Assembly: GCA_963580455.1 (NCBI GenBank)
Contig: OY756968.1
Location: 22,909,996 to 22,973,995 of the forward strand
DNA: 64,000 bases
From: Euonymus europaeus
Lineage: Eukaryota > Streptophyta > Magnoliopsida > Celastrales > Celastraceae
Direction of reading: 5' to 3'
The translations under genes and the position numbers were made by a program. Shown one piece after another: positions 1-64,000 of this stretch. Positions within the stretch are counted from its first letter, which is position 1, and the number at the start of each line of letters is the position of its first letter. The notes below the pieces were generated by a model. It was not told where the DNA came from, made no database searches, and saw only the letters and a program-made list of their open reading frames with translations.

Positions 1-638
1 GTATAGAGATGAAAGTGCTCTACTGCTCTAGCCATAGATCTGGGTAGCTAGGTAAATTTTTTTCATAATAAAAGTACTACAAAATCTGGTCTATTCTTCA
101 TGTCAATCCAACTATTCAAGTATTGTTCACAATCTTCAGATTTCTTCAATAAATGCAATCCCATTGTTCCAAGTTTCATCAGGTGCTTGGAGCACATATT
201 GAAACTGTGTCTGTGAGACCCTCAGATTGTTAAATTCAACAACAAATCACCTTAACATTAGGTATTCAACAATCAGAACTTATTTGTCAAATAAGTATAT
301 TGCAAATTGGACGTAAAAGCACAAGGTTGATAATCACAGCAGAACACAGGGTGGTACTGATTTAGCAATAATGTAAGATCTGGATACAATCGTAAAATCC
401 CAACCTAAAACTATATTCCAAGAATTTACAAGGGATAAACTAGGCAAGTACTCAAAAAGTAACAAATCTGAAAGAACAACCAAATCCACAACGAATCTAA
501 AAAATAATCCTCTCATTAAGGCACTTTGAATGCAAGAATCATAGCATCTCAACTAAGCTATAACGAGCATAAAAAAGAAGAAGCCCAGAGAGCAGGAAAT
601 TTTGAAGTATAAATAAGAAAAAGATTAAAGAAGCGAAC
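1..638 (-). other. Intron 1 (part) of the G-gamma subunit gene
   Basis: The donor at 638-637 opens an intron running towards the left edge. I looked on the minus strand for the second part of a G-gamma protein (the DPLLP segment, the WDRWFEGP-like segment and the C-terminal CaaX or Cys-rich tail) and found none here. The remaining exons must lie beyond position 1. The stretch is AT-rich and shows no other gene. Confidence 0.5.
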
Positions 639-767
639 CTCTAAGAACTTAATTTCTTGCTCGACGCGCTTGAGTTCTTCGAGAATACGATGCTTGCCTC
701 TGTTATCAGCTCCTCCTCCTCCAGCAACAACCTGTTCATCCAGCGACGACGACGATTCAGACTCCAT
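639..767 (-). CDS. GG1: Heterotrimeric G protein gamma subunit (AGG1/AGG2 type), exon 1, partial
   Basis: The exon encodes the N-terminus of a plant type-A G-gamma subunit. After an acidic/Gly-rich start, residues around 23-43 read RGKHRILEELKRVEQEIKFL, the coiled-coil segment by which gamma subunits pair with G-beta. The same GKHRI..EL.R.EQE..FLE pattern occurs in Arabidopsis AGG1 and AGG2. The start is the ATG at 767-765, and the exon ends after the GAG codon at 639 followed by a GT donor at 638-637, which is the conserved exon 1 boundary as I know it. The product forms the membrane-anchored G-beta-gamma dimer in hormone, defence and stomatal signalling. Only 43 codons are in the window; the lipidated C-terminus is outside it. 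Gene neighbours (CYP63, CML11, ACA12/13, MIR167, DYW-PPR) match the AGG1/AGG2 surroundings in Arabidopsis and support the call. Confidence 0.82.
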
Positions 768-1114
768 TGCTTGATCTCACTACTGCTACATATTTACAGT
801 AGAGCTCCGCAACAACAAAAGTAGCAGATTATACTCTCAGCTTCCAAGTTTCTTCAACTCTTTGAAGCAGCAGCATCCCCAAAACCACGGATCTGATGTT
901 GCTAGAGAGAGCGTCCGTACAGCCTTTTGGTTGCTATCTTTTTCGGGGCGAAAGACTTTTCCACTCTCCTTCAACCTTTCCAGCAAATCCTCCCTGCTTT
1001 CCAAGGAAAATAAAAAGAAAATTTCCCTTTTGCTTTCAAATAATTCCCTCCTCCTTCACTCTTTATCTTCCATGCGTGCGATTTTCTGTTTTTTTTATTA
1101 TTATAAATTATGCA
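768..1114 (-). promoter_or_regulatory. 5' leader and upstream region of the G-gamma gene
   Basis: This is the upstream side of the minus-strand G-gamma gene. Read on the minus strand, 960-1060 is A/G-rich (CT-rich on the plus strand), a common composition for plant core promoters and leaders. I see no open frame with a recognisable product. A clear TATA box could not be fixed, so the promoter limits are a guess. Confidence 0.35.
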
Positions 1115-1124
1115 TTTAAATATT

Positions 1125-1478
1125 GGAAAAAGTCATGTATTGGCCCTGAACTTGCATGAAATAATCAAATTACATCTTGTATTTTATTTTCAATCAAATT
1201 GCCCCCATCAACTTCCATTAAAATATATCGATGGCCCTTTATCTCGAATATCGTATATTTTTAATTCAATTGCCTCTCAGGTCTTTCAAACTCGACACAT
1301 GATTAATACATAACTTTTCAATCATTAATGAAAATAAATTGACACATTAATGAAATTTAACGGGAAAGATAACAATATTTGTTCTTGAAAATTCAAGAGG
1401 CAATTTGATCCAAAATAAAATACAGTGTGTAATTTAATCATTTCATAAAAGTTTAGGGACTAATACATAACTTCTCCC
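1125..1478. mobile_element. MULE-type MITE with long TIRs and 10-bp TSD
   Basis: A 354-bp non-coding fold-back element. The left end (GGAAAAAGTCATGTATTGGC...) and the reverse complement of the right end (GGGAGAAGTTATGTATTAGT...) align over roughly 85 bp, through a shared ATCAAATTGCC segment. It is flanked by the 10-bp direct repeat TTTAAATATT at 1115-1124 and 1479-1488. Long TIRs with a 9-10 bp target duplication are the signature of Mutator-like elements. It carries no gene and would need a transposase in trans. Confidence 0.78.
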
Positions 1479-1617
1479 TTTAAATATTACAACAATATAA
1501 TTAATGATACCAAATGACACGAATTAAACCGTAATGATCTAGACAAACAAAAATTGCTTAATGTCACCTTGAATTACCATCCTTTTTTTTAGGGTAAAAT
1601 ACATACGGAAATGCTAA

Positions 1618-2876
1618 GGAGGCGTTTGGTTTGGAAAATATTTTATGTTTTCTATTTTCATTTTCTAGAGATTATTTTTAGTGTTTTCAATATGTAGAAA
1701 ATGTGTTTGGTTAAAAATGATAAAAATTGTTTTCTAAAATGAAAACAAGAAATTGTGTTTGGTTTGTATGAGTACCTATTATCACATTCTAGATAATTTC
1801 TTAAGAAAATATTTATAATAGTAAGATAAACAAATGTTAAATCATATTTTAAACAACATATTGATTTCAAGAACATCCATAATGCAAATCATTCATAATA
1901 ATGAATATTGTTTCTAATCATCCATGATGCAAATCATCTATAATATCATATATTATTTCTAACATGCATAATATTAACATGCATTTGTTGAAAAGTCAAC
2001 CCACATTTGTGTAGCAATGTTATCTCTAATGAGTCCCATTTGAGCATTTTGGGTGACATCAATGTCAATAACTGCTGCTCCTTGACTTGACTCTGCTTCG
2101 TCCTGCTGGACTACCATCATCTCAGATGAGTATTGAGTAAATAACCTATCCAATGCATGCTCTCTGCGTATGAAATTGTGAAGTGCACAACATGCAACTG
2201 GAATTTTTCTCTGTGTTCTCACAGGATAATTTGGCATTAACTTCAGAATAGGAAATCTCGCCTTGAGTACTCCAATGCAACGCTATATGATATTGCGGCC
2301 TGAAGAGTGTCTGTAATTGAATAACTCTTCCTTACCACGTGGACGTCCTTGTCCACGATAGTCACGTAGATGATATCTTTGACCTCTATATGGGGCAAGA
2401 TATCCTGGTGTGTTTGGGTACCCTGAGTCAACTAAATAAAATTGATCTAGCAAAAAAAAAACAATCATAAGCAATCTATGGTTAATGATACCTACAATCA
2501 TTAATTATATTGTTGTAATCGAATCTTATGCGAGAGAAAATCAAAACGAAATCTAATGAAAACCATGGAAGAGACTTGGATCTTACCGGCAAGGCTGCAA
2601 CTATGAAGACGAAGGTATGCAGAAGGATCTGCGCAGGAGGGTCGCGAGAGAGCGCAAGAGAGAGATGCAATTTTTGTTTTAGAGAGTTTCGGAAATTTTT
2701 GACGGAAGAGACGCGGTCCGTGTTTTCTATTTTTTGAAAACATGTTTTGGACATTTTCTATTTTTTCAGAAAATATAATTTCCTTTTCTAGAAAACAAAA
2801 ATAAAAATGATCAACCAAACATCTTTTCTATTTTTTAAGAAAAGGAAAATAGAAAACATGCAAACCAAACAGACTC
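1618..2876. mobile_element. PIF/Harbinger DNA transposon, degenerate
   Basis: A 1,259-bp element. Its ends match as imperfect 15-bp inverted repeats, GGAGGCGTTTGGTTT on the left and GAGTCTGTTTGGTTT (reverse complement) on the right, followed on both sides by A/T-rich TTTTCTATTTTC-type subterminal sequence. A TAA direct repeat at 1615-1617 and 2877-2879 fits the 3-bp TWA target duplication of PIF/Harbinger. The interior holds only the C-terminal part of a HARBI1-like transposase on the minus strand. The N-terminal half of the transposase and the Myb-like second gene of autonomous elements are missing, so this is an internally deleted, dead copy. Confidence 0.82.
1974..2447 (-). pseudogene. HARBI1-like (DDE_Tnp_4) transposase, C-terminal remnant
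   Basis: The frame starts behind an acceptor (CTAG at about 2448) with DQFYLVDSGYPNTPG, the block around the second catalytic Asp of Harbinger transposases. It continues through a basic/Gly stretch, then RNII, then a TAG at 2285-2283, then RCIGVLKARFPIL and later ACCALHNFIRREH, which is the conserved C-terminal block. In the family the residue replaced by TAG is the third catalytic acid (usual pattern ..IER.FG.LK.RF), so a GAG to TAG change both ends the protein and removes the catalytic Glu. The downstream part stays in the same frame (16 codons later comes the ATG at 2237). No first-Asp region is present. The copy cannot encode an active enzyme. Confidence 0.8.
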
Positions 2877-2912
2877 TAAATATCCATAAGAAATGAGGTC
2901 CATAATTTACAT

Positions 2913-2951
2913 AATCTATGTGGCATGCTGACTTTGCATGCCACATAGATT
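2913..2951. repeat. Perfect 16-bp inverted repeat (hairpin)
   Basis: AATCTATGTGGCATGC at 2913-2928 is followed after 7 bases by its exact reverse complement at 2936-2951. It lies 37 bp outside the Harbinger element and just left of the orientation-switching repeat field. It could be a TE terminus, or the stem of a terminator-like structure of unknown use. Confidence 0.85.
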
Positions 2952-3139
2952 TTTTAGAGAAACACAAACTTTTGTTTTATTATGCCAAAACCTAATTCCC
3001 GCCCAAAATATTTACCATTCCCGCTTCTCTCTCTTTGCACATTTTTCAAGACTTCCTATCTCATAATTTGGTCATATCAACCATTATTATCTCATCTTAG
3101 TTTAATATTTCAAATTAGAGATAACAATTTTCATGCGTA

Positions 3140-3960
3140 TGAAAGAACCAGACCTTATTACACTGTGTTTTTAATTTAGCAGTGTCTTATTATCTTGTGT
3201 TTTTAGTTTTACAGTGTCTTACTAAATTATGTTTTAGATTGACAGTGTATATTTACATTGTGTTGGTTATTAGACAATGTCTTATTATTTTATGTTTCAA
3301 TTTGGCAGTGTCTTATTACATTGTGTTTCAATTTGATTGTTGTTGTTTTTTTTGCATTATTACATGATAGTTTTATTCTTATCAATGAAGTCTGAACATT
3401 ATTACATTGAGAGCTAGTAAAGTTGATAATGCAGTACAACAATAACCCATTTGATTGAACAATGTAATATGACAAAAACACAATGTATTACAATTTATTT
3501 TCTCATATTACAATGTAATACAATATTGGCCAAAATCTAATCCATTATATTCATAAAAAAAATGTAATAGCACTTGCCACAATGTAATGCAATCATTTAT
3601 TCCGTGTAAATAAGATACTAACAATTGTCCACAATGTAATACAATTCATCAATTTAAAAAATAATGACAGTGCCACAATGTATCTGAATCTGCCACCCAT
3701 ATCTCACAATGCATTGTCAGCTATCAATGTAGTTCCAAATTGTATTTCAATCCACAAGCTCCATGCCACAGTGTATTTAACCTGCAATTTTTAATCACAA
3801 TGTATTAAGGCTTCAAACTAGGGCTCTCATTACTCTTAATTATATTGCCACATATTGATTACCACTAAGATTATAGTGCAAGTTTATAGTATAATTTCAG
3901 ACACAGTGTAATAACGAATAAAATAAAAAAATATCACAAATACTATGAATCTTAGTGCGA
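3140..3960. repeat. Dispersed CACAATGTAATA repeats, inverted between two arms
   Basis: Between about 3145 and 3335 the motif appears as TTACATTGTGTTT and variants, six or so copies about 35-45 bp apart, each followed by a CAGTGTCTTATTA block. From about 3440 to 3910 it appears in the other orientation as CACAATGTAATACAAT, roughly ten copies with variants. The flip is near 3400. No protein is encoded: the open frames here simply read the repeats. The layout resembles the subterminal repeats of DNA transposons. Limits and family are unknown. Confidence 0.65.
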
Positions 3961-4103
3961 GTTCAATGTTAAAATGAATGGAATAAAAATTCCAAAGTAA
4001 TTAAGAAAAAAAATCCATCGAAGAATGTAATTGAAAAAAAAATCAACAAAAACCCAAAATTACAAGATCTACCTCAGTAATTAGACATAACTCATGAGTT
4101 TTT

Positions 4104-4345
4104 TCAATAATCATCAACGTAAGCCTCATATATGTTCAAATGTAATTTGCAAGTAAAGAGAGTGAGACTGACCACTCCTTGTCCAGCTCTAGCGCACCAC
4201 CCGTTCGGCACGTGACTCAAAGACCGAAACTTGTACCACTCGCTAAGACTCGCTTTGCCCAAAATCACGGCCCCTGCCTTCCTGAGTTGCTCCACCACCG
4301 TCGCATCCCAAGCCACCACTGAGCCCAGCAAGTGAAATACAGTGA
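4104..4345 (-). pseudogene. Amidase-family exon fragment
   Basis: The minus strand reads FHLLGSVVAWDATVVEQLRK, then AGAVILGKASLSEW and a PNGWCAR segment. This is the conserved block of plant amidase-signature proteins near the catalytic Ser-cisSer-Lys region (family pattern G..V..DA..V..LR.AGA.ILGK..LSEW). Only this one exon-sized piece is found; the Gly/Ser-rich signature with the nucleophile would be in the next exon, which is absent. In the family an Arg follows SVVA where Trp is seen here. It is probably a gene fragment carried or left by a transposon, since repeats flank it on both sides and no other amidase exon is within reach. Confidence 0.75.
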
Positions 4346-4412
4346 TCGGAGTTTCAACGGAATCAAGTCAAGGTCATCGGGAGAAGGTCGGAGCCAACAT
4401 GGAGAGAAAAAG

Positions 4413-4418
<6 letters not shown>

Positions 4419-4450
<32 letters not shown>
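4419..4450. repeat. (GA)16 microsatellite
   Basis: Uninterrupted GA dinucleotides directly upstream (minus strand sense) of the amidase fragment. Confidence 0.95.
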
Positions 4451-4453
<3 letters not shown>

Positions 4454-5802
4454 TAGAAACATGTTACTTTATTTTAAATTTTTTAATTTTTTACCATGGT
4501 TTATTTTAACCATGTCAGTTGGTTACATTTCAAAAATCAAATTTGTTTTGCTTTCAAAATTTGTCCTCTTGCTGAGTCATCATCCTACAAAGCATGCCAC
4601 GTCACTTATGGACATTATGGAATGAACAGTCTATGTACCTTTAGTATTACCGAAATACATATACTATTCCTCACATTCGATGTTGATGGATAGACAAACA
4701 ACACTCACATTTGTAAATAAGTCAAATATCATTCATATTATAGTTAAAAATTAATTTTATTTTTGATTTGTAATCATTGATTAGATCATCTTGGTCTTTA
4801 AGTTAAATCATGGATCATTAGTTCAATTGTTCGGGATATTTTAGACCAGATAATCTTCATCAGGATTGATTTACTTTGCATTGGAATCAAATTTTGTTGT
4901 TTTTAACATAATTTTATATGAGATTTTTTTTTCTCTTTAATCTATTATTATTTATCATATTCATAATGTCACAATGTTATATGTATTTGATCCAAATTTT
5001 TAATTATAATAAGGGTGTTTTTATCTTTTTCCAAACATCACAAATGTTTGTCTTTTCATCAAACATGAGTGATGAAATATGCAATTTACCATTTTTCAAT
5101 CACAAAATTCTCCAAAAAAAAGCTTTACATTATTATTTCCACTTATGCTATTTATTTATTTATTTTGTTTAACCTCGTGGAACGATACCTGCTTATCAAA
5201 GACTTCCTTCCACTTGTTGCTGTGGCAAATGTCTTTTCTTGCCACTTATTAGCAAAGTGACTTTCACAGTTTCACTCGTGTATTTTTCTATTCTCTTTTA
5301 ATAAATTCATTGTCAACTGTCTCGTATAAATTTCATATCATTTATTCATAATTTCAAAATATGTCTCTTATACCTAACATTTCTTTGGTTCAAGTCGGAG
5401 AGTGCTTGTTTTTTTTAAGTAAGGTCTCGAGTTCGAATATTATGGATGAAAAAAATTATTGTTGGAAGAACTTCGTCCCTTAATGAACCCTCCCAGCTTT
5501 ATGCAAATTTAATTGCTTTGAAATTAATTGCGGGCAACGGGTAATCTATATCAAAATATGTTTCTGTTCACACTTAAAGTGACCAAAAAACGAAGAGTTA
5601 ATAAATATTTGTATCAATTATTCATAATTTCATTTCATTTAGTACTCAAACAACACATTTCTTACGATTAAGCTCTTATTACAGTATTCCAATGTCCAGA
5701 GTCATACCAAAAGCTGAAATAATCTACCATAAATGAAAAGGGAAGACCGAGTGAACTAGCAATCGAAGAAAATAAAGCAAATCAATCACAACAGAACCCA
5801 AA
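4451..5802. other. AT-rich spacer and 3' flank of the ammonium transporter
   Basis: No gene recognised. Around 5395-5510 a segment with GAGTTCGAATATT resembles an RNA polymerase III B box and may be a decayed tRNA-derived SINE. About 5640-5802 is likely 3' UTR of the transporter gene on the minus strand. Confidence 0.4.
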
Positions 5803-7526
5803 TCAAGCCATTTCAACTTCACTTTTCGAAGGAGGGAACTCTCCAGCACCATAAGTCGAAGTGTGCTTCGACTCGAACTTCTCTCCATCACCCCACAGAG
5901 CATAAGCTTCCTCTCCATGGATAGCATCATCTCCGGTTTGCAATTCCTCGTCACTCAATCTCAGCGGAACAATGAACCTGATCAACAAACAGATAATGCT
6001 GGTAGTGGTGACATTGACAACAACGACAAACGCAATCCCCATCAATTGAACTCCCATTTGTTTCAATCCAGCGCCAATGTGGCCACTCTTGAGGCCGTAG
6101 GCTAGGCCGATGTAGTGCTCCCAATCATCAACCAAGTAGAAGATGCGGTTGAGCTTGGGCTCGGCGAAGAAGCCGGCGAGGATGCCACCTAGGGATCCGG
6201 CCACTGCGTGGGTATGGAAGACAGCCATGGTGTCGTCGACTTGCTTGAGTATCCAGAGCTTCTTATGGAGGACCATCATTGTGTACCATGGGATACTGCC
6301 TGACATAATTCCCATTATAATGGCTGCCCATCCTTGCACAACACCTGTTCGACAAAATTCCTTGCAGTCAGTTAATTACCACGTAAACGCATATATTTAT
6401 ATTTGTGCAAGCAGAGATTGGATTATTAGTTATTACCCGCTGCAGGTGTAATACAAACTAAGCCAGTGATCATGCCCTGTGTGGCACCGATGACAGAGGG
6501 TTTTCCGAAGAAGAGAATATCAAGGAGGAGCCAAGTGAGCAGACTGGTGGCAGTGCACACGTGGGTGTTGAGGACGGCCAAAGATGCGTCTGTGTTCGCT
6601 GAGTAGGGACCACCACCGTTGAATCCACTCCATCCCATCCACAGTAGGCCCGCCCCTGCCAGCATCAGCAGTATATTGTTTGGTGGAAACCTCTCTCTGT
6701 CCTTGTTTGCCCTTGGCCCCACCTATATTTTTCAGTTTTACCATGAATCGATTTCATTATTTTATCTTTCGCCTTTTGATTAAATTATAATAGCCTAATA
6801 GAGTTTTTTTTTTGAAAATATTATTTATTGTCGTTATCTTCTTGTCAAATTATATTTAACAATTTCTTATAAAAAAATTTAGTCGAGAATGCCAAACACG
6901 CCTTCACACCAATTAATCAAACGGTTAAGATTAATTACCCAAAAAGCCGCAGTGAAGCCAGCCACACCAGAAGACAAGTGGATCACAAAGCCACCGGAGT
7001 AATCAATAATACCCTTCTTAAACAACCACCCGCCCGGACACCATATGCTGTAAGCCCCAATCGTGTAAGAGAAGGTCAACCAAAGTGGCACAAACAACAT
7101 CCATGCATGAAAATTCATTCTCCCAAGCAAAGCCCCGGCGATCAAAATCAACGTAATCGCCGCAAACACAAACTGGAAGTAAACGATCGTCGCATTCGGT
7201 AAGAACCCTATAAAAGCCTGATCCAGCAGAAACTTCTGGTCCAGCGACGTTTCTGGTCGTCCGAGAAGTGGAAGGAATTGTCTACCGAATGACATATTAT
7301 ACCCCCACCCGACCCAACAAACAAGCACGGCCGCAAAAGCGTATAGGGCCATGAACGATGAGTTCACCGCCCATTTCTTCTTAACGATGCTCCCATACAA
7401 AATAACTAGACCCGGTACGCTCTGGATGCCCACAAGAGTCGCTGCTGTTAGCTGCCACGCGTTGTCGCCTTTGTTCAACCATTCTGGGCTCGCCGGGTCA
7501 CTGGCTAAGTTAGCCGGCAGCGACAT
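5803..7526 (-). CDS. AMT3: Ammonium transporter, AMT2/AMT3 subfamily
   Basis: Plasma-membrane ammonium transporter of the Amt/MEP/Rh family. Exons: 7526-6939, 6722-6437, 6344-5803; all junctions are GT-AG and keep frame, giving 471 aa. Family blocks are present: [14 protein letters not shown] near the N-terminus, [20 protein letters not shown], the ammonium-signature region [20 protein letters not shown] with the first pore His, [33 protein letters not shown] and [14 protein letters not shown] with the second pore His. The tail has [20 protein letters not shown], typical of the AMT2/3/4 group. GSIPWYTMM and VVQGWAA match AMT3 better than AMT2. An upstream ATG at 7553 would add nine residues (MPIPTSQTK); I prefer the second ATG (MSLPANL). 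The extracellular loop after [12 protein letters not shown] is short and diverged. Arabidopsis, as I recall, lacks the AMT3 clade, so this gene is an extra member in an otherwise syntenic block. Confidence 0.93.
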
Positions 7527-7553
7527 TTTGGTCTGTGAAGTCGGAATGGGCAA

Positions 7554-9097
7554 GACGAATTGAAATTGTTGTAGTTCATGGTTGTGGGTGTATATGTAGG
7601 AGGAGATAGCATGCGGAGTGGCTTTCGAAGCCGCTCGCTGTGAGTCGCCTGGACTGTTACTGGTTACGGAAGCTTTTGTTCTCTAGCCGGCTAGATTGGT
7701 GACGTTCCTATAATGCCCCTCAGGTATTTTTGTCTTTCAGTCATGTTGAGGGGCCATCATGTCATTAAATCTTGTCATTTCTTTGACATGGCGAAGAAAA
7801 CAACGGTTACTAGATATGACACTGTAATTCCCGCCGAAATTGTTGTCCATGGGACCATGATGTTCTGGCCTTTGATTGGCAGCTTCACAGACAACTAAGT
7901 AGAATTTTGATTTTCTTGTGTGGGCTAATTATTTTATTTATTAAATCATGCTCTATAGTTGTCTTTGTATTTACAAAAACTATGGAACTATGGAAGCAAT
8001 GCTTTATGATTGATTACTACTTCCTTGGTAGAATATACTAGTAATTACTATAATGAAATAGGATCCCATTGCATCTTGGGAATAGCTTTTCTTGTTTCGA
8101 TTTTTGGAGTTTTGTGCTCTGAAATTATTTGCATTTTGGACAATGACAATCCCGTTCCTATAATGCAAGACGAGCCATCTAAAATTAGTATCAAAGAGTT
8201 TTAGGAAATGTAGCTATTAGTATAATATAAAAGATGCGATAACCCTTAATTATCAATAATTGAAAAATGACTCCAGCAAAGTCGTATAAAACATCGATAA
8301 TGAAATTATTTTGAGGTATCTCTCACCTGTGGGTAGTCCGTCCATAAGGACATACGAAATGTCCAACACGAGAGAATGATATACTCAATTCACTTGACGT
8401 ATTGCCTATTCTGAGTTTGAAGTTCGAATGACTAATAAAACATCACTTAGACTTTCACCAAGCGATGTAAGACTTTCGTAGTCTTAAGTACTCTTAACAG
8501 GATGTTCATTGATCTTGTGCAGTTTTAGTCTAATTTATACTTAAATCTTAAAATTCAAGATCATGTTATTTAGTTGAGGCTTAATGACGTTCGATTTGGC
8601 TTCTTGGGTCTTTGGAAACCCTGCTAAGCCCAGCTGATAAGGGCCACTTGCCAGGCTTCTGGCTTTTACTATGGGCGATTGCCAGCCTCCCTTGCCAGCA
8701 AGGGCGATTTGTACCAAAACAAGAACAAGAAAAAAACACTCCCTTCTCCACGAAGGGTCCAACAATCTCTAAGGACCAGATGCCCATTTTGAGTTCCCTC
8801 ATCCCTGCGGAGACGGGAACCAAAAGGGTACGAAACAACAAATACTGAAAAACAAGTTATTCAGTCATCAGGAATGTAAAAGGCGATTTCCCGAGTACGT
8901 GAGTCAATCAGCCAAGTTTCTAGAGTACATATGAAAATTGGAGTGCTAAATATGCATGTCAGCCCAAGCTCCGCAGCTTACAGGGACATCAAGCAGAATG
9001 GATTGCATAAAGAGGTGAAGAGTAAATATAATCCGATGGCGGGGATGGAAAACCCAACATGCTTTATCCCTCAAAATGAACAACAGCCACAAGGAAT
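7554..9097. other. AMT3 promoter side and CYP63 3' flank
   Basis: 7554-7720 is the upstream side of the transporter; a minus-strand CATATA-type TATA candidate lies near 7590. 7720-8850 holds no recognisable gene; the short frames at 8540-8850 overlap on both strands without family features. About 8900-9097 is probably 3' UTR of the cyclophilin gene. Confidence 0.4.
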
Positions 9098-12000
9098 CTA
9101 CCCAGTTCCAACATCAGGAGAGACGTCTGCATAGGAGACCAAGCCTCGCTTTCCAGATGGTGAACTCGATCTTGAAATGCTGTAGGACGCAGAGGCTGCT
9201 CTACCACTACGCTTCGGTGGTGCAGAATCAGGGGATCTAGATCGTGAGGACCCACGGCTTTTGGACCTGGATCTATCTTTGTTTTGTGAACGCTGATGAT
9301 CCACTCGGGGACCAAGACGAGATTTTAATGCCTCACCAACGGCAGGTCGCTTATCCCCAGGACTACGACTCCGTATTGGACTATGGCTCCGACTCTGATC
9401 CCTGTAGCGGCCACGATAACCCTGAGGACTGCGAGAAATGCTCCTACTTCGACTTCTCCTGCTCCGATATCTAAAAGACGAGAAAAATAAGGGAATTAGA
9501 TTGTGCCTCCACCTGCCCAAGCCCCAAGGAAAAGCATACTTTTGAAGCATGAATACCATATCCAGTACAGATTGCATAATCAAATCACTCCACCAGTTAT
9601 CTAATGATTAAAATCCCAAACAAAGCCTATCAAAAATAGCAGTAAAATATTTTCTCCAATAACTACAGGAGACTAGGAGAGGCTCAGAAGAGGCAAAAAG
9701 CATAAACTTAAATGATTTGATCACCATCTACTTACTGTAGGTCTAAAGAATAGAATGCCATCTAAGGAAGAAGTGCAGTTCTCCAGATACCATATTTAGG
9801 TTTCGTGCATCCACAAAATTGTTATCTTCCCTATTGAGTTATTCACTGCTGGCATGCAATTTTGAGCATATAGATAATCAAGCAACAAAATGCGGGCTAA
9901 AGCTTGAGCTACTAAAAAATCAGAAACAGAATCCCTAATTGAGTCAATCCTACAAGTCAACTACATATCCTGGTTCATTCAGTCCTATGAAGTAACTCCT
10001 CCACCTCTCACTAAATTCAACATCCTTTACAAAAACTTTATCATCTATATCTTTGATGCATTTACATTATTTAGGTCCCAAGTTTTCCTTTCTCGTGTTT
10101 TAGCTAACTTATAAATATTTTTTCTAGGTCCCTAATGATGTCAGATGTCCTATGAAAAATTCAAAATTAAAGGACAAGGCAAGGCACAACATAAATACAA
10201 TAACAGTAAGGTAATGAAGAATATAATCAATTCTGCAAATATGTAAAAGCAGTTTGTTAACGAACTTCGATGCATTAGATGTTATGGCATAACTAATCAT
10301 CTCCAACCAATACATTGTTTAGGATAAATAAAGTTAAAATACCCCATTCATTCCCACATGATATCTACCGTGCTCGTAACTAACAAATTAGTAGATAAAA
10401 AGAAGAAAGAGAAGTACTAAAAATTGCTGCTATGATCACATAAACATATTCTAGTAAAATTCAGAAAAGTACAGATCAGACAGTGATGGGGTAAAATATG
10501 CATATTAGAGGAGGACCTGGGAGGGCTACGTCCCCTCAGTGGGCTTCTATAGCGTCTCTGTGGTGAGCGCTCAGTGTAACTTCTATAGCTTGAATACCTT
10601 CAAAAAACCAAAGAAAAAACAAGTTTAACCTGTTGATAACGGAAATCAATAACCTACTTCAGTGACGTGATACCAAGATATTCTAGAGTGAATACCAGTA
10701 ATACCTATCATGGTTTCTTTTGTTCATAAATCTTCCACCGTAATGATTCGCCCTGCGCGGTGAATGCTCAGGAGAAGGGGTGCGATACTTGCGTGCAAAG
10801 GAATATTGTTCAGTGAAGCCACGTCCCTTTCTAATGCGCTTTGCAGCACCACTAGGTGAAGGGCTTCGTGACACTCTCTGTCCCCGATTAGAGGCAGAAG
10901 TTTCTGGGGCCTTGCGGGGAGGAGTGCACAATGTGCTCTTAGAAGAATTTCCCCCATTGATCCTGGCAAGATTCCGAGCAGGACTTCTACTTTTACTTCT
11001 GATTACTGGACTTCTGTCAGTTCTTTCAGATATCAATCTTAAACTACTCTTATTGTTGCCTGCCCTTCTCTTGGGGCTTGGAGTCATGCTCCTGCTTCAA
11101 AGCCATTTGAATCTCCTTAGTGCAATAACATAACCATTTCAAGCACACATATCAAAATAACAATTTTTTTTTTTTAAAACCCGATTATACTCAGGATGAG
11201 TGAAAACCTGGATTTTCTTGATACATCTGAGTAGGAATGCCGATTATCAGCTGATACGTATTTAGATTCCATGCGATGACCATTTCTTAGAAGCTCATGA
11301 TCCTTTGGAGACAATTCACCTTCTTCATGTGATGTGTTGTGTGCAACAATCTTGAGCTCATGATGACTCTGTCGTCCTGGATCAGATTCTTTTTCCAACA
11401 GACGGGTTGGAGAGTTTCTCCCTGCATCTGTAGCATCACAACCAGTCGTGGGCATAGACACAACAGCATGCGCTCAAATATCAATGAAAATATTGGCCTA
11501 TTGGGCACTGCTATCTCAATGTAATGTATAAATCAAGGAAAAAAATAAAATATAAGAATCCATGATACAACACAGGATGGGTTACCAATATTCCTCTGTG
11601 GTGACTTAGTTTTGGCATGATTCGAGCCATTGGTTTTACGAGCAGATTCACGAGGATCAGCTTTGTCATCATCAGAGCTGCTGCTAGAGCTCTCAGATTC
11701 CGTGTCACTTGAAGACTCTGAGCTCCTGAAAGCAAACAATAAAGAAAATTTCAATCATACAGTCACTGGGGAAAAGGACATCACCAACAATCCATCAAAC
11801 TGTATAAAACTAGACCTTTTGGACTTGTGCTTTGATCGTTTTCCACGTCGGCCTCTCTTCCTACCGCTTCTCCCATCCTTTCTTTTGCTCTTGTATTTTC
11901 TCAATGACCTTCTCTTCTTATGTCTCCCATCACTGGATGAATCATCTGTGGATGAATCCGAATCTGTATCCGAATCTGAAGAAAAAGAATCCGAGCTATA

Positions 12001-14420
12001 TGAATCAGAGGAGGAATAGGAATATCTCCGTTTCCTTTTCTTTCTTTTATCCTTCGTGAACTTTTTGACTCTTCTTTTAACTTGTCCATCAGAACTATCC
12101 TCAGAAGAAGGAAGCTTTGCCAATTTCTTCTTCTTCTTCCCTATCCAAATTACATAGGATAAGAAACAAGGCACAAGCCGCTTAATTAAATTACCAGATG
12201 CATCATGAACTCGTACCATCTATATCTAAAACCTTCATTGGATTACCTGTATCTTTCTCAACTGGAACCAGAATTTTACTTTCAGAGGTTTCACCACAAT
12301 CTACAATTTTTACAGGGCGTGTAGGCTTCCCATCACCCGTTGCCACCTGTTCAATTTTCTTCAGAACATCCACTCCCTTCACAACTTTTCCAAAAACCAC
12401 ATGCTTGCTGGAAAAAATTGATAAGTGGGAAGTCAACCACATAAATATATGCGCTATTCAAATACAAGAAAGTTTTCTAAGATAATGGCTAACAGCAATT
12501 GGAAGGGGAATGTGATAAGGCACTAATGAGTCAACAACTTAAAGAAAAATCACAAGGTCAAGTACCCATCAAGATGAGGCTGGCGATTGAAGGTGATAAA
12601 GAACTGGGAACCATTGGTGTTTGGACCACCATTTGCCATAGAGAGAACACCAGGTCCATCATGCTTCAATTTAAAATTCTCATCTGCAGTGGGAATTCAA
12701 CCTATTATGACCATTTATTAAAAAATGTCAGCTGTGCATGCATAAATAACTGATCAATGGAGAATCTACCTGTAAATTTCCCTCCATAAACACTTTCTCC
12801 ACCAGTGCCTGCAAACAGATTAAAGATATATCCTCACATTTCGAACATGAATATGGAGGTTGAGCAGGGAATCCATATGCGTTAGTCGAAGAAGAGATGG
12901 AGCGGAAGGTGCATACCATTTCCTTTTGAAAAGTCGCCACCCTGTTGGGACAAGGGAAGTTCAACAACTTGTAAATGACAAGATAAATATTTGGGAAAAG
13001 ATTAAAAGAAAAAACAAATTTTATCCCCAATGACTCACGAATAGTTAAGCCATCTATAGTCTTAAGTCTTAACCAAGTCTATTTCCATGTAAGAGGCATT
13101 CCGTATTCCAAAAAGCCAATCCACATGCCACCCAAACTACAAAACATATGAACTCAGCATGCAGAGAACAGCCTTTTTTTCTTTTGAATGAAATAACAGA
13201 CCTAATGTTTTACCAGGAAAGAAAAAATTCACAATATAGAACCACGCAAACAGCATATCAAAAATAGTATCCTTCTGCATTGATTGGACAAGGGCACAGA
13301 AAATGAAACACGCAAGTGGCATCTTTTATTGACGTACTACTGAAAATAGGTGAACAATGTCAACTTCAAAATTTTGATGATAAGCAAAACACATAAATGC
13401 AAGAAAATACATACCTGGGCCATGAATCCTTTAATGATTCGGTGGAAAAACGATCCTTTGAAGTGCAGAGGTTTCCCAGTAGATTTTCCAATACCCATCT
13501 CACCTACAACAGACCACCGAAAAAAAAAAGTTCACTATTGTAGTCATCCATAATTATTTGATTACAATTGAGAAATAATGCAGCGACCACAAAAGGAAAA
13601 ATTCTCTGGTCCCTCTTTGTCAAACTTAGTCACTTCCGAGAGTGAAACACTGGCCTAAATTTTGCATATTTGTGTCGGTTACTTGATGGTCAGGAAGAAC
13701 TACGTAATAGCACGCTTAGTGCTTTTCAGGGCAGATTACTTGTTCTCTTACAGAATTAAGCTTTATAATGTTAATACTTATTTTTTCTTTATTTTTTTTG
13801 GGCTTCACTGCATCCACTTCAATTTATTACTATCTGTTAACTTGTTTGATTGTTTCTCAGCTTTCCTCTTGGATCCATCACTTCGTTTGTCACCATAAGT
13901 TCTCCAATACCATCTACAAACTAATTTGACCTGAGACCATTCCCACTTAAGGGAAATGTTTGATTCGCACAAGACAAGGACAATAAGCTTTAGAGAAAAT
14001 ATTCCGTAGAAGACTAACATAAGCATCAAATATACAAGGTAAAACAATACGCGTACTATATTCATGAATCATGATAGCCGAGGAGCAAGGGATGATACCC
14101 AAATACCAAATCATAACAACATTGACAAATTCAATAATACCTGTACAGAGAGCCCGAAAGTTTTCTGATGTTTTGGGAACAACATCTGCAAAAAGCTGTC
14201 AATTTGGAAAGAAAAATATATAGTTATACGACTCTCAAAAGTAAAATGCCACCCTTTAAGTTCCTTCAGCAAAAAAAAGGCAAGAAATTTCAGTTGAGGA
14301 GTTGAGAGAAATTTTTAAGGTCATCAATATTTGCATTACCTCAATGACAATTCTTTCCACTGGATCCCCATCAATTGATACATCCAAAAACACAAGCGGG
14401 TTCTTCTTATTCTTGCTCAT
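9098..14420 (-). CDS. CYP63: SR-cyclophilin CYP63 (peptidyl-prolyl isomerase with RS domain)
   Basis: Nuclear SR-type cyclophilin. It has an N-terminal peptidyl-prolyl isomerase domain (about residues 7-175) and a long Arg/Ser tail that in Arabidopsis CYP63 binds SR splicing factors. Exons: 14420-14340, 14195-14141, 13503-13415, 12941-12917 (a 25-nt microexon), 12808-12770, 12683-12566, 12407-12247, 12140-11816, 11725-11586, 11472-11208, 11091-10705, 10597-10517, 9470-9098. Total 2,139 nt, 712 aa; phases agree at every junction. Seen: [44 protein letters not shown] with the catalytic Arg, and [12 protein letters not shown]. Next is [13 protein letters not shown], with His at the usual cyclosporin-contact Trp, as in other SR-cyclophilins. 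The tail keeps [23 protein letters not shown] and ends near [14 protein letters not shown], both landmarks of CYP63. The start ATG at 14420 gives MSKNKKNP. The acceptor of exon 10 (11472) is the least certain junction. Confidence 0.93.
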
Positions 14421-15189
14421 TTTTTCCTCAATCTTCAATGCCAAATTAGAACCTTATCATAAGAGACTATATTGGTGAGCCACAACACAATATTACTTCG
14501 AATTACAACATCAGGGATTTCAGGATGTCGGTTACAAATGCAGAGTCAAAATTGCCAGATATTTCTGACGCATTGTTAGAACAAGAAGGTTAATTAATTG
14601 TCTAAGTGTAACCTTAAACATAGAAACCTCCAAACTTTTTTCTCTGGTAAACTTATAAACTTATGTCCTCATGGTCAACTTACTGATTAAAATTGCATGA
14701 AAAACTGGATCCAAACTCAGTATGAATACTTTTCAGTAGAACCAAACATATATCCAAATTTCGATTTTTACCGAATACTCTGCTTCGATTTCTAAGTAAT
14801 TTTCTTTAATCCAAGAGGAAAAAAAATTCAGTTCAAAGTTACACGAGCATGCCACCATTACTCGAGACGCTTGATTAGTAATCCAAAGCCTTGCGAATCA
14901 ACACAAGTTTTCTCATCTGCACCATTACTAGAAAACGTGTTTGGCATAAAGCTTGGAAAAATAAGATCTGCATCAATTGCTTTTGTGTATTGCGGCACAA
15001 CCCACAAAACCCTAAACTCTAATTCCTTTTACACTAGATGCCAATAAGCATTAGCAAGAAATTCAATTTCTTTTTAACACACACGACCAATATATCGCAA
15101 CAGAAAATAACGAACCGCGGAGATTAAAGAATTGAACAATAAGATCAAGAAGTTTGAGCATTCATTACTTACACGAGCTTCAGAATTAC

Positions 15190-15320
15190 CTCGACTGAAA
15201 GCAACTCCCGTGGAGTGAATTCAGACCACAACTAAGAAACTAGAACGGCCGGCGAAATTCATCAGTACAGAAGCTGAGGGGGCGCTCGCTGCGTTAGCTG
15301 TGCTAATAGAAACTTTACCT
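15190..15320 (-). promoter_or_regulatory. 5' UTR exon and promoter side of CYP63
   Basis: On the minus strand a GAG|GTAATT donor lies at 15190-15188, preceded by a G/C-rich leader. This suggests a non-coding first exon spliced to an acceptor just upstream of the ATG at 14420, with a 5' UTR intron of roughly 0.75 kb. A leader intron is frequent in genes for splicing-related proteins. Its exact start is not determined. Confidence 0.45.
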
Positions 15321-15959
15321 AGAGTAGAATTTCTGGTTGTATTTTCTTTTATTTTTATTTATCATAACCCAATTTTATTTATTTTTTTCTCAAAAATTAA
15401 AACCCCAATTTTATTTTTTCTTTAGCTTGGCAGAATCACCTGCGTTGCGAGCACGGTATTTTTTACATGGCCCTTGTTTAGAAGCTAATCTCAATCGGAC
15501 ATTATCATTGACCTTTTCGTAGTAAAAGTCGAAATTATACACATGAAAATTTCTAAATTATTAAAAGTCATTATCAATATTGAAAATATAATTAGGTTAA
15601 CAAATTTCAAATAGCAAAATAAAAACGAAGGTTTAGCTTTTAACAATTCACCAACATAATTGATGTCTCTTTTGAAATCAGTGGCACCCAATGCATTTTT
15701 ATTTCATTAGATAATATCGTGTCACAGTTATTCTATTGAATACATGATGACAAAAGGAAGAATGACGAATAGCAGATTAAATTAATTAGGAAGGAATCAA
15801 GTTTAGGCTCACCCATGTAAAGATTTGTTGCATTGTCAAATTGTTTACAATTACACTAAATGTCTTCGAAGGTAATTCTATTCAACTCAACTTCATACTA
15901 AAACCACAAACTTAAATTGGGCTTCACAAATTTTTGTTATTATACTTTATTTGTATGCA

Positions 15960-17460
15960 CATCCGAGCTTAGCTCTTCCGCATCTTCAATTAAATCACAA
16001 AGCATCATACGAGCTAATTCCTTTTGGACATCGTCAAACATTTCAACTGTGTATGCGTCTTGAAACTAGTTTTCAAACTCAAAATCTACGGAACATTTGG
16101 TTACAATGTTCATCATTCTATAATCTGCTTGAATCTCCTTATCAATTTTGTCTTTCAAGGCAGTCTCGTATTATTCAATAAATTTCATTAAGAGTACTCC
16201 TAGAATGTATATACCCATCAAAGTAAGCATTCATACTCTCACTTATCTATGTTGAAGACATTCTTGCCCAAAAAGCATCTCTCACATATAAAGGTGCCCA
16301 CATCTCCCTTTTCGAGGATTTTTTCCCCATAATGTACGATAAACAACATCTATGCCTTGTGTTTGACATAACTTCATTCAAAGTGCTTCTCATACTCATA
16401 CACATTGATCGGTGATAATTGCAAGTGGTGTCCGATTACCCATGCATCTCAACCGTGTCTCAAATATCCAATGAAAAGTACCAGCTTCTTCATTCGAACC
16501 CAATGCACACCCCAACAATATCGATTGCCGATGGCTAATAACTCCAACGAATGGTGCAAAGGGCATATTGTATTTGTTCACCAAATACGTAGTATCAAAA
16601 GTAGTTGCATCACTAAATTCCTCATATGTAGCCCTACTGCGAGCGTCAACCCAAAGAACAATTTTCAATCTTCCTTCATTGTGAGGTCGTATAGCAAAGA
16701 AAAAATCTCGATCGTGCTCTTGCATACGAATAAACATCTTGCTAATTGCATTCGCATCTCTATCCCCAAGGGCAAAGACGCAACTTCTTTGCATGATCTA
16801 TATAATTCTTATAATCTTTCAACAAATAACACATATTCTCACCGCCGCAGGCGTGCAATGTTACTGCACGGATATTCTTACTTGGTCGAAATTCAGCGAT
16901 ATCATTTAATTCAAGCTTCTGCTTCACATATGGTGAAATGGTCCTAAAAGGAGTCATGAACTTGGAATCATTTGGTTTTAATGAATGAGTGTGTTCTATG
17001 CATATTTTATCCAACGTCCATCTTCACCTAAAGAAGCACTCGATCAATCTTGTTGTACATCCAACTCTCTTTGTCCTTCTTTTCTTTGTGCAAAGATCAT
17101 CATTGTACACTTTTCATTTCCTCACATGATGACAGGTAACAGTTTGAAATTTTCGCTCGCCATTCTTGCCTTTAACGCCTAAAGCTTTTAGGACACAGAA
17201 TCCTTGCAATCTTGCATGAGCTTGGTACAGATCAAATAACTCCTCTGAACTATCAAAGCTCATTCCAACTTTTGAACCTTTTGTTACGTCATGAACCTAC
17301 TCATTTGAATGACAATCATTACCTTCAGGTAATTCATTTATCTCAATAAATTCATCACTAAAATCTTTGTGTGAAAGTTCTTCTCCTCCTTCATCCGTAT
17401 CACTCTCAAATAAATCATGAAAAAATATCATCCATGGCAGACATTGTAGCATGTTCTTCT
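15960..17460 (-). pseudogene. FAR1/FHY3-related (MULE-derived) gene, degenerate
   Basis: The minus strand carries, in order: an acidic start (about 17460-17300); a FAR1 DNA-binding domain with GMSFDSSEELFDLYQAHA (about 17260-17215), later VGCTTRLIECFF and EHTHSLKPNDSKF; then the transposase-like core with FDTTYLVNKYNMPFAPFVGV and ILLGCALGSNEEAGTF (16640-16460), and PLAIITDQ. After a deletion of the HRWCLWHI to RW-P region come WAPLYVRDAFWARMSST and SESMNAYFDGYIHSRSTLNE (about 16310-16185). In-frame stops (for example in HHVRK*, ST*ISES and the C-terminal part) and a frameshift between the two longest open pieces (overlap near 16760-16794) break it. FAR1-related proteins are transcription factors domesticated from MULE transposases; this copy is dead. 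Confidence 0.85.
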
Positions 17461-18397
17461 ACTCTCATTAGATATCAAATACAAGAAGAAGAAAAAATCA
17501 AGAGTAGTCATCTACTTGTTTAATTGCTTTTAGTTTTTCGATAATAAAAGTCGGTAAGTTAAGGCTTTCTAGATGTGGCAATGTGGGTTTTGCAATGAAT
17601 CCTTTCCACATACTATCCTTATTGAGACACAAAAATTTGTCTCAATTAGAGACACCAAACACTTTTGCTTCTTAAAAATGATGAAGATATCAAAGAGTTA
17701 GTATCGGAGAAGACGTACGGACTCTAAATTTGAAGTGTTGAAAGAAACAAAAGCAACAAAACCTCTTACCACAATGATGATTAATTTCCAAATCACGTAT
17801 ATCTTGATTTTTCGATCAAGTAAGTCATTTTCACTTCAAGAATAGAAGACATAGATCTTTTTTATGTAAGGAAAAAAAATCATCGTGAATGTGAACACTA
17901 TTGTTAATTATGGATACTATTATTTTTAGTTTGGGTTATATTGGGCTTATAAATGAGTTTTATGTATTGGGCTGGTTGGTATTTTTATACCCAAAAAAAG
18001 AGGAGATATATTTATAATCCTTATTCCTTGTAACCCTAGAATTTTATTGAGAGAAAATAAGAACATTGCAGCCGCCGTGAACGTAGGCATTATTGACCGA
18101 ACCACGTTAAAATCCTGTGTCTCTTACTTGATTTCTTTCTTGACTGATTGATTGTGCTTAATTCGTCCTTACAACTATATCTATATGAACGTGCATTATT
18201 CACATGGACTACGTTATAATTTTCCTAATTAATCTCTACCAGCCATTTTATTATTGAATTTAGATGTTGAGCAAACACAATTAGCAATTAATATAACTTG
18301 CTCACTAAACCGTTGAACATTTATTTCCTCCATAACAACGTTGACTCAAGACCATTGACTTTTTCAATGTGTAGTAAGTTGTAAAGCGGAGACTTTT
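17461..18397. other. Spacer, upstream side of the CML gene
   Basis: AT-rich, no open frame with recognisable features. About 17900-18180 has the composition of a transposon leader (short direct GTTATTATTGG-like motifs) but no ends were found. Confidence 0.3.
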
Positions 18398-18405
18398 AAA
18401 TATAT
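18398..18405 (+). promoter_or_regulatory. Possible TATA box of the CML gene
   Basis: TAAATATA lies 104 bp upstream of the ATG at 18509, followed by a CT-rich leader (18440-18480). Spacing suits a plant promoter. Position is inferred from sequence alone. Confidence 0.4.
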
Positions 18406-18508
18406 TAACTCGAACATCTCTCAAACTAAGCAGATATCAGAACTCTCTCTTCATCCTCCTCCTCCTCTTCTCTCTCTGGCTTTCAGAAAATTTTCAGAGT
18501 AATCAGAC

Positions 18509-18589
18509 ATGGCAGATGCGTTTACAGAAGAGCAGATTATTGAGTTCAGTGAAGCATTTTGTCTGATCGACAAGGACTCCGATGGTTGG

Positions 18590-18642
<53 letters not shown>

Positions 18643-20111
18643 GCTGATTTGATGTTAAGTTACTCTACGTCTATTTCTCTACCTGTGTTTCCTCTCCCTT
18701 CTACTCTATTGCTCATATTAAAAAAATTAGAACTTACTACTTTTCAATTGCATATATATATATATATGTATGTATGTATGTATGTATGATCCCGGTATAT
18801 TTATATTTAGCGAGTATTTATTATACAATTACCCATGATCAGCTTATTTTTATACATTTTATGAAAAATAAATCGATTTAAAAAGATTGAATCGACTGGC
18901 CCAATATCTGCATAGGAAGTTCTGGGATTTTTTTGTTGTATATTTTAAATTTTGATGTAGAGCCTGGACCAATATATACACTGTGTGTGTGAGTGTGACC
19001 TTTTGGCGTGTAGACTTTATACCACAGAATGCGGGTCTGGATTCCAGGTTTTGGGTTTGACTTGACCCGATCCTGATCTCAATTAGTGTAACACCCGACT
19101 CGAATAGATTGATGTCATAAATATATGCAAAGTAAGTTTGGTGATACTGAACGAGTTATCGAATGGTGAAAGAATTTGATGCTTTAAATCTCACATCACT
19201 TAAGGAAAAGAATTGAAGTACAGTTTATAATAGCCTAAACTTTTCAATCTAGCATGCTTATTTTTCAAAACGGATAATATCTACTAGGTCCAAAGAGGAG
19301 TGGGGATGTTACAATTAGTCATTTTAATTCTATGACATGATGTTCAATGTTTCAAATAATTAAGATTAGTGAAGTAGAGATCTACGTTATTTGTGTTTCT
19401 TTCCTTAACAAATTTTGACCAGTACTAAACCATTGGTGATGTGTCATATGTAGGATGCATCACATTGAAAGAACTGGCCACAGCAATTGAATCATTGGAT
19501 GGACATGCTGCAAAGGATCTTGAGATTCAAGAAATGATAAATGAATTCGACTTTGACGGGAATGGCACCATCGAATTCGAAGAGTTCTTATGTGTTATGG
19601 CAGGAAATTTTAAGGTAAATTAAAATATGACTCATTTTCGATATGTTCGTTTTTATTTTTTGAAAAACACGTTTGATTGTCATTTTCAAAATACATAAAA
19701 AATAAACCAAACGAAAAATTATCTCATAAATTAATATATATGATTATTTCAGTTATTTGAGGCCTAATTTGTGGTTAACTAGAGCCATTTTTAATTATAG
19801 GAAAATTTTGTCGAGGAGCTAAGAGAAGCTTTCAGGGTCTTTGACAGAGATCAAGATGGGTATATATCAGCTATTGAGGTGATTTTCTTCTTCTTCTTCT
19901 TCTTTAATAGACTACAATCTTTTTTCTGTCGATCACACGTAGTGATTTCTGCATTTTTTTATTTTATGTACAGCTGAGGCTAGTGATGATGAGTTTGGGA
20001 GAGAAACTGACAGATGAAGAGGCAGAGCAGATGATAAGAGAGGCTGATGTGGACGGTGATGGCCTTGTTGGCTACGAAGAATTTGTTAGGATGATGATGA
20101 TGACTTCATGA
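18509..20111 (+). CDS. CML11: Calmodulin-like protein, CML8/CML11 type
   Basis: Cytosolic/nuclear Ca2+ sensor with four EF hands. Exons: 18509-18584, 19454-19614, 19801-19878, 19974-20111; 150 aa, all junctions GT-AG and in phase. Canonical 12-residue loops: residues 21-32 (DKDSDGCITLKE), 58-69 ([12 protein letters not shown]), 94-105 ([12 protein letters not shown]), 130-141 ([12 protein letters not shown]). Each has Asp at position 1 and Glu at position 12, so all four should bind Ca2+. Start [10 protein letters not shown] and end [11 protein letters not shown] resemble CML8/CML11 proteins. The EF1 helix (EFSEAFCLI) and linker ([12 protein letters not shown]) are more divergent than is usual for calmodulin. 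Intron 1 (869 bp) holds a microsatellite and a solo LTR. The gene's place next to the ACA and CYP63 genes matches CML11 in Arabidopsis. Confidence 0.92.
18590..18638. repeat. Compound (CT)n(AT)n microsatellite
   Basis: Directly after the exon 1 donor of the CML gene a CT run passes into about 13 AT units. A second one, (AT)n(GTAT)n, is at 18752-18788. Their closeness to the donor could make length changes matter for splicing. Confidence 0.9.
19087..19313. mobile_element. Solo LTR in CML intron 1
   Basis: A 227-bp segment starting TGTAACACCCG and ending GATGTTACA, so it has the TG...CA termini of an LTR with a short inverted TGTAACA/TGTTACA end. It is flanked by the 5-bp direct repeat ATTAG (19082-19086 and 19314-19318). 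No internal retrotransposon sequence remains. This fits unequal recombination between two LTRs. Confidence 0.8.
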
Positions 20112-20454
20112 TTATTATTTTTTGTAACAAATATTAATAATAAAAAAATTGTAGTCTTAAATTCAACAAGAATCACTATGAACTACCTTTTTCTGTATTT
20201 TTTAATTATTTTTTAAATATTTATCAATTAACATATTTTGCCATTTATTTTAGAAAATCTTTATTCTTGATTTCCACTAATTAATGATCTTATGCTACCT
20301 TTTTCTTTTTTTCTTCCTATCCAAAGGTTTTTTTTTGTTTTTTTTTTCTTTATGATATTCCAGTGACAATTTTTCAATAAATAACAGAAGAATCAACATT
20401 GACTGCCATAGATGACAAATTCTTAGTTTTTAATTATTAAGAGTAGCAGACAAA

Positions 20455-20985
20455 TTTTTTTTTTTTTTTTTTTGATCACAATCGAATCTCATATATTATT
20501 CCGAATTAGCAATGTCACAAGCTACATAAGTAGAGACTTCTTGAGGAAACTCCTCAATTAAAAACAGGTCATGCTCTTGCCTAATAGCAATTTGAGCCAA
20601 TTCATGAGCCACCGAATTAGCTTGACGGCGAACATGACTGACATCTACATATATGAATTGAGAAAGCAAAGCCTGTATAGACTCTATAATCACCCCATGC
20701 GAAAAATAATTTGGTGACAGAGCCAGCACTTGAGAGACTAGAGTTGAGGAATCCGTTTCAGCAACTACATGGAAAAAACGACACTCCAAAGCAAAGTTCA
20801 AACCATGTAGCAGCGCAGAAGCTTCCCCTTGAATCACATCCACACACTCTGTGCCACCCAGCATTGCAGATCCCACCACCTCACCATGACAATCCCTCAG
20901 GACCACTCCAATTCCCATACGCCCATTGCACACTGCTGCGTCAACATTAAGTTTAATAATATCAGTAGGAGGTCTGATATTAACT
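20455..20985 (-). mobile_element. 5'-truncated LINE 3' end with RNase H domain
   Basis: The minus strand has an RNase H-like (RVT_3) reading frame, 20933-20496, preceded by PPTDIIKLNVDAAVCNGRMG. It contains GVVLRDCHGEVVGSA, GEASALLHGLNFAL, VAETDSSTLV and VSHVRRQANSVAHELAQIA. This type ends plant non-LTR retrotransposons. A long T tract on the plus strand at about 20455-20474 is the poly(A) tail of the minus-strand element. The open frame is uninterrupted for 145 codons. An upstream TAA marks the 5' truncation. No convincing target duplication was seen. A host gene with only this domain is possible but less likely given the poly(A). Confidence 0.72.
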
Positions 20986-22622
20986 TATTCAGTGATTAGA
21001 CCAATCAATAGATACCTGAAGAGAATGAAGTACTAGTTTAGTTCCTTCGTCATTGGCCATAAATCCGAATAATTCAAATATAAATCTTCAACCTTGAAAA
21101 ATTCAAAAACAAAGGAAATTTCAAGGCAGATAATTATGAAATTGATTTTGGGTTTAATAGTTATTGTCAAATAGGCACCATCTTTCATAAATTATATATT
21201 GGAAAAAACAAGCATATTTGATCATTTGTGCCACATTTCAATGACATTAATGTAGGGAGGTTGAGTTTAGGGTTTCAGCCATCCATATTAATGTAATCAA
21301 ACCAAAAATATGAAAAATTGAAGATCCCATTTTCTCACATAAAATAAGATTTAGAAAGGAAGAATCTCGAACCTCATTTAACTAACAAAAAACATCACAA
21401 AATTTAAAGACAAATTAGTTTCAAATTCTAAGCATTCATGAACCCTCCTCTTCTTTGAATTGTTCCATGATGCTTCTTCACTAAGCAATTTTTTATGCAG
21501 CACGAATTGCTTCGACGGAGTGGACGATGTCTGTGGAGGCGGTGAGGAAAATGATTAGCTTAGTGTCTGTGCCGATGTCTCACCTCTGATTGCAGTATGT
21601 TTTATTTGTTTTTAGATTGTAGGATTGTATCAGTTGAGATACTTGTTTGCTATGTTATTTTGCTTGTCTTTGGAGTTATTTGATAAAAATGAAGTTTTTA
21701 AATATTTTTTAATTTTTATAGGAAATAAATATACTGAATTATAGAGTGAAAATAATGTTCACCTTAAAAGATCATATCGCCCAAAAACAATAACTTAAAA
21801 AAGAAGCAGCTGTTGGGCTCATCGTAGCCCAGCAAACACAACTACATGTGCAATCCAATTACACAAGTTCATGAGTCCATTCCCTCTCATAGGCGTTCTA
21901 CAATTCCACCTTCGATCGAGTGCATTGGACATTCTTCAAAACACATATCTCAATACAGTTATTTTACTTTTTACATACTTTTTTTCTCACCATTCTACAA
22001 AGTACAAATATCAAGTATACACATATTTTTAATACAATTTTTTTTCATTTTTTGCCACTCAAATTATTTTTTTTTCTTCACTTTTTACATTATCTTTCTT
22101 AAATTGTCAATAATGTTACACTCAAGCACCATTGAAGTTGCTCTTATGTAAGTACGAAATTTTGAGATTTGCTCTAATACCTCGCTGTAACCATTGAAGT
22201 TGCTCTTATGTAAGTACAAAATTTTGAGATTTGCTCTAATACCTCGCTGTAATGGTATTTTTAACCATTAAAAACTTATTTTATTTTTTAGAAATTAAGG
22301 ATGAGTTTTGATCAAAATTACCAATCTCATGGTATATATTTTGTGTCAAATTTTTTTAACAAAGCATAAAAATAAACTCGAAACATTTCATATATTTTTT
22401 TCGTTATATTTGATTTTATCTAAGATCTTGTTCAAATGCTTCAAAATTCCACAACTTTCAATCACTAATACATTCACCAAACCTTGCTAAAGTCAAAAAC
22501 TCATAGCACTAAATCATATGATTAGCCACAGTCTTCGCCAATAATTCAAAATCCATATTGAAGTGAAAATCAGCAGTCAAATGCTTTAATTTTTCAATCT
22601 AAATCTCAAATCACCACAAAAA
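20986..22622. other. AT-rich spacer with no gene
   Basis: Downstream flanks of the CML and MYB-like genes. Nothing coding is supported; the only notable structure is the 62-bp tandem duplication at 22128-22251. Confidence 0.5.
22128..22251. repeat. 62-bp tandem duplication
   Basis: Two head-to-tail copies (22128-22189 and 22190-22251), starting ACCATTGAAGTTGCTC and ending CTCGCTGTA, differ at a single base (AAGTACGAAA against AAGTACAAAA). The near identity suggests a recent duplication. Confidence 0.93.
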
Positions 22623-25173
22623 TTACCTAAAAAACCATTCGTAATTGGCATCAGAGCCCATCAACTCACTCGCTCTATAATTTGTTAATCCAAGCTCACA
22701 TTCGATAGGGAATCCAGAACTCGGTAGTCCCAATTTCATCAGGTTAACCAACGTACCACTCTCCGGCACAGACAATAAGCTAACCATCTTCCTCACTGCC
22801 TCCACCGGCATCGTCCTCTCCATCGATGCAATCCGTGCCTCCTTGAACGGACTTGCTAGCTTTTCCTTCGCCAAGCCAGCACACTTCCCTTCCGCTGCAG
22901 TCAAACACGCCGCCATCTCCTGCTCCTCACACCTCTCTCTCCTCTTCAAATCATCAGGCTTTCCCAAACCAATGATAGCGCGCCACCAGGGAGGCTTACA
23001 CTTGTGGGATGCACTTATGGCGCACCCGATTCGGGTTCCGCCCTCGCACTGCTCGATAATTTTGGACTCGCAGGACTGGTAAGCAGCAGCCCAGGATTCC
23101 AGACTCTTGAATGCGAGCAGGTACCGGCCAAATGAAGGGTCGTCCTTTGATCCGGCAGGTATCGGGCCCCGGAGAAGGGGAATCGGGCGGTCGAATTTGA
23201 CTGTAGTGGCTGATGCGGAATATTCGTCAAGGTTTGGGGATATGGAATTGTCCATTATTGAGATTGATGAGAAAATGAACCCTTCGCTTCCATGAGGAAA
23301 TGAGCCTCCCCGTTTGTTAATTCCACTTGCTGGTGCGATACAACGTTCCCCAGTAGGAATTCTTCCATTGAAAATAGGTAGCAACACGTCACAATAACGA
23401 TATCCATTTTTCTTGAACTCTATGTTCTCCTGCAACACCAACATAGAAAAACAAAACAGTTATTAAAATTCCCTAAACATCGCGAGGAAAATAAGAACAA
23501 TACAACACAAGTTCTTATAAGAGTAAAACACACTGGCAGATTACGTATTCGTACTAGAATACCATATAGTAGACTTAAATATAAAACTATAAAAGACTTA
23601 CCTGTATCATGAGGTCCCGCCACTCATCCGACATTTCCACTCTTCGATTCTCATAATCCCACCACAATCCAGTTTCACCTCGAGTCATCCTCTTCCACAG
23701 GCCCCACTCTTTCCACAATTGATCCCACTTGTTTTTCAGGGTTCCTGTTGTGTATGTTGTACCTGTCTGCGACTGGAATTTGACTTGAATAACAGCCCAA
23801 TCAAGTTTAGGCAAGGGTGACCAACTTGTCCTAGGGATTGACTGAAAGAACTCGACACAAATGTCAACAAACGAATCAGTCAATTTTTCTGTCCACTTAG
23901 TCTTTCTGGCTCGGTGCTGCCCATCAACTGCTTCTTGTGTATGGGCATTTTTCTAACCCCTGACACACTAAACAACTTAAAAAGACTAAAAAACGCTACA
24001 ACAATGAAATGGGCTAAACCAGTGGTAGAAGACAATCAGAACATAGACAAACCAGTGGAGAACATGAATGCATAAATTCTTCGCACAGCAAGGCATATTG
24101 TAGGAAAAACAGAGACAATCTTAAAAAAGAACAGACAGATTTACATGTCAAGCATCCATATATAAATATATATATGTGTGTGTGTTATATGCCAACAATT
24201 CACGGCTCGTTAATCGTAATCAATTATTCTAATCCAATCATTCAATAAGCCCCATGACAGCACTGGTTGTATCATTAAGATTGATGTTATTGATAGAAGA
24301 AGAAAATCCAATTAAGCATAAAGGAAACAAAAGACTAACATAAAGGCACTAACTTAGCTAAACTTTTTTGGCCTTCTAGAGAGCAAAGAACAAAGTGCAG
24401 AGTTTGAGGCTCTGAGCCCCTCCTGGGGAATCTTACATAAGAAAAAATGGTTAATCTCAAATTACTAATTCAAGAAATCGCAAAGATGAACAAAGGAAGT
24501 CAGAAGGAAATAGTTCAATACACCGTGACTATAAAAATCATGAAGGCATAAGATTCCAGGGAGAGTTACAGATGAGTACTAGTTGTAAATCTATTCATGG
24601 TTGGAAGCAATAGTCCACAGAACAATTTCATAGTTCTTTAAAAAGGCCAATAGTAATTCAATCTGGTAATGCAAAGACAGAACTGCGTTTCATATAAGCA
24701 AAACCAAAACGAGGCGAGACTCCACATTCATTATCCAATTACCATTACCAGTCTATCGAGCACAAGAACAGCACCATATCCGATTATGGAATATTAGTTT
24801 GATTTGCACACAGTAAACAAAATTCAACAAATAGCCTCACAAAATTCAACAACAACAGTACCCAGATGCAAACAGAACCGAAATCAACGCCCAATCCATG
24901 GAAACAATAACCCAGAGACAGTAGGAAATCCAAATTTAGGTACCTCAAATTTCGTCCAGTTGATATGGCGGCCGGAGCCAAGAATGGTGTCTTCCAGAGG
25001 TTGGAGGACCCGATCGAAGCGTCGATCTACAACAAAAGAGGAGATCAGATCTCATCAGACATCGAGGTGAGAGAGAACTGAGGAAGGAAGGAGAGATAGC
25101 GTATACTGTGTGTTTGCTTGCTCGGATCTGCCCTTCAATAACCGGAGCGCTCTTCAACGGCTAGCTCAATCAT
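22623..25173 (-). CDS. Myb/SANT-like DNA-binding domain protein
   Basis: Probable nuclear DNA-binding protein of the L10-interacting MYB domain-like group. Model: exon 1 25173-25143 (start only tentative), exon 2 25026-24944, exon 3 23952-23602, exon 4 about 23429-22623; about 423 aa, coordinates of exon 4 start uncertain by one base. Exon 3 holds a Myb_DNA-bind_3 domain: TKWTEKLTDSFVDICVE, then TYTTGTLKNKWDQLWKEW and GLWWDYENRRVEMSDEWRD. Exon 4 starts with YRYCDVLLPIFNGRIPTGE, the post-Myb segment of the family. It continues into a Cys-rich conserved region (SWAAAYQSCESKIIEQCEGG, SHKCKPPWWRAIIG, ERCEEQEMAACLTA, EGKCAGLAKEKL) that I recognise as a conserved plant domain but cannot name. Exon 2 (FDRVLQPLEDTILGSG) is in phase with exon 3; exon 1 was chosen because its phase fits and it has the first ATG. 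Confidence 0.75.
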
Positions 25174-28100
25174 TTACTTGGGCAGATGCAGGCAAAGCGG
25201 AGAGGAGAGGAGGGGTATCTAGGGGAACTTGTTACAGGTCACGTGTCAAGGATATGCAAATAAAATTGGCCATGTTTTGAGCTTCTCTTTAGAATGATGG
25301 GGGCCCGTATTTGAAAAACTTATTGGGTTTGTTTTTGGCCCATTTCGCAATTTTTGAAGTCTGTCTTTGAGTCCAATAGCAAATAATGTAGTAACAAAAG
25401 AAATGGTGAATCATGCTAAAATTTTAAAAATCCTAACCTTCTAAAGCATTGTAGTCTTTTTTTTTTCTTTTTTTTCTTTTCAACGATAGACCTCATTAAA
25501 CCGCACGTGCTAAAGCAGGTGCGATCTGGTTCTCTGATCGTTTAACAAAGCAAAAGAGCATAAATCAAAATCTTTTGCGCGGATTTTACAATCATCAATA
25601 ATAATATCAAGTAAGATGAAACATTAGTTCGTAGCATTGCAAAATTGATGGTGTACTTCAAGTCCTTGCACTTATTTTCAATCTAGCTGCAATACTTGCG
25701 CCATCGAACGTAACCTTAAGGCATTCATTCAATGCTGACAATGCCAGATCAGGTCGAAGACAAATCAAACTACAAAGTGACCAGTGACAGAACAACAGGC
25801 TTGTGGAGAAATCCCTTTTTTCTTCGCTGTCTTAAACGTCATGGATGGTTATGTTTTTGCTGTTGGTCAAACATTCTCTCTCGACTCTCGTTCTGTATTG
25901 TTGAAATGGAAATAGACTTCGACAGTTTCGTAGAAAAATCTGTCTGGACATGGAAGTTGCTAGGAAGTTGCAATGACGGCTACTTGGAAAGTTTGCGAGT
26001 CCAGACAAGTGAGTCGTTATTTAATACGTGAGAAGAAGAGGACAAGAAAGTTGACATTTTTAAAAGATGACTTCGAGCACACAGAGAGAGACAGAGATGG
26101 AAGTGATTGGCCAAGAGATTTGGGAATTTTCACATATAATTATTATTTTATTATTAGCCGATCCCCACTCACCTAACCAAACACTTGAAATCAATCCCCA
26201 GATTTTGAATTAAATAGTGATGATTCGAGCAACGATCGGATGGGTTAAGCAATAGCGGTGGTGGTGTACTACTACTTGCGAAAGCGAAACAAACGTAACT
26301 GAAAACAAGCGATACTTTACGATTCTCCCCTTGCCCATTGGAAAATTGACCTGCTAATGATGGCCAGGTTAGAGCATGACCAACAAAAATGTGTGAGGTC
26401 AAACTGTTCGGGAGAGTGAAAATCTGTCCGGGTGTGCGGACTATTACAAAAAATAAATTATAATGTGCAAAATGCAAATTTTAAAAATGGAATATGTAAA
26501 ATGAAACATGACATATTTTTGGGTGACTAAAAGTGATATGAACCTGCACTATGCCGCTATCAAAACTTGCAACACATGCAACTCAAATCCTCACTAGCAT
26601 ATTCTGTTAGCCAATTGACGGATAATACTTGAAAAACATTTTGATTTGTTCAGTTCAGGTGATTTGAATGCCAATTTTGAAAACCAAGAGGGTCAATTAG
26701 CAATGTCAATTAAATTCAGGGGTTACTGCATTTTACCCTTTACCAAAAAAGGTTTGAGTTGTAAACTTCTTTTATCCGCTAGTCTTTTTAGTCTTTTTTT
26801 TTTAAAATAAAATAAAATAAAAAAGAATAGTTTTTCTCCCTTCATAACATTTATTTCTGCCTTTTGAAAAGTTGAATAAAGTAATTAATTCCCTTTTGAA
26901 AATATCTCTGCGTGTCCACCAGATATCTACTAAACAAGTAATATCTTTCAACACAGTGGAGTATTTTAATTGCTTTTAGTGTTGTTTTGAGTAGAAAATC
27001 ATACCAATATTAATATCCACGCGGTATCAATTGAATCCCAAGCTTTATCTGCTCACAAAAATCCCATGCAATAGCTGCAATGGTCAATAAACTGGAGTCA
27101 ATAAACAACAAATTTTAGAGAAAAAAAAGAGTGACTCACTAGAGAATTTGACGTACACATTTTGTTCATAATTCAAACATATATTCATAAAATAATTTCA
27201 GACGTTATCAAGAAATCGAACTTAGATATGTACACTTTTTTTAGGAAACCGAGAAACATACCTGTCATTTGGACAACTAATATGAGTCTAAACTCGGACT
27301 ATAATACCTGCTTCCACATAAAATTTTCAAAATTTTCCACCAGACAACAAATGATATGTACACTTTTGGAAGGAAACATTACTTTTCTTTGGTGGGTGAT
27401 AATTTGTTTCTTCCTCTGGATAGCATGTAACATGCCACGAAGTATCATCTTCCCAGCATTGACAGTCCAATATCAATATCCCTGACAAAAACAAACATCG
27501 ACTTGAAGTAATGGTACATAAAAGAATCCAAATCTAACCTACTTGTACCTGGTCTTCGGTGATCCCAAAAAATGACAAAATTAAGTTTGTTTCAATTGTA
27601 TCCTCCAATTTCATTTGTTTTTCTAATATGGAAGACGGCAAAAAGTAAAATTCCTTCATGAACTCACATAGAAGCAACAAATGGTGAAACCTTATTTTGG
27701 TTCAAATCCAGTCAAACCCAGATTAAAACGTCATTTTAAAAATCTATAGTCATGGTTGGATTATTCAAATTCATATTTTTCTGAATTTGTGGGTTGTTGG
27801 AGAAATACAGAGGAAATGCATTAACCTGTAATAAAGCTATACAAACATTAAATATCCATGTACACAAGTAACCACGGAAGACTTCAGATGTGCAAGTTAT
27901 TCACAAGTACTGGAATTCAGCTCAAAGCCGCCTTTCCAATATTTTTGGGTCAAAAACATAAGTTGTGGGGACGATGATAATCCCTCTAATTCTATGGACA
28001 AATAATTAATTATGGATAATACGGGTCTAATCCAAACCCGATTCAAATGTAATCAGGATCGACCCATGAAACTCATTTGGTACCTTACAAGGACAAGGCC

Positions 28101-28235
28101 AATAGGTTTCAGACGGCGGTTGGAAAGTTCAAACTATATCACAATTTTGTTTTCAATTTTCAACTCAAATAGACAGCAACTAGGCTATATTCAATGATTT
28201 CGGTGGCATGTTGTCATAGCATAAGATTTTTTTTT
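25174..28235. other. Intergenic, promoter sides of MYB-like and ACA genes
   Basis: 25174-25370 is the upstream side of the minus-strand MYB-like gene and has several GGGCCC/GGCCCA elements (site II-like) typical of plant housekeeping promoters. A CACGTG G-box core is at about 25504. 25700-26180 and 27160-27485 have short frames with no recognisable domain. 26450-26770 reads like degenerate transposon sequence but no ends were found. Confidence 0.4.
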
Positions 28236-28243
28236 TATATATA
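28236..28243 (+). promoter_or_regulatory. Probable TATA box of the ACA gene
   Basis: TATATATA preceded by a T run and located 108 bp upstream of the ATG at 28351. Spacing leaves a leader of about 75-80 nt. Inferred from sequence only. Confidence 0.55.
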
Positions 28244-28350
28244 CACACCAATTGCACAACTTGAATGAAACTTCTAAGACCTTCCCAACCACTCTTCTTC
28301 TTGTATCTTTTTGAAGGCTTTGATCCTTCCATTCGTTGCTACCTTCTAAT

Positions 28351-31300
28351 ATGGAACTAACCAGGCCAGCTACAATGCTCATTAACATGAGCACGAGCAC
28401 GGCCACTTTCTCTAAAGCCCAAAAGCGGTGGCGGATTGCTTATTTAACGATCTGTTCTGTGCGGGCAATGCTGCAACTTGCCAAGGAGAACTACCAACCT
28501 TACATTGCACTTGATGTTGGCCCAAAAACTTCACATGATGCCCTTACTTCTAGTATTGATCAAACAAGACTTACAACAATGGTGAAGGAGAAAGACTTGA
28601 CTGCTCTTGGATTGCTTGGAGGTACTGAAGGAGTTGCCACTGGTCTTGGGACGAACTTGGAGGACGGAATCCATGGAGGTGACCTCGACCTCAGCAAGCG
28701 GCGTGAAATGTTTGGTTCAAACACCTACCACCATCCACCTCCAAAAGGATTGATGTATTTTGTTATTGATGCTTTCAAAGACACTACCATCCTCATCTTA
28801 CTGGTCTGTGCAGCCCTTTCTCTTGCTTTTGGCATTAAAGAACATGGGGCTGCGGAAGGTTGGTACGAAGGAGGCAGCATATTTGTAGCCGTCTTCCTTG
28901 TGATTGCTGTCTCTGCTCTAAGCAATTTCAGGCAGGAAACCCAGTTTGACAAGTTGTCAAAAATAAGTAGTAATATCAAAGTTGATGTTGTTAGAGATGG
29001 ACGCCGCCAGCAGATCTCCATCTTTGATATCCTAGTCGGAGATATTGTGTTTCTGAAGATTGGTGATCAAGTTTCGGCCGATGGATTGTTCTTAGATGGG
29101 CATTCTCTACAAGTGGACGAGTCAAGCATGACAGGGGAGAGTGATCATGTAGATGTTGATTGCAACAAGAACCCATTCTTGTTTTCTGGATCTAAGATCG
29201 TGGATGGATATGGCCGAATGCTCGTGACATCCGTTGGGATGAACACTGCATGGGGTGAAATGATGAGCTCAATTTCTCGTGATACCAATGAGCGGACACC
29301 ATTACAAGCCCGGCTCGACAAGCTGACATCTTCTATTGGAAAGGTAGGACTTGCAGTTGCGTTCCTAGTTCTGGTAGTCATGTTAGTTCGTTACTTCACA
29401 GGAAACACAGAAGATGACTATGGGAATAGAGAATACAATGGCAGCAATACAGATCTAGACGACGTATTCAATGCCGTCATTCGCATTGTAGCTGCTGCTG
29501 TCACCATTGTCGTTGTGGCAATCCCAGAAGGTTTGCCATTAGCTGTGACACTCACACTAGCCTACTCCATGAAGAGAATGATGGCTGATCATGCAATGGT
29601 GAGGAAGCTTGCGGCTTGTGAAACAATGGGCTCAGCTACGGTTATTTGTACTGACAAAACAGGCACCTTGACATTGAATCAAATGAAAGTGACCAAATTC
29701 TGGCTAGCTGAAGAATCCATAGCTGAAGATTCTTACAGAGCAATTTCTCAAAAGGTTTGCGAATTCTTCCACCAAGGAGTCGGTTTAAACACAACCGGTA
29801 GTGTCAGCAAACCTATATCAGGATCTGTGCCTGAGTTATCTGGCAGTCCAACCGAAAAGGCGATTCTTTCCTGGGCTGTCTCAGAACTTGGTATGGACAT
29901 GGAAAAATTAAAGCAAAGATATACGGTTCTCCATGTCGAAACCTTCAACTCAGAGAAAAAAAGAAGTGGGATTTCAATCAAGAGCAAGGAAGACAACACT
30001 ACTCATGTGCACTGGAAAGGAGCTGCTGAAATGATATTAGCAATGTGCTCAAACTATTGCGAGAGCAATGGGGTTATAAATCCCATGACTGAAAGTGGAA
30101 GAAATACCTTCGAGAAAATAATCCAAGGCATGGCTGCAAGTAGCCTACGATGCATTGCTTTTGCTCATAAACAAGTTTCAGAGGAAGAAAAGAGGGATGC
30201 TAATGGTGAGGAGGGCAGGCAAAAACTAAAGGAAGATGGCTTGACCTTGCTAGGAATAGTTGGCCTTAAAGACCCATGTCGACCAGGAGTCAAGAAGGCA
30301 GTAGAGGCATGCAAATCTGCAGGAGTAAGCATCAAAATGATCACCGGAGACAATGTTTTCACAGCAAAGGCAATAGCAACAGAATGCGGAATATTAGGGC
30401 ATGAACAATACGGGGATAATGAAGAAGTTGTGGAAGGTGTTGAATTTCGGAACTACACAGATGAAGAGAGAATGGAGAAGGTAGAAAAAATACTTGTGAT
30501 GGCAAGGTCTTCCCCTTTCGACAAACTTCTAATGGTGCAGTGCTTAAAGAAGAAAGGTCATGTTGTTGCGGTCACGGGAGATGGCACAAATGATGCTCCT
30601 GCACTAAAAGAAGCAGATATAGGACTCTCTATGGGCATCCAAGGCACAGAGGTTGCTAAGGAGAGCTCAGACATAGTGATTCTGGATGATAACTTCACTT
30701 CGGTGGCAACAGTGCTAAGATGGGGACGCTGTGTTTATAACAACATCCAGAAATTTATTCAGTTTCAATTGACTGTTAATGTTGCAGCACTAGTTATCAA
30801 CTTTACAGCAGCAGTTTCTGCTGGTGAGGTTCCACTAACAACTGTTCAATTGCTGTGGGTGAATCTCATCATGGACACACTCGGTGCACTGGCCCTTGCC
30901 ACGGAGAGGCCCACTGATGAGCTAATGAAAAAGCAACCAGTGGGTAGGACTGAGCCTCTTATAACAAACATTATGTGGAGAAATCTTCTAGCACAAGCAC
31001 TATACCAGATAACAATACTCTTGATTTTACAATTTCAAGGTGAGTCTATCTTCAATGTGAGTCAAGAGGTAAATAACACGCTGATTTTCAATACTTTTGT
31101 TCTCTGCCAAGTTTTCAACGAGTTCAATGCTAGGAAGTTGGAGAAGAAAAATGTATTTCAAGGGCTTCACAAAAACCATTTGTTTATCGGAATTGTGGGG
31201 ATAACTATCATACTTCAGTTCGTGATGGTGGAGTTCCTAAAGGACTTTGCAGATACAGAGAAGTTGAGTGTGTGGCAGTGGGGTACTTGCATTTTAATCG

Positions 31301-31425
31301 CGGCATTTACATGGCCCATTGGCTTCTGCGTGAAGTTCATACCTGTTTCGGACAAACCACTCTTCAGCTACCTCAGAGAGTTGAGGATATTTAATCGAAA
31401 AGGTAAGGCAATCTATGAACCTTAG
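28351..31425 (+). CDS. ACA12: Autoinhibited Ca2+-ATPase, plasma-membrane type (ACA12/ACA13)
   Basis: P-type IIB ATPase that pumps Ca2+ out of the cytosol at ATP cost; 1,024 aa in one uninterrupted exon, as in Arabidopsis ACA12/ACA13. The N-terminal autoinhibitory, calmodulin-binding segment is at about residues 22-45 (KAQKRWRIAYLTICSVRAML). The TGES actuator loop is at 261-264, PEGLP in TM4 at 392-396, the phosphorylation motif DKTGTLT with D435, and the hinge motif GDGTNDAP from about 743. The TM6 segment is VNLIMDTLGALALATERPT. About ten hydrophobic segments are present. The open frame extends five codons upstream from a TTG, but the first ATG (MELTRPAT) at 28351 is the likely start. ACA12/13 lack some of the usual calmodulin dependence in Arabidopsis; whether this holds here cannot be read from sequence. 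A TATA box lies 108 bp upstream. Confidence 0.95.
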   Translation: MELTRPATMLINMSTSTATFSKAQKRWRIAYLTICSVRAMLQLAKENYQPYIALDVGPKTSHDALTSSIDQTRLTTMVKEKDLTALGLLGGTEGVATGLGTNLEDGIHGGDLDLSKRREMFGSNTYHHPPPKGLMYFVIDAFKDTTILILLVCAALSLAFGIKEHGAAEGWYEGGSIFVAVFLVIAVSALSNFRQETQFDKLSKISSNIKVDVVRDGRRQQISIFDILVGDIVFLKIGDQVSADGLFLDGHSLQVDESSMTGESDHVDVDCNKNPFLFSGSKIVDGYGRMLVTSVGMNTAWGEMMSSISRDTNERTPLQARLDKLTSSIGKVGLAVAFLVLVVMLVRYFTGNTEDDYGNREYNGSNTDLDDVFNAVIRIVAAAVTIVVVAIPEGLPLAVTLTLAYSMKRMMADHAMVRKLAACETMGSATVICTDKTGTLTLNQMKVTKFWLAEESIAEDSYRAISQKVCEFFHQGVGLNTTGSVSKPISGSVPELSGSPTEKAILSWAVSELGMDMEKLKQRYTVLHVETFNSEKKRSGISIKSKEDNTTHVHWKGAAEMILAMCSNYCESNGVINPMTESGRNTFEKIIQGMAASSLRCIAFAHKQVSEEEKRDANGEEGRQKLKEDGLTLLGIVGLKDPCRPGVKKAVEACKSAGVSIKMITGDNVFTAKAIATECGILGHEQYGDNEEVVEGVEFRNYTDEERMEKVEKILVMARSSPFDKLLMVQCLKKKGHVVAVTGDGTNDAPALKEADIGLSMGIQGTEVAKESSDIVILDDNFTSVATVLRWGRCVYNNIQKFIQFQLTVNVAALVINFTAAVSAGEVPLTTVQLLWVNLIMDTLGALALATERPTDELMKKQPVGRTEPLITNIMWRNLLAQALYQITILLILQFQGESIFNVSQEVNNTLIFNTFVLCQVFNEFNARKLEKKNVFQGLHKNHLFIGIVGITIILQFVMVEFLKDFADTEKLSVWQWGTCILIAAFTWPIGFCVKFIPVSDKPLFSYLRELRIFNRKGKAIYEP

Positions 31426-33056
31426 GCTTGGGATAAGTGGGGAGAAAAAGTATTTTTTCTTCAAAATAGCTCTGAAATCCTTAGGTCATAAGATTCGGAT
31501 GAGCAGACCACATCTATAGAATGCAAGAAGATTACCATGTACAAATCAGATATCACATTGAGCAGGTGTATATAAATACGAATGTTGCAGGAAGAAAAGA
31601 TTATCATCTAATGGGTTTTGGGACAGAGCTTCACTTTGAAGTGTGGCACAACACATTCTGTCATAACTTGTAATTATCAAATCCAAAAAAAAAGGGTAGC
31701 AATCTTCAACTTCCAGTATTCTATTAACCATTTGAGATGTATTGAGATATATAATTTAGGCAGAATATGAGGTATAGCATTTGTTTCAATTTATCTTGTA
31801 ATGTATATAAAATGTATTACCATCCTTAATCAATGGAGATGCTCCAAACTTTTCCTGTTTTCTTCTCCCTCTAGACAACGAATTTTTTCAGGTATATTGA
31901 TGGTCAAATTCAACTATACAATTGCCTTTACTTTAAGGTCTCTTACAGTTTTCCTGATCATTATCCTAAAATGTAATTTGTATCTCACTTTGATAGCCTA
32001 CTAAATCGGGGCTCTAAACACTTGATCTATTCTTAATGGCCTAAGAGTTGGAGATATATAGGAGAATCTGAATGGTATCCCAAATAAATCGCACAATTTT
32101 ACTGCAAAATGACACCTCCATAACATTATTTCATGAAATATATAATCGAAATAACATGAAATATTCAAGAGCTCAGTAATTATTTGGCCAGAGAACTATG
32201 TTCAAAGTAAGATATACATGATCACTGACCAAATACATAGACAGTGCCGTGCTTCTAAGCATTAGCATATGTGGGAAGATGTGTTGGAGGAACTTACATG
32301 GAGCAGCAGGATTCTTTCAGCCAGAGAACAAGTGGCTCATATTCAAAGACCGAATTTCCCTCACGCTATCCTCTAGTTATGGCAGAAATCCAATTCTTTA
32401 TGTGAAGATCAAAATTCATGGTGTAATGGCTTCAAATGACAATGTATCCTAAATGAAATTCAACTATGGAGTCCATAGAATCTGCAATTATAAGATAAAT
32501 CGATTGTTTCAAAAAAATTGCACTTCTGAATTCGGAAAGAAAAATGAAAAAAACAGAAAAGGATCTACACTTGCGTAAAAAATATATATATATATAAATA
32601 AATAAATAATCCATTATTGGCTTATCAGAAATGTCTCAATGAAGTAATCGATCTCCTCTTAAAAAGCAAAAACTCAGATGGAACTCCATTGCTACGCATT
32701 TGGAAACAATAGCAACAGACAGAGAGCTAGTACCTAAGTTCCTATAGTGATTTGTTGCAGGCTTGCAGAGAAGTTGAAAGGTAGAAGTCGCGAGGCTTCT
32801 GGCTTCGGCGCTTCGCGCTTGTAGCCCAAATTTAACGTTTTTAACCATTGGTGGGCCAGGCCCATTCTTTAGAGTGACAGATAAGAAGCCCAGCCCGAAT
32901 AAGTTTTGAGCCCATTAGTTACGATTGAAGCCCATCCATTATCTTACCTGGGTCACATGGTCAGCATGCCTGTTAAAGCCTCAAAGTGTTAAGGTCGTTA
33001 ATTGGGCTCCAAGTCCATCATTATATCGTACCTGAGTCACGCGGTCTGAGTCCCCC
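31426..33056. other. ACA 3' flank and spacer
   Basis: 3' UTR of the ATPase gene probably ends within 31430-31830. 32580-32612 is an (AT)n(AAAT)n microsatellite. 32850-33020 has many GGCCCA/AGCCCA elements like those in plant promoters, yet no gene starts are evident on either side. The large MULE is inserted just right of this region. Confidence 0.4.
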
Positions 33057-33065
33057 AAATTATTA

Positions 33066-33178
33066 GGGTTTTTTGGAAAAATGACCTCCCTTTTCATAAT
33101 ATTTGGAGATCTAACCCCACCTCTCATTCTATCTAAAGTTTAACCCTTTTGTCAAAGGAAAAGACGCTGCTGCCCTTA
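33066..33178 (+). repeat. Left TIR of the MULE
   Basis: 113 bp starting GGGTTTTTTGGAAAAATGAC and ending GACGCTGCTGCCCTTA; 112 of 113 bases match the reverse complement of the right TIR (T against C near position 30 of the TIR). Confidence 0.95.
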
Positions 33179-33199
33179 AACATTAAAAAACTGTAAATA

Positions 33200-34142
33200 T
33201 GAATAGTAACTGCCTTGGGATGCGGTTTTACGTCATTTCAACAGTTTTTTGTTTTTCATTTCGACAACTCTTCTTCTTCCTTCTTCTTCCTTCCTTCTTC
33301 TTCTTCCTCTGGTTACATCATTTCGACGAACTTCGGTGGGTATACTTGTTTCGCGACGAACAAGAGAGACTACGAAGCAAGGTTAGTTTCATCTCCTTTA
33401 TTTCTGTACTGTCATTTATCTTCTGTATGTTATGGTGTCACTGTTGGTTCATTTTGCCCTAAATTATTGGCTTATGTTGATGGTTTATCTGTTACATTTG
33501 TTTTATCTGTTACATTTCGTTTGGAAATCGACAGTTCTCGTGTGTGTGTTAGATGCTTTTATGATGAAAGATTTCAACTGATGTTTCATACACACTCATA
33601 CAACTCTCCTTTATTTGATTATATGAGAGTGTTTTCTGAGTTACTGAGTGAAAGTTTTATACTTTTGGTGGATAAGTGTATTATTTTTCGGGAATAGAAA
33701 GAAACATATTAACGTTGATAACTCATACTTTTCGTTGATTAAAGTATTAAATTTTCGTTGATAACAATGTTAAGTTTTCGTTGATAACTTTATTTATACA
33801 TGATGGTAATTCATTGTTTTCGTTGATAACCGTATAATTTTCTCGTTTAGAAAATTGTTTTTGTACGTTGGTAAAGATTTGTTTAGGTTGATAACTTTTG
33901 TAATATTTGTTTTCGTTGATAAATTTTGCAATCTCCAAGTGCATGTATTTATGTAATAACTAACCCAAAGTTTCAGTTGATAACTGTATTAATTTTTTGT
34001 GTATTATTTGTTTATTCTTGTCACTTAGGTCGACAACACAGATTTTTATGTTGATAAAATGTCTTATTTTTAGGTTTATAGATTTTCTTACTTAGGTTGA
34101 TAACTTAATTTTTGGCCTCATAACCACATGAGTTTGTATGCA
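33200..34142 (+). other. 5' UTR exon and leader intron of the Ulp1 gene, with GTTGATAA repeats
   Basis: A TTC-rich leader (33265-33310) is followed by a plausible donor (AAGCAAG|GTTAGT, 33381/33382). The next acceptor is TGTATGCAG at 34142, ten bases before the ATG at 34153. The intron contains about ten copies of GTTGATAA on the plus strand (for example 33714, 33757, 33780, 33822, 33885, 33914 and others up to 34100) plus variants such as GTTGGTAA. Confidence 0.55.
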
Positions 34143-34152
34143 GAGTTCATAA

Positions 34153-37100
34153 ATGGAATTCAAAATTCCTCCAACTAAGAGATTCGGTGCTAAGGTTTTG
34201 TCTTTCGCAAGGGTTTTTGAAACCCTTAGCGACATCAAAAGTAAGTTGAACGATGATCAACTTACAACGTTTAAGGGATTCATGCTTCGGCCAGTTCATC
34301 CATTTGAAAAACATCAAATGGGCTGCTCAGATTGTTCACCAAATACTTTTACGACAGGTGCAATCAGATGAGGATGAACAGGCTGGGAGGATGATATTTA
34401 ATATTGGTGGACATAAGACTATTTTTTCCATACGGGAATTCAACATGATAACAAGCCTGAATTGTCATGCCATTCCAGAGATGTCTGAATTCCTAGAAAT
34501 GGTAGAGAAAGAGTATGGTGGGCAACCTGAGGTTGGGTTGCAAGAAAAATATTTTGGAGGAAGATTTTCTATATCTTGTGCGGAGTTACAAAAAGTTTTC
34601 ATGAAATGCGATGACCCAGACGATGTGGTCAAACTAGCACTAGTCTACTTTCTTGAGACTGTGCTTCTGGGTAGAGATTCGAAGCTGCTTGTTGATGTTG
34701 ATTTTTTCAGGCTGGTTGAGCATTTTGACTCTTTCAACAAGTATCCTTGGGGTACTTTGTGCTACAAGAAAACAGTGGAACAACTTAGTAATTCACTTGT
34801 TGGACGCGCCGACAAGTTGAAGAAATCAAGAACGGAATTCGAGTGGTACAATCTTCAAGGATTTCCTCTAGCCTTCCAGATATGGGCATACGAGGTTGTT
34901 CCTTCCATTGCTGAAAATCTAGCAAACTGTGTTGATGTCACATTGATTCCGAGGATGTTAAAGTGGACATCTACAAAAGCACCAAAATCGAAGACTGTTA
35001 TTGAGTTGCTTGAAGGATTAGAGGTAAAAAAAAATTCGTTGGTAATTTAATGGTTTTCGTTGATTCGTTAGTATTTTTTGTTGATAACTTAGTAGTTCTC
35101 GTTGATAACATAGTTGTTCTCGTTGATAATGCAGTATTTTTCGTTTATAGTATAATATTTTCCGTAGATAATATACATGATTTTTGTTGATAACTTAAGG
35201 TCTTCTTACTCAGGTGGAAGTGATTGATATGGTTCCTACAGAGGCGGAGGCCTCTCTTGAGTACACAAGTAATTTGATGGTTGACACTGAAGTTGTAGTG
35301 AAGAGGTCGAGTAAAGAAAAAATGTTGAAGAATAAGGCAAAAAGACTGAACAGGTCAGAACCTAATGAAGATCCAGCCAAAATTGTGGATGATTTGAAGT
35401 CTACGGAGCTGGGACTGAGGGTGAGTGCCTTGATCAATGGAATGGTAAGGGAAAATCTTTCCATTTTCGAAAATAAGATTGATGATATCTCCGTAAGACT
35501 CGAAAAGGTTGAGCAGGAAATTTTAGAGTTGAAAAATTCACAGATGAAAGAAAAGATGGTTGTGAGGGATATTTCTGTCTCAAAATCTGCTCACATGGGG
35601 TCATCATCCAAGAAGGACAGCGGAAAAGTAGATAAGACAAAGATAATGGAGAAGAGGAAGACTGTAATAAAGGTTGTAAGGAAACCAAGGGGGGAGCGTA
35701 TTCAGACAGAACAACTTAGGAGGAGCACACGATTGATGCAGGATAAGGGGAGTCCGCTAAAAGAGGCAGCGGATCTAGAGAGCAAGAAACGCATAGCACT
35801 CCAAAATTTGCGCCAAAACATTGAGAAAAAGCGAAGGACTGGATATAGTAAAAATACAGATTTCAAACAGGGGGATGAGAAAAATAGAGGAGGGGAGAAA
35901 GAAGAGCTGGATGAGAACTCCAAAAGAGAGTTAGATAAGGTAGTTTCGAATATTGCTGGGCAAGTAAAAGATGGATCATCTGAATCTACTGACGATGATT
36001 CTGGAAAATTTTACATTGCCCCACATGATAATAATAAGGATGCCATGTACGAGACGGAAAAAACATCTGATAAGTTTCATCAGGATGATAATGTGAATGT
36101 TGAGGTTGACACCACTTCTGTTAAGGTTGATAACTCCACTATCGAGGTTGATAGTTTGAAGTCTGAGGTTGATAAAGACGCCGATGCTACGGTTGATAAA
36201 GAATCTGGTGATTTGATTGATAAATCTGTTATGGGTGAGCGATTTGAAGAAGATATCAATGACGTGGTTGACAACTCTGCTGTGGATGAGGTTGAGAAGT
36301 CTGATGCAAAAGAAGTTGTTAACGTTGTGGGTGTGGTTGATAACACAGCTGTGGAGTTTGAAAAAACTGTTGTGGGTGAGGTTGATGAAGGAAATTTTGA
36401 GGTTGATAACACAGGTGTGAAGGTTGATAAAGCCGCTGTTGGTGAGGTTGCTGAAGGAAAGATTGAGGTTGATAACACTACTGTGAATGTTGATAAAGCA
36501 GCTGTAGGTGAGGTTGATGAATCTAATATTGAGGTTGATAACACAGGTGTGGAGGTTGATAAAGACGCTCATGGTGAGGCTGCTGAAGGTATTGAGGTTG
36601 ATAAGGTCCAAAAATCATCTGCTGATGAGGTCGATAAATCTGCAGTGGATAAGGTTGAGGAATCTGTTGCTGAAGTTCAGAAGACAGAGGATCAGGTTGG
36701 TGAAGCAGTTGATGATGAAGAAACAGATGACGAGAAATTGCAGTTGTTGGCAAACTTGGCAACTGAAAACACTGGTGTTCATGGTAAACGGATAAAAAAG
36801 AGGGGCCCCTATCAGGTGTCACCGTACGTTGATCCCACAAAGAAGAAGAGAAAGCCGCAACAATTTCTAGAATTTAACCCACTTTCAGAATACCCAAAAG
36901 AATGGGAAATAGAAATGGATGAATTCTACATGAATCCCGTGAACAAGGATAAGACCATAGATGTCAATGTATGTGATGCAACGAAAGAATGGTTCGATAC
37001 TGTGATGGACCAAAGCAAATGGTTATTGGATACGGTACGTATTGTTCTTCATTTTGTCATACTATTTTTAATTACAAATGTCTGATGATTTACATCTTTC

Positions 37101-37961
37101 TTCAGCATCTTGATGTGGCTATGGATATAATACGTAAGAGATTAGCTGGAAATGCAGATATTTTCACACAAAAATGTGCGATTATGGATACCACGTTCTT
37201 TGTAAGTCATTATTCTCATTTATATAGGTTGAAAAACTACTTTATTCTGGTTGAAAAACTACTTTATTCTCGTTGATAAACTACTTTATTCTCGTTTATT
37301 CTGGTTGATAAAATACTTCATTCTCGTTTATTCTGGTTGACAAATTTCTATTACTTCCAGTCATATGTCCAGATCAGACATAAACTATATCTAGAAGACA
37401 CAAATCCATTAAAATGGGACAATGACAATCGTCTTCTATCTTTTGTCAACGGATCAAAGAGGGGAACTGAATCCTGGTCGAAGTTGGAAAAGATTTATTT
37501 TCCAATAAATATTACTTCTGATCATTGGGCTGCTGGTTGCATCGATATGGCTGAGAAGAAGATTGTTTGCTATGACTCTCTTGTAAAACACACAAGACAA
37601 GAGAAGTTCAACACCGAGATGAAGCCATTATCTGAATTAATTCCTATAATTCTAGTGCGTGCAAGTATTATCGTTGACGGCTCTCCATGGCCAGTTGAGC
37701 GTCCCTCTGATGTTCCGCAGCAAGATAATGGGTAAGTGTTGCGTAACTTTATTTGAAATACAATAAAAATCCAACGTCATAACTAACATCCACTATTTTT
37801 CTTTTAATTTTTCCAGTTCCGACTGTGGTATTTTCTGCATTAAAATCATTGAAATTCTAAGTGCTGGTAAGGACATTACGATGTTGAAGGCTCAGGACAT
37901 GCAGTTTCTCAGGAAAAAATTCGCTGTGGAGACATGGAAAAATGTGATGTTGGGTAGTTAG
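34153..37961 (+). pseudogene. DUF1985 / Ulp1-like cysteine protease of the MULE, one frameshift
   Basis: Exons 34143-35023, 35214-37034, 37106-37201, 37361-37731, 37817-37961, all GT-AG. The N-terminal DUF1985 region runs from MEFKIPPTKRFGAKV through RLRDSCFGQFIHLKNIKW, IFSIREFNMITSLNC and EWYNLQGFPLAFQIWAYEV. The second exon is charged and carries a run of EVDNTGVKVDKAAVGEV-type repeats. The last exons hold a C48 (Ulp1/SENP) protease domain with the His of DHWAAG, the Asp of CYDSL, the Gln of PQQDNG and the nucleophile of SDCGIFC. Thus the catalytic residues are all present. One extra G in the GGG at 34275-34277 shifts the frame between TTFK and DSCFGQF; without it the spliced frame is 1,100 codons. 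The protease could process SUMO- or ubiquitin-like proteins; its benefit to the transposon is unknown. Confidence 0.85.
36096..36660 (+). repeat. Coding VDN/VDK repeat array built on GTTGATAA
   Basis: Within exon 3 of the Ulp1 gene, about eleven exact GTTGATAA copies and as many variants are spaced mostly 20-45 bp apart. They encode V-D-N or V-D-K, in an acidic repeat whose best-preserved period is 66 bp (22 aa, about 36390-36590). The same octamer fills the introns of this element. Confidence 0.85.
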
Positions 37962-38232
37962 TTTTGATTATGCTTATGTACATTTGAAGCAAAATATTTG
38001 ACAGTGATTTGTTAATCTGTTATGTTATGTGTTGATTGTGGACAGTTTTAGAAAAATATCAACGAGAAATAAATGTGCTTAACGACACATCTCAACCCAC
38101 ACATCTATTTTTATCAACGAAAATACATATAACAAATTCGAGAAAGTAGTTATCAACTACATATATATAACATTAGTTATCAACCAGGGAGAAATATCCT
38201 TTAAAATAATTACCTACGAATACGAATACAGA

Positions 38233-40966
38233 TTATGACGTGCCAGATGGCAGATTAATGGGCTCACTGCATGTTTGACGGTTGTGACCATCTCGATTGC
38301 AGCGACTGCATTTTCTTTTAGGCTTTCGCTCTCCGGACGACGGTATTCGATTCTTCTTCGGCCTTCCGCTTTTTCTCTTAGTTTCCGGTGGGAGCAACTC
38401 TCTGACGTCATCAACCGATACACTATTTTCTGAACTCAAAACAGGGTTTACTGGTTCTGCATACGCAAGGACAAGCATGTCTGTACGGTAGTAAGGCGAA
38501 CACAAGGGAACTGTTGGTATCTTTCTAGCTCTACATGCTGCAAAAGCGTGGACGCATGGCATATGATCGAGATCGAAAACTCTGCAAGTGCACGATTTAC
38601 TGGACAAATCTACTTGTCCTCCAACATCACCGTCTTTCACAAGAAAAGAATGTATAGTAATAGGCTCTACAGTCATTACTCTGGCTCTGTAAATTTATTA
38701 TAACAACATAACAGTAGAAGAGCACTTAGTTATATAAATTATAACATTCGGATATCAACCATAATTACGAACTTATCAACCAAAATTTGACCCATTTATC
38801 AACGATAAGTACTTTCAACGAGAGTTTATCAACCGTACGACTTGGTCGTTTCAGACATGTCCGGCATGTGACTCGGATATCAGCCATAATTACGAACTTA
38901 TCAACCAAAAATAGACCCATTTATCAACGATAAGTACTTTCAACGAGAGTTTATCAACCTTATGACTTGGTCGTTTCAGACATGTCCGGCATGTGACTCG
39001 GATATCAACCATAATTACGAACTTATCAACCAAAAATTGACCCATTTATCAACGATAAGTACTTTCAACGAGAGTTTGTCAACGATAAAATATGAAATAA
39101 TGATCTGAAAATTACATACATGTCCCTTCTTTCTTCAGATACTTTATCATAATAGTCCGTCAACTCGCTTTTCATCTCAACAGCTACTAAGCGTCTATCA
39201 TGAAACCATCGCTGTAATAAAGATTGCAAATGATCCATCAACCTTGTAATAGGTAAGCTGCGAGCATCCCTTAATATTCCATTCAGGCATTCAGCAATGT
39301 TGGTAGTCATGATATTATACCGTTCTCCGGGAAAATAAGCGCGAGACCATTTGTGAACACCTGCTTCCGTCAAATAATTGAAAACATTACCTGAATCAAA
39401 TCTACGTATCTGGTTCATAATCTGGTGGAACTCCATCTGATTGTATGTCTTGGCTGCCTTGTAGAATACAGGGATGACGGAGTCACTAAATTTTCTTGCC
39501 TTCAAATTCTGACCAAGGTGATACATGCAAATACCATGTTTGGCATCAGGAAACACTCTACGAATTCCTTTTTCAATACTACCATTTCTATCCGAAATGA
39601 AAACAAGTGATTCAATGCATCCAATAGCTGCATTCAATTTTTCAAAAAACCATTGCCACGCATAATCATTTTCTGAATCACCAACCCCGAAAGCCAAAGG
39701 ATATACCTGGTTGTTTCCATCTAAACATGTGGCAACGAATAATGTTCCACGATATTTACCCTTCAAATGAGTTCCATCGACGCAAATTACAGGTCTTATA
39801 CAAGTACGAAAACCTCTTAACGATGGACCAAGTGCCATAAAGCAATATTTGAAACGATTGCAAGAGTCAGACTTAATATGTGTTACTGTACCTGGATTTT
39901 TTGATTCCAATTTTGCAAAAAATGATGATAATTCAGCAAAAGATTGTTCCGGCGTACCATGCAGTGAATGTAGTGCACTTTCCCTTGCCCGCCAAGCTTT
40001 ATCATAACTGATGGCAACTCCATGCACTCTCTCGAAATCCTTCACAATGTCCTTTGGCCTGTAAATACAGCTAACTCCCTCATATTTAGATTTGATGCAT
40101 TCTCCCACAACCCATCCTGTCGCTTGTCGAGCATTATTATATTCAAAACAAGAGGAAGACAAATGGCTATCCCGAAATACCTTGATCATGAAAAAAGATG
40201 TATCCTTAACTCTGGTTGCTCGAAGCCACCACTTGCAGTCATCTACTTTGCATTTAACAACAAAAAGAATTTTTGTCGATTTATGCACTTTGAATTCAAA
40301 GTGCAAATGAAGAGCATGAATGCATAACTTTTTTAACAGACTCTTTTTGTCTGGAAATATTTCTCCGACTTTCAAAATGGTAGATGCATCATCAAGTACA
40401 AGATGTTGGTTGGAGGATATCGCATTACCACAACTTTGTGACTTACTAATAGAATTAGAAGCGTCGATTCCACCAGCTGAATGATAATTTGCGTTAAATT
40501 CTGATCCATGTATTTGAGGATCATTAAGATCCTCCATGTTCCTGCTGCATCCAACTTCGGCCGGATCATCCACCAAATCTGTAAACCCAATATCATATCG
40601 GTAGTCATTCAAATCAAATTCCAGATCATTAGCATCGTCAGATACGTCTCTATCAGTGACTGTAACACATAGAGATGTTCCAGGTATGCTCCTGTCGCTA
40701 TTGCATCGAACGAAGAAGCGGACGTCCTTATTACTCTCAATCTCAACGGGCTCAGTTGGACCATGGACATTGTAAATGTACTTCAATTGAACATTGTATG
40801 TTTCACGATCTTTTCCCGTCAATTCATACACCATATCCAATAATTGGTCATACGAAATATCATTTGGAATGATCAAACCCTTACTCTTCCCACCTTTATA
40901 CGCATAACTGACTCCAACCCGTTCCCAAGAGCCACAATAGCGTACCAATATGCTAACCTCCTCCAT
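38233..40966 (-). CDS. MuDR-type transposase of the MULE
   Basis: Exons 40966-39120 and 38686-38233 give 766 aa without stop. N-terminal region about residues 1-95 (MEEVSILVRYCGSWERVG...) resembles the PB1/ubiquitin-like head of plant MULE transposases. A MuDR-type DNA-binding zinc region follows (CKVDDCKWWLRA, ...HLSSSC). The transposase core has CVDGTHLKGKYRGTLFVA (first Asp), LVFISDRNGSIEKGI (second Asp), the C..H-type motif ISMYHL-like GICMYHLGQN, and NIAECLNGILRD with the likely Glu. Exon 2 holds a SWIM zinc finger (CTCRVFDLDHMPCVHAFAA) and a CCHC knuckle (CSRCNRDGHNRQTC), then a basic tail. The intron (39119-38687) contains a 125-bp tandem repeat. The frame is open to a TTG ten codons upstream; the first ATG (MEEVSIL) at 40966 is taken as start. 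It is convergent with the Ulp1 gene. Confidence 0.93.
38750..39081. repeat. 125-bp tandem repeat, about 2.7 copies
   Basis: Copies start at 38750, 38875 and 39000 with GGATATCA(A/G)CCATAATTAC and share ACTTATCAACC, ATTTATCAACG, TTTCAACGAGAG and GACATGTCCGGCATGTGACT. The copies are nearly identical. The array fills most of the transposase intron; each unit has three to four TTATCAAC (GTTGATAA on the sense strand) sites. Confidence 0.93.
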
Positions 40967-41805
40967 TTCTGAATCACAAAGATAACAAGTAGTCAACGAA
41001 TAATTTATACACAGTCCTTAACATAACACTTACATGAACATAATTATAAACCAAAAATACATACAGTTCTAAACAAAAAGTATATAGATATTTATCAACC
41101 AAATGGTTATCTGGGATAAACGAAAATAATTTCAAACATATTTCCCAACGAAAAAATTGACATATATAAACGAAAATAAAACTATTTATCAACGAAAAAA
41201 AAAAGACAGATAAACAAGCTTAAACATATTTCTCAACGAAAACATTAACCCATTTCAACGAGAATAAAACAACTTGTCAACGATTGTTAAAGCTACTTGT
41301 CAACGAAAAAATTTTCTGAACGAAACTACTTCTGGATGAACAATACATGCATTTATCAAATAAATATTTCACTTTGTATCGTTCGGTTGTAATATATGAC
41401 AGTTCTCAAAACCAAATGCACCAGACTAACCTTAGTTTAGTGATATTCCTTCTCAAAACAAAATTAGAAGGCAAACAAAAACTGAGGACAAGATGTCCAA
41501 CGACGGATGAAGCTTCGGAGCTTTGGATAAGTAGTCCGAGAAAGGATGGAGTGCTGGACACATAGAAATGACGTTGAGCACTAGTATGTTAGTCCAATCG
41601 AACACGGAGCTTGCGTTCGGTCCTTGTTCCAGAGGTTAGGATCCTTTCTGGGAGACAGATGCTGAACGAGGTGAGAGATCTACCTCACTTCGAAGCTTGA
41701 GAGGTGCGAGACATGGAGGAAGAGAGAGGAAGAGGCGAGCAAGCTGCAGGCTGGTTTTCATGGGTTCTAGGGTTTTCTTGGAGGGAACGTGCATCAAAAG
41801 ACGTG
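40967..41805 (-). other. 5' region of the transposase gene
   Basis: Upstream side of the minus-strand transposase gene, between it and the right TIR. 41090-41320 contains TTATCAAC and TCAACGAAAA repeats, i.e. the sense-strand CGTTGATAA family again. 41560-41800 is more GC-rich and probably holds the first exon and promoter next to the TIR. Confidence 0.5.
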
Positions 41806-41918
41806 TAAGGGCAGCAGCGTCTTTTCCTTTGACAAAAGGGTTAAACTTTAGATAGAATGAGAGGTGGGGTTAGATCTCCAAATATTATGAAAAGGGGGGT
41901 CATTTTTCCAAAAAACCC
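41806..41918 (-). repeat. Right TIR of the MULE
   Basis: 113 bp, reverse complement of the left TIR with one mismatch. Followed at once by the TSD AAATTATTA (41919-41927). Confidence 0.95.
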
Positions 41919-41927
41919 AAATTATTA

Positions 41928-44149
41928 TTATTTTTTTACTTTTTGATAATTGACTGACAACGAGAAATATCTTTATAGCCATTAAAATTATGATTATTCG
42001 GTGATAATTACTTTATATGAATTTTATATTTTATTTAATTTTTTTGAAAAATTTATAACCCAATACATCCCTAATGATTTGAAGTTTAACTCAATAAGAA
42101 CAACTTTAAATTTTCATCTTAATTAATAATAATTTTACCTGCTCTCATTTAAACCTATCTTTATTTTTATTAGCATATGATTACTCTTTATTTAGAAAAT
42201 AATTATTATAATAAAATAAATATAAATACAATCCCAGAAAGTCGAGTGAAATAATCTATATGTTTTTAAAGATAAACTAATATTTTCACTTTTGATAAAT
42301 TTAGTAAAGAGTCGATCAATCAATTTTTTTTCTTTCTCGAAAATCAAGTACACTCACATGTACAAAAATTACTTGACTTAATAACCTGTGCATATGCATT
42401 AAAATCTGTGAATAACTATATTATCGAAATCAACAATCAAACCCTTGTGTATCAACAAAACGTTATCCAATAGAAATGTCAATATTTTATTACATTGTTA
42501 ACTAACAACCAAAGATAATAACTTATGAGAATAATATCATAATAAAATTCAATTTATATTTCAAACAAAATCAAATACCAGAATAATTTTCAGCCGTTTG
42601 GTGACTTTTATGAAAATCCTTACGTGAATACACATTTTTATTAAAGAATTTATTGGTGAATCCCCTTAAAATTAAATGTCACAAATTTAAATATAAAATA
42701 TTCAAGTTAATAAAAAGAATAATTTAAGTTGTGTTTTACCATTTTTCATTGAATAAAAATCTTTTATAATTTAAGTTGTGTTTCACCTTGGGTCCGCTCC
42801 TTGCTCAAGCCTCGCGGGGTTGGAAGAAACTCCAGTAGTTGGGAAATCAATTTGTTCAAAATTCCTTTTCTACTAATTAATTACTTAATCTCGTATAAGC
42901 ATCCTTTACTCCAGTCTCCTACAGGAGAATAGGAGAAGGTCAGTGCAATGCATTTATCAGTATATTTTATTATCATGGATTGTAGATAAAGAGAGAAAAA
43001 TACACTTTTTTGCAGAACTGTCAAAGTGTGTTTAATAGCGTAAACTGTTTAAAAATCAATGCAAAAGTGCACTGAAGCTCCCCCAAAGGCTAAACCCCCT
43101 CTTCTACCGTACTAAAGAATTGTGAGATCCACATCATCATCATATACACATGTTTGAATCCTAAATCCTAAATCCTAAATATGATATATAATGAATTATT
43201 TCTATTGCTTCCAACCAGAAGAAAACAAGTGTGTAGTAGGCTCCTAGGCTGGGAAGATTATTAAAGTGCATCATTTCTCTTTTTCATTCACCAATTAATT
43301 ATTTTGTATATAAATATTTAGCCCAAAAATTAATTAATCACTCATCAAAATCGATAAGATTAATAAATCAATTAGTCCATAACACCCAATAGAAGCCGCC
43401 CTCAACTGTACAAAAAGGCAATGTAAAGGCTCTATGCATGATGGGATATCAAAAGCACCAACCAGTTTTGGACTGAAGAAATTCTGTCACTCAAATCCCC
43501 TAACATTGATTTCTCGTCCCTTTCAAGAAAAAGTCTGCTGTAATATTTTTATACCGGACCCCACTTTTCAATTCATAAAATAATTTATTTATTTTTAAAA
43601 ATTGAATGTATTTTGATCATGACTATTAGTATAACGATATATGTTTTGTGCCAAATAAAAATAAAAGAGGTAAAAAATATATAAAATGTTTTAGATTTAT
43701 ATTTAATAGCAGACGCTGCGATTCCAGGATCAGTGTAATTTGACACTAATCGAGTTTTTGAATTTTATGAGAAAAAATTTATTTTTTGGTGCATATAACA
43801 TTTTTCAGATTTGTTGAATATACAAATGTTCCCCTCACATAAGTAAAAAACAAGCACCCCTTATTTCAATTAAAAATTATGATAAAATATATATATCAAC
43901 CAAAGCTTGACAAATCGAATATTATCACGCCCACACCACCATGCAGACAAGGTTGGTGTGACTACATTACACATATAATTTATGCCCATTATATATATAT
44001 ATATAGACAGTTTATATATGCGGATATCTCAGTCAATGGATGAGTATACACAAACATATTCAAAAAACTCTAAAGAATATATTGGCACCATTTTAATGTT
44101 TTTTATGACAATAGATCAAGGGTCTTGTGTAAATGTTTAGGGTGTGTTT
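41928..44149. other. AT-rich spacer, no gene
   Basis: No coding sequence recognised. A CCTAAAT triplet at about 43158-43178 is telomere-like but too short to matter. 42785-42840 is a brief GC-richer patch of unknown origin. Confidence 0.5.
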
Positions 44150-44578
44150 GGACTGAAGGAAAAAAATAGAAGGAGAGATAAAGGAAGAGAAAATGAAAGA
44201 ATGTATAATATTTTTCTTTTCTGATATTTGGATAGGTTAAGAAAATAAAAGATTGAAATTATCAATTTCCTTATTTAGATAGTCATCATAAGAGAAATAA
44301 ATGAAAAAATTGGTTTAATTTACAAATTTATCATTATTTTTAAGTTAAAATATTATGTATAACGATAAAATAGATATTTCACTTTCACTTATAAATAACT
44401 TTATTTTTGTTTCTCTTACCTATAAATAACCCCATTTTAGGGAGGAAGCATTTGACAACAAAAATTAGATAATTCGTTCCTCCAATTCTCTTCATATTTC
44501 TCCCTTTATTTTTTATAACTTATCCAAGCAAGGAATTAAGAAGAAGTTCATCAAAATCCTTCAATCAAAAGACAATGT
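44150..44578. mobile_element. Possible MITE
   Basis: Left end GTGTTTGGACTGAAGGA and the reverse complement of the right end (CTTTTGATTGAAGGA) are imperfect inverted repeats about 14 bp long. A nested pair lies inside (ATTTGGATAGGTT near 44228 and AACTTATCCAAG near 44517). No clear target duplication was found, so the limits are tentative. Confidence 0.4.
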
Positions 44579-46448
44579 ATTTGCTGTTTTGCACCATTTA
44601 TTTTATGAAGAGAAATTAAAAAAAAGGCATACATGCATATGAGAAGTGCCAACAAACAGTATCATGTGATTAATTTGTATCTAGAGCATTGATTTTTGGA
44701 GCAGGACTAAATAATCCAAACATTTTTAGCCCAAATACTAGATTTCAATGTTTACATGGATTTGATATGACATTGAACATGTCAAAATCAAAAAAAAAAA
44801 ATCAAAAAAATATTTCATTTGAAAACACTCATTGCACAGTTTTTTTTTAATGAAATTTTAAAATATTTTATCTCTTAAAAAATATATTATATTTTTTAAA
44901 AAATTACATATCCAGAATGAGCAAGTAAATATCTTTCCAACAAAATTCATCATCGATAGGTTTTATTTAGTCATTCTTAATTACACGAGTTATGTAGTAT
45001 CTAATGTTTATTTATATCATTTTTTAAAATAATGTAATTTTATTGTGAATACATAAAACAATACATTTCATAGTGCATTTTGTCAAGTATATTATTTTTT
45101 ATTAGGGATATATATTTTTTAATTTATATTGTCAATGGCATTTTACCATAAATTGACTATATATTTCGAATTTAGTACTAAAATCTTATGTTCTAAGTAA
45201 TGAATCTCAAGACTAGGATTCGCTAATGAATCATAAAGGGCTAGGGTACTCTAACTTTTGGGGCTCTACTTCCAAAATTGAAGAAAGTGGATCACATATA
45301 TGTACAAATGATATCTAATTTAATAAATTTTAATTGGTGGTACGTTGATTTCGTACAAGAATGAATTATAAATTTTTAGCTATAATTTATTACAGGTACA
45401 AATATAAATTATCATTAATTTTTTTTCCAAATATAAATCAACAAAAAAAAGTGTTATAAATATTAAATAGAATAGAAATGGAAGGGAAGAGTTACCTATT
45501 TTAGAGTTTTACGTCTAAAAGAGACCCAATAAAAGTTTTAAAACTTTTGTGATTTCAAAAAATAAAAAATAGTTTCAAAAATAAAAATATTTTCCAACAT
45601 GATAAGTCTACAGACATGTCATGTAAATTTAAATTAAGTTATCTATAAAAACTGAGGAGTTGTAACTTTTTCCCGATTAATCATATGATTACTGAAGAGT
45701 CTATACTTTCTTGTGCTCTTTTTTAGTCTCCGTTTGGATTAGAATATGTTCCATAGAGTATATACTATCGTAAAGCGTAAAAGCTGAGAGTGTCTGAGAG
45801 TATGAATGACAACGTATATGCTCATCCAAACAGGTATTTAATCTTCTATAAAAAGCCATTTATCATAAGCTTGCTTCTGCTGCATCTTGCCGTCAGCTAC
45901 ACATTAAAAGCAATTATCAATTTTTTTTAAGAGTATTAAACTAATCAGCATAAAAAGTTAAAATAGTACTTCTGAGTTCTGACAGTGATAATACTGATAT
46001 TTCTGAGTTCTAACTCTAAATTATATATTATTATTTAAGTATAATTTTCCAAACATTTTTTTGGGATGTAAAATTATTAATTACATTGATGTAATAATTT
46101 TTTTTTAGTCAAATCACTTTTAATTGACAGCGTTACTAACTCATTTAATTTTTTTTGTGACGTAGTGACCCGAATATATCATTTTATCAAATTCGATTTT
46201 AAAAACCTTCCTATCAACATATGGAAGACTGGTTGATCTTCTTATTGTGGATGGAGTGAGAGATATATTGTGTTTGAATATTCATTATTATCAATTTGAG
46301 TGAGATTTATCATCACTATAATGAGAGTTGTAAAAAGAAGAGTGTTATCTCTCTTTTTGTAACCCATCAACTCATTGGACCTCAATATTTTGTTGGGTAC
46401 TCTCTCTCTTTGGAATAAATTTTTTTTTGAAAACCTTTCGCACGAGGA
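44579..46448. other. AT-rich spacer with short repeat relics
   Basis: No gene. At 45727-45845 a segment bounded by CCGTTTGGATTAG and CTCATCCAAACAG looks like a small fold-back element; a relative lies at 48965-49060. Confidence 0.45.
45727..45845. repeat. Small fold-back element, copy 1
   Basis: Ends CCGTTTGGAT and ATCCAAACAG are inverted. The body GCGTAAAAGCTGAGAGTGTC...AACGTATATGC is shared, with changes, with 48965-49060 (ACGTAAAAATTGAGAGTGTT...AACGTATACGC). Two related copies 3.2 kb apart support a repeat family. Confidence 0.55.
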
Positions 46449-46457
46449 GACTATCGT

Positions 46458-47471
46458 GGGCTGCACTAGGGTCAAGTACACTCAAATAACTGTTTTAGTA
46501 CAGTCCACTTAATCACCGTTGGATTTAATTATTGAAAAATTATCAAATCTTAACCATTAAATTAATAAATTTATTTAATTAAAATATTTTGTCAAAATAA
46601 CTCAAATACCTCTATCCCTACCGTTACTACTTCTTCTTCATCTTATTCTCTCTCTCCACAAAAACTATTTTCTATTCCCTTTATGTTTTTTTCATTGACA
46701 GAGAATACTCATGTTGAAAAAATGGTGGTAAAGCACGCACACTCAATACCAGCAATAGAGCCCATACATACATCATATCTAATACATGAGAAATTTCACC
46801 CCTCAATCAAACATGTCTAGAGAGAATGAAACAATATAGGATAGTGGCAGGAAAAACACAGAGAGATTTGTCTTCCATGTCAATTCATTTCTATAGGTTT
46901 ATAGCATTATTAATTTTTTTTTGGACTTTTCCCCTGCCATTTCGATTCATCAAATTTCCATAAAAAGCCTATAACACACTTTCACTCCTATAATACATGA
47001 CAAACTAATCACACCCAGTATTACCATTCTTTATAATTTCTCTTCCATTACGTTTCTTTTCCATTCAATGTGGGTTTTTATGGTTTTTTGAGATCTTATA
47101 ACTGTTGAGAGCTTCTTCAATTTTTTTGGGGGAGAGGAGTAGTGATTCTGTTTTGATTGGTTTGTTTTGAGTTGTGTTTTAATGGAGCTTTATCGTCATT
47201 GTGATAACTGCGATAGCCACTTGCCTCCTGGGTTCTAGTAGCATCAGTTGCTTTTTTTTTATTTTTATTTTTGTCATTTCAGTTATTTTTTTTATTAGTA
47301 ATAAGTCAAATCTTTGTATATATTTTTGTCATTTCCTTTCCTTAATAAAATTTTAAAAGAAAATTAAAAAATCATTTATAAGTGTTGACTCGGTCAATGT
47401 CCACATGTCATGCATTGGAATGGACTGTACGCCGTCCAGTTCTTTAGCAAGACTGGACGGTAGTAGAACCC
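46458..47471. mobile_element. Non-autonomous MULE-like element with 9-bp TSD
   Basis: A 1,014-bp non-coding segment flanked by the 9-bp direct repeat GACTATCGT (46449-46457 and 47472-47480). Left end GGGCTGCACTAGGGTCAAGT and reverse-complemented right end GGGTTCTACTACCGTCCAGT align, and both arms carry GTACAGTCCA(C/T)T about 40-55 bp inside. The right arm also forms a CCGTCCAGT hairpin. Diverged TIRs of about 60 bp with a 9-bp TSD fit a MULE. The interior is AT-rich with no recognised captured gene. Confidence 0.7.
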
Positions 47472-47480
47472 GACTATCGT

Positions 47481-48478
47481 TACTCTAATAGTTAATAATA
47501 TTATATATGTAGTCTCAATACTCAATTTTAAAATGCTACATTCAATGTACTTTCAAGCCGTTATTGTGACAAAAAATCTCAATGTAGAGACAAAATAAAT
47601 TCTAGCAACAAAATTACACATAACACTATCAATCAACCACAACAACAAATAAATAAAATATATTTTTTTATTGACTTTAATTTTATATTGGCTGAATAGT
47701 GTATGTAATGTTATTAAACTAAATAGGACAATTAAATAGGACAATTTTGACTAAATTAATATATATATATAATAATTATTTTTTTGAAAGTTGTGGGCCC
47801 TAACAGAGTGGCGCTGGCCGGCCTCTCTCCACCCAGGGCTGTCACTGATGAGCCATATTCACTATTCAGTGTCTCGCAAATTTGCATTAATTTGTTACTC
47901 AATAATATATCTAATTAGGTCCGGATGCAAGGTAAAAGGCAAACATATTTCGTACATAGGAATCTTGTTAACTGTCGGAGATTGACAAAATGCATATAGA
48001 CTTTACTTCATATCATGCCTCCGTTTGTTTCAGAATATAAGAGAAAATAAAGGGTTTCAGAGTATAAGAGAAAATAGAGGTAGCAAACAAAAAAATTGTT
48101 AAGACTTCTTTTAGCTTATTTTTAAATTGTGCTGCTTTGTGTTGATGGATTAATATTACATGTATTTTTTTATTACTTTTTTTTAATTCGATGCCTTGGA
48201 CCGACGACCTCTTGTCCAAAACATCAACTTTTATTGTTTTATCCAAGAATGGACCCTAAATATATCCCAATAACTTTATCCGTGAACCGCATAGTGGTAA
48301 AGGTATCATAATTTATGATACTTTTGGATTTCATATGGGGGTCGGGTTTTGTTTTGTAAAGCTACAGATTTTGCTGACAAGTGTCTTAATGCACATGCGT
48401 GATTGTATGCTTTTGACGAATCGTAAGGACAATTAAACCATTTTTTGTGTGTGTATATATACATATGAGAGTGATATA
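47481..48478. other. AT-rich spacer
   Basis: No gene. A 27-bp tandem duplication (GTTTCAGA(A/G)TATAAGAGAAA...) lies at 48027-48080. Confidence 0.5.
48027..48080. repeat. 27-bp tandem duplication
   Basis: Two copies, 48027-48053 and 48054-48080, differing at two positions. Confidence 0.85.
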
Positions 48479-48728
48479 TTTCATCCGTCTCATTTTAATT
48501 GTCACATTCATTTTTTCACACAGTTTAAAAAAATATTTAATTCTCTTTCAATTTGACATTTATACCCTTATTTATAATTTACATGATTATTGAGTTAATT
48601 ATTGAGTTTTTCAAGTTAAGGGTAAAATGAGAAAAATGGAAAAAATAGTTTTCATTAGTCAAACTGGACATGCATTTTGGGACATCTCAAAAAGGAATAA
48701 AAAGACAATTAAAATGAGACGGAGGGAG
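48479..48728. mobile_element. Stowaway-like MITE
   Basis: A 250-bp element. Its right end reads, reverse complemented, CTCCCTCCGTCTCATTTTAA and its left end TTTCATCCGTCTCATTTTAA; inverted similarity extends through AATTGTC. A TA flanks both sides (48477-48478 and 48729-48730). CTCCCTCCGTC ends with a TA duplication define Stowaway (Tc1/mariner) MITEs. Confidence 0.88.
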
Positions 48729-51012
48729 TACAATTTTAGACACACACTACGCACACGCGTATATGGCAACACTGACCTGCTATAATCTATCTTGCACATC
48801 AACATGATATGGTGATATGATTCGATTTGGGAGCTCCGTAATTTAATTGAAATCAGAGTTAGAATTTTAATCTGTCCGAGTGACGAATTTGACAAAAAAA
48901 TTAAAATAAAATAAAATCGAATCACTGACTTGAGATAAGGAATTTTTGTTGTTGGTCATAGTGGTAAACCTATCATAAAACGTAAAAATTGAGAGTGTTT
49001 GAGGATATAAATAACAGAGTATAAACTAACGTATACGCTGACACAAACATGATAAAATCTTTCAGCATCCGAAAGAAGGCTTTACCCGACTTACTTTCAT
49101 CTATGTAAGTTGTTTGAAGTATAAACGTTCAATTTAATCATCACTAAAATGGGCCTACTCAGTTAAACGGCTTTTTGGGTTTGATTAATTATGCTTTATC
49201 TGTGGCCGACAAGACAAACTTGATGTTAATTAATTAACCGCCCATTGAATGAACTACTGCTTCTTGCGTTCTCAAGCAAAACAAATCTTCTTCATATTAA
49301 TGCTCATCTGCCTCGTCGGTCCTATATTATATTTTTATAATAAATGAATCAATAAATTTTTAATTAAACGATATTTTAATTCAAATAACCAAAAGGGAAT
49401 CTTGGTTGGACAAAACAATGTAGTGTGATCGATAGATAAGGGATGTCTGTTTGTCCATATATTACACTTACAGGGGTCTAGGAGTCTATAATCTGTGAAG
49501 TAATCTTAAAGACTGTTACAGAGTCTGCAAGCTAGGGTTTACAGAACGAATGCTCCAAAAGAAAGTGATAAGGTCAAAGGAAAGAGAATGTCCTTGGTGT
49601 TAAGACAGCCGTCTGATCTTCTGATCATCAGCTTTTGATTTAATTGTCGTTCTTCAATGTTCAGCAAAGTATATAAAACCCTAATTTTTTTTGTCCAATT
49701 GAAATGTGAACTCACTTGATAAAGATTAATGTTTGCTTTTGTGTATTATTATTATTATTATTAAAACTATTATTTATGAAACGTAAAGACGTGAATTGAC
49801 ATTAAAGTGACAACATATAACTGTTGAAAATAGAATCTTGCAGACAATAATAAACAATTGAGCAAATATATACAGAATAAAATCAAATAAAGAAAAAAGA
49901 AAAAAAAGAATACAATATTTTGAAGTTTAACACTTATTTTCAATATGAAAAATATATAATTATAAGTCTCATGATACAAATAATCAACACTTGCCGGTAA
50001 AAATAATACCACATCATATCACGACTGATTCACTCACAATTTTTTTTATAAAAAAATCTTATATATATAAATTCAATATGAATTATTTTATTTAACAATA
50101 ACACCAGTATGAGAGGAAGAGAGCGACTTTGAGAGAGAGAGAGAGAGAAGCAGTGAAAACATGCATGATATGAATTGACAACTGAGTTTGAACGACAACA
50201 AAATAATAAAAAGAAATAAGCAGAGTAGAAAGAGAATTGAAGCTTGTGTTGGAAAACTAAACGATGATAGAGAGAGATAGAGAGATTGATGTTGAAAACC
50301 TCCAATAATTGCAGGAGGCAGTCAGGCCAGGCTTCTTTTTTGAATTTCTTTTGTACGAGACTCCCTCCCTCCCTCCTCTCTCTCTCTCTGTGTGTGGCCT
50401 GCTTCTGCCGCCCTACATTTCCACCACCTGTAAGACCCCTCATCATACATCTATGTGTCCAAGTCTATATACGTCTATGTCTATATCCTCTCCTCTCTCT
50501 CTCCGTCTCTCTCACACACACACACTCTCTCTCTCTTAGCTGTATCTCTTTCAATACTCACTGTGCGGTAGTTCTACCTTCAATTCTTCTCTTCATTTAT
50601 CTTTGTAACATCTGTGCCTCCAGTGCTCCACTTCCTTTATAAGTGATGCTAGGGTTTCTTACTTTCTTTCATCGCAGTCTGTTTACTTAAATTTCTTCCT
50701 CTCCTTGCCCCACCACTGCTTGTTCTTCTTTATATTCTCAGCATAATTAGTAGCACCACGAACTTCATTGATCTTTTGAGTGTTAGTTATATTCTTATTC
50801 GCCAGAAAAGAATACTTGTCTTGTGCATGTAGTTCATCCAAATGCTTTGCCTCTCTTTGTTTTGAGATCAATCCTCTCTTTTCTAATTCATTCCTTTCTA
50901 GCTAGTCAACAAACAATAACTTCCTTTCTATACATATGTATATGTTTCAATTTTTATCCTAAGAATCTTCATGCAAGAAGTTGACTGGTCAGGTGCAAGA
51001 GATATGAAGGTC
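48729..51012. other. Spacer and MIR167 upstream region
   Basis: 48965-49060 is a relative of the small fold-back element at 45727. 50123-50148 is a (GA)n run and 50375-50540 a CT/CA-rich leader-like stretch. From roughly 50450 on it probably belongs to the promoter and primary transcript of MIR167. No protein gene is supported; the open frames here read the simple repeats. Confidence 0.45.
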
Positions 51013-51140
51013 GCAGAGGGAAAAAGTGAAGCTGCCAGCATGATCTAGCTTTGGTTAGTTCTACAGACTATGGAGAAAGAGAAACAGTGACTAGCCTTAT
51101 CTAGGTCATGCTGTGACAGCCTCACTCCTTCCCAGTCTGG
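51013..51140 (+). ncRNA. MIR167: MIR167 precursor hairpin
   Basis: The mature miR167 sequence TGAAGCTGCCAGCATGATCT(A) lies at 51027-51047 on the 5' arm. The opposite arm at about 51102-51126 reads TAGGTCATGCTGTGACAGCC then TCACT, which pairs with it with small bulges and is the expected star strand. The loop is about 55 nt. Flanking bases (AGGGAAAAAG and CCTTCCC) extend the stem. miR167 directs cleavage of ARF6 and ARF8 mRNAs, controlling flower maturation and root branching in known plants. Its place between an ACA12/13-type gene and a DYW-PPR gene matches MIR167A/B in Arabidopsis. Confidence 0.96.
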
Positions 51141-52520
51141 ACCCAATTAACAGATTCTACTCATCAGGCATGCATATCGATCCTTCAAATCAAACCTACC
51201 TAATTATTTTTGAAAAGTACAAATATGTCCCTCTGGCTGTGATCCCTGTAAGTATATTCCTTTCTCTCTTTTTCTTACTGACATTGGCCGGCATGCGTTT
51301 ACTTGCTTTTTTCTGTCTTAACTTCTGTTTTTGTTTTTTTTGAGGGATATTATTCCCACGTTACAGGAAAAGCAGATCGAGCTCTTCATCCATCTGTTTT
51401 CGGCCACTCTCTTTTGGATTTTGCGAATTATCCTCCATTCTTTGATGATATATTGGAACGTATCTCATTTTTTTATGTTATTGGTTAAGCGATCTCGGGG
51501 GGATTTTTGGCATAGGCCATGTAATGTGTTTATTTTCTAGAATTTTTTTTGAAGGAGGGTGCTTGTCTAATGGACAGGGGCGAGCCCAAGTTATTTTCTA
51601 AGCTGGCTCAGATTCGGGACCTTTCGTCTCTATTTTATTATTATTATGTTACATTGTCAAGTTGATTTAAGTTAGTGGATATGGGCCAGCTGACATTCTT
51701 CAATTTTGATCAAATTACTGAAGCCCAAGTTAAGAATGGCTCAATGTGCAACTCAGCCCATGGACTCGCCGATCCGTCTTTTGTTTTGGTGGGCATGCAG
51801 TAAGATTCGAGATGAATGTTGGTTACTCTCTCGAGTCTCGAGAACGAATTAGATGAAGCAAGTGAACCACCCGGCCCAAGGTCTCAAGGTCGTGAAACAA
51901 ACTTGCAAAGATAAAAAGGAAAAATAAACGCAATAATTTTACTAAAATCCTGATGTTACATGTTAAATCATGCAAGTGAGCATCCACAGTGGGCTCTATT
52001 TATAACTCCAAAATTTTTAATTAGGTCGAAACTCTATTAAACATATTTGTGTTCGAGTTACTTATTCATATTATAGTAAAATACACAATCTCAATATAAC
52101 TATATCAACAAAATATATATTTTTTTCACTTTTCATTTATCAACATTTCAAAATTTAAATATCAAGTTTCAACATCTCTCTCATATTTTATACTATTTTC
52201 ACTTTTTACTATCATTTTAAATACAAATTTTTCAAATTTTTTTCTCACGCTCAAAATTTTCTAACATCCTAATTTTTTTTTACTACTGTGGTTTGATGCC
52301 ACTGCCGTTGACTACATGGAACTGTCTTCTACTATTATTACCTACGCAAGTACTGAGCCGAGCTTTGAGAAGCCCATTAGAGTTGTGTGTGTTTATGAGA
52401 ACTGTAGTAGGCACTTTTGAATGCTTGGAAGAAATATAATAATTCTCTCTGTTTGAATATGATCTGGTTCTCGTTAAAGACCAGCTATCATCCCGGTTTC
52501 ATATCTTCTGCCTCATTAAG
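51141..52520. other. Spacer, possibly decayed LTR
   Basis: 51141-51540 may include the 3' part of the MIR167 primary transcript. 51810-52520 precedes a primer-binding-site-like sequence and may be the 5' LTR of the gag relic to its right, but no matching second LTR was found in the window. Confidence 0.35.
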
Positions 52521-53538
52521 TGGTATCATAGGCAAACCCGACCTCATTCCTGCGTGATGTCTCACACCGGCAATGATTACATCCAACCCAATGTCGACGA
52601 AAGTGGGACAGCGGATCTGTGGGCTGCCATCGGCGACCTTCGAGAGATGATCGGCGCCCTCCACACCCGATTTGCACAACCGCAAATGGCCCCGCCTGGC
52701 CCACCAGCTTGCGACCAGGGGCATGGTGTCGGAGCCGGCGTTGTTACCGCAGAGGTGATCCACGCGCGACCTCCACCGTTGGCGCACCATCATCCTCTGC
52801 CATTCGAGAGACGACCGCCTCCTGCACCCGATCCTTTTGTTGCGAAGGAACCCGATTGGTTTATCCCACCTCCACTTGCGCGACCTCGCACTGGTTTCCA
52901 GCGGTACTCAGAATGGGATGGTGGCGCTGCTGATTGGAGGGCAGGCCCGCGGCACAGACCAGACAACTTTGGTGAGCGCCGCGGCCGGCGCGATGGATCT
53001 CCACTTGGATGCCCAATTGGCAGAGAATTACCCCGGCATGCCCTGTTTCCGATTCTGAGTTGGGCAGCCATGATAGTAAGGACAATTATTTTGCTTCAAA
53101 CAATGGATTCGAACCAAAGAAATAACAATAAAAAAAAATAAGAACACAATGATTTACGTGGGAAATCATTAAAGGAGAGAGAATTTCATTATGTGAAGAA
53201 AATATGTATAAGAGATGAGTGACGGCTTTACAACGAATAAATATTAGCCGAAACCCTAATCACAATAGGTTCCAAAAATTTCCAAAAAAAATCTTCTTCC
53301 AAATTTTTCGCACCGCAAACTTTTGGAATAAAACCAAACTGAATTCAGGTCACAAACTCTAACATTGCTAATGAATTTGAACCAATGAATCGTGATGAGT
53401 TTAGTGAATGAATTTGAACCAATGAATCGTGATGAGTTTGGTGATCGAGGAGCTGAAGGATTTCAGTTGAATGCGGACATATCTAATTTTAATAGTAGCA
53501 TGCACATCGAGTCATTCTTACTATTGTTGTGTCTATGA
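52521..53538 (+). mobile_element. Gypsy-type LTR retrotransposon relic (PBS and gag)
   Basis: TGGTATCATAGG at 52521-52532 resembles the initiator tRNA-Met primer-binding site (TGGTATCAGAGC). Downstream a GC-rich frame from the ATG at 52557 reads MSHTGNDYIQPNVDESGTAD then LWAAIGDLREMIGALHTRF, gag-like in style. About 53430-53515 reads DRGAEGFQLNADISNFNSSM and HIESF, the start of a gypsy gag core (family pattern ..K.DIP.F.G...E.F.DW). The frame is broken near 53060 by an unrelated AT-rich stretch. A 37-bp tandem duplication lies at 53371-53444. The relic is cut at 53538 by the copia insertion. Confidence 0.6.
53371..53444. repeat. 37-bp tandem duplication in the gag relic
   Basis: ATGAATTTGAACCAATGAAT followed by CGTGATGAGTTT is repeated with a period of 37 bp. 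Confidence 0.85.
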
Positions 53539-53784
53539 TGTAAATATGTAGATTTCCACAAGGAAACAACAAGAAGCCAAGAAGCACAAGGAATTATCTA
53601 GAGAAAGAAAAGCTTTCTTCTATATTCAAGATCAAAGAATAAAACCTCACTTCACCCTCTATATCTCTACAGACAACATAGGAAAGAAAGAATAAAATAA
53701 ATTGGCTACAGTAAAAGGCTCCAAAGTAACCCGCCCAAATAGAACTAGATGAATACTATGTCATTTTATATACAATGTTTAACA
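53539..53784 (-). repeat. 3' LTR of the copia element
   Basis: 246 bp; TG...CA ends; matches 58280-58510 apart from short indels. Confidence 0.92.
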
Positions 53785-53808
53785 CCCCCTCAAGATGAAC
53801 TGTATGCA

Positions 53809-56800
53809 TCAATGACGTTCAGCTTGTGAAGAAATTTGTGCAACTGTAACAGGTTTGGCCAAGAAGTCACTGAGCCGCTCATTAGACTGCAAATGAAGAA
53901 GTTGTAGAACACTTTGATCAACCCGTTCACGAACAAAGTGGCAGGATCTTTCGATATGTTTTGTGCGCTCTTGGAAGTCTGGATTACTGCCAATATGAAT
54001 GACAACTTGCCTATCTAAAAACAGAGACACTGGACGAGGAAAAAGAACATTGAAAGTTGGATGAAGATGGGACAGCCAAACTAATTTGCTGCAAGCATTC
54101 GCCATAGAATGATATTCGACTTCCGCGGAAGATCTTGAAATAGTATATTGCTTTTTCAACTTCCAGGAAATCAAACAACCACCAAGCATGATACAATACC
54201 CACTAATAGAACGTCGTGTGCTCGGGCAAGCACCCCAATCAGAATCACAATAGGCAGAAATATTATAGCTCGGGTGAGATGGATAGTAAAGACCTTGTCC
54301 AGGGCTTGCCTTCAAGTATCGTAAAACTGGATGAGCTGCAAGCATATGTTGATCAGCAAGGGATTGTAAGAATTGACTAAGAGCATGGACATCGTAGCTG
54401 ATGTCTGGACACGTAAGGGTCAAATACATCAGGCGCCCTACCAGTCGACGATAGCTAAAGTCATCAGACAATAGATTGCCAGTATGGATGGACAAATGAA
54501 CATTCAGCTCTGTGGGTGAAGAGAGAGACTTAGCCTCAAGGATCCAGTGTCACGAGGCAAGTCCAGAGCATATTTTCTTTGGCTAATAGCTAGTATGCTA
54601 GAGGATCGACTGAGCTCAAGACCCAAAAAATACTTCATAGTCCCCAAGTCTTTGATTTTTATTTGAGATTGCAAATAATGTTTCACAGATGAAATGAACT
54701 CCTCATTGGTTCCCCCAATCACCATATCATCCACATAAAGTAAGAGAGCAACAGAGTCACGTCCCTTCTTTAGTGTATATAGAGAGAGTAATCCGATTTA
54801 GACTGTTGAAACTCATATGCAAAAAGGAAAGATCAAAACTTGGCATTCCACTGGCGCGAGGCTTGTTTGAGTCCATATAAGGACTTTTGTAACTTGCATA
54901 CAAGTTGAGGATTGTCTACTGGATAATCGGGTGGTGGCTGCATGTAAACTTCTTCAAGTAAATCACCATTGAGGAACGCATTATGGACATCCAGCTGCTG
55001 TAGAGACCACCGCCCCATAGAGGCCACAGCTAAGAAAACCCGGATAGTTACCATTTTAACCACTGGAGAAAATGTTTCTGTGTAATCGAAACCAGCTCGT
55101 TGACTAAACCCTTGAGCCACCAACCGAGCTCTGTGGCGTTCAATGCTGCCATCTTTATTAAATTTTAGCTTGTCAATCCATTTTGAGCCAATTGCCTTGC
55201 GACCCTTTGGCAAAGGAGTAAGCACCCAAGTCTTGTTATGCTGTAATACCTGCAATTCAGAATTCATAGTTGTCTGCCATGCAAGATCTTGAATAGCAAC
55301 CAAAAAATGAAACGGCTCATGATGAGATGATACTGAGCATAAGAAGACAGTATGCGAAGATGAAAAATTGCAGTAATTTAAAGACTCACCAATGGGATAA
55401 GGCGAAGTAGACTTGGCTTAATGAAGAGTATTGGAATGAGCAATGCCAAGAGAACTATTACACTGGTAATCTGTGAGATAAGAGGGCTACCGTTTAACTC
55501 GTTGTGATTGACGAATTGGCATAGCAGTTGTAGAAAGGTCATCAGGTAAAAGCTCATGGTCAGAAATAGGCTTAGCCAAAGCAACTGGAGAGGGAATAAG
55601 ATGACAATCATTCTGAACAGGAGGCAAGTACATGGAAGGTAACAAGTTTGGATCAATTACAAGCTCTGGTGGTGTAGTGGATCTGTGAGAAGAGGTGTCC
55701 TTTGAGAAAGGAAAAATAGATTCCTGAAAATCAACATCTTGAGAAACAAAAATATTATGAGTTTCTAAATGAAACACTTGATAACCTTTAACCCCGAATG
55801 GATATCCTAAGGATACACAATCTCGTGCTCACACTTGAAACTTTGATCGTGAATAAGGGTTAACAACTACATAACATAAACTCCCAAATACCTTAAGATC
55901 ATGGTAGTTAGGAGGTTTAGTGAAAAGAATATGATAAGGACTGAGTTTGTCCAACTAACGAGATGGCAATCAGTTCAAGAGATGAACTGTCGTTAAGACA
56001 CAAAAACTCCAAAAGGATTCAAGAAGTTGTGCTTGATGTCGAAGAGCTCTAGCAATGTTAAGGATATGTTGATGCTTGTGTTCCACCACTCCATTTTGTT
56101 GGGGCGTGGCAACGCAAGTAGTTTGATGTAAAATACCACGGGAAGCAAAAAAATCCACCGTATTAAACACAGGACCGTTGTCAAAACGAATAGTCATGAC
56201 TCTTGTATGGAAATGTGTCTCAACATAATTACAGAATTGTTGGATGAATGACCGAGTTTTTGCCTTAGAACGCAAGAGATATATTCAAGTAGCCCTGCTA
56301 AAATCATCCACAATAGTCAAGAAAAATCGAGATCTATCAATGAAAGTAATAAAATGAGGACCCCATAAATCGACGTGTATTAATTCAAAAGGCGATGATG
56401 ATTTAGATGCACTGATATGAAAAGGTTTTCGCTTCATCTGAGCCAAAGGACAAATTGGACAAAAAAAAAACTCCTTTTGCAAAGGTTTTGGCAACAACAT
56501 GCTTGTAGTTGAAGAGGGGTGGCCTAATCTATTATTCCATTGCATGGAAGCTTGGTTCACAGCAGCTGAACACAAAGCAGGCTTGACTGATGAAACTTTG
56601 GAATCCCATTAGTAAAGTCCTTTATGCATGTTCGCTATTCCAATCTTCTTCAATGTGCCAAAGTCTTGCAACACATAACATTTTGATGTAAAGTTAACAG
56701 AAAATTGGGAAGAAGCAGTTAGTTTACTAATTGAAATAAGATTGATCTTAAAAGAAGGCACACAAATGACACGACTCAAAGTAATTCCACATCCTAGGCT

Positions 56801-58170
56801 AAGGGAACCGATGTGGGTGACTTTATGCTGGTCACCATTTGGTAGAGACACGAAAGAATTTGGTAAAGGCTCAGCAGTAGTAGGGAAATCAAGTGAACAA
56901 ACGACATGGTCACTAGCACTGCTGTTGATCAACCAAGGCACAAGGAATGGGAATTTAAGGATTGAAACAGAGAAAGTTGGAGTATTATCCTTATCTGCAA
57001 CAACAAAGATTGAAGACAATGTTGAAAATGGAATGGATGTACTTCCTTAGTGACTTTCTAAGTATGAATGAGCTCTCTCAGTTGGTTGATTGCCATTTGC
57101 ATTGTTGTTCATCTTAAGAAAGTTCATCAGCTGGGTGCACAACTCTGGAGACATTTGCAAGTTGCTGTGACTTAACTCAGTGCTTGGCATTATCTCTGCC
57201 TGATGCACATAATGGCTCCTATTAGCTCCCCTTTGCCCACTATAACGTTGATTCTTCCTGGCTTGTCAAGGCGGAGACCCGTGAAGTTTGTAACACTTGT
57301 CAATCAAATGACCTTGTTTATGACAGTAGCTACAAAAGATATTTTCTCGGCACCCTTGAACATGAGATTGAACATTTTCCCCCTCCTTCAGTAGCAGATT
57401 TAAAATCCATAGCAAAAGTGTTAAATGGAGGGGCAATAACAGCAGATTGATCGACAATTGTCTCTCAACATGCAACACCATAGAAAGTGCCTTAGTGCAA
57501 AGTGGCAGAGGATCCATTGATAAAATTTGGTTCCTTACAGTGGTGAAACAATCGTTCAGTCCCATAAGGAATATCATGGTTTGATCCTTTTGCTGGTACT
57601 AATCCAACGCCGCTCGCGCCCCACAACTGCAATCATATATCTCATTATAATAAACAAATTCATTCCAATATACCTTCTACTTAGTATAATATTCAGTGAT
57701 AGACATGTTGCCTTGACGAATTTCATACATCGCCTATCGTAATTGATACACGCGAGCATCATTTGAAGCGGCATATCTGGTCTGCAAGTCAACCCACAGT
57801 TCACAAGCAGATGCAAAAATAGAGAGACTATTTGCAATTTTGGTAAACACGTAGTTCATAATCCAGGTCAATACAAGGTTGTTACAATGCCTCCATGAGA
57901 CATATTGGGAATCAGCAGTGTCGATCTCCTTCATAGACCCATCTAAAAGCCCGCGTTTGTTCCAGCCCTCCAAAGTTGTGAGCATATTACGGCTCCAGAC
58001 ATGATAATTGTCCTCGCCAATGAGTGCAAGACCAATTAATTTCATCACCGCATAATCTGCAGTGGTAAGATGAAGTGAATCATCAAGTGGGTTGGAAGAA
58101 CTTGGATGAGTGGTGACGACAACACTCTGATCTGATTTCTCGATGGCCGCCATTGAGAAAAAGAAATATA
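53809..58170 (-). pseudogene. Copia gag-pol polyprotein, multiple stops and frameshifts
   Basis: Order on the minus strand: gag with LIGEDNYHVWSRNMLTTLEG (about 58000) and the CCHC knuckle CSYCHKQGHLIDKC (57300); protease (56930) where the active-site triplet reads N-S-S in LINSSASDHV instead of D-S-G; GAG-pre-integrase (WNNRLGHPS) and integrase (DLWGPHF, then FDNGP...); reverse transcriptase with GSKWIDKLKFNKDG, ARLVAQGFSQ, QLDVHNAFLNGDL and YVDDMVIGG; RNase H with CDSDWGACPSTRRSISGYC. Frames shift between blocks (for example between 57570 and 57730, and 55656 and 55970), and a TGA ends the RT piece near 54830. It encodes no working polyprotein. Confidence 0.9.
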
Positions 58171-58279
58171 AGATAATCACGATCCGAAATTGGGATAATC
58201 ACAATCTGGAATAGGGGTGACAAAATTTGCTCGCCCCGCCCCACTGCCATGCCTAATCTGGAACATGGCTCCAATACCA

Positions 58280-58510
58280 TGTAAAGATGTAGATTTCCAC
58301 AAGGAAACAACAAGAAGCACAAGGAAATATCCAGAGAAAAGCTTTCTTCTATATTCAAGATCAAAGAATAAAACCTCACTTCACCCTCTATATCTCTATA
58401 GACAACACATGAAAGAAAGAATAAAATAAATTGGCTACAGTAAAAGGCTTCAAAGTAACCCGCCCAAAACCTAGATGAATAATGTGTCATTTTATATACA
58501 ATGTTTAACA
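58280..58510 (-). repeat. 5' LTR of the copia element
   Basis: 231 bp, on the PBS side of the element. Confidence 0.92.
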
Positions 58511-58515
58511 TATGA

Positions 58516-58985
58516 ATTAGCCAGTTAGACCACTTGACATCAACAACGCATTGTTGAATGGAACTTTATAAGAGGATGTGTTTATGGTTCAGCCAGAGGG
58601 GTTTGTTGATTCTCACAAGTCACACTATGTCTGTATAGTTCCCGAGGCCTTGTATGGACTCAAACAAGCCACTCGTGCATGGTACGATAAACTCAAGGAG
58701 ACATTATTGAGTTGGGCATTTAAGAACTTCAAGAGTGACACTTCTTTGTTCTTTATCAAGCGAAACAGCCTGGTACTTTTTATTTTCATTTACGTGAGTG
58801 ATATAATTGTGACTGGGAGTGATGCTCATTTGTTACAACAATTTGTGGAGCGTCTCCATACCTTATTTGCACTCAAAGACTTTGGTTCATTACATCACTT
58901 TCTCAGTGTGGAAGTTTTCCAGGATGCAACAGGTATGGTCCTTACCCAAGACCTTTGTACTGAGAGAAGACAGTTAATGAACCAT
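58516..58985 (+). pseudogene. Copia reverse transcriptase relic (second element)
   Basis: Plus strand reads PLDINNALLNGTL, then a TAA, then EDVFMVQPEGFVDSHKSHYVC and ALYGLKQATRAWYDKLKE, followed by IFIYVSDIIVTGSDAHLL. This is the palm region of a copia RT from a different lineage and opposite strand to the intact-length copia next door. The catalytic YVDD reads YVSD, so an essential Asp is lost. The fragment stops near 58985. Confidence 0.85.
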
Positions 58986-58999
58986 TAGAAACCAACCAT

Positions 59000-60710
<1,711 letters not shown>

Positions 60711-62546
60711 CTAATAAGGTGAAGATTTCAGAAATAAGCCATATTAAGTTCCAAGTAGAAAGGAGGGAGCAACTCTAAACATCGAAATCATAAGTAAGCC
60801 AAGGATATGAAAACTCCAAACATAATGAGAGGCTACTTAAAGCAGATAAACTGGAATCAAAGGATAAAAGATCACAAGGAAACATTGATCTGCTTTGGCA
60901 GTAATATATTCAAAGTGTCAGCAGCTACATTAATAGCAAATAAAGATTAGAATGCACTCACTTCAAATTAACTGTCACATTTTTCACTTAAACATATTTT
61001 CAATGCATAGTTTGAAGGAGTGAAATAAGAAGCATCAACAAATTAGTTCATGCCGTCAAACTAATGTATTTACGTCATAGTAAGAACATAATCCATAATG
61101 CACTTCTTAATACATGTAACATCTACTTCAAGCAACAGAACCAGGCAGTAGAATGTAACGAAATTAAGTTTTGAAAATCAAAAATTAAAAGAACGAATTA
61201 AACGACACACCATTTAATCAATAACTTGAAAGGTGTAATAACATATAAAATATACAATTTGATACTAGGAAGAAAACAAAAATCAGCTCTGTAAATTTAA
61301 AATTAAAATGATCATCTTAAACTTTGACAAGGTCCTTTGATAATCTTAAAACTTGACAAGTTTTTCTTCCTTTTGAAATAAAAAATTCAACAAGGTCAAT
61401 AACTGGGTCAGTTAATTAATTTCCATCATGCATATGTACATTAAAACAGCCTAAGTGTATGCTCGTGGTGCTATTAATATACCCGAACAATTACAAATGG
61501 GAAGCCAAAAGTACACCGTATCAGGTATACCCTTGTCCTGTTAGCATGACATTTAACTATTTTCTTAAATCTACAAGTCCTTTTATGTTATTTTACTGCC
61601 TAATCCCAACTTTTAAATGATGTTTTGAGTAATGAAACTTTAGCTGGTTAATGCCGCTCTTCCTTCATTCTTAACTTAGAAGTTTGAACATCAACCATGC
61701 CAATCAAAAACATGTTTTCATTCTGGATTAGTGTTTTCAACAAATCCACTCAGAGAACATCAATGATAAGTTGGCTTCATCAAGTAATAGGCCATTTCAT
61801 ATAGAAGGCACAAATTTTTTCTCTCTTACTGGTTGGTACTATAAAAATGAATCCAAAACGAGATCAAATCAATACCTCGAGAAGCACATACAAGCAATAG
61901 AAACTAAGTACTGAATTCCATGACACATGGACACAAGAAAATATGTGATCTAAGTAGAAAGACGATATTGTAGAAAACAAAAATCTGATGCAATATCGTC
62001 ATTCTATACCGCTCCATTAAGAATATGAATCAGGCAGCATAATATCCTGGAATCAGGGAGGGATTGCTTGTCAATAGGCTGCCAAATGATAAGCATTAAT
62101 TACAGCTCCCAGGAAATCAAAGATGCAATATGGGAATGCTGGTCATCGTGCATATTAATCTTTTACTCTATATTTTGAAGATTGTTGTAACCAAGTCATT
62201 TCTCATTGTTTACATGGTAGCAATCCCAATAACAACATAATGCAATACTTATTTGAAACAATCTCATTACTTTTGATAAGTCAAAGCTTTGTTTTCGAAC
62301 AAACTGCGCAATATCAATTCATAGAAGAAGAAAAAATGCATACGAAATTCTTACCGTTGCAATGTGATAACCTAATTAAAAGATCTGCACAATCCGAACC
62401 TATAATACATGCCGCAATGAGATTTACTCATCCAGCCTTTCTTCACCTCCACTCAAAATCATTAAATGTTTGTCCATTACACCAGATTTGTTCGTTGCTT
62501 TTCGCCTGCTATGCCTCAAAATTACAGATTCTTGGAAGTTGATTTA
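60711..62546. other. Spacer, 3' flank of the PPR gene
   Basis: AT-rich with no recognisable gene or element ends. The stretch next to 62547 is probably the 3' UTR of the PPR gene. Confidence 0.5.
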
Positions 62547-64000
62547 TCACCAAAAATCTCCACAAGAACAGGCCCCGTCCCGAAAATGGTGAAATCTGCT
62601 GGCATCTCTAACAACTAATTCTCGTTCATAGAATTCAGAAACTAACTTGCAGAATGTATGACAATCACCACATACGCGGAGATTCTTCGTAATTCTAATG
62701 GTAGTTCTCTCAGAAGTATGAAGCAGAGCATATGCAATTGCCAGCCTTTCACTATGCCCATGGAGAATCTTCACTTTCTCTTCTTCATCCACATTGTGCA
62801 AAACATGTTTGGTTTGAGCTGTATAACCCCCTTCCCTTTCGAAATGCTCGGTGATTTTGGCTAACTTTTCGTATATCTTGTCGGACTCTGGATGAGCTTT
62901 GTCCCTTGCCATGAATGTATGAACACTACTCCCAACCTCAATCCAACTACAACCAGGATTTTTCTTCAAGCCGCTTCCCTTCATTCTCATTCTCACTTTT
63001 TCCACATCTTCCCATTTACCACTGGCAGCAAAGACATTGGATATAAGGACATAATTTCCTGAACTATCAGGGTCCATATCTAAAAGTTTCTTTGCTGCAA
63101 TTTCTCCTAGTTCTTTATTCTGGTGAACCCGGCAAGCCCCAAGGAGTGCACACCAGACTTCAGAGGTGGGTTCAATCTGCATAGTTTTCACAACACGGTA
63201 TGCCTCTTCCAAACGATTTGCCCTACCAAGGAGATCAACCAGGCAGGCATAGTGTTCTGGCCATGGCTCCAACTGATACTCATCTTGCATCATTTGAAAT
63301 AATTTTTTACCTTCATCGATCAATGCTGAATGACTGCATGCATAAAGAATTGCCAAGAAGGTAATATGATCCGGAACTTGCTTTTCATCCCTCATCCTAC
63401 TGAATAATTTGATTGCATCCCTTCCACGGCCATGCATTCCATTTGCATTAATCATATTAGTCCATAGAACTAGACATTTACTTTTGATACAATTAAATAC
63501 AATATAGGCATCTTTTAGAGCTCCACAACAAGCATACATATCTACAAGAGCATTTGCAATAGATCCTTCTATTACAAAACTGTTTCTGATTAAGAAGCCA
63601 TGGATCTCTTTTCCTTTCTTTAATGCAGACAAACTAGCGGCAGCTGAAAGTATGCTCACGAAGGTCACAGTATCTGGTTCAACATTAGATTCTTTCATGA
63701 AATAGAAAGTTTCCAGAGCCTCATTTGCAAGTCCATTGTGAACATATGATGAAATCATGCTCGTCCATGACACAACATCTTTGTAGTTAATAGATTCAAA
63801 CATTTGAATCGCGCAATCAATACTTCCACATTCTGCATATGCATTGACAAGTTTGTTTCGTAGCATTTGATCAAGTAATTCTCTTCTGGTTAAATAGCTA
63901 TGAACTTCTCTTACTAGGGATACACGGCATAAACCGATGCAAGCAAGCAGGACACTCCCTATCAGCATAACATCAACATTAATCCCCTCCATTTGCACTT
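62547..64000 (-). CDS. OTP86: DYW-type PPR RNA-editing factor (OTP86-like), C-terminal part
   Basis: Organelle RNA-editing factor of the PLS class; the window holds the last 483 codons, and the frame is open through the right edge, so the N-terminal repeats lie outside. PLS repeats are visible, e.g. NKLVNAYAECGSIDCAIQMF, NALVDMYACCGALKDA and WTNMINANGMHGRGRDAIKLF. E/E+ motifs follow (EPTSEVWCALLGACRVHQN, GCSWIEVGSSVHTFMARD). The DYW deaminase domain has the zinc/catalytic HSE in HGHSERLAIAYALL, CGDCHTFCK, and the ending CSCGDFW, where DFW replaces the usual DYW tripeptide. DYW proteins convert C to U at specific chloroplast or mitochondrial sites. Synteny with MIR167 and ACA12 points to OTP86 (At3g63370, rps14 editing), but repeat-by-repeat comparison is needed. 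Transcription is towards MIR167. Confidence 0.85.
   Translation of the reverse strand, partial: VQMEGINVDVMLIGSVLLACIGLCRVSLVREVHSYLTRRELLDQMLRNKLVNAYAECGSIDCAIQMFESINYKDVVSWTSMISSYVHNGLANEALETFYFMKESNVEPDTVTFVSILSAAASLSALKKGKEIHGFLIRNSFVIEGSIANALVDMYACCGALKDAYIVFNCIKSKCLVLWTNMINANGMHGRGRDAIKLFSRMRDEKQVPDHITFLAILYACSHSALIDEGKKLFQMMQDEYQLEPWPEHYACLVDLLGRANRLEEAYRVVKTMQIEPTSEVWCALLGACRVHQNKELGEIAAKKLLDMDPDSSGNYVLISNVFAASGKWEDVEKVRMRMKGSGLKKNPGCSWIEVGSSVHTFMARDKAHPESDKIYEKLAKITEHFEREGGYTAQTKHVLHNVDEEEKVKILHGHSERLAIAYALLHTSERTTIRITKNLRVCGDCHTFCKLVSEFYERELVVRDASRFHHFRDGACSCGDFW

Follow-up and report, generated by a model that had tools for sequence, protein, structure and literature searches.

VANC21/VANDAL21 (Hiun) of Arabidopsis is an anti-silencing system with the motif YAGTATTAY, and VANC target arrays are reported to spread by tandem duplication (PMC5735166, in the portion drawn on here). 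KIU genes, which are VANC genes carrying an Ulp1 domain, are described in the available part of PMC13317346 as acting on motifs in their own elements, and the same text indicates that VANC systems exist in eudicots. Excerpts of two meeting reports mention VANC structures as unpublished; our literature search gave no paper on PDB entry 9lnj among the matches listed.

The locus described here is a MULE of Euonymus europaeus, found in a window of 64 kb (the whole stretch of DNA that was analysed). Like VANDAL21, it is a MULE with a DUF1985 protein, the DUF1985 domain being homologous (PMC5735166, in part; PDB 9lnj), and it holds dense one-orientation arrays of a short motif in introns and other non-coding parts, often in tandem repeats, as the same excerpt describes for VANDAL21. 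It differs from VANDAL21 in that its motif is GTTGATAA, in that Ulp1 and DUF1985 are joined in one protein, in that 11 of its 39 sites are exonic, and in that two genes are modelled as against three (VANA, VANB and VANC). VANC6/VANDAL6 follows this logic too, but its motif is another one (AGTTGTCC / AGTTGTAC in that excerpt), and neither the VANC21 nor the VANC6 motif occurs in the MULE (0 of each). A VANC gene with an Ulp1 domain is shared with KIU, whereas KIU elements are called non-TIR in the part of PMC13317346 used, a difference from the TIR-bearing Euonymus element. The closest protein, P0121 of Tripterygium wilfordii (LOC120007277; 932 aa), likewise combines DUF1985, Ulp1 and VD repeats in the linker, although these repeats are fewer (12, compared with 20).

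Boundaries and genes of the element

The features of the element are collected in Table 1. Because its 116-bp TIRs differ by only two mismatches and its 9-bp TSD is identical at both ends, the insertion looks recent. A sequence-only reading of this DNA had described a MULE saturated with the motif at 33690..41340; the class stands, but the extent is larger, reaching the TIRs and TSD at either end. Its label 'KI-MULE' is inexact, because KI-MULEs (Kaonashi) are described as non-TIR (PMC2528002, in excerpt), a defining absence that this element does not share, although it does carry an ULP-domain gene opposite in orientation to the transposase gene, as KI-MULEs do. The TSD length and the TIRs are compatible with the VANDAL clade of MULEs in the table of PMC6446971, as far as that source was available.

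Table 1 Features of the Euonymus MULE (positions in the 64-kb window)
Feature	Position	Strand	Remarks
TSD AAATTATTA, left copy	33057..33065	.	Identical 9-mer at both ends
MULE	33066-41918		8,853 bp; basis TIRs and 9-bp TSD
Left TIR	33066..33181	+	116 bp; 2 mismatches with right TIR; without motif
Array 1	33714..34103	+	Nine exact GTTGATAA; 5' leader of DUF1985-Ulp1 gene, putative leader intron
DUF1985-Ulp1 gene (VANC-like)	34153..37961	+	Splice sites read from sequence; Pfam; homologue P0121
Its modelled coding exons	34153-35023, 35214-37034, 37106-37201, 37361-37731, 37817-37961	+	
DUF1985 domain	34253..35023	+	Homologous to part of crystallised VANC21 chain
Array 2	35080..35193	+	Four exact; intron 1; period about 21 bp
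Array 3	36126..36604	+	Eleven exact; linker exon; each read in frame as GTT-GAT-AA (V-D-N/K)
Array 4	37272..37311	+	Two exact; intron 3; three near matches also in intron
Array 5	38111..38184	-	Three exact; 3' flank of transposase gene
MULE transposase gene	38233..40966	-	Modelled exons 40966-39120, 38686-38233
Array 6	38773..39053	-	Eight exact; transposase intron, inside 125-bp tandem repeat
Array 7	41092..41193	-	Two exact; transposase 5' leader (putative intron); five near matches also in leader
Right TIR	41803..41918	-	116 bp; without motif
TSD AAATTATTA, right copy	41919..41927	.	Identical 9-mer at both ends

Gene modelling gave two genes that converge. The plus-strand gene encodes a protein in which DUF1985 is joined to an Ulp1 (C48) protease via a long linker, and Pfam analysis of the protein from 34253 onwards returned DUF1985 at 4.8e-20 and Peptidase_C48 at 8.3e-37. 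Its relatives are few (four, P0121-P0124): one protein search gave three matches among the 7994 best word-sharing candidates, and the other gave two, one of which was the query itself. P0121 shows 54% identity across the 39% of the query that aligns best. Compared by eye, the start of P0121 resembles different frames before and after an apparent break near 34275 (34253-34290), which may prevent the present copy from producing a complete DUF1985-Ulp1 protein; the break might instead reflect a sequencing error or a short intron missing from the model. The minus-strand transposase carries the Pfam domains DBD_Tnp_Mut, MULE and SWIM, with a zinc-knuckle match below the Pfam cut-off, and is 71% identical with P0001 of T. 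wilfordii over 96% of the query. Viral contigs were also searched for related loci, giving four pattern-matching stretches, none encoding a relative.

Elsewhere in the window, a P-type cation ATPase open frame (28336-31425) lies about 1.6 kb from the left end of the MULE, and an ammonium-transporter stretch (6879-7553) and a PPR-DYW protein (62547-63998) represent ordinary plant genes. A two-copy 62-bp tandem repeat (22128-22252, 98% matches) is without the motif.

Distribution and orientation of the octamer

Exact GTTGATAA occurs 29 times on the plus strand and 15 times on the minus strand of the window, and 39 of these sites (26 plus and 13 minus) are inside the MULE, of which it is the commonest 8-mer with both strands pooled. 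Plus sites span 33714-37304 and minus sites 38111-41186, the direction flipping once, at about 38040, between the two genes, so that every site is sense to its local gene. Taking exact sites less than 200 bp apart as one array, seven arrays result and all seven are in gene-sense orientation, which would be expected once in 128 were each array randomly oriented. As many of the sites are tandem copies, the strand rule rests on these seven arrays, and counting single sites exaggerates the support for it. With the two genes convergent, sense to the gene and pointing inwards amount to one and the same direction here.

Dinucleotide shuffles (500 for each half of the MULE and 60 for each flank) gave a mean of 0.24 sense and 0.10 antisense octamers in the left half (largest 4) and of 0.18 and 0.10 respectively in the right half (largest 3), and in the flanks, about 55 kb, five octamers were observed against about three expected. 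Sites with one mismatch follow the same pattern, with 33 sense and 4 antisense in the MULE, compared with a balanced 41 plus and 42 minus in the flanks. These data confirm that both the enrichment and the strand rule are real and far from chance. The sequence-only reading had claimed the sense-strand rule, a density beyond chance and a switch at 38000-38090 between the convergent genes, and all three are borne out, as are its counts of four sites in intron 1, two in intron 3, about eleven in coding sequence and more than a dozen on the minus strand. The control that it proposed, counting octamer and shuffles on both strands across the element, gave a strong excess on the sense strand only, and the equal density outside the element that it had named as a refutation was not seen. 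Its 'about ten' leader sites are nine exact ones in an array that does exist, and CGTTGATAAC, which it had called frequent, has only five copies in the window; of the 39 MULE octamers, 20 are preceded by G and 13 by C.

Most sites (28/39) are non-coding, and the exonic remainder falls entirely in the linker; no exact octamer was found in the DUF1985 exon, the Ulp1 exons, the transposase exons or the TIRs of the MULE. Tandem-repeat periods among the arrays range from 21 to 125 bp (21-23, 66 and 125), and a spacing of 20-24 bp accounts for 12 of the 33 non-coding intervals between exact and near sites, compared with 2.66 at random, although the exact sites of arrays 5 and 7 are without this spacing. 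The 125-bp tandem repeat of the transposase intron (38748-39083; 2.7 copies, 96% matches), which carries eight octamers, looks like a recent expansion. Upstream of the octamer, positions -5 and -4 are often occupied by T, the latter in 22 of 23 non-coding sites (with five repeat copies excluded) and in 8 of the 11 exonic ones, and this suggests a longer site near TTnnSGTTGATAAM. The same donor-like AAG/GTTAGT is present in both gene leaders, at 33382 and 41430, suggesting that mirror-image leader introns hold the outer motif arrays.

The arrays as candidate targets of the element's own protein

Given the homology of the DUF1985 protein with VANC21, seen in its sequence and in a fold match from a low-confidence structure model of which just this match was used, we consider it probable, at roughly 80%, that the DUF1985-Ulp1 protein of the same element family, a putative VANC-like anti-silencing factor, has the GTTGATAA arrays as its DNA target. 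The arrays, their orientation, their spacing and the DUF1985 homology are seen directly: the DUF1985 gene sits in a MULE beside a transposase with recognizable domains, between TIRs and TSD, and a single short motif is dense in that element, in one orientation (39/39 sites, 7/7 arrays) and mainly in non-coding DNA. From these we infer that many copies of the 8-mer, or of its longer form, would be bound by the protein, often about two helical turns apart and in one direction within each array. Binding would lead to a loss of methylation from the element's DNA, making both of its genes transcribable. Tandem duplication would have enlarged the arrays, both outside the coding sequence and within the linker exon, whose sites would be translated as V-D-N/K repeats. 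The binding-site array of the sequence-only reading survives in spirit, with the element's own DUF1985 protein favoured as the probable binder over the transposase or host factor then suggested, and as to its selfish microrepeat spread by conversion, it was probably tandem duplication (periods of 21-125 bp) that grew the arrays, as is reported for VANC targets (PMC5735166, in part).

The exonic array bears on a further question. All 11 linker octamers are in frame and often spaced 21 bp apart, and the linker contains 20 VD pairs, compared with 6.6 in shuffles, at a spacing of seven residues (21 bp) in 8 of 19 cases. The P0121 linker also has an excess (12 against 3.5 in shuffles) and shares the seven-residue spacing (4/11), and in a comparison of the four relatives P0121, the nearest, has 18 pairs against 6.0 in shuffles; the more distant DUF1985 proteins P0122, P0123 and P0124 show no VD excess (2, 4 and 1 pairs), so the feature has been seen so far in one relative among the four. 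Target sites may have built up in an exon that tolerates them, the peptide may itself have been selected, or both. Tentatively, and with the odds somewhat against it, these may be functional target sites of an anti-silencing protein within its own coding sequence, in which case duplications would lengthen DNA array and peptide repeat together and the sense-only rule would reflect an array whose direction keeps to that of transcription. A reading of similarly limited likelihood is that the non-coding arrays are still VANC-like targets while the exonic ones persist because of the peptide that they encode, [V/I/F]-x-V-D-[N/K], for example as SUMO-interacting-like repeats in a SUMO protease. In its favour are the overrepresentation of VD and the frequent seven-residue spacing in both linkers; the VD repeats may resemble SUMO-interaction motifs. 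However, the exonic octamer is the very one found in the non-coding arrays, which yield no peptide, and valine is encoded by GTT in 17 of the 20 linker VD pairs, compared with 24 of 59 valine codons elsewhere in the modelled protein (P = 0.0007), a bias that is borderline against the other linker valines (14/25; P = 0.054) and in which tandem copies are not independent.

The target-array reading has also to be weighed against explanations of the arrays as a whole. We regard as unlikely a neutral minisatellite, in which a short sequence was amplified by slippage and conversion and is bound by no protein. The clear tandem structure would fit, and tandem growth would by itself give each array a common orientation; but one octamer is common to seven separate arrays in which much of the adjoining sequence differs, 20-24 bp non-coding intervals are in excess, all seven arrays follow gene sense, conserved exons and TIRs are avoided, and a gene of the same element encodes a homologue of a DNA-binding protein with such targets. 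Very improbable, in our estimation, is a motif that works at the RNA level, as a signal for splicing or for intron-mediated enhancement. This would explain the sense orientation and the location of 25 of the 39 sites in introns or putative-intron leaders, and TTGAT fits the branch-point consensus, as had been pointed out from the sequence; however, the other 14 sites are in exon or 3' flank, two to nine sites per intron exceed the need for a branch point, and among 23 measured intronic sites (two in the transposase leader were left out) only two, at 22 and 41 nt, are within 50 nt of the 3' splice site, with a third at 51 nt, 20 at 83-423 nt from the acceptor and the nearest to the transposase acceptor 88 nt away, so that the earlier branch-point idea fits poorly. 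Binding by the transposase of the element or by a host GATA factor is equally improbable, for although the clustering is specific to the element and the octamer includes TGATAA, a WGATAR match, neither TIR has a site, the repeated unit reaches past the GATA core, and WGATAR outside the octamer shows only a small sense excess (1.92 per kb sense and 1.36 antisense in the element, 1.36 and 1.54 in the flanks), which may stem from near matches of the octamer and leaves the GATA suggestion of the sequence-only reading a poor fit.

Novelty and meaning

A known kind of system accounts for most of what the motif arrays of this MULE show; apparently new, within the literature searched, are the motif and the exonic array. 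Among the matches listed, the letters of GTTGATAA were not found together with VANC or MULE, and their sole match with transposon was a plant-virus paper unrelated by its title; an exonic VANC array was likewise unnamed among the matches listed, a scope that did not extend to Sasaki 2022 (EMBO J), which may describe an exonic array or the motif. The earlier statement that no description was known therefore holds for the motif within the scope of this search, but not for the phenomenon, which is described for VANDAL elements.

Taken at this strength, the locus suggests that a TIR-bearing MULE outside Arabidopsis carries an anti-silencing system of VANC type whose target word is new, the nearest database relatives of its proteins being from Tripterygium wilfordii. 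It provides a concrete protein-motif pair for testing the specificity change of VANC proteins, for which a VANC21-DNA structure (9lnj) exists. A simple account of the tandem peptide repeats that are reported for VANC proteins is also suggested by the exonic array: some of these repeats may be translated target sites.
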